Virus record (IMG/VR): IMGVR_UViG_3300024348_000164
Coordinates: 1 to 31,013 of that record
Source: a virus
Direction: 5' to 3' (one strand)
DNA length: 31,013 nt
The notes under the pieces were generated by a model, which was not told the origin of the DNA, searched no databases, and saw nothing but the letters and a program-made list of their open reading frames with translations. The number at the start of each line of letters is the position of its first letter. Position 1 is the stretch's first letter. Positions 1 through 31,013 of the stretch are shown here, piece by piece. The position numbers and the translations under genes are program-made.

Positions 1-338
1 CTGAAGCTAATGCTATCAAATCTGGCATTACGGTTGGTGACAAAATTATTGAGCAGAGAGTTGGAAGACCCGTTAACTGGATTATTGATTACAACAAACT
101 CGGCCCCCCTAATCTATCGGGGCAATACGACTTCTATTATCAAGGAGAGCACGTAGGAATAGATGAAGTAGGAGAAGTTTTAGACGTTGCTGAGCAACAC
201 GGTGCTGTTGAAAAAGGCGGAGCATGGTATACTATAGGTAAAGAAAGATTTCAGGGTAGAGCAAAGACTGTTCAGTATCTTAGAGAAAATCCTGACGTAG
301 TAGAAAGCCTGAAGGCAAAAATTTATGGGCAAGATTGA
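1..338 (+). CDS. recA: RecA-like recombinase, C-terminal part (5' truncated by window)
   Basis: The frame is open from the window edge to the TGA at 336-338 and codes about 111 residues. It matches the RecA C-terminus: a KLGPP motif, a DFYYQGE stretch like the DF(F/Y)Y..GID region, EVLDVAEQHGAVEKGGAWY (RecA has LxxxGVxxKSGAWY), then QGR..TVQYLRENP. RecA forms ATP-dependent filaments on single-stranded DNA for strand exchange in repair and phage recombination. The Walker motifs lie upstream of the window. The next gene starts inside its last codons (14-nt overlap). Family assignment is firm; whether it is host-type RecA or a phage branch cannot be judged from this fragment. Confidence 0.93.
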   Translation, partial: EANAIKSGITVGDKIIEQRVGRPVNWIIDYNKLGPPNLSGQYDFYYQGEHVGIDEVGEVLDVAEQHGAVEKGGAWYTIGKERFQGRAKTVQYLRENPDVVESLKAKIYGQD

Positions 339-519
339 AGATCTAATAGGCAAGAAGCCTAAGCCAACCGTAGTATCAAAAGATAAAATAGAAATGGGTG
401 GCGCATTTAGTTGCCAAACATGTAATAAAGTTGTGTCAGAAGCAGAGTATAACCGTCAGGAGTACTTTGTTTTTTGGACCTGCCCAGATGGACATATATC
501 AAAGGTTAACCTAGGATAA
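325..519 (+). CDS. Small zinc-finger-like protein
   Basis: 64 residues. A basic N-terminus (GKIEDLIGKKPKP) precedes a CxxC at residues 31-34 and a C..GH pair at residues 53-57, a plausible treble-clef or ribbon zinc site. It overlaps recA by 14 nt and abuts the next gene by one base (TAATG), so it belongs to the recA operon. Function is not recognised; an accessory of recombination or transcription is only a guess from position. Confidence 0.75.
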   Translation: MGKIEDLIGKKPKPTVVSKDKIEMGGAFSCQTCNKVVSEAEYNRQEYFVFWTCPDGHISKVNLG

Positions 520-830
520 TGTCAGAGCGTGGTGAAGTAAAACGTGATGGTGCTAAGGCTCAAAAAAATAGTGGCCGTGGTGACTATCAAAAGGGTGATG
601 CACAATGGAAACAGTTTCTTGTAGATTATAAAGAAGCTTCATCGTCATTTACTTTGAATAAGCCAGTATGGTCAAAGATATGCACAGATACTTTTAGAGT
701 TAATAGAGATATGTATCCAGCACTTAAAATAATACTAGGAGCAGATTCAAAGGTAAGACTTGGAATAATTGAGTGGGCAATTTTAGAAGAACTAATTACA
801 TTTTGGGAGGATAATCATGGGGTCAAATAA
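519..830 (+). CDS. Hypothetical phage protein
   Basis: 103 residues starting at the ATG of a TAATG junction. The N-terminal 30 residues are polar and charged (MSERGEVKRDG), then follows a mixed helical region rich in aromatics and ending acidic. No motif is recognised. It overlaps the following small gene by 14 nt. The tight spacing on both sides is the main support that it is translated. Confidence 0.7.
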   Translation: MSERGEVKRDGAKAQKNSGRGDYQKGDAQWKQFLVDYKEASSSFTLNKPVWSKICTDTFRVNRDMYPALKIILGADSKVRLGIIEWAILEELITFWEDNHGVK

Positions 831-960
831 TAAACATCCAATGAATAAAACTGTTATTAAAAATGGCAGAATAGTAAGAATCCGTAAAGACGGAGCAATA
901 AAAGCTGATCTAGGACCTTACCTGACAGTACATAAAAAGAATTTGGAGAAAAAGAAGTGA
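817..960 (+). CDS. Very small basic protein
   Basis: 47 residues, ATG at 817 with a strong Shine-Dalgarno (GGGAGG at 805-810). The product is lysine-rich with a short IVRIRKDG segment and ends KNLEKKK. Its stop TGA overlaps a GTG start (GTGA, 957-960). The good ribosome site and coupled junctions support it. No function can be assigned. Confidence 0.7.
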   Translation: MGSNNKHPMNKTVIKNGRIVRIRKDGAIKADLGPYLTVHKKNLEKKK

Positions 961-1115
961 GAGAACTTATATTAACTACGCTTACAGGTATTGCTGTAGG
1001 TGGAGTGTTTAGTGTATTTAAACTACCAATTCCCGCACCACCAGTATTTGCTGGGTTAATGGGCATTGTCGGGCTTTGGATTGGCTACGCCTTGGTACAG
1101 AAGGCTTTCCAGTGA
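957..1115 (+). CDS. XapX-domain membrane protein
   Basis: 52 residues from a GTG start coupled to the previous stop by GTGA. Nearly the whole protein is the XapX signature: a hydrophobic TGIAVGGVFSVFKL segment, the PIPAPPVFAG core and a GIVGLWIGY second segment. XapX (DUF1427) proteins are two-helix bacterial membrane proteins named from the xap locus; their biochemical role is not established. Family recognition is good, function unknown. The next gene again starts with a GTGA overlap and is also a small membrane protein. Confidence 0.8.
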   Translation: MRELILTTLTGIAVGGVFSVFKLPIPAPPVFAGLMGIVGLWIGYALVQKAFQ

Positions 1116-1225
1116 CAACATTTCTTTTTGGACTACTACTTGGATTTGCCTTCGGATACCCATTTGGATTATTTATAGATAGATTGGATAAGCATGTCAG
1201 ACAAAAGCGTACTAGAGCTAATTAA
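1112..1225 (+). CDS. Single-pass membrane micro-protein
   Basis: 37 residues, GTG start in the stop of the XapX gene. The first 22 residues form one hydrophobic helix (TTFLFGLLLGFAFGYPFGLF), followed by a basic tail (DKHVRQKRTR), which predicts a cytoplasmic C-terminus. It overlaps the next gene by 32 nt. It may act with the preceding XapX protein in the membrane; that is inference from adjacency. Confidence 0.65.
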   Translation: MTTFLFGLLLGFAFGYPFGLFIDRLDKHVRQKRTRAN

Positions 1226-1523
1226 TGATGTAACAGAATTTAACGACCTTCATGATCTAATGAAGGACGAACAACTTGATAGAGCGTTAGCAATTGTTAT
1301 TAAGTTAATTATGAATCCTGATATACCATCAGCAAAAGCCCCTATGTTAATTATTGAACTACAAGCAATCAGCGCAAAACTAGCCGTACTCGCTGCCTAT
1401 TATACAACTTTCGGCAGAGATAAGAGCAATACTTTGAACTACAATAAAAAGAATATTTACTACTCTGCGAAAGAGGCCATAGATAGATTAGTGGACGCAC
1501 TAAAGTATGCTGCGAGAAACTAA
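1194..1523 (+). CDS. Helical hypothetical protein
   Basis: 109 residues, predicted almost wholly alpha-helical, with an acidic N-terminal half and a Tyr/Lys-rich C-terminal half (NYNKKNIYYSAKEAIDRL). No catalytic motif is visible. It ends directly before the Cas4-like nuclease gene, with no gap between stop and ATG, which suggests an accessory of the nuclease, comparable to small proteins next to phage exonucleases. That link is inference. Confidence 0.75.
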   Translation: MSDKSVLELINDVTEFNDLHDLMKDEQLDRALAIVIKLIMNPDIPSAKAPMLIIELQAISAKLAVLAAYYTTFGRDKSNTLNYNKKNIYYSAKEAIDRLVDALKYAARN

Positions 1524-2297
1524 ATGGGTAGAGATCTAATAACAAACTTAAAATTCAAGAAAACAATGGGAGAGTTTGATCCAATTGAATTCGGAAGAAT
1601 GATGAATGAAGCCTACACAGCAAATAGAAACTTAGATAGGTATGCAAAAAAGCATACTTTTTCTCCAAGCACCGTCGGTTATGGATATGGAATGTGTCCA
1701 AGATACTGGTTCATAGCATTTAACGGCTGTGAGTTTGAAGATAATTTTGATGCAATTGCAATTGCTAATATGGAAAATGGGAAACAGGCACACGAAAGAA
1801 TTCAAACTTTATTAGAGAGCGCAGGTCTTGCTAAAGAGTTAGAAAGAGAAATTCTATGTGATGATCCTCCCATAAGAGGCTTTGCAGATATGATTGTTGA
1901 CTGGTATGGCACTGAAATAATTGGAGAATTAAAAACAGTCAGAGACGAAGTGTTTGCTGCAAGACAGACGAGCATGGCTCCAACTACATCACACCTAATT
2001 CAGCTATTACTTTATATGTGGGTTGAAAAGCTTGATGAAGGCTTTTTAATGTATGAAAATAAAAATAGTAACGAGATTCTTATTATGCCTATTAATATGA
2101 ATTCTAGACATAGAGCTCTTATTGAAAAGACTATTGAGTGGATGAGAGTAGTTTATAAAAACTATCAGGCAGGACATTTGCCAGAAAGACCATTCACTAA
2201 AAGTACATCTACATGCAAGTACTGTCCAGTAAGAAAAGAATGTTGGGCTGGAGAACATGGAGATTTAATTATAGAAAAATTGGATCTTCCAAAATGA
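1524..2297 (+). CDS. Cas4-like PD-(D/E)XK exonuclease with iron-sulfur cysteines
   Basis: 257 residues. The nuclease core shows GKQAHE (His90), GFADMIVDW (Asp122), GELKT (Glu135, Lys137) and a QLLLY motif (Gln160-Tyr164), the order seen in Cas4/RecB-family nucleases. One cysteine at residue 58 and three at 231, 234 and 240 (CxxC..C) match the 4Fe-4S ligands of Cas4/AddB-type enzymes. In phages such proteins process DNA ends for recombination, fitting its place between RecA and a RuvC-like resolvase. No cas1 or cas2 is nearby, so a CRISPR role is not indicated. The stop overlaps the next ATG (ATGA). Confidence 0.9.
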   Translation: MGRDLITNLKFKKTMGEFDPIEFGRMMNEAYTANRNLDRYAKKHTFSPSTVGYGYGMCPRYWFIAFNGCEFEDNFDAIAIANMENGKQAHERIQTLLESAGLAKELEREILCDDPPIRGFADMIVDWYGTEIIGELKTVRDEVFAARQTSMAPTTSHLIQLLLYMWVEKLDEGFLMYENKNSNEILIMPINMNSRHRALIEKTIEWMRVVYKNYQAGHLPERPFTKSTSTCKYCPVRKECWAGEHGDLIIEKLDLPK

Positions 2298-2587
2298 TAT
2301 GCGCTAGATTTGAGTGCTCAGCAAGCTTTGAGCCAAAGACACACAATCAAAAATATTGTTCTGATGAATGCTGCCGTATTGCAACTAATAAAAGAATCAT
2401 GGAGAAATACTATGAGAAAAAAGCTATTAGAAGCGGAGCAGTAAGAATATGCAAGAATAAAGGTTGCGAAAAACAACTTAGTAGATACAACTATGATTCT
2501 GTGTGCTCATCTTGTGAGTCGGCATCAGTTAAGAATGCTAAGAAAAAGCTATTGGACATGATAAATGACGCTAGCAAGACTAAATAA
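2294..2587 (+). CDS. Zinc-ribbon protein with two cysteine clusters
   Basis: 97 residues from the ATG at 2294, which overlaps the nuclease stop as ATGA; an upstream in-frame ATG at 2213 lies inside the nuclease gene and is less likely. The N-terminal cluster (CARFECSASFEPK..QKYCSDEC) is a typical four-cysteine ribbon, and a second set (CKNKGCEK..VCSSC) follows near residue 60. Two zinc sites suggest nucleic-acid binding. The exact role is unknown. Confidence 0.78.
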   Translation: MICARFECSASFEPKTHNQKYCSDECCRIATNKRIMEKYYEKKAIRSGAVRICKNKGCEKQLSRYNYDSVCSSCESASVKNAKKKLLDMINDASKTK

Positions 2588-3134
2588 GGTAAGCGCATCT
2601 ACCGTAATAGGTATTGATGCATCTACTAATTCTGTAGCATTTTGTCTATTTAGAGATGGCAAGCCAGAGAGATATGGAAAAATTCTTCTTAATGGAATGA
2701 CAATTTATGAAAAGATAGCAGATGCTAGAAATAAAATTGGTGCATTTAGTGAAGAGCTTAAGGCTGATTACATTGCAATGGAAGGCGCAATTATGGTTAA
2801 GTCTGCTGATGCGGTAATAAAACTATCATATGTATACGGAGTAGTACTTGCTGAACTTATGCAGTATAACCCAGAGGTAATAACTGTTGCACCTATATCT
2901 TGGCAGTCATACATAGGAAATAAGAACCTTACTAATGATGAAAAGAATGGTATTAAAATTACAAACCCAGGAAAAACAGATTCCTGGTATAAGACAAAGC
3001 AAAGAGAAATAAGAAAGCAAAGAACCGTAGACTGGGTAAAAAGATCTTTCGGTATTGAGCTAGATGATTTTGATGTTGCGGATGCAGTAGGTATTGCCTT
3101 CTTTGCACAGAAGACATTGACGGAGAAGAAGTGA
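2565..3134 (+). CDS. RuvC-like Holliday junction resolvase
   Basis: 189 residues with the RNase H-fold layout of phage RuvC-type resolvases: GIDASTNSVAF (Asp18), YIAMEG (Glu73) and a C-terminal DVADAVGIAFF (Asp170, Asp173). These acidic residues bind the two metal ions that cut four-way junctions. In phages the enzyme resolves recombination branches before packaging, which fits recA, the Cas4-like nuclease and terminase nearby. It overlaps the preceding gene by 23 nt; its stop overlaps a GTG start (GTGA). Confidence 0.88.
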   Translation: MTLARLNKVSASTVIGIDASTNSVAFCLFRDGKPERYGKILLNGMTIYEKIADARNKIGAFSEELKADYIAMEGAIMVKSADAVIKLSYVYGVVLAELMQYNPEVITVAPISWQSYIGNKNLTNDEKNGIKITNPGKTDSWYKTKQREIRKQRTVDWVKRSFGIELDDFDVADAVGIAFFAQKTLTEKK

Positions 3135-3292
3135 AGCTCTACCAAAGCAAAGATTATTTATTTAGAAGATATGTACTTCAAAAGAAAACGATAAAGGAGA
3201 TAGCAGAAGAATGTCAAGTATCGCACATGACAATCCAGAGATATCTGGAAGACTTTGGTCTGATAAAGAATCAGAGGAAGTGGAAAAGGTAG
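3131..3292 (+). CDS. Helix-turn-helix micro-protein
   Basis: 53 residues from a GTG coupled to the resolvase stop. The segment KTIKEIAEECQVSHMTIQRY matches a homeodomain-like helix-turn-helix: a first helix, the ECQVS turn and a TIQRYL recognition helix, then GLIKNQRKWKR. It probably binds DNA; it resembles the HTH of small terminase subunits or resolvase tails. Its last 82 nt are shared in another frame with the methyltransferase gene if that starts at 3211. Confidence 0.7.
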   Translation: MKLYQSKDYLFRRYVLQKKTIKEIAEECQVSHMTIQRYLEDFGLIKNQRKWKR

Positions 3293-4041
3293 AAACTATC
3301 TACCCAATAACTATGGCTAAAACCAATTATGGCTTTAGTCTATATGTCGTTGATGGAGACGAACACGTCGGCGGAAACATTCAGAAGCTTGGATTTTGGG
3401 AGCCAGAGACAACAAATTGGCTAATAAAGAATGTACAAGAAACTGATACATGCCTGGACATAGGAATGAACATTGGTTATTTTACAGAGATCATGGCTAG
3501 GGCAACTGGTCCATACGGAAGAGTGTTTTCATTTGAAGCAAACAAAGAGCTTGTTAATGTTTATGAAAAAACTATTCTAGAATCAGATAACGATTATGAG
3601 TCCACTGGTGCTATTAACTTGTTCGATATTGGCTTATCTAATGAAACTAAAGAGGCCTTTATATTAATTCCAAATACAAATATTGGCGGAGCAGGAATAA
3701 CAGATGAAGACAGCACAGTAGATGGTATGACAAGCCTTCCAGTAATGCTTGATAATATAAACAATATTATAGATGAAATTACAATTGACGAGATTGATAT
3801 TATTAAGATGGATGTTGAGGGGCACGAAGAAAAGATCTGGGACACTTTAGAAAGACCTTTAAAGTCATGTCGTGCTGCGATTGTAGAACTAGGACCATAT
3901 CACTCAGAAGAGTTTTTAAATAAAGTATCATCTCAATTTAACATGTATAGATTAGTTAATGATGAAGAGATGGAAATTGTAGTTGGAGATATTATAGATG
4001 CTCCACACCATATGAATGTTGTATTAAGGCATAAATCCTAG
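3211..4041 (+). CDS. FkbM-family SAM-dependent methyltransferase
   Basis: 276 residues. The core begins NYGFSLYVVDGDEHVGG, then the SAM motif LDIGMNIGY (residues 82-90), FSFEANKELV (acidic ribose-binding position) and IIKMDVEGHEEKIW, typical of FkbM methyltransferases. The family methylates sugars and other small hydroxylated targets; phage members may modify host glycans or phage products. The ATG at 3211 has AAGGAG 11 nt upstream. An alternative ATG at 3313 (residue 35) has no clear ribosome site but would avoid most of the overlap with the HTH gene. It is the last gene before the terminase promoter. Confidence 0.88.
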   Translation: MSSIAHDNPEISGRLWSDKESEEVEKVETIYPITMAKTNYGFSLYVVDGDEHVGGNIQKLGFWEPETTNWLIKNVQETDTCLDIGMNIGYFTEIMARATGPYGRVFSFEANKELVNVYEKTILESDNDYESTGAINLFDIGLSNETKEAFILIPNTNIGGAGITDEDSTVDGMTSLPVMLDNINNIIDEITIDEIDIIKMDVEGHEEKIWDTLERPLKSCRAAIVELGPYHSEEFLNKVSSQFNMYRLVNDEEMEIVVGDIIDAPHHMNVVLRHKS

Positions 4042-4051
4042 TTAATTAGCT

Positions 4052-4080
4052 TTGACATTTTAGTTGACCAAGAGTATACT
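4052..4080 (+). promoter_or_regulatory. Sigma70-type promoter before the terminase genes
   Basis: TTGACA at 4052-4057, a 17-nt spacer, TATACT at 4075-4080. An AGGAG ribosome site then precedes the ATG at 4102. This is near consensus for the housekeeping sigma factor and starts the packaging transcript. Confidence 0.85.
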
Positions 4081-4101
4081 TTATATAGAACAGGAGATAT
4101 T

Positions 4102-4671
4102 ATGTCTGAAATAGAATTAGCAGAACGTTTTGACCGTATGAACAAAGTAGTAGAACAAATGCTTATGGGCAATAGTGCTACTCAAATTTCAAAGACTCTA
4201 TCTCTTCCACGTAAAGACGTGCTAGAATTAATTGAAGAATGGAAAACTGTTGTTCGTGATGATTCAAGTGCAAGAGACCGTGCAAAAGAAGCGGTAGCAG
4301 GTGCAGATCAACACTACGCAATGCTCATTAAAGAGGCCTGGAAGACTGTAGACGATGCAGATCAGGCAGGACAACTAAATGTTAAGGCTACCATATTAAA
4401 GCTTATCTCAGACATTGAGCAGAAAAGAATTGCTATGCTTCAGCAGCTTGGATTACTTGATAATGCAGAGCTTGCCAGCCATCTTGCAGAAACAGAAAGA
4501 AAGCAAGACATTCTTATTGGAATATTAAAAGATATATCAGCAGAGTATCCACAGGTAAGAAATGAAATTATGCGTAGGCTTTCACAGATATCTAATCAGG
4601 TTGAAGAAGTAATCATTGCAGAGGCAAATAATGTAACTAGCCTCAGAGATGTGAGCGAAGATGTCGTTTAA
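4102..4671 (+). CDS. terS: Probable terminase small subunit
   Basis: 189 residues. The N-terminal half has a helix-turn-helix-like stretch (GNSATQISKTLSLPRKDVLEL) as expected for DNA recognition. The rest is long amphipathic helix, including QKRIAMLQQLGLLDNAELASH, suited to oligomer formation. It directly precedes and overlaps by 11 nt the large terminase gene, and has its own promoter. The call rests on HTH plus position; sequence similarity alone would not decide it. Confidence 0.78.
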   Translation: MSEIELAERFDRMNKVVEQMLMGNSATQISKTLSLPRKDVLELIEEWKTVVRDDSSARDRAKEAVAGADQHYAMLIKEAWKTVDDADQAGQLNVKATILKLISDIEQKRIAMLQQLGLLDNAELASHLAETERKQDILIGILKDISAEYPQVRNEIMRRLSQISNQVEEVIIAEANNVTSLRDVSEDVV

Positions 4672-6439
4672 TTTTGCAGACATAATTGATATACTTGACG
4701 GTGAAGAGTTTGAAGAACGCCCAGTAGAGTTAGATGAATTTGTTGTCAGCCACGAGTATCTTGGACTACCACCATTATCCGAGTATCAATATATGCTTAT
4801 CAGAGCAAGCTCACAAATATATAAGAGGGCAACTTTAAATAAATTATATGGTGAAGAAGCTGGCGAAAAACGCTGGAAAGAAACAGTTAATGAAGTAGTT
4901 GCACAGTTAGGAAAAGGATCAGGTAAAGATTACTGTTCTACGATTGCTGTAGCGTATATTGTCTACTTATTATTATGCTTAAAGGATCCAGCAAAATATT
5001 TTGGTAAGCCACCTGGAGACTCAATTGACCTTATTAATATTGCTGTTAACGCACAGCAGGCTAAGAATGTTTTCTTTAAGGGACTAAAGACTAGAATTGA
5101 CAAGTCTCCTTGGTTTGCGGGAAAGTATGTTCCAAAAGCAGACGTAATTGAATTTGATAAGGGTATTAGTTGTCACTCAGGCCACTCTGAAAGAGAAGCG
5201 TTTGAGGGATATAACGCATTAGTAGTTATCCTAGATGAGATATCTGGATTCAGTATTGACAATACAACAGGTCACGAGCAAGCTAAAACGGCTGGAGCAA
5301 TATATGATATGTATAGGGCATCAGTAGATTCACGTTTTCCAGACTTTGGTAAAGTAATACTTCTTTCATTCCCACGTTATAAGAATGATTATATACAGCA
5401 AAGATATGAAGCAGTCGTTGCTCAAAAAGAAGTAAAGGTATTGAGTCATAGATTTAAGATGGACGAAGAACTTGCTGATGGCGTAGAAGGCAATGAGTTT
5501 ACCGTTGAATGGGAAGAAGATCAAATTATATCTTACAAGATCCCAAAGACTTTTGCACTTCGCAGACCTACTTGGCAAATTAACCCTACCAGAACTATTG
5601 ATGATTTTAAGGTAGCTTTCTATACAAATCCAACAGATGCATTGTCACGCTTTGCATGTATGCCGCCAGAAGCAGTAGACGCTTTCTTTAAGTCAAGAGA
5701 AAAGATTGAGGCGGCATTTGTCTTAAATAATGGTGTAGACAACTCCACTGGAAGATTTGAAGAAGCCCTAAAACCGTTGGAAGATATGGAATATTTTGTG
5801 CACGTTGACTTAGCTCAAAAGCATGACCATTGTGCAGTATCTATGTCTCACGTAAGTGAGTGGGTAAAGATTAGATCATTTAATGATTATGAGCAGGTAG
5901 CTCCTAAAGTTATTGTTGATGCAGTAAGATGGTGGACTCCTACTTCAGATAAGTCTGTTGATTTTACTGAGGTCAAAGATTATATTATTTCTCTTAAGTC
6001 TAGAGGTTTTAATATTAAGGCTGTGACTTTCGATAGATGGAACTCACACGATATGATGCAGCAAATTAAAAATTATAATATCCACACAGAGATCCTATCA
6101 GTAGCAAAGAAGCACTATGAGGATATGGCTTTGGGTATTATGGAGGAGAGAATAAAGGGGCCAGATATTAAGCTTCTTATAGACGAACTCTTGCAACTAA
6201 GAATTCTGAGAGATAAGGTAGACCACCCTAGAAAGGGCTCTAAAGACCTTGCAGACGCTGTATGTGGGTCAATATACAATGCCATATCAAGATCACAGAA
6301 AGGCGACAGAGAAATTAATATTCACACTTGGGCTGGAAGCAAAGAAGATAATGTAAATAGCAAGGTAACTAAAGATGGAGTACCTAAGAGGATGCCAGCA
6401 GAACTCTTAGATGCAATATCAGGAATGAGTATACTATGA
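4661..6439 (+). CDS. terL: Terminase large subunit (packaging ATPase-nuclease)
   Basis: 592 residues. The ATPase domain has Walker A (GKGSGKD, residues 84-90) and Walker B (LVVILDE, 187-193). The C-terminal RNase H-like nuclease shows HVDLAQKHDH (Asp383), VTFDRW (Asp458) and DLADAVCGS (Asp532). The enzyme translocates DNA into proheads and cuts the concatemer. Length fits long-tailed phage terminases. Its stop overlaps the next start (ATGA). Unusually, no portal or capsid gene follows. Confidence 0.95.
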   Translation: MSFNFADIIDILDGEEFEERPVELDEFVVSHEYLGLPPLSEYQYMLIRASSQIYKRATLNKLYGEEAGEKRWKETVNEVVAQLGKGSGKDYCSTIAVAYIVYLLLCLKDPAKYFGKPPGDSIDLINIAVNAQQAKNVFFKGLKTRIDKSPWFAGKYVPKADVIEFDKGISCHSGHSEREAFEGYNALVVILDEISGFSIDNTTGHEQAKTAGAIYDMYRASVDSRFPDFGKVILLSFPRYKNDYIQQRYEAVVAQKEVKVLSHRFKMDEELADGVEGNEFTVEWEEDQIISYKIPKTFALRRPTWQINPTRTIDDFKVAFYTNPTDALSRFACMPPEAVDAFFKSREKIEAAFVLNNGVDNSTGRFEEALKPLEDMEYFVHVDLAQKHDHCAVSMSHVSEWVKIRSFNDYEQVAPKVIVDAVRWWTPTSDKSVDFTEVKDYIISLKSRGFNIKAVTFDRWNSHDMMQQIKNYNIHTEILSVAKKHYEDMALGIMEERIKGPDIKLLIDELLQLRILRDKVDHPRKGSKDLADAVCGSIYNAISRSQKGDREINIHTWAGSKEDNVNSKVTKDGVPKRMPAELLDAISGMSIL

Positions 6440-6690
6440 GTAAATACGTAAGCACTAAATTCAATGGCATGATGTGTGCCTGTGTTGGTAAGCATGTGCC
6501 ATTGCCAGTAACACTTGAAACATATGAAGGAAATCATTTATGTCCAACAACATATAATAATGTTATTGAATATAAAAAGATCTGGGAAGTGCTTGGCAAC
6601 GAGCCACCTGGAAGTATTAGAAAGCATTTTAGTGAGTTCGTACAGGATCTTGTACGATCAAGTGTAGACAAATCCAAGCAACTGTTGTAG
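6436..6690 (+). CDS. Hypothetical protein with cysteine cluster
   Basis: 84 residues, start coupled to the terminase stop by ATGA. Cys and His residues cluster in the first 40 residues (MMCACVGKH, then HLCPTTYNN), which could hold a metal. The C-terminal half (IRKHFSEFVQDLVRS) is helical. No family recognised. It closes the terminase operon just before a tRNA gene. Confidence 0.7.
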   Translation: MSKYVSTKFNGMMCACVGKHVPLPVTLETYEGNHLCPTTYNNVIEYKKIWEVLGNEPPGSIRKHFSEFVQDLVRSSVDKSKQLL

Positions 6691-6701
6691 AATTGTATAA
6701 G

Positions 6702-6775
6702 GCGGCAGTAGCTTAGTTGGTTAAAGCCCCGAACTCATAATTCGGTAATCGTAGGTTCAAGTCCTACCTGCCGCA
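6702..6775 (+). tRNA. tRNA with CAU anticodon (elongator Met, or Ile2)
   Basis: Full cloverleaf: acceptor GCGGCAG/CTGCCGC, anticodon stem CCGAA/TTCGG around loop CTCATAA, T arm GTAGG/CCTAC with TTCAAGT loop. The fully paired acceptor argues against an initiator tRNA. CCA is not encoded. If a host lysidine synthase acts on C34 it would read AUA instead; this cannot be decided from sequence alone. Confidence 0.92.
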
Positions 6776-6792
6776 CAAAGAAAGGAGTAATC

Positions 6793-6894
6793 ATGGCTAA
6801 CAAAGAACAAAAAGGCAACGCAAATAAAAAGAAAGAGCCTAAGCTCTCTCTAAAAGAAAAACGTGCAAAGAAGCAAGAGAAGAAGAACAAGTAG
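6793..6894 (+). CDS. Lysine-rich micro-protein
   Basis: 33 residues, ATG at 6793 with AAAGGAG ending 6 nt upstream. The product is nearly all Lys, Glu, Asn and Ala (MANKEQKGNAN...KEKRAKKQEKKNK), with a central PKLSLKEKR. Short proteins of this kind are common in actinobacterial genomes, where their role is unknown; the phage copy may be host-derived. The good ribosome site supports expression. Confidence 0.7.
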   Translation: MANKEQKGNANKKKEPKLSLKEKRAKKQEKKNK

Positions 6895-7027
6895 TATAAT
6901 TGTATTACCATAGTTTGTGGATGAGCCACAGCTCTGGTCCTGGCCAACGTGCTTGTAGGTACCTTGGGATGGAAGACTAGTTACTGCTGCCCAGCCTTCG
7001 GGCTGGGCAGTACTATAGGGAAGGCAC
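6895..7027 (+). other. Gene-free leader with several hairpins
   Basis: 133 nt without an ORF. It can fold into TGTGG/CCACA (6916-6930), a weaker GGTCCT/AGGTACC arm, and a very stable CTGCCCAGCC-TTCG-GGCTGGGCAG hairpin (6987-7010). The last lies 17 nt before the ATG at 7028. It lacks the U tract of a simple terminator, so a structured leader or small RNA is possible. Confidence 0.4.
6987..7010 (+). terminator. Stable UUCG-tetraloop hairpin
   Basis: Perfect 10-bp stem CTGCCCAGCC/GGCTGGGCAG closed by TTCG. The stem is GC-rich against AT-rich surroundings. It has no following T run, so it may be a weak terminator, an RNA-stability element or part of a leader RNA. Confidence 0.55.
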
Positions 7028-7357
7028 ATGGAAGATTTCGAAATGAACGAAGATGGCTTTGACCAAATGATGGAGCACTATGTCGAAATAGGCGCTGTAA
7101 CTGTCAACGGTATAGATGTGTCTGGTAATTTTATTTATGTTATTACAGACAAGGCAAAGGAATTAGCTCCAGATTTATGGGAGATGCATCACGAGATGAT
7201 TGATGAAGCTTTGGTAGGATTATTTCAGCAGGGATTAATAGAAGTAGAGTACGATGAAGATCTAAATGCCAATATGAAAATATCAGATGCGGCTAGAGAA
7301 GTTATGTATCAACTAGGATACGTAGATATGGAAAATTTGGATGACCCAGACAACTAG
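7028..7357 (+). CDS. Hypothetical acidic protein
   Basis: 109 residues, strongly acidic, with a GGGAAGG ribosome site before the ATG. The pattern of helices with a C-terminal ISDAAREVMYQLG resembles winged-helix-like phage proteins, but no defining motif is seen. It overlaps the HNH nuclease gene by 17 nt. Confidence 0.75.
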   Translation: MEDFEMNEDGFDQMMEHYVEIGAVTVNGIDVSGNFIYVITDKAKELAPDLWEMHHEMIDEALVGLFQQGLIEVEYDEDLNANMKISDAAREVMYQLGYVDMENLDDPDN

Positions 7358-7679
7358 AGATAGATATTATGCGGATCTAGAAAGACTATTACCAACAAAA
7401 AGAAAAGATAAGACTGGCCACAAAAGGCGATTCATTCAAGAATATAAAAATAATAAGCCGTGTGCAGATTGCCAAGTCGTACTTCCTTGGTATATAATGG
7501 AATATGACCATGTTAGGGGAGAAAAAATAGCTAACCTAACTAAAATGTATGCAACCCATACAATGGAAGAGATTGTAGAAGAAATTGCTAAGTGTGACAT
7601 TGTTTGTTCTAATTGTCACAAGCATCGTACTTGGGTGTCCATGATTGGACAGGATAGGGCAGGAAATGAAAAAGATTGA
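7341..7679 (+). CDS. HNH endonuclease
   Basis: 112 residues. It has CADC (41-44), a YDHVRGEK core (Asp56, His57) and CSNCHKHRT (89-96), the zinc-stabilised HNH layout. Such nucleases nick or cut double-stranded DNA and occur both as terminase partners and as free-standing homing enzymes. Its place about 900 nt downstream of the large terminase gene fits a packaging role, but tRNA and other genes intervene, so a homing role cannot be excluded. Confidence 0.85.
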   Translation: MTQTTRDRYYADLERLLPTKRKDKTGHKRRFIQEYKNNKPCADCQVVLPWYIMEYDHVRGEKIANLTKMYATHTMEEIVEEIAKCDIVCSNCHKHRTWVSMIGQDRAGNEKD

Positions 7680-7893
7680 ATTAACAACAGAGCAAGCACA
7701 GCAACTAGAATCTTTTGTAGAAGACCATATGAGTGGTTGCTATATGATGTTGCATGATGAAGAAGATGTAAGAGAAGGATTTGAATCATATGGCCCATAT
7801 TGCGGATGTCAAACTTGTGACACACGAGAGCAATTGATGGCAACATTTGATTGGCTAAGATCTCAAAAAATTGTTGACGTATACGTCAACTAG
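7666..7893 (+). CDS. Hypothetical acidic protein with Cys pair
   Basis: 75 residues from the ATG at 7666, 14 nt inside the HNH gene; a TTG at 7645 is less likely because the ATG follows an AGGGCAGGAA ribosome site. The sequence is acidic with YCGCQTC near the middle and a helical C-terminus. No known function. Confidence 0.7.
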   Translation: MKKIELTTEQAQQLESFVEDHMSGCYMMLHDEEDVREGFESYGPYCGCQTCDTREQLMATFDWLRSQKIVDVYVN

Positions 7894-7898
7894 TCTAT

Positions 7899-7971
7899 GC
7901 CTCTGTAGCTCAGGGGATAGAGCGACGGACTTCTAATCCGCAGGCCGCAGGTTCGATTCCTGCCAGGGGCA
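7899..7971 (+). tRNA. tRNA-Arg(UCU)
   Basis: Acceptor GCCTCTG/CAGGGGC with one G-U pair, T arm GCAGG/CCTGC with TTCGATT loop, anticodon loop CTTCTAA with anticodon TCT. It reads AGA/AGG, codons that are frequent in the genes here and usually rare in actinobacteria, so it probably supports phage translation. CCA not encoded. Confidence 0.93.
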
Positions 7972-7974
7972 CTA

Positions 7975-8003
7975 TTGACAGTGCATAATAAAGAGGGTAT
8001 AAT
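7975..8003 (+). promoter_or_regulatory. Consensus sigma70 promoter
   Basis: TTGACA at 7975-7980, a 17-nt spacer and TATAAT at 7998-8003, an exact match to both hexamers. It begins four bases after the tRNA-Arg gene and drives the gene at 8026, which has an AAGGAG ribosome site. Confidence 0.9.
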
Positions 8004-8025
8004 TAAAATATAACAAGGAGTCAAT

Positions 8026-8373
8026 ATGATATCAGATAGCAGATTTGCAAAAGCCCAGGGGCCATGCTGGGAGGGCTACGAAATGATTGGGTATAAGACT
8101 CAGAATGGCAAGAAGGTTCCTAATTGCGTTAAGGTTGATACAAAAAAGGCTAATAATACTGGGTTTGAAATTGTAGAAGTTCATCCAAGATGTGAGGGGC
8201 CAGCTTTAGTTGAAACAAATGGAACATCAGTTCTTTGCTATGGATCTATGGAAGAAGCAAGAGCGGCTTTAGAAGACATGGGCCGTGAAGCGGAACCAGC
8301 GTCAGTAAGACCTAACGATATGAGTAAGATTTGGAAAGGATCAGGCTTTGAAACTCCTAGATGCTGCCCCTGA
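8026..8373 (+). CDS. Hypothetical protein with GPCWEGYEMIG..VPNCV motif
   Basis: 115 residues. The N-terminal GPCWEGYEMIGYKTQNGKK followed by VPNCV is a motif I recognise from many phage proteins, often at the ends of structural or protease proteins, function unknown. The middle FEIVEVHPRCEGPALVET and the C-terminal basic/Cys-rich tail are not assigned. It is headed by a consensus promoter, so strong expression is expected. It overlaps the next gene by 26 nt. Confidence 0.75.
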   Translation: MISDSRFAKAQGPCWEGYEMIGYKTQNGKKVPNCVKVDTKKANNTGFEIVEVHPRCEGPALVETNGTSVLCYGSMEEARAALEDMGREAEPASVRPNDMSKIWKGSGFETPRCCP

Positions 8374-8575
8374 AATAGAAGAGATTGAACTTAAAGTAAC
8401 AGATAGGTGTGACGCATGCCAAGCGCAAGCGTTTGTTTATTTAAAAGGAGTTACTGGTGAACTATATTTTTGTGGCCACCACTATGCAAAAAATGAAGAA
8501 AAGCTTCAATCGTGGGCATTTACAATAATTGATGCTCGTGATACAATTAACAGTAAGCCAGATTCAAGCAACTAA
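8348..8575 (+). CDS. DUF7455-type zinc protein
   Basis: 75 residues from a TTG start with GAAAGG upstream. The core TDRCDACQAQAFVYLKG..LYFCGHHY matches the small actinobacterial DUF7455 family: CxxC, then C.HH as zinc ligands. Members are widespread in actinobacteria and their phages, with no proven function. It supports an actinobacterial host. Confidence 0.82.
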   Translation: MKLLDAAPEIEEIELKVTDRCDACQAQAFVYLKGVTGELYFCGHHYAKNEEKLQSWAFTIIDARDTINSKPDSSN

Positions 8576-8590
8576 TAGAACGGATATGCG

Positions 8591-9061
8591 GTGCAAACAT
8601 TTTTACCATACAGCGATTTTGACGAATGCGCTTCAGTTTTAGATTCACGCAGATTAAATAAGCAGTTATTAGAGGGAAGACAGATCCTCAACTCTTTGGC
8701 TGGAGTCTCAAAGGGTTGGCGTAATCATCCAGCAGTTAAGATGTGGGCGGGATCAGAATTAGTTTTATACAACTACCTTAACGCTATTGCTAAAGAATGC
8801 TACAATCGTGGAATTAAGTTTAAGAATAACTTGGATGCAATTGATCAAACAATTGACACTCATTTTCAAGCGGTAGAGTTTAATAATCGTCCATTCTGGA
8901 TGAAAGATCAAACACTTTTACGAAGAGTAAATGCAACACACCAAGCTAATCTATATAGAAAGGATAGCCACGAATACGCACTATTTCAATCGGCATATGA
9001 TGATGTAAACAATGATCCATGCTGTGATACCTGTAGCTATTTTTGGCCAACTCACGAATAA
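8591..9061 (+). CDS. Pyrimidine-dimer DNA glycosylase-like (MSMEG_6728-type) protein
   Basis: 156 residues from a GTG start. The N-terminus MQTFLPYSDFDECASVLDSR then RLNKQLLEGRQIL and GWRNHPAVKMW is the hallmark of an actinobacterial family related to T4 endonuclease V (DenV), which cuts at UV-induced pyrimidine dimers. It would protect phage DNA in sunlit water. The C-terminal Cys-rich end (CCDTCSYFW) is an addition that may bind metal. The family call is firm; the repair activity is by homology only. Confidence 0.75.
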   Translation: MQTFLPYSDFDECASVLDSRRLNKQLLEGRQILNSLAGVSKGWRNHPAVKMWAGSELVLYNYLNAIAKECYNRGIKFKNNLDAIDQTIDTHFQAVEFNNRPFWMKDQTLLRRVNATHQANLYRKDSHEYALFQSAYDDVNNDPCCDTCSYFWPTHE

Positions 9062-9262
9062 ATGCCAAAGTATCAATATAAATGTGACTGTGACGTAAGC
9101 GTAGCAGTTGAAGATAATATACACGAGTTTGAAAGATCAATCATGGAAGATGAGCCAGACTATCCTTGTGGATATTGTGGTAAAGATATGGTTCGTGTTT
9201 ATAGTTCTTTTGGAATTAAATTCAACGGTCCTGGCTTCTATAAGACAGATAATTCTAAGTAA
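9062..9262 (+). CDS. FmdB-like zinc-ribbon protein
   Basis: 66 residues, starting directly after the preceding stop. MPKYQYKCDCD at the start, CGYCGKDMVRVYSSFGI in the middle and FNGPGFYKTDN at the end follow the FmdB (CxxC_CxxC_SSSS) regulator pattern. The first pair is CDC rather than CxxC. Often annotated as a putative regulatory protein; actual target unknown. Confidence 0.82.
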   Translation: MPKYQYKCDCDVSVAVEDNIHEFERSIMEDEPDYPCGYCGKDMVRVYSSFGIKFNGPGFYKTDNSK

Positions 9263-9269
9263 TTATCAA

Positions 9270-9342
9270 TGGGGATTAGCTCAGTCGGCAGAGCGGGAAA
9301 CTGTTAATTTCTAGGTCATAGGTTCGAGTCCTATATCCCCAG
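9270..9342 (+). tRNA. tRNA-Asn(GUU)
   Basis: Acceptor TGGGGAT/ATCCCCA, D arm GCTC/GAGC, anticodon loop CTGTTAA with GTT, T arm ATAGG/CCTAT with TTCGAGT loop, discriminator G as in bacterial tRNA-Asn. First of three tRNAs in a tight cluster; CCA not encoded. Confidence 0.92.
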
Positions 9343-9346
9343 CAAT

Positions 9347-9420
9347 GCGAGTGTTACATAATGGTAGTGTCTCTGCCTTCCAAGCAGATAGTGCCAGTTC
9401 GATTCTGGTCACTCGCTCCA
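9347..9420 (+). tRNA. tRNA-Gly(UCC), CCA encoded
   Basis: Acceptor GCGAGTG/CACTCGC, anticodon stem TCTGC/GCAGA around CTTCCAA (TCC), T arm with TTCGATT loop, discriminator T and an encoded CCA at 9418-9420. It reads GGA, the common Gly codon in this region. It lies four bases after tRNA-Asn. Confidence 0.92.
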
Positions 9421-9426
9421 ATATAG

Positions 9427-9499
9427 GCCCTTATAGCCCAGCGGTAGAGGCACACGACTTAAAATCGTGACAGCGTTGGTTCGAATCCAACTAGGGGTA
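9427..9499 (+). tRNA. tRNA-Leu(UAA) with short variable loop
   Basis: Acceptor GCCCTTA/TAGGGGT with two G-U pairs, anticodon stem CACGA/TCGTG around CTTAAAA (TAA), T arm GTTGG/CCAAC with TTCGAAT loop, discriminator A. The variable region is only five bases (ACAGC) where bacterial tRNA-Leu normally has a long arm, and the D stem is weak. UUA is a common codon here. Confidence 0.82.
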
Positions 9500-9505
9500 C
9501 TATTC

Positions 9506-9514
9506 TGGTATAAT
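9506..9514 (+). promoter_or_regulatory. Extended -10 promoter, leaderless start
   Basis: TGGTATAAT, an extended -10 with the TGN element, lies seven bases after tRNA-Leu. No -35 box is visible at 17 nt. The -10 ends 6 nt before the ATG at 9521, so transcription should start at the start codon itself. Confidence 0.7.
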
Positions 9515-9520
9515 CGTTGT

Positions 9521-9907
9521 ATGAGCATGTACACATATTATACAAAGATTGACAAGGTAGTCGACGGTGATACAGTAGACGTATTTATTGATCTAGGATT
9601 CAGCGTATGGCATAAGGAAAGAATTAGACTTTCTGGAATCGATACAGCAGAAAAGAACACCCCACTTGGGAAGGCATTAAAGACTTATATGATTTCTTTG
9701 CTAGAAGGAAAGACAGTTAAGCTTGAAGTAACTAAGCCAGATAAGTACGGAAGATACCTAGGAAAGATTTATCTTAACTCGGAAGAAAGCATTAACGACC
9801 AATTAATTAAAGTTGGTCTCGCTAAAGGCTACGGCGGAGATTCAAAAGTTGGTCTCTGGACAGAAGAAGAATTAGCTAAAACTGAAATAACCGCAACACT
9901 AAAGTAA
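9521..9907 (+). CDS. Staphylococcal-nuclease-like thermonuclease
   Basis: 128 residues from the ATG at 9521; an earlier in-frame start would lie within tRNA-Leu. Motifs follow the SNase fold: VVDGDTVDV (Asp20), RIRLSGIDTAE (Arg36, Asp41, Glu44) and DKYGRYLGKI (Arg78), matching Asp21, Arg35, Asp40, Glu43 and Arg87 of the staphylococcal enzyme. It is a calcium-dependent nuclease fold that cuts DNA and RNA. No signal peptide, so it would act inside the cell, perhaps in host DNA breakdown. The transcript appears leaderless. Confidence 0.9.
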   Translation: MSMYTYYTKIDKVVDGDTVDVFIDLGFSVWHKERIRLSGIDTAEKNTPLGKALKTYMISLLEGKTVKLEVTKPDKYGRYLGKIYLNSEESINDQLIKVGLAKGYGGDSKVGLWTEEELAKTEITATLK

Positions 9908-9915
9908 GGGACAAT

Positions 9916-10086
9916 ATGTCAGAAGATACATACATTGACAAGCTAGAGCCGCATGTTGATAAAGAGCCAGATCTAAAAAAGAAGTCCGTTTGGGAAGGTG
10001 TTTTTAATCCAGCAAGCCCAAACAGCACAGAGGAAATCTTAGAAGAAATTCTTATAGAGACCCTTGACGAAAAGCTATCAGACTGA
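9916..10086 (+). CDS. Small acidic hypothetical protein
   Basis: 56 residues from the ATG at 9916, with AAGGGA upstream and eight bases after the thermonuclease stop. Acidic, with a central KKKSVWEGVFNPASPNSTEEI and a helical acidic end. The WEGVFNP stretch is the only distinctive part. Function unknown. Confidence 0.7.
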   Translation: MSEDTYIDKLEPHVDKEPDLKKKSVWEGVFNPASPNSTEEILEEILIETLDEKLSD

Positions 10087-10117
10087 TAGAATTAAATATA
10101 CTAACTGAAAGAAGAAA

Positions 10118-10339
10118 ATGGCTAAATTGAATTACGAGGCAGCTCATAAAGTTGTCGACGCAAACTATAATCTATACTGGGACGGATGGGACATCTGTTC
10201 TTGGCGTAGAGACCATAAGGGTTTTTTTAATAAACAAGGAATTTTTAGGAATGGTAACTGGGGAATTGTAGAGTGCTTCAAAATGGAAGATGATGGCACG
10301 TGGAAGGTCCCAGATAAATATGTCAAATATATTAAATGA
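10118..10339 (+). CDS. Hypothetical phage protein, Trp-rich
   Basis: 73 residues with many aromatics (YWDGWDICSWRRDHKGFFNK) and an NGNWGIVECF stretch; I recall similar HKGFFNKQG..RNGNWG proteins in actinobacteriophages but no function. It overlaps the WhiB gene by 20 nt. A TATACT box at 10097-10102 precedes it, without a matching -35. Confidence 0.75.
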   Translation: MAKLNYEAAHKVVDANYNLYWDGWDICSWRRDHKGFFNKQGIFRNGNWGIVECFKMEDDGTWKVPDKYVKYIK

Positions 10340-10634
10340 TTTAGGCGTAGATGTAGAAGATTTAAATTGGACAGATTTAGCAGCATGTTCAGGTATGCCA
10401 GCGGAATTCTTTTTTGATACATACGAAGTTGATCAAACTTTAGCTAAAAACATTGATGAAATGTGTTTAGTTTGCCCAGTAGCAAAGCAGTGCCTTGCCG
10501 CTGGAGTAGAGGGAGATGAATACGGTGTATGGGGCGGAGCCTATTTAACTTTAGGTGACGTAGATAAAACTAGGAACTCTCACAAAACTCCAGAAGTCTG
10601 GAAAAGATGGAAGAGTAAGCATGGACAAAGGTAG
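10320..10634 (+). CDS. whiB: WhiB-family iron-sulfur transcription factor
   Basis: 104 residues from the ATG at 10320; an in-frame ATG at 10290 is less likely. Four cysteines at 23, 49, 52 and 58 (AAC...CLVCPVAKQC) bind the 4Fe-4S cluster, and GVWGG at 69-73 is the sigma-binding turn. WhiB proteins are confined to actinobacteria and their phages and act with the housekeeping sigma factor. Phage copies can switch host transcription or block superinfection. This is the strongest host marker in the window. Confidence 0.93.
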   Translation: MSNILNDLGVDVEDLNWTDLAACSGMPAEFFFDTYEVDQTLAKNIDEMCLVCPVAKQCLAAGVEGDEYGVWGGAYLTLGDVDKTRNSHKTPEVWKRWKSKHGQR

Positions 10635-10893
10635 AGTTATCTACAACAGGGAAATGGCTAAAGCTGTAAGACAGGTAAAGCCACCCTTTCCAGGAATTGT
10701 AATCGATATAGCGGAATATCCAGAATTTTTAACTATAAGAATGTATGAAGATAATATAATGTCTTTTGATATTAATCAAAGGGTTACTATAACTGATTAT
10801 ATAACTTTAGTTAGAAAAGTGATCGAATCATATGGTGTAAGATGCGAGTTCGAGGGAGTCCCAGGCGATGGCAGAACAAAGGTACAACGATAG
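10621..10893 (+). CDS. Hypothetical protein
   Basis: 90 residues overlapping whiB by 14 nt and the next gene by 26 nt. A basic N-terminus leads into alternating beta-type sequence (IVIDIAEYPEFLTIRMY) and a C-terminal segment with VIESYGVRCEF. No motif recognised. Confidence 0.72.
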   Translation: MDKGRVIYNREMAKAVRQVKPPFPGIVIDIAEYPEFLTIRMYEDNIMSFDINQRVTITDYITLVRKVIESYGVRCEFEGVPGDGRTKVQR

Positions 10894-11092
10894 AATACAG
10901 ATAGTATGGCTCCATGAAGAACAATGTCATGGATCTATCGTTAAAGAAGGTGCATATGCATCTCTAGTTCGATACCAGCAAGACGGTATAGACTTTGAGG
11001 TGTTTGTTGACAACGGAGATTTCTCTATTGTGGATGAAATAGGTTTTGAGCATATTGAGGAGTATGATGACGGATCAGATACTTTGCTATAG
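10868..11092 (+). CDS. Hypothetical protein
   Basis: 74 residues, predicted beta-rich in the middle (GIDFEVFVDNGDFSIVDEIGF) with an acidic end. It overlaps genes on both sides, consistent with coupled translation of a run of small phage genes. Function unknown. Confidence 0.7.
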   Translation: MAEQRYNDRIQIVWLHEEQCHGSIVKEGAYASLVRYQQDGIDFEVFVDNGDFSIVDEIGFEHIEEYDDGSDTLL

Positions 11093-11309
11093 TTGTAGCA
11101 AATCAAGATTTAAGATAAGCGTTAAGAAATCAACACTTATTAAAGGAATAAATTTGCTACTATGTGACCAATGCGTATCTTCTGGATATGAGCCAAGATG
11201 GGTTATCATTCTGGCTGGAAGACAATATGGATCGGAACTTGTAAAAGAATACGTACTTAATCATAAATACTATGGTGAAGAGATAAGTGCAACGGAGCTT
11301 CTTGTATGA
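11067..11309 (+). CDS. Zinc-finger-like protein
   Basis: 80 residues from the ATG at 11067, chosen because GAGG lies 6 nt upstream; ATG 11064 and TTG 11046 are also in frame. It has CYSC near residue 7 and LLCDQC near residue 30, followed by GYEPRWVIILAGRQYG. This CxxC..CxxC plus YEPRWVIILAGR pattern resembles a small zinc-finger family in actinobacteriophages. The role is unknown. Confidence 0.76.
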   Translation: MTDQILCYSCSKSRFKISVKKSTLIKGINLLLCDQCVSSGYEPRWVIILAGRQYGSELVKEYVLNHKYYGEEISATELLV

Positions 11310-11530
11310 AAAAATCAGAAAAAATTGGATATATTTTAGGAATACTAATAGGACTATCATTCTGGATTTATTTAATATATTATGTAGCATCTGAGTTGTT
11401 TAATAGAATTATCAATGATTCTGGTGATCCATACCCAGTGTTGACACTATTGATTGGAATTGCTATACTTATAAGACAGACTTCTTTAACCAACAAATTT
11501 AGAGCTATTCAAGAATGGATAAATAAATGA
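11306..11530 (+). CDS. Two-helix membrane protein
   Basis: 74 residues, ATGA-coupled to the previous gene. A lysine-rich N-terminus precedes one hydrophobic segment (IGYILGILIGLSFWIYLIYY) and a second (PVLTLLIGIAILI). It is too far from the lysin to be called a holin with confidence. It overlaps the Ntn-hydrolase start by four bases. Confidence 0.73.
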   Translation: MKKSEKIGYILGILIGLSFWIYLIYYVASELFNRIINDSGDPYPVLTLLIGIAILIRQTSLTNKFRAIQEWINK

Positions 11531-12080
11531 CAGTTATTTGTGCCGTTGTAAATGATAATGGTTCCTACATTGCTGGTGACCGTGGGGCATCTGACGACAA
11601 TATAATCCTTCCTTTGGCACATCCAAAGGTTTGGCAGATAGGTCAATACCTATTCGGCTATTATGGTAGCATGGACGGCGAAAAAGTTATGTATAACTTT
11701 GACCCACCAGTACCAACAGCAGCACAAAGAAGGAACATAGATAAGTTCATGGGTAATGAATTTACTAAAGCATTAAAAGAATTCTATGACGAGCATTTCG
11801 TATTTACTTCAGAAAAAGAATGCGACTTTGGAATGATTATCATTGCAGAAGGCAAGATGTACGAGCATGATGCTGGAACTATGTCAATGACAAGATTTGA
11901 AACAAATTTCCTTTCAGTTGGAAGCGGATCAGAGTATGCTTATGGGTCACTATATAGCACACAGGTCTGGAGTGACGGAAAAAAAGAGTAAGAATTGCAA
12001 TTGAATCTGCTACAAAATATAGCCCTTCATGCATGCAGCCAATAGATGTAATATCGATACCAAGAAAAGAGATAAAATAA
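11527..12080 (+). CDS. Proteasome/HslV-like Ntn hydrolase, probably made by a -1 frameshift
   Basis: The zero frame (11527-11991) gives 154 residues. After Met removal the N-terminal Thr, the GDRG aspartate and the PK lysine fall at 1, 17 and 33, the catalytic numbering of proteasome beta subunits. The zero frame stops shortly after the GSGSEYAYGSL loop, before the last helix. Seven A's at 11979-11985 allow a -1 slip; the new frame continues RVRIAIESATKYSPSCMQPI and ends at 12080, giving about 184 residues, the HslV size. That stop overlaps the next ATG (TAATG). A homopolymer sequencing error would look the same. Confidence 0.82.
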
Positions 12081-12289
12081 TGAATGACTTTACACTTCAA
12101 GATCTAGAGAAGATGATTTCTGATATTTCAGGAGAATTCTATGCGGAATTCTATTCTCATCAGAACCCAGACGGGGATCAAGAATTTATTACCGTCCATA
12201 GACAGTTTGCTGAGACATACGTAGTATTTACTGTTAATAGACTTATTCAAAAATTCAACGAAATGATGGCCCCTAATGCCACAGAATGA
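12080..12289 (+). CDS. Hypothetical protein
   Basis: 69 residues from the ATG at 12080, joined by TAATG to the end of the frameshifted Ntn-hydrolase frame. It is predicted helical (TLQDLEKMISDISGEFY; FVTVNR-like middle). An earlier in-frame ATG at 12029 lies within the frameshift extension. Function unknown; coupling suggests it is made with the hydrolase. Confidence 0.72.
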   Translation: MNDFTLQDLEKMISDISGEFYAEFYSHQNPDGDQEFITVHRQFAETYVVFTVNRLIQKFNEMMAPNATE

Positions 12290-12566
12290 TTTTGAAACAG
12301 ACGTAAAGAAGATTTTTGACGAGGCCTACGTTCTCTTGATACGAAAGCACAAGGATTACGGCCCAAAAAATATTTCATCTGCTCCAGGCGGAGCTCTTAA
12401 TGGTCTAATTGTGCGAAAGCATGATAAGTTTGAGAGAATTAAAAACCTATTTTTTAATAAGAAAGACAGCAAGCCACAGTTTGAGACACTTAGAGAGTCA
12501 TTCATTGATGATCTAAACTATAGCGCAATTGCCATGATGGTAATTGACGGCAAGTGGCCAGAGTAG
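12276..12566 (+). CDS. DUF1599 / nucleotide-modification-associated domain 1 protein
   Basis: 96 residues. RKHKDYGPKNIS, GGALNGLIVRKHDKFERI and ETLRESFIDDLNYSAIAMMV match the DUF1599 (Nmad1) family, common in phages and proposed to accompany base modification; its chemistry is unproven. The protein covers the full domain. No hydroxymethylase or other modifying enzyme is seen in the window. Confidence 0.85.
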   Translation: MPQNDFETDVKKIFDEAYVLLIRKHKDYGPKNISSAPGGALNGLIVRKHDKFERIKNLFFNKKDSKPQFETLRESFIDDLNYSAIAMMVIDGKWPE

Positions 12567-12568
12567 AT

Positions 12569-12597
12569 TTGACGGATAGTGCTATTTTTGGTACTAT
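12569..12597 (+). promoter_or_regulatory. Sigma70-type promoter for the first secreted protein
   Basis: TTGACG at 12569-12574, 17-nt spacer, TACTAT at 12592-12597. The expected RNA starts near 12604, at the base of a 7-bp hairpin ATGTGTG/CACACAT (12604-12622) that may stabilise the 5' end of the mRNA. Confidence 0.75.
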
Positions 12598-12662
12598 TGT
12601 TAGATGTGTGAGAGACACACATAAATAAACCAAATCATATGAAGAGGAATAAAAAAACAAAC

Positions 12663-13700
12663 ATGAAAAAACTATCAATTATCACGGCAGTGCTTGTGGC
12701 AATGACTACTTTAGTAGCAGCCCCAGCAGCCAATGCTAATGCTGGAACTGTTACCCTTACGGTAGCTGGATCAGCAGCAACAGGTGGAACAGTAGTAGGA
12801 ACTCCTGTATCACTACCAGTACCAGCAGATAACAGCATTGATGCAGCAGATGCATTAAAGATTGCTGTAACATCAGTTGACACTGGAACAGTAGTAACAG
12901 CAGTTGCAACTAATGCAACAATTGTTTCTGCTCTTGCAACATCAGCAGCACCAGTAACTGCATCAAGCGGTTCATCAACACTTTCAGTTTCAACAGGAAC
13001 TGGAAACTCAGCAGACTTTTATGTATATACAAAGAGCACATCAGTAGGAACAGTTGCGATTACTCGTGCTGGAACTACAACAGTGTACTATGTACAAGGT
13101 ACAGCAGGAGCACTGAACTCAATTGCAATCACCGCACCAGCAACTGGAGCAGCGGGAACAGTTGCAACTCTTAAGGTAACAGGATACGACGTATTCGGTA
13201 ACCCAAAGGGTGGAGCAACAATTAATACTTTAGTAAGCTCAAATGGTGCAGCAACTGCAACAGCGCTTACAACAGATACAGCAGTAGCAACACTTGGAAC
13301 TAAGGAGCAGACAGTTACACTTCCTGCTTCAGGTTCAGTTGTAGTTACAGCATACGCAACAGTAGCAACAGCCGTAACAGGCCTTACAGCACCAGTAGGT
13401 TCTGTAGTTGCAACAATTGCAGTGCGTGATCTTGCAGGAGAACTTGCATCAAAGAATGCAGAACTCGCAGTTGCTAACTCTGCACTTGCAGTTGCTAACG
13501 CAGCACTTGCAGCAGAAAAGGCTGGACGTGCAGCAGATAAGGTTGCAGCAGATAAGGCACTTGCAGATGCAATTGCTAAGTCAGCAACAACACAAGCAGC
13601 AGCAGATCTTGCAGCAGCAGCTTACAAGGCAGAGTACAACGCTCTTGCTAAGAAGTGGAATGCAAAGAATCCAAAGGCTAAGGTTGCTTTAAAGAAGTAA
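12663..13700 (+). CDS. Secreted Ala/Thr-rich protein with Ig-like domains and coiled coil
   Basis: About 346 residues from the ATG at 12663; the in-frame ATG at 12639 adds eight residues but has no ribosome site. A clear Sec signal peptide (KKLSIITAVLVAMTTLVAAP, cut near ANANA) is followed by beta-rich Thr/Val/Ala sequence. The part around ITAPATGAAGTVATLKVTGYD..GNPKGGATI looks like a bacterial Ig-like (Big) domain. Then comes an Ala-rich coiled coil (about residues 250-330) and a basic tail (KKWNAKNPKAKVALKK). Codons are Ala GCA-heavy and richer in GC than neighbours. It has its own promoter and terminator. Export by a phage suggests a change to the host surface; it could also be a virion fibre. 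Confidence 0.82.
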   Translation: MKKLSIITAVLVAMTTLVAAPAANANAGTVTLTVAGSAATGGTVVGTPVSLPVPADNSIDAADALKIAVTSVDTGTVVTAVATNATIVSALATSAAPVTASSGSSTLSVSTGTGNSADFYVYTKSTSVGTVAITRAGTTTVYYVQGTAGALNSIAITAPATGAAGTVATLKVTGYDVFGNPKGGATINTLVSSNGAATATALTTDTAVATLGTKEQTVTLPASGSVVVTAYATVATAVTGLTAPVGSVVATIAVRDLAGELASKNAELAVANSALAVANAALAAEKAGRAADKVAADKALADAIAKSATTQAAADLAAAAYKAEYNALAKKWNAKNPKAKVALKK

Positions 13701-13718
13701 TCTTACTTAACCAGAATT

Positions 13719-13748
13719 GGGACTAGAGAAATCTAGTCCCTTTTTTGT
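13719..13748 (+). terminator. Rho-independent terminator
   Basis: Perfect 9-bp stem GGGACTAGA/TCTAGTCCC with a GAAA tetraloop, followed by TTTTTTG. It is the clearest intrinsic terminator in the window and ends the first secreted-protein transcript. Confidence 0.95.
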
Positions 13749-13787
13749 TTTCTATTTAATGTTACACAAGATTGCTAAACATAGTGC

Positions 13788-13796
13788 TGATATAAT
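13788..13796 (+). promoter_or_regulatory. Extended -10 promoter for the second secreted protein
   Basis: TGATATAAT, an extended -10 with consensus TATAAT. No good -35 stands at 17 nt (TTGCTA at 13772 is too close). A GAGAGGGA ribosome site precedes the ATG at 13828. Confidence 0.65.
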
Positions 13797-13827
13797 AGTA
13801 ATGTACGACTAAATAAGTAGAGAGGGA

Positions 13828-16554
13828 ATGAAAAAACGGCTATTAATTAGTATGTTTTCAGCAGTGTTATTAGCACTGCTATTAGCTATTTTATCCCCAA
13901 ATAAAGCTCATGCAGAAGATCCAGTTCCAGCACCAGCAGAACAAGTAATTGTAAGCCCCGCACAGCAAGCAGTCAATACAGCAATTGCAACAGCAACAAC
14001 AGAAGTGGCACAGGCAGCGCAAGCCTCAGATACAGCGACAGTAACAATAGCCACAGCGGTTCAAGCAGTAGCAACATCTAACACAGCAGTAAATGCAGCA
14101 AATACTGCGGTGACTGCGGCAACTATTGCGGTAGCAGAAGTGTCAAATGTATCAACAGCTGTAGAAACTGCAACAGCAGTTGTTCAAACGATTACTTCAA
14201 CAGTATCGGCAGTTACACAGGCCGTAGCCGCAATACCAGTAGCAGCCACAACTCAAACACCAGAAGTTGTAGCGGCACAAGCAGTAGTAACGCAAGCCGT
14301 TACTACCGTAGATTCTGCAACATCCACAGTGATAGCAACAGCAACTCCATTAATGACAGAGACACCAACCACAGTTGCACAAGTAGCCACAGCAATTACA
14401 ACAGAAGTTGCCCAGTCAGAGACAGCCACAGTTTTAGTTCAATCAGCACAGACAGCAATAGATACGGCTACTGCAACAGTTTCTACAGCAACTACGGCGG
14501 TAGCAGCAGTAACACCTGCACGAACAGAGGCTCAGACACAATTGACTCAAGCAAATGTTGCAATTAATAATGCTCAGGATGCAGTAAACGCCCTTGCAGC
14601 AACTATAGGTTCTACCACAAATGTTCTTGCAAATGTAGATGACGCTGGTGTACGAATGAACCTTCCGTTTAATTTGCAGATGGGTGGAGTTACTTATAAC
14701 AATGTTTTTGTAGGATCTAATGCGACAATTACTTTTGGAGTCAATGAAGGTGGAAATTACTACAGTACTCCAAATGCTCCATCTATTTCCATAGCTGGAT
14801 ATGACTGGACCACCTGGAGTAATGGATCTGGAATTACATATTCAACAACTACTAATACACTGAGTGTTGCCTGGGATCTTAGAGTTTATCCTTTGCAAAC
14901 AGCCGAAACACAAATGACTCAGGTCAGATTTAATGCAGATGTAAACCCAGCAGATGGCGCTTGGCAAGCAGATGTTAGCGTAACTGGACCAATACCAAAT
15001 GGTGCTAGGTTTAACGTAAGAGAGACAACTGGTGGTACAGTAACAAATATTAATAATACAAGCACTACTACAGGATTTACTGGGACAATTTCTCAGGGGT
15101 CTGCATTTACTCCTACACCTGATCCAAGCAATGCATCAGTTCAGGCGGCAATAGAAACAGCTAATGCACAAATTGCTATATTAAACTCAGCGGTTACAGC
15201 GATTGTTGCAACAAATACAGTTAATGCAAATACAGTTATTGCACCAATAGCAACTGTTTCACAAAATACAATTACATCATTAAATAACGCAAGCACAGAC
15301 TTGGCTAATAAGGTAGAAGCAATTGCAGCCGTTTCTGTAGCAGTAGAAAAAGTAACTACAGCACCTACAATAGTGGCAGCAGCTCAAACAGTAATTGATG
15401 CAGTTCCTGCACCAGCGCCCTTGCCAGCCCCTGCTCCACCTGCACCAGTTGAACCACCAGTAGTCGTGCCACCTGTAGACACTACACCCGTAGTCGTGCC
15501 ACCTGTAGACACTACACCCGTAGTCGTGCCACCTGTAGACACTACACCAGTAACTACCACACCAGTTGATACCACACCTGTGGAGACAGAACCTGTAGAT
15601 ACCACACCTGTTGAAACGGAACCTGTAGATACCACACCTGTTGAAACGGAACCTGTAGACACCACACCTGTGGAGACGGAGCCTATAGACACAGAACCTG
15701 TAGAAACAGAACCTGTAGACACTACGCCCATAGAAACAGAGCCAGTTGATACCACACCTGTGGAAACAGAGCCAGTTGATACAGAACCAGTAGATACAGA
15801 GCCAGTGACGGGATCAGAAGAAGATGTAACAAATACAGTTGATGATGCATTGGAAGATGGTAAAATTGATAGTACAGAAGTTGAAGAAATTGCAGATGCA
15901 ATGGCAGCAGATGGAGAAATTGATTCAGAAGAAACAGATCAATTAATTGAAGCATTAGCAGAAGATGGAAAAGTTTCTGTAGCAGATCAAGAAGCAGTTC
16001 TGGAAGCACTTGCGTCAGACGGCGAAGTTTCAAAAGAGGATGTTGCAGCCATTGTTGAATTAGCTAACTCAGATGGTAAATTATCTGAAGCAGAAAAAGA
16101 TATTGTTGCTGATGCATTAATTCAATCAGTTCCAGAAGGTGAAAATCTTACTAAAGAACAGGTAGCGGAAGCTGGAATTAAGTTATCAGATTTGCCAGCA
16201 AGCACACCAGTTGATGTTAGAACATCTGAAAATGGTGAATCAGTTGTAATTACTGCAGAAGTTGCAGTACAAGTAGAATTAATATCTGATCCAGCAGCCT
16301 TTGCACAAGAGTTATTTAATGACCCAGGAGCAGCACTACAGGCCCTTGGAAGCATAGGTGCAGATATGACAGAAGGCGAAAGAGAAGAAGCAACTGAAAT
16401 GGTTGTAGCAACAGTTGTAGCAGCAGGAGCGGCAATTAACGCCGCAGCAGTTGCCACAGGAGGAGCCACTGGAGGTGGCACAGGGGGCGGAGGAAGTTCT
16501 GGTGGAGGCTCAGGAGCTAATTCACCAGGTTCACGAGGAGGAAGAAGATGGTAA
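13828..16554 (+). CDS. Large secreted repeat protein (coiled coil, beta-sandwich, PVDTTP stalk, EF-hand-like repeats)
   Basis: 908 residues. Signal peptide to about residue 29 (LLALLLAILSP..AHA). Residues 30-265 are Ala/Val/Thr-rich with heptad-like periodicity. Residues 269-428 form a beta-rich domain with many Asn, Gly and Trp residues (NLPFNLQMGGVTYNNVFVG; GYDWTTWSNG), likely a lectin-type sandwich. A Pro/Thr/Glu stalk of PVDTTPVETEP repeats spans about 540-660. Residues 664-761 hold five units near 20 residues long, each with a (E/S/A)DG(K/E)(I/V/L) turn resembling EF-hand loops. A hydrophobic segment and a Gly-rich basic tail (GSRGGRRW) end the protein. The layout suits a surface adhesin or fibre. 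It overlaps the next gene by seven bases. Confidence 0.85.
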   Translation: MKKRLLISMFSAVLLALLLAILSPNKAHAEDPVPAPAEQVIVSPAQQAVNTAIATATTEVAQAAQASDTATVTIATAVQAVATSNTAVNAANTAVTAATIAVAEVSNVSTAVETATAVVQTITSTVSAVTQAVAAIPVAATTQTPEVVAAQAVVTQAVTTVDSATSTVIATATPLMTETPTTVAQVATAITTEVAQSETATVLVQSAQTAIDTATATVSTATTAVAAVTPARTEAQTQLTQANVAINNAQDAVNALAATIGSTTNVLANVDDAGVRMNLPFNLQMGGVTYNNVFVGSNATITFGVNEGGNYYSTPNAPSISIAGYDWTTWSNGSGITYSTTTNTLSVAWDLRVYPLQTAETQMTQVRFNADVNPADGAWQADVSVTGPIPNGARFNVRETTGGTVTNINNTSTTTGFTGTISQGSAFTPTPDPSNASVQAAIETANAQIAILNSAVTAIVATNTVNANTVIAPIATVSQNTITSLNNASTDLANKVEAIAAVSVAVEKVTTAPTIVAAAQTVIDAVPAPAPLPAPAPPAPVEPPVVVPPVDTTPVVVPPVDTTPVVVPPVDTTPVTTTPVDTTPVETEPVDTTPVETEPVDTTPVETEPVDTTPVETEPIDTEPVETEPVDTTPIETEPVDTTPVETEPVDTEPVDTEPVTGSEEDVTNTVDDALEDGKIDSTEVEEIADAMAADGEIDSEETDQLIEALAEDGKVSVADQEAVLEALASDGEVSKEDVAAIVELANSDGKLSEAEKDIVADALIQSVPEGENLTKEQVAEAGIKLSDLPASTPVDVRTSENGESVVITAEVAVQVELISDPAAFAQELFNDPGAALQALGSIGADMTEGEREEATEMVVATVVAAGAAINAAAVATGGATGGGTGGGGSSGGGSGANSPGSRGGRRW
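15460..15807 (+). repeat. Minisatellite coding the PVDTTP stalk
   Basis: Three tandem copies of a 30-bp unit (VVVPPVDTTP) from 15460, identical apart from the last base of the third, then degenerate 30-bp units coding PVDTTPVETEP and shorter variants. Such tracts change copy number by slippage, so stalk length may vary between phage isolates. Confidence 0.9.
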
Positions 16555-16727
16555 GAATAATAAAGAATATCCTAAAAGATATGGTAGATCAGGCATGGAC
16601 TCTCCTTGGAATGTTTATTGCCTGGGTAGTACTAGATGGTAGTGCTAAAACAATTGTTGGCTATGGAATTATGGCCACAACAGCACTATGGATATTAACA
16701 AGTCCTATTCGCAATAGGGAGGAGTAA
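16548..16727 (+). CDS. Small two-helix membrane protein, holin-like
   Basis: 59 residues, ATG overlapping the end of the large secreted-protein gene. Two hydrophobic segments (WTLLGMFIAWVVL and IVGYGIMATTALWIL) with basic flanks and a charged tail (RNREE). Its position just before another holin-like gene and the lysin suggests a role in lysis, perhaps a holin or antiholin partner. Confidence 0.72.
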   Translation: MVRIIKNILKDMVDQAWTLLGMFIAWVVLDGSAKTIVGYGIMATTALWILTSPIRNREE

Positions 16728-16731
16728 AATA

Positions 16732-17040
16732 ATGGCAAGAAAGAAAGATATCGATCTAACAGTTATAGACGAGGCAACAGGTGCAGAAGTCCTTGGTGGC
16801 GCTGTTACAAATCTTTGGAATATATTCTTAAGAATCGTTGCTGTATTTGCAGCTTCAGGACTATCAGTAATTGGTGCAGGAGCAGTAGTAGGAATCAGCA
16901 CAGCAACAGCCGTAACAATGGCTGGTCTATTGGGTGTAGCAACAGTAGTTGAAAGACTAGCTCGCTCATTCCTAGATGATGGAAAGCTTAGCTCAGAAGA
17001 AATTAATGCGGCATTTTCTAAGGTAGATAAGCAAGCGTAG
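16732..17040 (+). CDS. Holin-like membrane protein
   Basis: 102 residues. A polar N-terminus is followed by two membrane segments (FLRIVAVFAASGLSVIGAGA and an adjacent TAVTMAGLLGVATVV), then an acidic tail (FLDDGKLSSEEINAAFSKVD). Small size, segments and location before the CHAP lysin support a holin, which opens the membrane so the lysin reaches the wall. A GGGAGGAG ribosome site precedes it. The tail repeats the DGKLS..E motif of the large secreted protein. Confidence 0.75.
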   Translation: MARKKDIDLTVIDEATGAEVLGGAVTNLWNIFLRIVAVFAASGLSVIGAGAVVGISTATAVTMAGLLGVATVVERLARSFLDDGKLSSEEINAAFSKVDKQA

Positions 17041-17041
17041 T

Positions 17042-17070
17042 TTGACCAGAATGAGGGGATAGGTTATAAT
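17042..17070 (+). promoter_or_regulatory. Promoter embedded in a terminator hairpin
   Basis: TTGACC at 17042-17047 begins one base after the holin stop; 17-nt spacer; TATAAT at 17065-17070. The -10 lies in the loop of the 17055-17082 hairpin. It drives the small gene at 17100 and the lysin. Confidence 0.82.
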
Positions 17071-17082
17071 TGATCTATCCCC
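17055..17082 (+). terminator. Terminator after the holin-like gene
   Basis: Stem GGGGATAG/CTATCCCC (8 bp) with a 12-nt loop, followed by TTATTTATT. It ends transcripts from upstream while its DNA carries the -10 of the next promoter. Confidence 0.75.
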
Positions 17083-17099
17083 TTATTTATTGGAGAAAA

Positions 17100-17240
17100 A
17101 TGGACATTGACTTAGATATCATCAATGACCGTATCAGAGATAAAATGATTAATGAAATAAGCGGACTTGAACTTCCAGAAGCCTGGACTCCAACTCAGGT
17201 AATTGATTACATAATATATATATTACGAAAGGGCAGGTAA
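17100..17240 (+). CDS. Small hypothetical protein of the lysis operon
   Basis: 46 residues, ATG at 17100 with GGAG four to five bases upstream. Acidic N-terminus (MDIDLDIINDRIRDKMI) and a C-terminal PTQVIDYIIYILRKGR helix. It ends four bases before the lysin start. It may regulate lysis; that is inference from position only. Confidence 0.7.
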   Translation: MDIDLDIINDRIRDKMINEISGLELPEAWTPTQVIDYIIYILRKGR

Positions 17241-17244
17241 TACT

Positions 17245-18060
17245 ATGGCCGCAAAAGGCTCATTAGAAGCAATCATTGAGGTTGCAAAAAAAGAAGTTGG
17301 GACTATCGAAGGTCCTAAAGATAACGAAACAAAATATGGAAAGTGGACAGGTGCAAACTTTCTTCCATGGTGCCAATCATTTGTTTCTTGGTGTGCATTT
17401 ACATCTGGATTAGATCCAAAGAAGTATCCAAAGAGCGCAGCAACAATTGCAGCGTCTGATTGGTTTAAGAAGAATGATCGTTGGGCAGATGCTCGTAATG
17501 ACGAACCATCAGCAGGAGACTGGATTTATTTTGATTTTCCAGATGATGGTGTCAACAGAATTTCACACGTAGGAATATGTATAAAGAATAATGGTAACGG
17601 AACTATTCAGGTTATTGAAGGAAACACTTCAGGAACTGCAAAGGGAGACCAAAGAAATGGCGGAATGTGCGTAGAGAAGACTCGTGCATATGTCAAAGAT
17701 AATAAGTTAAAGCTTATTAACGCAGTAGTTGGTTGGGGACGTCCAGTTTATTCTGGAGAAGAAAATACACCACTGCTATCAAAGGTTGGATCTTCAGATT
17801 CGCCTGTAAAATCTGCAAAGCCAGCACCAGCAAAGGCTGCAACACCAGTTGTTAAAGCTGCTCCAGCAGAGTTTAAGCCACTTAAGGTTGGATCTAAGGG
17901 TCAAGGTGTCAAGAATGTACAGGCGCTCCTTAAAATCAAAGCTGACGGCGATTTTGGTTCAGGAACTGCAAATGCAGTAAAAGAATTTCAAAAGAAAGCA
18001 AAGCTTCCAGTAACTGGTATCGTAGATAAAGCGACATTTACCGCTTTAAAGTCAAAGTAG
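17245..18060 (+). CDS. Endolysin: CHAP amidase/peptidase with peptidoglycan-binding domain
   Basis: 271 residues. The N-terminal CHAP domain has PWCQSFVSW (Cys43), RISHVGIC (His107) and VIEGNTSG (Glu124, Asn126) as the catalytic set. An Ala/Pro/Lys linker (about 170-205) leads to a PG_binding_1 domain (LKVGSKGQGVKNVQALL..DGDFGSGTANAVKEFQ). No signal peptide, so release depends on a holin. It would cut peptidoglycan cross-links at host lysis. Confidence 0.95.
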   Translation: MAAKGSLEAIIEVAKKEVGTIEGPKDNETKYGKWTGANFLPWCQSFVSWCAFTSGLDPKKYPKSAATIAASDWFKKNDRWADARNDEPSAGDWIYFDFPDDGVNRISHVGICIKNNGNGTIQVIEGNTSGTAKGDQRNGGMCVEKTRAYVKDNKLKLINAVVGWGRPVYSGEENTPLLSKVGSSDSPVKSAKPAPAKAATPVVKAAPAEFKPLKVGSKGQGVKNVQALLKIKADGDFGSGTANAVKEFQKKAKLPVTGIVDKATFTALKSK

Positions 18061-18061
18061 T

Positions 18062-18091
18062 TTGACAGATACAGCGAGAGTTTGATATAAT
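18062..18091 (+). promoter_or_regulatory. Promoter for hsp20
   Basis: TTGACA at 18062-18067, 18-nt spacer, TATAAT at 18086-18091, starting one base after the lysin stop and abutting the hairpin at 18093-18124. The RNA would begin inside the hairpin's left arm. Confidence 0.82.
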
Positions 18092-18092
18092 G

Positions 18093-18124
18093 GTGTAGTA
18101 CCTGCCCAATGGGGGGTACTACAC
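18093..18124 (+). terminator. Strong hairpin between lysin and hsp20
   Basis: Stem GTGTAGTACC/GGTACTACAC (10 bp) with an inner CCC/GGG pair. No T run follows. It may end the lysin message, or form the 5' structure of the hsp20 mRNA. Confidence 0.6.
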
Positions 18125-18149
18125 TAACTCGCTTAAAAGGAGCAGAAAA

Positions 18150-18578
18150 ATGGTAACAACAACAACGTTCGGCCTGGATTTTTTTAGAGATCCTTTCTTT
18201 ATTGGCTTTAATCGTGAAGTAGAAAGATTTAATAGCCTACAACAAATTAACCGTGGATCATTCCCACCATATGACCTAATAAAGCTAGACGATGACAAAT
18301 ATCGTCTGTCTTTAGCCGTGGCAGGATTCACAAAGGACGATATTACAGTATCAGTAGAGGATAGTAGCCTCATGATTACTGGAGATATTACAGAAGTATT
18401 AGATGCAGAGGTGCTACATAAGGGTATCGCTGGTCGTAAATTTACAAGATCTTTTGAGCTTGGAGAATATATGGAAGTATCTGAAGTAACATTGAAAGAC
18501 GGAATGTTAACTATTGATATTGATCGCAATATTCCAAAAGAAAAGCTTCCTAAGATTATTAAGATAAATAACAAATAG
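18150..18578 (+). CDS. hsp20: Small heat-shock protein (Hsp20/IbpA type)
   Basis: 142 residues. PPYDLIKLDDDKYRLSLAVAGF opens the alpha-crystallin domain, which continues through DDITVSVEDSSLMITG and FTRSFELGEYMEV to LKDGMLTIDID. The short tail has PKIIKIN, like the I-x-I anchor. Phage Hsp20 proteins hold unfolded proteins, possibly during virion assembly or host stress. AAAAGGAG ribosome site; own promoter. Confidence 0.93.
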   Translation: MVTTTTFGLDFFRDPFFIGFNREVERFNSLQQINRGSFPPYDLIKLDDDKYRLSLAVAGFTKDDITVSVEDSSLMITGDITEVLDAEVLHKGIAGRKFTRSFELGEYMEVSEVTLKDGMLTIDIDRNIPKEKLPKIIKINNK

Positions 18579-18619
18579 AAGTATCAGACATTGTTCTGAT
18601 CAAAACTAAATATAGAGAT

Positions 18620-18645
18620 GGCAGGGGGGTCTTGACTCCCCTGCC
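18620..18645 (+). terminator. Terminator hairpin after hsp20
   Basis: Stem GGCAGGGG/CCCCTGCC (8 bp), loop GGTCTTGACT, followed by ATATTT. The loop contains the -35 box of the following promoter. Confidence 0.75.
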
Positions 18646-18660
18646 ATATTTAGGTATAAT
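18632..18660 (+). promoter_or_regulatory. Leaderless promoter overlapping a terminator
   Basis: TTGACT at 18632-18637, 17-nt spacer, TATAAT at 18655-18660. The -35 is in the loop of the hsp20 terminator and the spacer holds its right arm. The -10 ends 6 nt before the ATG at 18667. Confidence 0.82.
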
Positions 18661-18666
18661 GGATAT

Positions 18667-18945
18667 ATGATCAATCCAATCTGGACGGAAGAGGCTATAT
18701 TAGCCATTCAAACTAAAAAGCTAAGCATGAAGTCATTCTACTTAGATGAAGCAGAGCTAGCAAATGCAGTACTTGAAAAAGTTGTAGAGAATGTAGAGCA
18801 ACGACTTTATGAGTGTCCAAACGTAGAAAAGTATGTGTGCAGCACTTGGTGGAAACATGATGAATGTACGGCCTTTATGAGATTGCTAGAAGATTTAACT
18901 GGTAACGATAGATATAGAGAAAAGAAGTGGGTAGCAAATGAGTAA
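18667..18945 (+). CDS. Hypothetical protein, leaderless start
   Basis: 92 residues. Mostly helical with conserved-looking aromatics and cysteines (RLYECPNVEKYVCSTWWKHDEC). Possible metal site, unassigned. It overlaps the thioredoxin gene by eight bases and so heads an operon reaching at least 20248. Confidence 0.75.
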   Translation: MINPIWTEEAILAIQTKKLSMKSFYLDEAELANAVLEKVVENVEQRLYECPNVEKYVCSTWWKHDECTAFMRLLEDLTGNDRYREKKWVANE

Positions 18946-19297
18946 CAAACTATTACATTTTACTGCAGAATGGTGCGGTCCATGTAAGGCAATGAAGCCA
19001 ATAATCGGTCAGTTTAGAGAACAAAATCCAGATATGGAATATGTCTTAGTAGATATAGACAATGAGCCAGAGGTAGCTAAAGCTCACGGAGTAATGGGAG
19101 TTCCAACTTTTATTAGTTATGTTGATGGAAAGCAACACACATCACACACAGGGGCAATGCGCCTTGCAAACTTAAAACAAATGTTTCCAGAAGATGGTCA
19201 GGAAATTTTTAAAACATCAAATATGGAATCTGCTGCTCTATCAGAAACAGATGCTATGGGCAGAGAAATGTTTTGGAAAGACGCTGGCCGTCCATGA
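18938..19297 (+). CDS. Thioredoxin
   Basis: 119 residues with the FTAEWCGPCKAMKP active site (Cys13, Cys16) and a GVPTFISY cis-proline loop. It reduces disulfides and, in phages, may serve ribonucleotide reductase or a polymerase. The last 25 residues (KTSNMESAALSETDAMGREM) extend past the normal fold. The stop overlaps the next ATG. Confidence 0.93.
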   Translation: MSNKLLHFTAEWCGPCKAMKPIIGQFREQNPDMEYVLVDIDNEPEVAKAHGVMGVPTFISYVDGKQHTSHTGAMRLANLKQMFPEDGQEIFKTSNMESAALSETDAMGREMFWKDAGRP

Positions 19298-20031
19298 TTA
19301 ATCCATTTAATAAAAATAAAATTAAAGAAGGCGAGATTCATTTTCGCCCTATAGACCAAAACAGATTTTTTGCACAAAATGCTCCAACACCTGCGATTAA
19401 ACATCTTCCAAAATGGTATAGAGAAATGCCTAGAAATTATAAGCCAAGTGAAAAGTTTATTGCACAAAAACCTACTAGATTAACAGCTATGCCACAGGGA
19501 ACTATTAAGAAATGTATTCCACTTATGGATGGAATGAGTGCTGGATATATGTATACAACTCCAGTAGAAGTTAATTTTGATCCAATATCAGCAACGTTTG
19601 CATGGGCACATGAATATGAATTTATTCAATGGCATCAACAAGAACAGATTGATGGTTGGAAAGCAACAGATGAGTATATTCCTATAGGGTTCAAATGGCG
19701 TAATCTAAATATTATTAAGACACCTCCAGGGTGGTCATGTTTATTTACTCACCCATTAAATAGAATGGATCTTCCATTTCAAACATTGTCTGCAGTTGTA
19801 GATACAGATAAACATGATGTTCCAACTCATTTCCCATTTTTTATGAAGCACGGTTTTGAGGGTAAGATACCTTTAGGAACTCCAATTGTTCAGATAATTC
19901 CATTTAAAAGGCAGGAGTGGAAGTCAGTGGCGGATAAATATGACTTGTATGATCCATCTATGTTAAATGCACTGACTCTTGTAGAAGATAACTATAAGAA
20001 GAATACGTGGGAGTCAAAGAAATATGAATGA
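19294..20031 (+). CDS. Conserved phage protein of unknown function
   Basis: 245 residues from the ATG at 19294, ATGA-coupled to thioredoxin. It has APTPAIKHLPKWYREMP, KKCIPLMDGMSAGYM, FTHPLNRMDLPFQTL, VVDTDKHDVP and GTPIVQIIPFKRQEW, a set I recognise from uncharacterised proteins of aquatic phages. The HPLNR and PIVQIIPF blocks suggest a jelly-roll or oxygenase-like fold, but no function is proven. Confidence 0.82.
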   Translation: MINPFNKNKIKEGEIHFRPIDQNRFFAQNAPTPAIKHLPKWYREMPRNYKPSEKFIAQKPTRLTAMPQGTIKKCIPLMDGMSAGYMYTTPVEVNFDPISATFAWAHEYEFIQWHQQEQIDGWKATDEYIPIGFKWRNLNIIKTPPGWSCLFTHPLNRMDLPFQTLSAVVDTDKHDVPTHFPFFMKHGFEGKIPLGTPIVQIIPFKRQEWKSVADKYDLYDPSMLNALTLVEDNYKKNTWESKKYE

Positions 20032-20248
20032 TTGTGGCGGACCAAGACCAATACAAATGTTTAGACGGGCACTAGAAAAGATTAATAGTACACCCAACTA
20101 TCAGTATGAATTATTCAGTGTATTAGAGGAAGATAGATGGGTACCAATGGAGGATAGAATAGAACATTCTGTTTTTTATCATATGTATCCATATGACTAT
20201 ATAGTTAATTATATTACTTCTTGGGAGATGAAGAACGCTTTGGCTTAG
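20024..20248 (+). CDS. Hypothetical protein
   Basis: 74 residues overlapping the previous gene by eight bases; begins MNDCGGPRPIQMFRR and is rich in Tyr and acidic residues. It converges on a minus-strand gene with a 35-nt overlap at the 3' ends. No family recognised. Confidence 0.7.
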   Translation: MNDCGGPRPIQMFRRALEKINSTPNYQYELFSVLEEDRWVPMEDRIEHSVFYHMYPYDYIVNYITSWEMKNALA

Positions 20249-20534
20249 CTACAGCAGCTTCAATTCTATCAATTGCATCACGCAATGACGATCCAGAATT
20301 ATTGAATAGTTCTTCTTTAATTATCTTAAGTTCGCCTTCAATGTATTCAAATCTTTCAGCACCATGATTTAGCCTTTCGTTAACACCAGGCTTATCTTCA
20401 GTGCCATACCAATCATTAATAAATTCAAACCAAGTTCCAAAAAGTTTAAATGCCTTATTAAATATAAAGCCAATTGCTGCTATTGCAGACGCAGCAGCAC
20501 CAATTAGTATTATTGTTTGAAGGGTAGCACTCAT
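20214..20534 (-). CDS. Membrane-anchored coiled-coil protein
   Basis: 106 residues from the ATG at 20534, or 112 from the ATG at 20552. One hydrophobic segment (LQTIILIGAAASAIAAIGFIF) is followed by a helical region (GAERFEYIEGELKIIKEEL) and a basic Ser/Lys tail (KPKRSSSPKK). It is the only minus-strand gene within the plus block. A TATAAT box (minus strand, 20561-20566) ends 8 nt before the upstream ATG, so a leaderless start at 20552 is possible. Function unknown. Confidence 0.72.
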   Translation of the reverse strand: MSATLQTIILIGAAASAIAAIGFIFNKAFKLFGTWFEFINDWYGTEDKPGVNERLNHGAERFEYIEGELKIIKEELFNNSGSSLRDAIDRIEAAVAKPKRSSSPKK

Positions 20535-20568
20535 AATAATATAATTATACATTAGTAATTATTATAAT

Positions 20569-20589
20569 TGTGGATAAAAATGTGAATAA
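20569..20589 (+). repeat. Paired DnaA-box-like 9-mers
   Basis: TGTGGATAA at 20569-20577 and TGTGAATAA at 20581-20589, 12 bp apart, between the minus-strand membrane gene and the tRNA promoter. Same motif and spacing as in the 23783-23827 array. Confidence 0.65.
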
Positions 20590-20598
20590 CTTTTGTAG

Positions 20599-20627
20599 TT
20601 GACAAACTTTTCTTAATCGACTATAAT
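20599..20627 (+). promoter_or_regulatory. Consensus promoter for the initiator tRNA
   Basis: TTGACA at 20599-20604, 17-nt spacer, TATAAT at 20622-20627. Both hexamers are exact; it lies 13 bp before the tRNA. Confidence 0.9.
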
Positions 20628-20640
20628 TAATATATAGCGA

Positions 20641-20717
20641 CGCAGAGTAGAGAAGCTCGGTATCTCGTCTGGCTCATAACCAGAAGGCCATGGGTTCAAA
20701 TCCCATCTCTGCTACCA
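20641..20717 (+). tRNA. Initiator tRNA-fMet(CAU), CCA encoded
   Basis: Position 1 (C) and 72 (T) do not pair, while positions 2-7 pair fully: the formylation mark of bacterial initiators. The D stem GAGA/TCTC gives A11-U24, also an initiator trait. The loop CTCATAA carries CAT, and the T arm is ATGGG/CCCAT with TTCAAAT. CCA is encoded at 20715-20717. The anticodon stem is TCTGG/CCAGA, so one of the three usual G-C pairs is U-A. Confidence 0.9.
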
Positions 20718-20723
20718 GTCTTG

Positions 20724-20749
20724 GAACATGACTTAAAACTGTTCTTATT
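20724..20749 (+). terminator. Terminator-like hairpin after tRNA-fMet
   Basis: GAACA/TGTTC with an 11-nt loop followed by TTATTT. Weak stem but placed 7 bp behind the tRNA. Confidence 0.45.
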
Positions 20750-20780
20750 TCCTAACCAATGGGTGGTTGGAAAAACGACC

Positions 20781-20813
20781 TGAGCAAGTCTAAGTAAACT
20801 GCTCATTTTATTT
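20781..20813 (+). terminator. Second terminator-like hairpin
   Basis: TGAGCA/TGCTCA (6 bp) with a 13-nt loop, followed by TTTTATTT. The same 6-bp stem occurs at 29380-29402 next to tRNA-Asp. Confidence 0.45.
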
Positions 20814-20825
20814 CCACTAATTAGA

Positions 20826-20925
20826 GTGGTAGTGTGTTGGAGTTGGTGGAAGCCTATATCGTAAGAGTAGGAATACCTGGAGTTACACAGAAGGTGTATC
20901 TATAAGCAACAGGGCACACTATCAC
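20826..20925 (+). ncRNA. 100-nt structured RNA before the GroES operon
   Basis: Ends pair over 11 bp: GTGGTAGTGTG (20826-20836) with CACACTATCAC (20915-20925), one G-U pair. Inside, CCTA/TAGG, CCTG/CAGG and TACAC/GTGTA helices are possible, making a multi-branched fold. It lies 8 nt before the GAAAGG ribosome site of the gene at 20946. It fits no RNA class that I can name; a riboswitch-like leader or free RNA are both possible. Confidence 0.5.
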
Positions 20926-20945
20926 TTGAAAATGAAAGGTTAACA

Positions 20946-21149
20946 ATGTCTGAACAAGATATATACTTCTATGGCGGAGAAGATGGAAGTTTTATTAAAA
21001 CATTTAAAGATAAAGAAGATGGCTTATGGTATTCATTACATTCTGGAGTAAATAAAAGAATGTTCTTTATGGCATTAGGCATGAAGACAGAAAAAGAAGC
21101 GTACGATCTAATCGTAAAAACATCTACAGAAAAGAGAGAAAGTGATTAA
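20946..21149 (+). CDS. Hypothetical protein
   Basis: 67 residues with YFYGGEDGSFIKTFKDK at the start and a helical KTEKEAYDLIVKTS end. GAAAGG ribosome site after the structured leader. It overlaps the GroES-like gene by eight bases. Confidence 0.72.
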   Translation: MSEQDIYFYGGEDGSFIKTFKDKEDGLWYSLHSGVNKRMFFMALGMKTEKEAYDLIVKTSTEKRESD

Positions 21150-21435
21150 GCCAATCGGAGGACTACTCCTTGTGAAGCGCAATCAGTCAGAAGATAAGAC
21201 TACTAAGAGTGGTTTAGTTATCTCGGCTGCAGTATCAGAAAGCGATATGAAGACTGGAACTATTGTTGATATGGGGCCAGGTGAGCAGAACTATATTGGC
21301 GATCTTATTCCAATTATTGGTCTAGGCGTAGGAGATACCGTCTACTACACAGAGCGTAGTGCAACGGAGATTGAGGATGAAGACTCAACAAAGTATGATT
21401 TAATTAGCTCAAAGAATGTGCTGGCAAAGCGATGA
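21142..21435 (+). CDS. groES: GroES-like co-chaperonin
   Basis: 97 residues from a GTG. IKPIGGLLLVKRNQSEDKTT, GLVISAAVSES in the mobile-loop position, TGTIVDMGPGE and VGDTVYYTERSATEIE, then YDLISSKNVLAKR follow the GroES order. No GroEL is in the window, so it would cap the host chaperonin, as T4 gp31 does for capsid folding. Confidence 0.9.
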   Translation: MIKPIGGLLLVKRNQSEDKTTKSGLVISAAVSESDMKTGTIVDMGPGEQNYIGDLIPIIGLGVGDTVYYTERSATEIEDEDSTKYDLISSKNVLAKR

Positions 21436-21593
21436 GTCAAAAGAGGCAGCAAAAGCTACTAAAGCGACGTAAGAATAAGGCTAAGGGCGAAGCACATTTT
21501 AAGATGAGACAATTTCATAGGTTTGCACAGGGCATGCTCGCTCAAATGCAGGAAGAAGAGAAGGCTAGTGAGCCGTCGCAGAAGAGGTCTTGA
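21432..21593 (+). CDS. Small basic protein
   Basis: 53 residues, ATGA-coupled to groES. Lysine/arginine-rich start (QKRQQKLLKRRKNK), then a Met/Gln-rich helix (AQGMLAQMQEEEK). Possibly nucleic-acid binding; unknown. It shares 26 nt with the next gene. Confidence 0.68.
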   Translation: MSQKRQQKLLKRRKNKAKGEAHFKMRQFHRFAQGMLAQMQEEEKASEPSQKRS

Positions 21594-21927
21594 TATATTT
21601 TCAACCCCTGAACATAAGACACGCATATTGCCATTGCGATGGATTGTTAATTGGTTGAATAGCCCTGCAACTGCATGCTTAGTAAGAGCGGTAGAACTTG
21701 ATGAAAGAGAAGATTATGGCTGGCGGTATAAGATGTATGCCTTTGGCTGGAAGTATCTAAATAAGCCATATGAGCGCTGGGGAACAGTATATAAGTTAGA
21801 CCTAAAAGCTTGGAAGAAAGACCTATCAGATCCTGGATGGGATGACTATGATGAGAATGGTATTCCATATTGGGAAAAGACTGGAACAGTTGATCCAGAT
21901 TATTGTGGAGATAAAAATGTTAAATAA
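21568..21927 (+). CDS. Hypothetical aromatic-rich protein
   Basis: 119 residues from the GTG at 21568, with GAGAAGG upstream; a TTG at 21523 is also in frame. It has IFSTPEHKTRILPLRWIVNW and many Trp/Tyr/Asp residues in the second half (YERWGTVYKLDLKAWKKD). No known family. Confidence 0.7.
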   Translation: MSRRRRGLDIFSTPEHKTRILPLRWIVNWLNSPATACLVRAVELDEREDYGWRYKMYAFGWKYLNKPYERWGTVYKLDLKAWKKDLSDPGWDDYDENGIPYWEKTGTVDPDYCGDKNVK

Positions 21928-22063
21928 AACTATTAGTATTATTAAATGTAAGTTTAAAGGACACACATTGGTGGCAGCAGGAAGCTGTCCATTTACAGGT
22001 TCATCATATGAATACTGTGAGCGGTGTGGGGTAATGATCCCTATTCAAAAGGCAGTTGACTAG
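21917..22063 (+). CDS. Zinc-ribbon micro-protein (DUF1660-like)
   Basis: 48 residues from the ATG at 21917, overlapping the previous gene by 11 nt. CKFKGHTLVAAGSCPF then YEYCERCGVM resembles the short DUF1660-like phage family: Cys-x-x-x-Gly-His, then CxxCG. Unknown role. Confidence 0.7.
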   Translation: MLNKTISIIKCKFKGHTLVAAGSCPFTGSSYEYCERCGVMIPIQKAVD

Positions 22064-22085
22064 AATCATATCAGTGTAGTATACT
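22056..22085 (+). promoter_or_regulatory. Leaderless promoter
   Basis: TTGACT at 22056-22061, 18-nt spacer, TATACT at 22080-22085. The -10 ends 6 nt before the ATG at 22092. Confidence 0.8.
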
Positions 22086-22091
22086 GAATAT

Positions 22092-22301
22092 ATGATAAAC
22101 AACATGGAGATACCTGACCCATTTGCTACATTTGTAGCACGTAAGTATGCTAATTTTAAGGGTATGAGATATGATTTTTTTGCTAAAGAGTGGTATCTAA
22201 AGACTGCTTGCTGTGGGGAAGAGCTTTATGCTCCGAATAAAAAGACTATGACTAAGATCAGGCTTTATCATACTAGAAATGAATGCATGGGTGGATACTA
22301 A
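22092..22301 (+). CDS. Hypothetical protein with Cys pair
   Basis: 69 residues, leaderless start. Mixed aromatic and basic, with TACCGEELYAP and a C-terminal HTRNECMGGY; the cysteines and histidine may bind zinc. TAATG joins it to the next gene. Confidence 0.72.
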   Translation: MINNMEIPDPFATFVARKYANFKGMRYDFFAKEWYLKTACCGEELYAPNKKTMTKIRLYHTRNECMGGY

Positions 22302-22396
22302 TGAATTGTAATAAATGCGGGATGGATAAAGAGAATATTGAGTATTGGGACACTCATCAAACTATGAGTGATTATAAGGTATGGTGTACAAATTGA
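22301..22396 (+). CDS. 31-residue zinc-ribbon-like peptide
   Basis: ATG in a TAATG junction. MNCNKCGMDKEN at the start and VWCTN at the end give a CxxC and a lone Cys. It overlaps the next gene by 16 nt. Short but fits the coupled gene chain. Confidence 0.6.
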   Translation: MNCNKCGMDKENIEYWDTHQTMSDYKVWCTN

Positions 22397-22860
22397 ATAA
22401 AAGACTATCAATTTTTGTTAGTATTATATTAACCATATTAGTATTCCAACCAGAGGTTCAGGCTAGACCTAATGAGCCACAGCACTGGTCTGGGAAGGCT
22501 AAGCCTTTACCTAAGCCGTCTAAAGTAAAGTTTAACACTACCTCTTGCGAGAGGCTAGACACTGCCGTTAGAGATCAGGCAGATGCCATGGTTTCATATC
22601 TAGGCCACAGAACTAAGACTAATAAGGATAAGACTATTAAAGCTACGCAGGAGCTTTCAGGTAGATTCCTATATGAGCAGAAGAAGTTCCCAGAATCAAT
22701 TAGACCATATATGCGAAAAGTGAGTGAGGCGGCGGTAGAAGAACTCACTCGAATTTCTAGTAAAGGCGTACTTACATGGAGTTACTCCATAGATGACGCA
22801 TATCTAGTATATGTTAAGAAGGTCCAGGAATTGGGTTATGTAGGGAGTAAGTGCCTATGA
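22381..22860 (+). CDS. Secreted hypothetical protein
   Basis: 159 residues with a signal peptide (KRLSIFVSIILTILVF, cut near VQA). The mature part has two cysteines (near residue 56 and second last), a likely disulfide, and helical sequence. It is a third exported protein of this region. Function unknown. Confidence 0.75.
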   Translation: MVYKLNKRLSIFVSIILTILVFQPEVQARPNEPQHWSGKAKPLPKPSKVKFNTTSCERLDTAVRDQADAMVSYLGHRTKTNKDKTIKATQELSGRFLYEQKKFPESIRPYMRKVSEAAVEELTRISSKGVLTWSYSIDDAYLVYVKKVQELGYVGSKCL

Positions 22861-23078
22861 TGTGGTCATGGATATTAGCGGTAATTGGCGTAGCAGGCAT
22901 CTTCTTTGTAGGACGAAAGACCATATGGGGATGGCTAATCCTATGCGTCAACGAAATTCTATGGATCGCATATGCGCTAATCACTGACCAATATGGATTC
23001 ATATTCTCAGCTATTGCTTATGCAGCAGTATATGTTAAATCCTATCTGTCCTGGAGAAAAGACGCTACAACGCCCTAA
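22857..23078 (+). CDS. Small membrane protein, PnuC-like topology
   Basis: 73 residues from the ATG at 22857 (ATGA coupling); a GTG at 22851 is possible. Three hydrophobic segments, with GWLILCVNEILWIAYAL, QYGFIFSAIAYAAVY and a basic SYLSWRK end. The pattern resembles fragments of nicotinamide riboside transporters (PnuC) seen in phages, but at 73 residues it may be only a look-alike. Confidence 0.72.
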   Translation: MMWSWILAVIGVAGIFFVGRKTIWGWLILCVNEILWIAYALITDQYGFIFSAIAYAAVYVKSYLSWRKDATTP

Positions 23079-23085
23079 CAGGGCG
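23071..23085 (+). terminator. Hairpin at the end of the plus block
   Basis: CGCCCT-AAC-AGGGCG; the stop codon TAA lies at the loop. Compact but without a T run. Confidence 0.5.
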
Positions 23086-23189
23086 GTGTGTGAAATAGAT
23101 AGCACTATTCCCTATGTTATATATATACGCTACATTAAGTATATAGAGGCATATAAGCCCATATGAGCCAATTGATCCATATTGAACAA

Positions 23190-23210
23190 GGAGTAGGTTG
23201 CTCCTACTCC
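23190..23210. terminator. Hairpin GGAGTAGG/CCTACTCC
   Basis: 8-bp perfect stem with TTGCT loop, flanked by a looser CAAGG/CCTTG pair. It may act as a terminator for either strand. Confidence 0.5.
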
Positions 23211-23231
23211 TAATATCACCTTGTAGAGCCA

Positions 23232-23261
23232 TTTAAAGTGGTTTAAAGTGGTGTATAGTGG
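23232..23261 (+). repeat. Three tandem 10-bp repeats
   Basis: TTTAAAGTGG twice in direct succession and then TGTATAGTGG. Iteron-like, one per helical turn. Confidence 0.75.
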
Positions 23262-23574
23262 AGCAATATGGAGTAATAATACTAAAAGAATATCATATAA
23301 TACTAATGATTTATACTATTAATTATATATGTGTATTTGATCATATTTAATAGGCTTCGTAATCATTTGCGGGATAATACCATATAAAAATATGGATGTC
23401 AATAGCCCACATATAACAATTTGGTAAACTTTCCGTGATTTTATGGGCGATTTCGTAATGTTTTTTTTGGATAATTTTGCCCAAATTCTCACGAAATATA
23501 ATGAATAATTAAATATTTAATCATATTCTGTGCATATTTCCTGAGATAATTAATCATTTATATTTACTCCTATA

Positions 23575-23661
23575 TATACCTATACAAGGGATAGAGTTAT
23601 GTTTATTGCCGCCCCGCTTTCGGGCGGCGGAAGAGTACTATCCATTATAGCTATAGGTATA
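23575..23661. repeat. Nested 87-bp inverted repeat
   Basis: Outer arms TATACCTATA (23575) and TATAGGTATA (23652), middle GGATAG (23589) and CTATCC (23638), inner GCCGCCC (23608) and GGGCGGC (23622) with a 7-nt loop. All three are centred on the same axis (23618). The inner part is very GC-rich in AT-rich DNA. Confidence 0.8.
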
Positions 23662-23782
23662 AGTACTTGTCAACTTCAGTGAATATAGATCACATGTCGT
23701 AATGTCTATTAGAATAAATTCATATAAAATTTCAGGGAAAATTTGGATCACATCGTAATGTATATTAGTTTATGTTGACATT

Positions 23783-23827
23783 ATATCCACATAGATATCC
23801 ACAGGGTGTGGATAAAGTTGTGGATAA
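23783..23827. repeat. Array of four DnaA-box-like 9-mers at exact 12-bp spacing
   Basis: ATATCCACA at 23783 and 23795, TGTGGATAA at 23807 and 23819: two in one orientation, two inverted. TGTGGATAA is the complement of TTATCCACA, the DnaA-box consensus; the other two have one change. Confidence 0.85.
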
Positions 23828-23887
23828 CTTATGTCCATATTGTCCGATTTGACAAGCATATTTTTATGTGCTAGATTTCAGTGATTT

Positions 23888-23916
23888 TTGACAATCCTTC
23901 GTAAATATGATATTAT
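23888..23916 (+). promoter_or_regulatory. Plus-strand promoter in the gene-free region
   Basis: TTGACA at 23888-23893, 17-nt spacer, TATTAT at 23911-23916. It points into the terminator at 23938-23973, with no gene between. Confidence 0.65.
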
Positions 23917-23937
23917 ACCGATCCGATATGACCGATG

Positions 23938-23973
23938 CGGCATACCCTGACTTTTGTCAAGTCAGAGCTGCCG
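23938..23973. terminator. Two-part hairpin after the minus-strand block
   Basis: CTGACTT/AAGTCAG (23947-23965) inside CGGCA/TGCCG (23938-23942, 23969-23973). It should stop the minus operon and any plus RNA from 23888. Confidence 0.7.
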
Positions 23974-23978
23974 TGTGT

Positions 23979-24326
23979 TTAGATCAGCAAACCAGAATAT
24001 GCTGCAATAAACTTGTCCCAAGGAACTGAGACGTTATCTGTTACTGTCTTAGTTGTGAAGTCGATAAGGATTGTCTGCTCACCCAAATCGTAATTGTCAT
24101 TATCAATTGCGTAAATTCCAAATCCCGTTTCATCCAGGATTGAATGCTGGATAAGATGACTGATAATCATCCTTGTTCCATATGATGAATCTTGCCAGCG
24201 GGGTTTAGCGTGTTCCATTGCTGCCGCTAAATCTGTCTGCCAGGAATCCTGGCCCCAGTGTGAATATAGTACTACTAATGGACCCGTCTCTGAATCCTTG
24301 AATACGAAATTAATCCGTGCTCCCAT
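23979..24326 (-). CDS. Hypothetical phage protein
   Basis: 115 residues. GARINFVFKDSETGPLVVLYSHWGQ at the start and KPRWQDSSYGTRMIISHLIQ in the middle look like a conserved fold. The stop is followed by a terminator, so it is the last gene of the minus block. Overlaps the preceding gene by 17 nt. Function unknown. Confidence 0.76.
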   Translation of the reverse strand: MGARINFVFKDSETGPLVVLYSHWGQDSWQTDLAAAMEHAKPRWQDSSYGTRMIISHLIQHSILDETGFGIYAIDNDNYDLGEQTILIDFTTKTVTDNVSVPWDKFIAAYSGLLI

Positions 24327-24627
24327 TTGTTTCCTCCGCAGTTGGTAGTTGTATGTTTAGGGTTTCTCTGAAGTAGTTCTTCAGATTATTATAGGCCACG
24401 ACTATGACATCTTGACCCTCTTTTTCGATTGTCTTTAGGTGTTGAAGTTGATAGCCAATAGAGTATGAAATACCCAAATCGTTATCACGTAAGAAGTTTA
24501 GGACATCAGGCTTATCCCTATCTAACTTAGCAACCATAGCAAACACCCTGTAAGTCAATGTGCCAAATGGAATGGTTTCGCCGTCAGACTTACACCACTC
24601 TAGGATTTCTTGTTCTACTGTGTCCAT
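24310..24627 (-). CDS. Hypothetical protein
   Basis: 105 residues with AGAGGAG before the ATG; helical, acidic, with EWCKSDGETIPFGTLTYRVF near the start. It overlaps the gene before it by 13 nt and the one after by 17 nt. No family recognised. Confidence 0.74.
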   Translation of the reverse strand: MDTVEQEILEWCKSDGETIPFGTLTYRVFAMVAKLDRDKPDVLNFLRDNDLGISYSIGYQLQHLKTIEKEGQDVIVVAYNNLKNYFRETLNIQLPTAEETNGSTD

Positions 24628-24950
24628 TGTTCTCCTCTGTTATTATTCCATTCTACTACAGGTGGTTCATACTTGTCAATAATTGCGATTGCGTTAGGGT
24701 CATCTTCGATTATAGCATTAATGATTCCAGCCGTTTCAACAGTCTGCTCATCTTTTAGATGATAGTTTTCGTGCTTCCAATCTACCGCCCAATATCTAAT
24801 GGCGTGTAAGAATATCCGCATAAATCTCCGCTGAACTTTAGGTGGCTGATTCATCATCATATAAGCAAAGTTGCCGTCTTGAAACCTTATGTCTGCAATT
24901 GAATCAACAAGTTTATCCACCGCTTTCTGTTCTCGTGAGCGATTATCCAT
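24615..24950 (-). CDS. Hypothetical helical protein
   Basis: 111 residues from the ATG at 24950; an upstream GTG at 25007 would start inside a terminator hairpin and is rejected. Basic-helical N-terminus, MMMNQPPKVQRRFMRIFLHAI, then acidic C-terminus. Its promoter's -10 lies only 8 nt ahead of the ATG, so the leader is minimal. Confidence 0.73.
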   Translation of the reverse strand: MDNRSREQKAVDKLVDSIADIRFQDGNFAYMMMNQPPKVQRRFMRIFLHAIRYWAVDWKHENYHLKDEQTVETAGIINAIIEDDPNAIAIIDKYEPPVVEWNNNRGEQWTQ

Positions 24951-24958
24951 ATCATTCC

Positions 24959-24987
24959 ATTCTATCAGGTTTGGAAGGGGAGCGCAA
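24959..24987 (-). promoter_or_regulatory. Minus-strand promoter overlapping a hairpin
   Basis: TTGCGC (24987-24982), 17-nt spacer, TAGAAT (24964-24959) with a TGA extended element. The -35 overlaps the loop and arm of the 24977-25001 hairpin. Confidence 0.62.
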
Positions 24988-25001
24988 TTTGTACGCTCCC
25001 C
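24977..25001 (-). terminator. Hairpin after the Lsr2-like gene
   Basis: GGGGAGCG/CGCTCCCC, 8 bp with a 9-nt loop, starting 9 nt after the stop of the 40-residue gene. No T run. Confidence 0.68.
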
Positions 25002-25009
25002 CACCAATA

Positions 25010-25132
25010 TTACTTAGCGAAGGTCTTACCTTCTTCAATCGCCTTCTTAAGGGCGTCGACTTGTGCAAATGTGAAGCGCCCACGGGCACCCACTGTAAAG
25101 CCAAGCTGAGTTAGATACTCACGCTTTGTCAT
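25010..25132 (-). CDS. Lsr2-like 40-residue DNA-binding protein
   Basis: 40 residues, ATG at 25132 with AAAGGAG upstream. TKREYLTQLGFTVGARGRF then FAQVDALKKAIEEG resembles the C-terminal DNA-binding domain of Lsr2 (helix, VxxRGR turn, helix), where the RGR binds the minor groove of AT-rich DNA. It is a stand-alone domain with its own promoter and terminator. It could silence or counter-silence AT-rich genes. Confidence 0.72.
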   Translation of the reverse strand: MTKREYLTQLGFTVGARGRFTFAQVDALKKAIEEGKTFAK

Positions 25133-25166
25133 AGTATTCTCCTTTCCGCATAGAGAGTTGTACTAC

Positions 25167-25196
25167 ATCCTACCACGGCGGCAGGAAACATGTCAA
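25167..25196 (-). promoter_or_regulatory. Promoter for the Lsr2-like gene
   Basis: TTGACA (25196-25191), 18-nt spacer, TAGGAT (25172-25167), directly after the stop of the upstream minus-strand gene. Confidence 0.72.
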
Positions 25197-25349
25197 TTAT
25201 TCAGTTGGAACCGTTCCACCTAGTTCTGTGATCAAACGGGCAAGGCGGTCAATGACAAACTGAAAGTCAATGCGATCATTCCCAGTATAGGCAAGGACTT
25301 GATATGCCTCAGACAATTCCGCTGATAGATAGTCACTCGTCAGATTCAT
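25197..25349 (-). CDS. Small hypothetical protein
   Basis: 50 residues from the ATG at 25349. Helical, with YQVLAYTGNDRIDFQFVIDRL and a short GGTVPTE end. It overlaps the upstream gene by 17 nt. Function unknown. Confidence 0.7.
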   Translation of the reverse strand: MNLTSDYLSAELSEAYQVLAYTGNDRIDFQFVIDRLARLITELGGTVPTE

Positions 25350-25686
25350 CTTCGTCCTCTTCCTCTTCTATGTCTTCCTTGTAGACCATATTGCCACTCT
25401 CCTGAAGCCATTCGGCTACAGACTCAAACATAGTGTCAGTTCCATACTCTAGGGACCACACAGTGTCAGATTCAAGGACATCTGCCCAAATTCTGTAGAT
25501 GTCTGATTTAAACAGATAGTCAGAATTCTCAGGATCTTCAATAGATTCGTTAATCATATCTTTAATAATATCAAAAGCCATAATGTCAGAAAGGGAAGGT
25601 CTGACATATGTCTCAGTATACTTAGTGATCATCTCATTAAGGTGTAACATTTCTTTCCCACGTACCATTATTTCATCGTGATTCAC
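25333..25686 (-). CDS. Hypothetical acidic protein
   Basis: 117 residues from the GTG at 25686 (AAGG six bases upstream; ATG 25668 is the alternative). Helical, ending in a run of Glu and Asp (KEDIEEEEDEDESDE). Acidic tails are seen in DNA-mimic or chaperone-type proteins, but nothing else supports that here. Confidence 0.72.
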   Translation of the reverse strand: MNHDEIMVRGKEMLHLNEMITKYTETYVRPSLSDIMAFDIIKDMINESIEDPENSDYLFKSDIYRIWADVLESDTVWSLEYGTDTMFESVAEWLQESGNMVYKEDIEEEEDEDESDE

Positions 25687-25957
25687 GAGCCTTGGTCCTT
25701 TCGCTAATAGCAAATGCTAGTTGGTATGTTAATTGATATACTTGAACTAATGCGTCAAGAAATCCTTCGGCATTGGTTCGTTCCATTGAATCCATTGCTT
25801 CTCCTGATTCTTCCTCAACCTCAATACAGTTGTCTAGAATCTGTTCGGCCTCTAACATCATAAACTTTAAGTGCCCGTGCAAAATATCTGTACCGCTGAC
25901 ACCAGCGTCAACAAGTCTCTGCAGATGAGGCGGCAATAAGGTAGTATCGGTTTCCAT
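25673..25957 (-). CDS. Hypothetical helical protein
   Basis: 94 residues, TAATG-coupled to the gene upstream. Sequence is amphipathic (LKFMMLEAEQILDNCIEVEEE). No motif recognised. Confidence 0.72.
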   Translation of the reverse strand: METDTTLLPPHLQRLVDAGVSGTDILHGHLKFMMLEAEQILDNCIEVEEESGEAMDSMERTNAEGFLDALVQVYQLTYQLAFAISERTKARESR

Positions 25958-26136
25958 TAGTATCCCTTTCCTTGGACGTCTTCATTTAGTATATCAGTTG
26001 CCACTGACAATAAATGCCTGGTTGCTTCAATTTGTCCTGGGATATCAATTACATTGATAGATTCAGGATTCATTTCTAAGTCCTGGTTAAGACTAATTAA
26101 ATGAATCTTCATATACTCTATAAACTGATTAAGCAT
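25957..26136 (-). CDS. Small hypothetical protein
   Basis: 59 residues from the ATG at 26136; a TTG two codons earlier is less likely. Helical with a short central INVIDIPGQIEAT. Overlaps genes at both ends by a few bases. Confidence 0.7.
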   Translation of the reverse strand: MLNQFIEYMKIHLISLNQDLEMNPESINVIDIPGQIEATRHLLSVATDILNEDVQGKGY

Positions 26137-26308
26137 TGTCAAAATACCCCTCTGCCCATAGGCCCTGTAAGAAACTTACCGTATCTTGTAAGTCATTAAC
26201 TAATTCTGATTTGTCTAATAAATCTGACGGGTACTTAAGATAGAATAACTTAGCATCGTGTACAGCATTAGTCATTCTGTTTAAGTCTGCTTCCGTATAT
26301 CCTAGCAT
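26129..26308 (-). CDS. Small hypothetical protein
   Basis: 59 residues, ATG at 26308 overlapping the stop region of the gene before, with TGGAGG upstream. Helical with YTEADLNRMTNAVHDAK and LVNDLQDTVSFLQGLW. Unknown. Confidence 0.68.
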   Translation of the reverse strand: MLGYTEADLNRMTNAVHDAKLFYLKYPSDLLDKSELVNDLQDTVSFLQGLWAEGYFDNA

Positions 26309-26448
26309 TCAATTGCCTCCATATATTTAATCATAGTTTGTAATGTTATATGAATGTGACAGTCACAATCATCTGATGTATCTCTGTCGTCAAAATGGAT
26401 TAAGTTGTCATCATAGATATAATCAATTAGTTCTTGAGTGGTAATCAA
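26302..26448 (-). CDS. Small hypothetical protein, TTG start
   Basis: 48 residues from a TTG that overlaps the stop of the gene before (TTGA). It has an acidic centre with DDCDCHIHI that may bind metal. The coupled start and AGGTAACGGA site are the support. Confidence 0.6.
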   Translation of the reverse strand: MITTQELIDYIYDDNLIHFDDRDTSDDCDCHIHITLQTMIKYMEAIEC

Positions 26449-26672
26449 TCCGTTACCTCATAAAAGTCTGCGTCACCTGATGACAAGCCATAGTAATTGT
26501 TATACTGAACCTTTAGTTCGTCAGAAGCCCACTCCATAAATTCACGCTCTGCATAATGTGAGCCCTCATCTAGGTTTTTAAGTGTCCACTGTTCGTATAG
26601 GTGTTCCGCAATTTCTTGTTCCATAGCGCCTGTAATGTGCTCTGCAACTGTATCTATGAACTGTTCCGCCAT
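26445..26672 (-). CDS. Hypothetical acidic protein
   Basis: 75 residues; helical with HITGAMEQEIAEHLYEQW and an aromatic end (YNNYYGLSSGDADFYE). It heads the minus operon that runs to 25197, under the promoter at 26701-26730. Confidence 0.74.
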   Translation of the reverse strand: MAEQFIDTVAEHITGAMEQEIAEHLYEQWTLKNLDEGSHYAEREFMEWASDELKVQYNNYYGLSSGDADFYEVTD

Positions 26673-26700
26673 TGTATTGCCTTTCGTAGTAGGTATATTA

Positions 26701-26730
26701 AGTTTAGCATTTGAACTTTCAGTGTGTCAA
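26701..26730 (-). promoter_or_regulatory. Minus-strand promoter
   Basis: TTGACA (26730-26725), 18-nt spacer, TAAACT (26706-26701) with TGC extension. A CRP-like palindrome lies 15 bp upstream. Confidence 0.78.
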
Positions 26731-26745
26731 GCCATTTGGTCGTAA

Positions 26746-26761
26746 AGTGATTAAGATCACA
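26746..26761. promoter_or_regulatory. CRP-like operator
   Basis: AGTGA-N6-TCACA, one mismatch from TGTGA-N6-TCACA. Centred about 60 bp before the expected RNA start, the usual class I activator position. Confidence 0.5.
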
Positions 26762-26776
26762 TTGGGGAAAATTAGT

Positions 26777-26810
26777 GGGTGAGCCAGGACCCCGAATTCC
26801 CAGCTCACCC
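26777..26810 (-). terminator. Hairpin ending a short minus-strand RNA
   Basis: GGGTGAGC/GCTCACCC, 8 bp with an 18-nt loop. On the minus strand ACTAATTTTCCCC follows, which includes a short T run. Confidence 0.65.
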
Positions 26811-26837
26811 GAATGCAGGCTGCGCTGTGCGCTTTAT

Positions 26838-26900
26838 TTAACAACTAGAATAGACAATCATTCTGATAGCTGCACCTACACCATCACCTACCCGTGACAT
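26838..26900 (-). CDS. Possible 20-residue leaderless peptide
   Basis: ATG at 26900 lies 5 nt after the -10 of the promoter at 26906-26935 and codes MSRVGDGVGAAIRMIVYSSC before TAA. It may be the coding part of, or incidental to, a small RNA of about 120 nt that ends at 26777-26810. Confidence 0.35.
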   Translation of the reverse strand: MSRVGDGVGAAIRMIVYSSC

Positions 26901-26905
26901 CTTCT

Positions 26906-26935
26906 ATTTTACTCTACCAGGATAGAGTTTGTCAA
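26906..26935 (-). promoter_or_regulatory. Promoter for a short minus-strand RNA
   Basis: TTGACA (26935-26930), 18-nt spacer, TAAAAT (26911-26906). The only elements before the terminator are the 20-residue frame and a GCGC-ACA-GCGC hairpin. Confidence 0.68.
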
Positions 26936-26936
26936 A

Positions 26937-27122
26937 TTACTCCCAGCGGAGTGTATACTTATTTACTTTGAGATTGTCTTTACCGTTGCAGTAATCTGCA
27001 ACAGCTTTAGATCTCAGTGATTTTGGTTCCTTCTCCGTAACAGAGATAAATTTATCAAGAGCGTCAGCTCCTGTTACCCCCGCAAACATAATGAATGAGC
27101 CATCTCTAATAATCCAAGCCAT
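26937..27122 (-). CDS. Small hypothetical protein
   Basis: 61 residues from a TAATG junction. MAWIIRDGSFIMFAGVTGAD then basic-helical (EKEPKSLRSKAVADYCNG). Its stop is next to the promoter of the short RNA. Unknown. Confidence 0.7.
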   Translation of the reverse strand: MAWIIRDGSFIMFAGVTGADALDKFISVTEKEPKSLRSKAVADYCNGKDNLKVNKYTLRWE

Positions 27123-27301
27123 TATTCTTCCTCTCTATCTTGAAGTTCCAGGAAGTCCCCAGATTCAATTAAATCTATTAGTCTTGAGTACATAAAAATT
27201 ACATCAGGGTCCGTAGACTCATCTGCTGCTTCCTCTAGTTGTTCTAGTAGGTCTTCTTTGGCCTGCCTGTACCCGTCAGTCCATCCTTCTGTATACTGCA
27301 T
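27122..27301 (-). CDS. Small acidic helical protein
   Basis: 59 residues from the ATG at 27301 with GGAGG 11 nt upstream; ATG 27325 is possible. YTEGWTDGYRQAKEDLLEQL then acidic helices ending LQDREEE. The WTDGYRQAKEDL stretch is common in short phage proteins of unknown role. Confidence 0.7.
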   Translation of the reverse strand: MQYTEGWTDGYRQAKEDLLEQLEEAADESTDPDVIFMYSRLIDLIESGDFLELQDREEE

Positions 27302-27524
27302 ATGTTGATTGTCCTCCAATCTCATCTCCGTAAGGCGCCATTGGTTTAACGTCCTCTTCTGATAAAATTGTAGCACCAACTTTGTTAACTACAGCAGCAA
27401 CCTTTTCTAAGTAGTTGCTATTAATTTCGATCACAGTTCCACCTAGGTGGTCCGCCTCTATCCCAAACTTGAGGGCTTCGAATAGGGCGGTGGCCACCTT
27501 GGTAGTACTAATTGTTGTAATCAT
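27276..27524 (-). CDS. Hypothetical protein
   Basis: 82 residues from a TAATG junction with the gene upstream. VATALFEALKFGIEADHLGG then beta-type sequence and APYGDEIGGQSTYAVYR. Overlaps the next gene by 26 nt. Unknown. Confidence 0.72.
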   Translation of the reverse strand: MITTISTTKVATALFEALKFGIEADHLGGTVIEINSNYLEKVAAVVNKVGATILSEEDVKPMAPYGDEIGGQSTYAVYRRMD

Positions 27525-28180
27525 TAGTCCCAGTTAACGTCTGTGTGCTCAACGGTCCAGGAATCAATTGAGACGTTGCCATTGTTTGAATCAATACACA
27601 ATTCATCCTGTAGGAAATAATGTGCGTCAAAGTCATTTACCTCGTCCAGCGGAAGTTCAACTTCAACATCAACTTGGATTTGTGCAGAGATAGTAACTGT
27701 TTGTGTAAGAGATATGTCAAGCATTTCCGCAATCTCTGTTAATGATTCTTGGTCAGAAGAATCTGCAAAGTTCTCTTTGATATAAGAACTAACGCTATCA
27801 ATCTTGCTTTGAAGAGCCTGCACAGTTTTCTGTGCTTGACGTCCATTGTGTAGGTCCCATTCAATGCTGGTAACCTTGTCAGTTACATACTCTGCTTCTG
27901 AATACCCGTGAATCTTTTTGTAGGTAACAAGAAGGTTGGAGTTGTATGGTGTTGCTAGTTCTGTTACTTCTGTTGTTTCCATTTGTTCGCTTTCTTTAGT
28001 AGGTGTATTAAGTGTAGCATGTTCTACTGACACTAATGTAGTCTTCCGACCACAAGGACATGTTAGCTCTGTCACACCAGATGGGAATCCAAATCCATCT
28101 GATGATGTTAGCTCAATTAAACAGTCACACTCATTTGGATCACAAACGAAGGTGTACTTGCTTGAAACTAAATCTGTCAT
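27524..28180 (-). CDS. Two-part protein: Cys-rich N-terminal domain and helical/beta C-terminal part
   Basis: 218 residues from the ATG at 28180 (ATGA-coupled, GGAGGAG upstream). Residues 1-65 hold CDPNECDC and LTCPCGRK, a probable zinc ribbon. After a polar linker the rest has helices and VTISAQIQVDVEVELPLDEV. DNA of the linker (about 27985-28015) carries a promoter-like block matching 26683-26710, and a second ATG follows at METTEV, so a shorter form may also be made. Confidence 0.74.
   Translation of the reverse strand: MTDLVSSKYTFVCDPNECDCLIELTSSDGFGFPSGVTELTCPCGRKTTLVSVEHATLNTPTKESEQMETTEVTELATPYNSNLLVTYKKIHGYSEAEYVTDKVTSIEWDLHNGRQAQKTVQALQSKIDSVSSYIKENFADSSDQESLTEIAEMLDISLTQTVTISAQIQVDVEVELPLDEVNDFDAHYFLQDELCIDSNNGNVSIDSWTVEHTDVNWD
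27985..28015 (-). promoter_or_regulatory. Internal promoter-like block shared with 26683-26710
   Basis: The plus-strand text TAGTAGGTRTATTAAGTKTA followed by GCAT is common to both sites. On the minus strand it gives TGC-TACACT here and TGC-TAAACT at 26701. The -35 here is poor. Confidence 0.4.
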
Positions 28181-28347
28181 TGCTCCTCCAATTCCCAAGA
28201 TGTGTCAGGCCAACCTAAGTCATATTTGATAATACTCTCAACTTGACCAAGGTCGTCAAGATGTCCGTTTATTTTATCTATTGCTTCCTGTTCGCTATTA
28301 GCGCCAACTGCTCCGTGTAATTTAATCACAAAGTTATAGTGCGCCAT
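28177..28347 (-). CDS. Small hypothetical protein
   Basis: 56 residues from the ATG at 28347, overlapping the stop of the YubB-like gene by 14 nt. MAHYNFVIKLHGAVGANSEQ then EAIDKINGHLDDLGQVES: a ferredoxin-like beta-alpha-beta pattern. Its stop forms ATGA with the next start. Confidence 0.7.
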   Translation of the reverse strand: MAHYNFVIKLHGAVGANSEQEAIDKINGHLDDLGQVESIIKYDLGWPDTSWELEEQ

Positions 28348-29128
28348 TTAGAGCCTCTTCCTGTGTATAGGTTTTGACAGGTGGAGTGTTCTTATGGTCT
28401 TCACATTCCTTCATAGCCTCTTCATCTCTCCAAGAGCCTTCTCCGCATTCGGAGCAGAATTCTCCACAGTCATTCTCGCAATATGCAACACAATCAAAAG
28501 ACTGGCAAGCATAGCAACGGTTCTCCCATTCTGCCAATTCTTTTACTTCACCACGGACAATCTCATATTCCCCACCCCAACCTGTTTCTTCCTCAAACTC
28601 TAATGTAAGTAGGCAGTTAGGAACTAAGTTAGATAACTTAGTTAAGATTGTAACGGCAGGTGACCAAGCAGTCTCATACTTATATACAACCCAGTTGTCA
28701 TCACCTTCTGATTTCTCTTCAAGCAATTCTGTATTAGGATACTTCTCATCATCTGATACGGCAACATCCCATTTAGTTCCCCAATTAGAATTGTTCCAAG
28801 AATACCAATCTTTCTGAGTCTTAGCAAACTCAACAGACTTGCGGAACCAATCAGGGTCTTCTAAGTTAATTCCACCACGGTCAGGCTGGCAGGCATACTC
28901 TTCATCAGTAATACCGTCATCTTTATATGAGTGGATATTATGGAAAGCAAACACAGGATTGTTATACTCAACTAATTTAATTTTGGTCGGAAACCCATTA
29001 GCATTAATATCACCCATACCGTGAGTCTCTTGTGCTAATGTAAATGGCTTATTCAATCTATCTTTAATCATATCTACCTCAGACTTAGGTCCTTGGATAG
29101 TTAATGTGTTATATACCCAGTTTGGCAT
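28334..29128 (-). CDS. YubB/Api92-like ferredoxin-fold protein with extra zinc cluster
   Basis: 264 residues. MPNWVYNTLTIQGPKSEVD, WYSWNNSNWGTKWDV and YKYETAWSPAVTIL mark the YubB/Api92 (DUF1281) family found on phages and plasmids. A C-terminal Cys-rich part (CYACQSFDCVAYCENDCGEF) is added and probably binds zinc. The family's role is not established. Upstream are its promoter and a CRP-like site. Confidence 0.85.
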   Translation of the reverse strand: MPNWVYNTLTIQGPKSEVDMIKDRLNKPFTLAQETHGMGDINANGFPTKIKLVEYNNPVFAFHNIHSYKDDGITDEEYACQPDRGGINLEDPDWFRKSVEFAKTQKDWYSWNNSNWGTKWDVAVSDDEKYPNTELLEEKSEGDDNWVVYKYETAWSPAVTILTKLSNLVPNCLLTLEFEEETGWGGEYEIVRGEVKELAEWENRCYACQSFDCVAYCENDCGEFCSECGEGSWRDEEAMKECEDHKNTPPVKTYTQEEALNGAL

Positions 29129-29162
29129 ATTGTTCCTTTCGGGTTGGAAATGGTTATATCTA

Positions 29163-29192
29163 ATACTAGCATATCCGTAATGGGTAGCGCAA
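29163..29192 (-). promoter_or_regulatory. Promoter of the YubB-like gene
   Basis: TTGCGC (29192-29187), 18-nt spacer, TAGTAT (29168-29163) with a TGC extension. Two CGTAATG motifs flank it and a third is further upstream. Confidence 0.58.
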
Positions 29193-29237
29193 CTCTAAAT
29201 TTCCACAAATTCTGGGATATCTGCGTAATGCCCGTAA

Positions 29238-29253
29238 TGTGATCAAAATCATA
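29238..29253. promoter_or_regulatory. CRP-like operator
   Basis: TGTGA-N6-TCATA, one mismatch from the TGTGA-N6-TCACA palindrome, about 90 bp before the expected RNA start. Confidence 0.45.
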
Positions 29254-29271
29254 CCGCAGCGGCGAATTTTT

Positions 29272-29287
29272 ATGCAATGCGTTGCAT
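29272..29287. terminator. Short hairpin next to tRNA-Asp
   Basis: ATGCAA-TGCG-TTGCAT with T-rich DNA on both sides. It could end the tRNA transcript on the minus strand. Confidence 0.4.
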
Positions 29288-29299
29288 ATTTATTTATTG

Positions 29300-29373
29300 C
29301 GATCTGTAACGGACTTGAACCGTCGACCTCTACCGTGACAGGGTAGCGCTCTAACCAACTGAGCTAACAGACC
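29300..29373 (-). tRNA. tRNA-Asp(GUC)
   Basis: Minus strand: acceptor GGTCTGT/ACAGATC, D arm GCTC/GAGC, anticodon stem CTACC/GGTAG around CTGTCAC (GTC), T arm GACGG/CCGTT with TTCAAGT loop, discriminator G as in tRNA-Asp. CCA not encoded. It is the only minus-strand tRNA here. Confidence 0.93.
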
Positions 29374-29413
29374 AAATGGTGAGCAGTTTTTATTCTTGCT
29401 CAGGAATTTTTAT

Positions 29414-30427
29414 TTATGCGATTGCTAAAACTGTTTTCACAATTTTTGCTAAGCGATTTTTTTCTGCGTTGATTTGTGCGTCAAATCCACTTGCAGCAGC
29501 GAGCAAACTTTCTGTCTTTCCACCACGAGCAGTGCGAGCCCAATCAAGGCGTTCGGTGAGTGCATTTAGTGCGCCCCAACCAGTGCCAGCAATCATTCCG
29601 TTGAATTCACCAGTGTATAAATCGTTGATTGTATCCACTTTTGTTTCCCACTTTTTGATTGCGCCTTTTGTATCCTTCTCAGGCTTTGGATAAGCCGCAA
29701 GAATGATGTCGTTGAATTGCTTAGCATTGACTGACTTCTCATAGAGAGCGTTAGCCAACTTTGAGAATTCGTCCATATAGAAATCTGCCATTCCTAGTGC
29801 TTGACGAGCAATAGCAATCTTTCCTTCTGCAGTTTGTGTGTGGCGAATTTTGAATGATTGCTTTACGCCACCCTTTTTCTTAGCACCCAATGCAAGATTG
29901 AGAGTGTTAGCGCACACAACACGAACAGGTGTAATGCTTGCTTGAATAGCAATAGAGCCATCGTGTGATGTGTTGATGAGCAAATAAGTTTTTACAACAT
30001 CATTGACACCAGTAGGGTCTAGAACAACTTCACGCTCTAGAGCAAGAGAGCCGAATACAACACGACCACCCTTGATTGAACCAGCAGTTTCCCAGCGACC
30101 ACCGCCGTCTAGAATGTTATCGCCAAATGCAAATAAATCTTCATTTTGCAATGGAACATAACGCTGACCAACTACACCAAGAATATCGGTTTGTGTGTTG
30201 TCGGTAGGATTAGTGCGTAGGACATACTGATAATCCTTATCAGATGTTAGGTGATTTGGAACTTCCAAATCTTCTAAGCGGACATTCCATCCATTTAGAT
30301 TTGCAAGAGATAGCATTTCAGATGTATTTACTTCATTAGTAAATACGGTTCCTAAACCGTGCCAAGCAGGTTCACGGAATGAGGCAAAAGATGTTTTGCC
30401 ATTTTGACTTTCGAGGTCGTGCGCCAT
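29414..30427 (-). CDS. DUF932 / TIGR03299 phage-plasmid-like protein
   Basis: 337 residues. REPAWHGLGTVF, ILGVVGQRYVPLQNEDLFAF, GGGRWETAGSIKGGRVVFGS and ITPVRVVCANTLNLAL are the signatures of this widespread phage/plasmid family of unknown function. Full-length. AAGAAGG precedes the ATG; the promoter at 30457-30486 and a perfect CRP-like site lie upstream, so expression may respond to host state. Confidence 0.92.
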   Translation of the reverse strand: MAHDLESQNGKTSFASFREPAWHGLGTVFTNEVNTSEMLSLANLNGWNVRLEDLEVPNHLTSDKDYQYVLRTNPTDNTQTDILGVVGQRYVPLQNEDLFAFGDNILDGGGRWETAGSIKGGRVVFGSLALEREVVLDPTGVNDVVKTYLLINTSHDGSIAIQASITPVRVVCANTLNLALGAKKKGGVKQSFKIRHTQTAEGKIAIARQALGMADFYMDEFSKLANALYEKSVNAKQFNDIILAAYPKPEKDTKGAIKKWETKVDTINDLYTGEFNGMIAGTGWGALNALTERLDWARTARGGKTESLLAAASGFDAQINAEKNRLAKIVKTVLAIA

Positions 30428-30456
30428 ATTTTCCTTCTTTCTTTGTTGTTATTTCA

Positions 30457-30486
30457 AGTATAACAGGATGAACTGACAGATGTCAA
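30457..30486 (-). promoter_or_regulatory. Promoter of the DUF932 gene
   Basis: TTGACA (30486-30481), 18-nt spacer, TATACT (30462-30457). Confidence 0.82.
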
Positions 30487-30515
30487 TTCGTATAGGTAAA
30501 AATGTCCGATTTTCG

Positions 30516-30533
30516 GTGTGATCAAATTCACAC
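30516..30533. promoter_or_regulatory. CRP-like operator, perfect match
   Basis: GTGTGA-N6-TCACAC, an exact TGTGA-N6-TCACA palindrome, centred about 75 bp before the expected start of the DUF932 mRNA. Confidence 0.62.
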
Positions 30534-30542
30534 CCGTAAGCC

Positions 30543-30562
30543 TGTGGATAAGCTGTGGATAA
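30543..30562. repeat. Paired DnaA-box-like 9-mers
   Basis: TGTGGATAA at 30543 and again at 30554, 11 bp apart, both exact. Confidence 0.7.
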
Positions 30563-30594
30563 CCCGCCTCGCATTTCTGCGGGATTGTCAAGTC

Positions 30595-30780
30595 CTATTT
30601 CATTTTAGTAATTGATTCCCAAAAAGTGGGAGGGTCTTCATTTACTTGCGCCTTCACGTCATTATAAGTTTTATCATTTAGTAATGCGGTGATAATAAAA
30701 AACGGCGCAATAAAGAAGAACATAAGTAGTAGCACAAAACCAGTGCCAATTACATAGCCAAGAAAGTCATAGAACCGCAT
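30595..30780 (-). CDS. Single or double-pass membrane protein
   Basis: 61 residues. Hydrophobic stretch of about 30 residues (YVIGTGFVLLLMFFFIAPFF, then IITALL) and a polar tail with EDPPTFWESITKMK. Unknown function. It is followed by the TGTGGATAA pair. Confidence 0.72.
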   Translation of the reverse strand: MRFYDFLGYVIGTGFVLLLMFFFIAPFFIITALLNDKTYNDVKAQVNEDPPTFWESITKMK

Positions 30781-30791
30781 AATCTATTCTC

Positions 30792-31013
30792 TCACGCTTC
30801 TACTAGATTTGGCAAATCGTATCTATCTTCAGTTATTTTTGTTTGGTCAATGTCTGACATTTTAGATTGCCATAATGATAGATTGGATTCAAGACGGTCA
30901 CCAAAAACTCTTACAAAATCTGCAAGGTCTACAGTTTCACCAGTCATACAAGATTTAAGTACATCGATACCTAGGTACACTCGACTATCACCGCTCCACC
31001 CAATTGAAACAGG
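30792..31013 (-). CDS. Hypothetical protein, 5' end outside window
   Basis: The frame stays open to the window edge (74 codons, reading PVSIGWSGDSRVYLGIDVLKS at the edge), so the gene probably starts beyond 31013; a GTG at 30980 is the only internal candidate near it. It ends with ITEDRYDLPNLVEA. Unrecognised. Confidence 0.65.
   Translation of the reverse strand, partial: PVSIGWSGDSRVYLGIDVLKSCMTGETVDLADFVRVFGDRLESNLSLWQSKMSDIDQTKITEDRYDLPNLVEA

Follow-up and report, generated by a model that had tools for sequence, protein, structure and literature searches.

A phased array of DnaA-box-like sites in the gene-free control region of a large phage: a candidate replication start, probably bound by host DnaA

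What could four DnaA-box-like 9-mers, set at an exact 12-bp pitch in DNA without genes, do for a phage? The question is raised by a virus record of 31,013 bp (the window, i.e. the whole stretch of DNA that was analysed), for which an earlier note had reported such an array at 23783-23827 and had proposed a replication origin using host DnaA. On recheck the coordinates, the sequences and the exact spacing (12, 12 and 12 bp) of the four 9-mers were all correct:

23783-23791, plus strand: DnaA-box-like 9-mer ATATCCACA, one mismatch to TTATCCACA
23795-23803, plus strand: DnaA-box-like 9-mer ATATCCACA, one mismatch to TTATCCACA
23807-23815, minus strand: exact DnaA box TTATCCACA (the top strand reads TGTGGATAA)
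23819-23827, minus strand: exact DnaA box TTATCCACA (the top strand reads TGTGGATAA)

Over the whole window 21 sites with at most one mismatch to the 9-mer were observed, against 10.2 expected, and at least three such sites inside 45 bp occurred in 0 of 300 first-order shuffles of the window. Site count and shuffles rule out a chance origin of the array. Clustering of consensus DnaA 9-mers beyond chance, a mark of DnaA-dependent origins, is therefore present.

The array lies in a gap between the last plus-strand gene, which ends at 23078, and the last minus-strand gene, 23979-24326. Within it, GC content falls to 0.21-0.24 at 23250-23400, 23450-23600 and 23700-23800. The following features were recognised in this region:

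23079-23978, no strand: gene-free control region of about 900 bp between convergent gene blocks, syntenic in relatives and in Streptomyces phages
23250-23599, no strand: AT-rich stretch, candidate unwinding region (100-bp windows mostly 0.21-0.35 GC)
23608-23628, no strand: GC-rich hairpin GCCGCCC..GGGCGGC
23644-23673, minus strand: sigma70-like promoter TTGACA-18-TATAAT (12/12), leftward, away from the array; consensus match only
23849-23877, plus strand: sigma70-like promoter TTGACA-17-TAGATT with TG, rightward; consensus match only
23888-23916, plus strand: sigma70-like promoter TTGACA-17-TATTAT with TG, rightward; consensus match only
23938-23973, no strand: nested hairpin CGGCA-CTGACTT..AAGTCAG-TGCCG, closing the minus-strand block

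The gene-free region and the AT-rich DNA beside the array, both described before, were thus confirmed; the 'large palindrome' reported with them proved to be the GC-rich hairpin, the rest being imperfect inverted repeats. The nested hairpin recurs in L006-L008 and is probably a terminator. The promoter-like sites that flank the array face outward. Known RNA families were not found in the gap, the Rfam matches in the window being tRNAs only. Elsewhere in the window, a possible virion surface protein of 908 aa is encoded at 13828-16554; it has repeats rich in Ala, Thr and Val as well as a DTTPVETEPV repeat.

The 9-mer of the array is also present in two further doublets:

20569-20589, minus strand: second doublet, TTATCCACA/TTATTCACA, 12-bp pitch (20569/20581), kept in the related genome G001
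30543-30562, minus strand: third doublet, TTATCCACA twice, 11-bp pitch (30543/30554), with a 12-bp pitch in G001

In all, the window holds three clusters with eight boxes, five of them exact, within 31 kb. The second doublet stands upstream of a perfect TTGACA-17-TATAAT promoter (20599) and a tRNA-Met, some 10 bp from the promoter, and this arrangement is conserved in G001 (107,950 bp, probably complete, with a 55-bp end overlap). It is possible that expression of the tRNA-Met is controlled by DnaA through this doublet. The third doublet sits upstream of the phrog_1221 (DUF945-like) gene at 29414-30427.

Conservation of the array was studied by a layout scan of viral contigs in which the central gap was left free at 0-12 bp. 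Four contigs matched and every one had the exact spacing of the window. Three of these are close relatives as judged by a flanking gene; in the fourth, G002, the phrog_1221 protein is 82% identical to that of the window, and the array is 96% identical whereas the adjoining 200 bp on each side are 60% and 61% identical. The syntenic gap was further searched with phrog_1221 as the anchor (36 loci), the zone 3.0-6.2 kb downstream being scanned. At least one doublet at 11-13 bp was present in 19 of the 26 non-duplicate loci whose sequence included this zone, at a density 11-fold that found elsewhere. The remaining 7 of the 26 had no doublet in the scanned zone, and G004 and G006 had none anywhere in the genome, which implies that the boxes are not indispensable in this phage group. 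In distant relatives the number, orientation and order of the boxes vary while the 11/12-bp pitch is retained. The four-box mirror is therefore one version of a wider design, and it was dropped as a general functional unit. The expectation that the array would be conserved in relatives thus holds exactly in the close ones; in distant ones the pitch survives a reshuffling of number and orientation, and some relatives have no such array. Helically phased, cooperative spacing, as in a DnaA-dependent origin, is kept. A similar periodicity was seen in viral contigs with two tandem TTATCCACA boxes, where, among the matches listed, start-to-start distances peaked at 11-13, 21-22 and 32-33 bp, while distances of 9-10 and 14-16 bp were absent. 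Such a spectrum is expected of a site that is bound cooperatively and in helical phase.

The terminase of the window is 59-60% and its phrog_1221 protein 52-54% identical to those of Stanwilliamsviridae phages. The window comes from a Stanwilliamsviridae-like large lytic actinophage, whose hosts are probably freshwater actinobacteria. A RecA-based genome scan for the host yielded no host, returning a MAG contig labelled cyanobacterium and two weak matches. That contig, L305 (CAINGU010000031.1, 109,918 bp, from a MAG labelled uncultured cyanobacterium), carries a RecA 77% identical to that of the phage and is, as its size of about 110 kb indicates, probably a misbinned phage relative. With blastn of the gap, 33 of 33 bases were identical in phages Ankus and Byblos, and a short-query search revealed box clusters in dozens of Streptomyces phages, almost always in unannotated DNA. 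Yaboi, IchabodCrane and EGole carry the boxes in DNA without genes where two blocks converge, one on the thioredoxin side and one on the phrog_1221/DUF945 side; between the boxes and the minus-strand block there is a single short plus-strand gene in Yaboi, and there are two in Jay2Jay. These Boydwoodruffvirinae, Jay2Jay included, share with the window the order thioredoxin side, gap with TTATCCACA cluster, phrog_1221/DUF945 side. An 11-13 bp or mirror box layout like that of the window is found in these phages and in the Loccivirinae Annadreamy and Faust, in which the genes flanking the boxes are co-directional, and many Stanwilliamsviridae have box clusters in their gene-free region. Loccivirinae and Ankus-like phages also have a conserved stretch directly after the boxes, GCGCAATGTTACTTCACAGTATGTGAG...CTCTGTACGCCTCTCTACGGGCC... 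(L173 and L174, about 3030-3300; L170, about 4030-4300); this stretch may form a structured RNA or bind a protein.

Which protein would bind these boxes? Throughout eight genomes or records no DnaA domain, Rep3 initiator (Rep3_N) or IstB/DnaC-type loader was found, and a phage-encoded DnaA was rejected. G001 encodes a DnaB-type helicase, a DnaG-type primase, a Pol III alpha subunit and RecA; the helicase is present in seven of the eight, the exception being the fragment G002. Since this helicase needs some loader, host DnaA at the cluster would be the simplest candidate. Published lists give TTATCCACA as the high-affinity box for E. coli, Vibrio, Pseudomonas and Bacillus, and TTGTCCACA for Streptomyces and Mycobacterium (PMC4285127). 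The Streptomyces phages carry TTATCCACA all the same, which counts against the proposed reading, and the DnaA box of the window's host may be a different one. The exact consensus, the 11/12-bp pitch, conservation beyond that of the flanks and the failure to find a phage DnaA nevertheless support host DnaA well as the ligand, and from these features it probably binds the array.

The gap contains a second repeated motif, a directional element, TCGTAAT(G) or TCGTAATG, which often has TTCCnGTGATTTTTT just before it. Four copies, all forward, are found in the window:

23358-23364, plus strand: core CGTAATC (in TTCGTAATC)
23454-23460, plus strand: core CGTAATG (in the composite TTTCCGTGATTTT...TTCGTAATG)
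23698-23704, plus strand: core CGTAATG (in GATCACATGTCGTAATGTCTATTAG)
23754-23760, plus strand: core CGTAATG (in GATCACATCGTAATGTATATTAG)

TCGTAATG was found in 18 of 19 gaps against 0.4 expected. This enrichment is independent of how the gaps were chosen, whereas the presence of TTATCCACA in 19 of 19 is circular, the gaps having been picked by their boxes. GC content in the gaps is 0.34-0.39 even where that of the phage is 0.43-0.46. In gaps of the window family, usually with 4-6 copies each, 92 forward copies of the core CGTAAT stand against a single reverse one, a count that comes from related, not independent, sequences. A single orientation of all repeats is as in iteron origins; regular helical spacing was not observed, the repeats being about 11 to more than 300 bp apart, and a search for a cognate Rep initiator of the Rep3 family (Rep3_N) found none in the eight genomes or records. 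A classical iteron origin with Rep was rejected on both grounds. The window also has tandem 10-bp repeats (TTTAAAGTGG/TTTAAAGTGG/TGTATAGTGG/AGCAATATGG) at 23230-23281, and similar GTGG-rich repeats precede TCGTAATG elements in G004, G006, L018, L021, L022 and others.

At an origin of bacterial type a minimum of cumulative GC skew is expected. The skew was found to change at the array, as a check proposed in the earlier note had anticipated, but it peaks there rather than bottoms: the array coincides with the maximum in the window and with a local maximum in G001. Convergent transcription accounts for this sign, since plus-strand genes run up to the array from one side and minus-strand genes from the other. 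No change of sign at the boxes was seen in Annadreamy, whose flanking genes are co-directional. An origin is therefore neither supported nor excluded by GC skew; a skew minimum is a common but not universal property of origins.

Yaboi has an exact terminal repeat of 12,432 bp that starts at 118819, and its last box ends at 118758. In the deposited repeats the start lies 60 bp (Yaboi), 60 bp (IchabodCrane), 49 bp (Jay2Jay) and 49 bp (EGole) past the last box, and always directly after AGTGTGTAATG^. In the window's family a similar motif, GTGTAATGG or GGGTAATGG, lies 67-68 bp past the last box in L027, L028, L034 and L048, and 38 bp past it in L036, L037 and L041. This terminus motif and the directional element have GTAATG in common, in the same orientation. 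Neither the terminus link, nor the directional element, nor the two further doublets had been noticed before. A fixed distance to the mapped genome end, as of a signal for direct terminal repeats, is thus present in four Boydwoodruffvirinae, and it would fit a packaging role as well, in which boxes and GTAATG motifs are part of the terminase cut site and the resemblance to DnaA boxes is secondary, or DnaA merely exposes the site. However, Annadreamy has a 789-bp repeat whose start is some 6 kb away from the boxes and differs in sequence, Tomas lacks boxes although its terminus carries the motif, and the window has no clear copy of the motif. Box doublets moreover occur upstream of promoters far from the gap, and the 9-mer is the exact DnaA consensus. 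A packaging signal is for these reasons doubtful. In the Streptomyces relatives of the window the array is most likely, as judged from these sequences, a host-dependent replication start coupled to the genome end. The distances of 38, 49 and 60 bp differ by steps of 11 bp, about one helical turn, which is suggestive of a helical register, and only suggestive. On a bolder version of the coupling, which we consider rather unlikely, replication would begin right at the border of the terminal repeat, from a DnaA complex that is in helical register (38, 49 or 60 bp) with the motif cut by terminase, and duplication of the 12-kb repeat would thereby be coupled to genome maturation, TCGTAATG repeats making the process one-way. 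The four Boydwoodruffvirinae examined differ from the window in having two or three boxes and one TGTAATG at the genome end; the window family is distinguished from Stanwilliamsviridae by its size (about 107 kb), its GC content (0.36-0.46), its many directional TCGTAATG copies and the full four-box mirror.

The array could instead be an operator, through which the outward promoters would be controlled by host DnaA, known to act as a transcription factor (PMC4447404), or by a phage regulator that recognises the same sequence. Good promoters are present on both sides of the array, and the second and third doublets, upstream of the conserved tRNA-Met promoter and of the phrog_1221 gene, would suit such a switch. 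But convergent genes end on both sides of the array, so that no annotated gene of the window is served by the outward promoters, promoter-like sites are not more numerous than in shuffles, and box order and number change freely among relatives. A transcription switch is accordingly unlikely.

DnaA-box plasmids titrate DnaA and delay initiation in E. coli (PMC5835720), and high-copy phage genomes with strong doublets might in the same way, like datA, act as a sink that stops new rounds of host chromosome replication. The three clusters of the window would be in keeping with this, but for such a function neither a set position nor a constant distance to a terminus motif nor a directional element alongside would be required, which makes a sink quite improbable. 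That DnaA on the boxes makes genome entry pause, the role suggested for the T5 stop signal, which has been described as holding DnaA boxes (PMC13250531), is very improbable: in Boydwoodruffvirinae the boxes do border the right terminal repeat on its inner side, and T5-like Escherichia phage DT57C (L178, 2940-3021) has in its early non-coding region two TTATCCACA doublets, each with a 12-bp pitch, 61 bp start to start and beside long GTGATTATT repeats, but two-step transfer is without any sign in this phage group. DT57C resembles the window in its doublets, their pitch and the repeat-rich non-coding DNA, here near a long terminal repeat, and differs from it in phage family, host phylum and position relative to the terminal repeat.

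The start of phage replication at this site is the best single explanation, with a probability of roughly one half, and the array is best read as a host-DnaA-binding replication-start module in the terminus control region. As for the origin originally proposed, DnaA as the ligand is well supported, and the origin itself is plausible but unproven, the sign of the skew being the wrong one. We infer DnaA binding, DNA unwinding and replication start at the array. In this scheme host DnaA would bind the boxes at 11/12-bp pitch cooperatively in the main non-coding control region and, together with the directional phage element TCGTAATG and beside the AT-rich DNA, would open or mark the region. The phage DnaB helicase and primase would then start replication there, at or beside the point where the unit genome begins and ends. 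The window resembles bacterial oriC and DnaA-assisted plasmid origins (P1, F, pSC101, RK2) in having box doublets beside AT-rich DNA and a repeated directional element; unlike them, it has no Rep3-type initiator that could be found, its directional repeats are irregular and its skew has the sign opposite to that of a chromosomal origin. In phage lambda the initiator is gpO, DnaA acts on transcription and a 12-bp array is absent, and in these respects lambda differs from the replication start proposed here. Host DnaA does bind the phage replication region pO/ori-lambda (PMC3985674), which is what is predicted for the window.

A description of the cluster in these phages was not found in the part of the open literature that was covered. 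Both the start of replication in large lytic actinophages and the duplication of their long terminal repeats are poorly known. Because a conserved DnaA-box cluster lies by the physical genome end in Streptomyces phages that can be cultivated, both questions are open to direct test, and the cluster suggests that the host initiator is still needed by phages that encode a nearly complete replisome.
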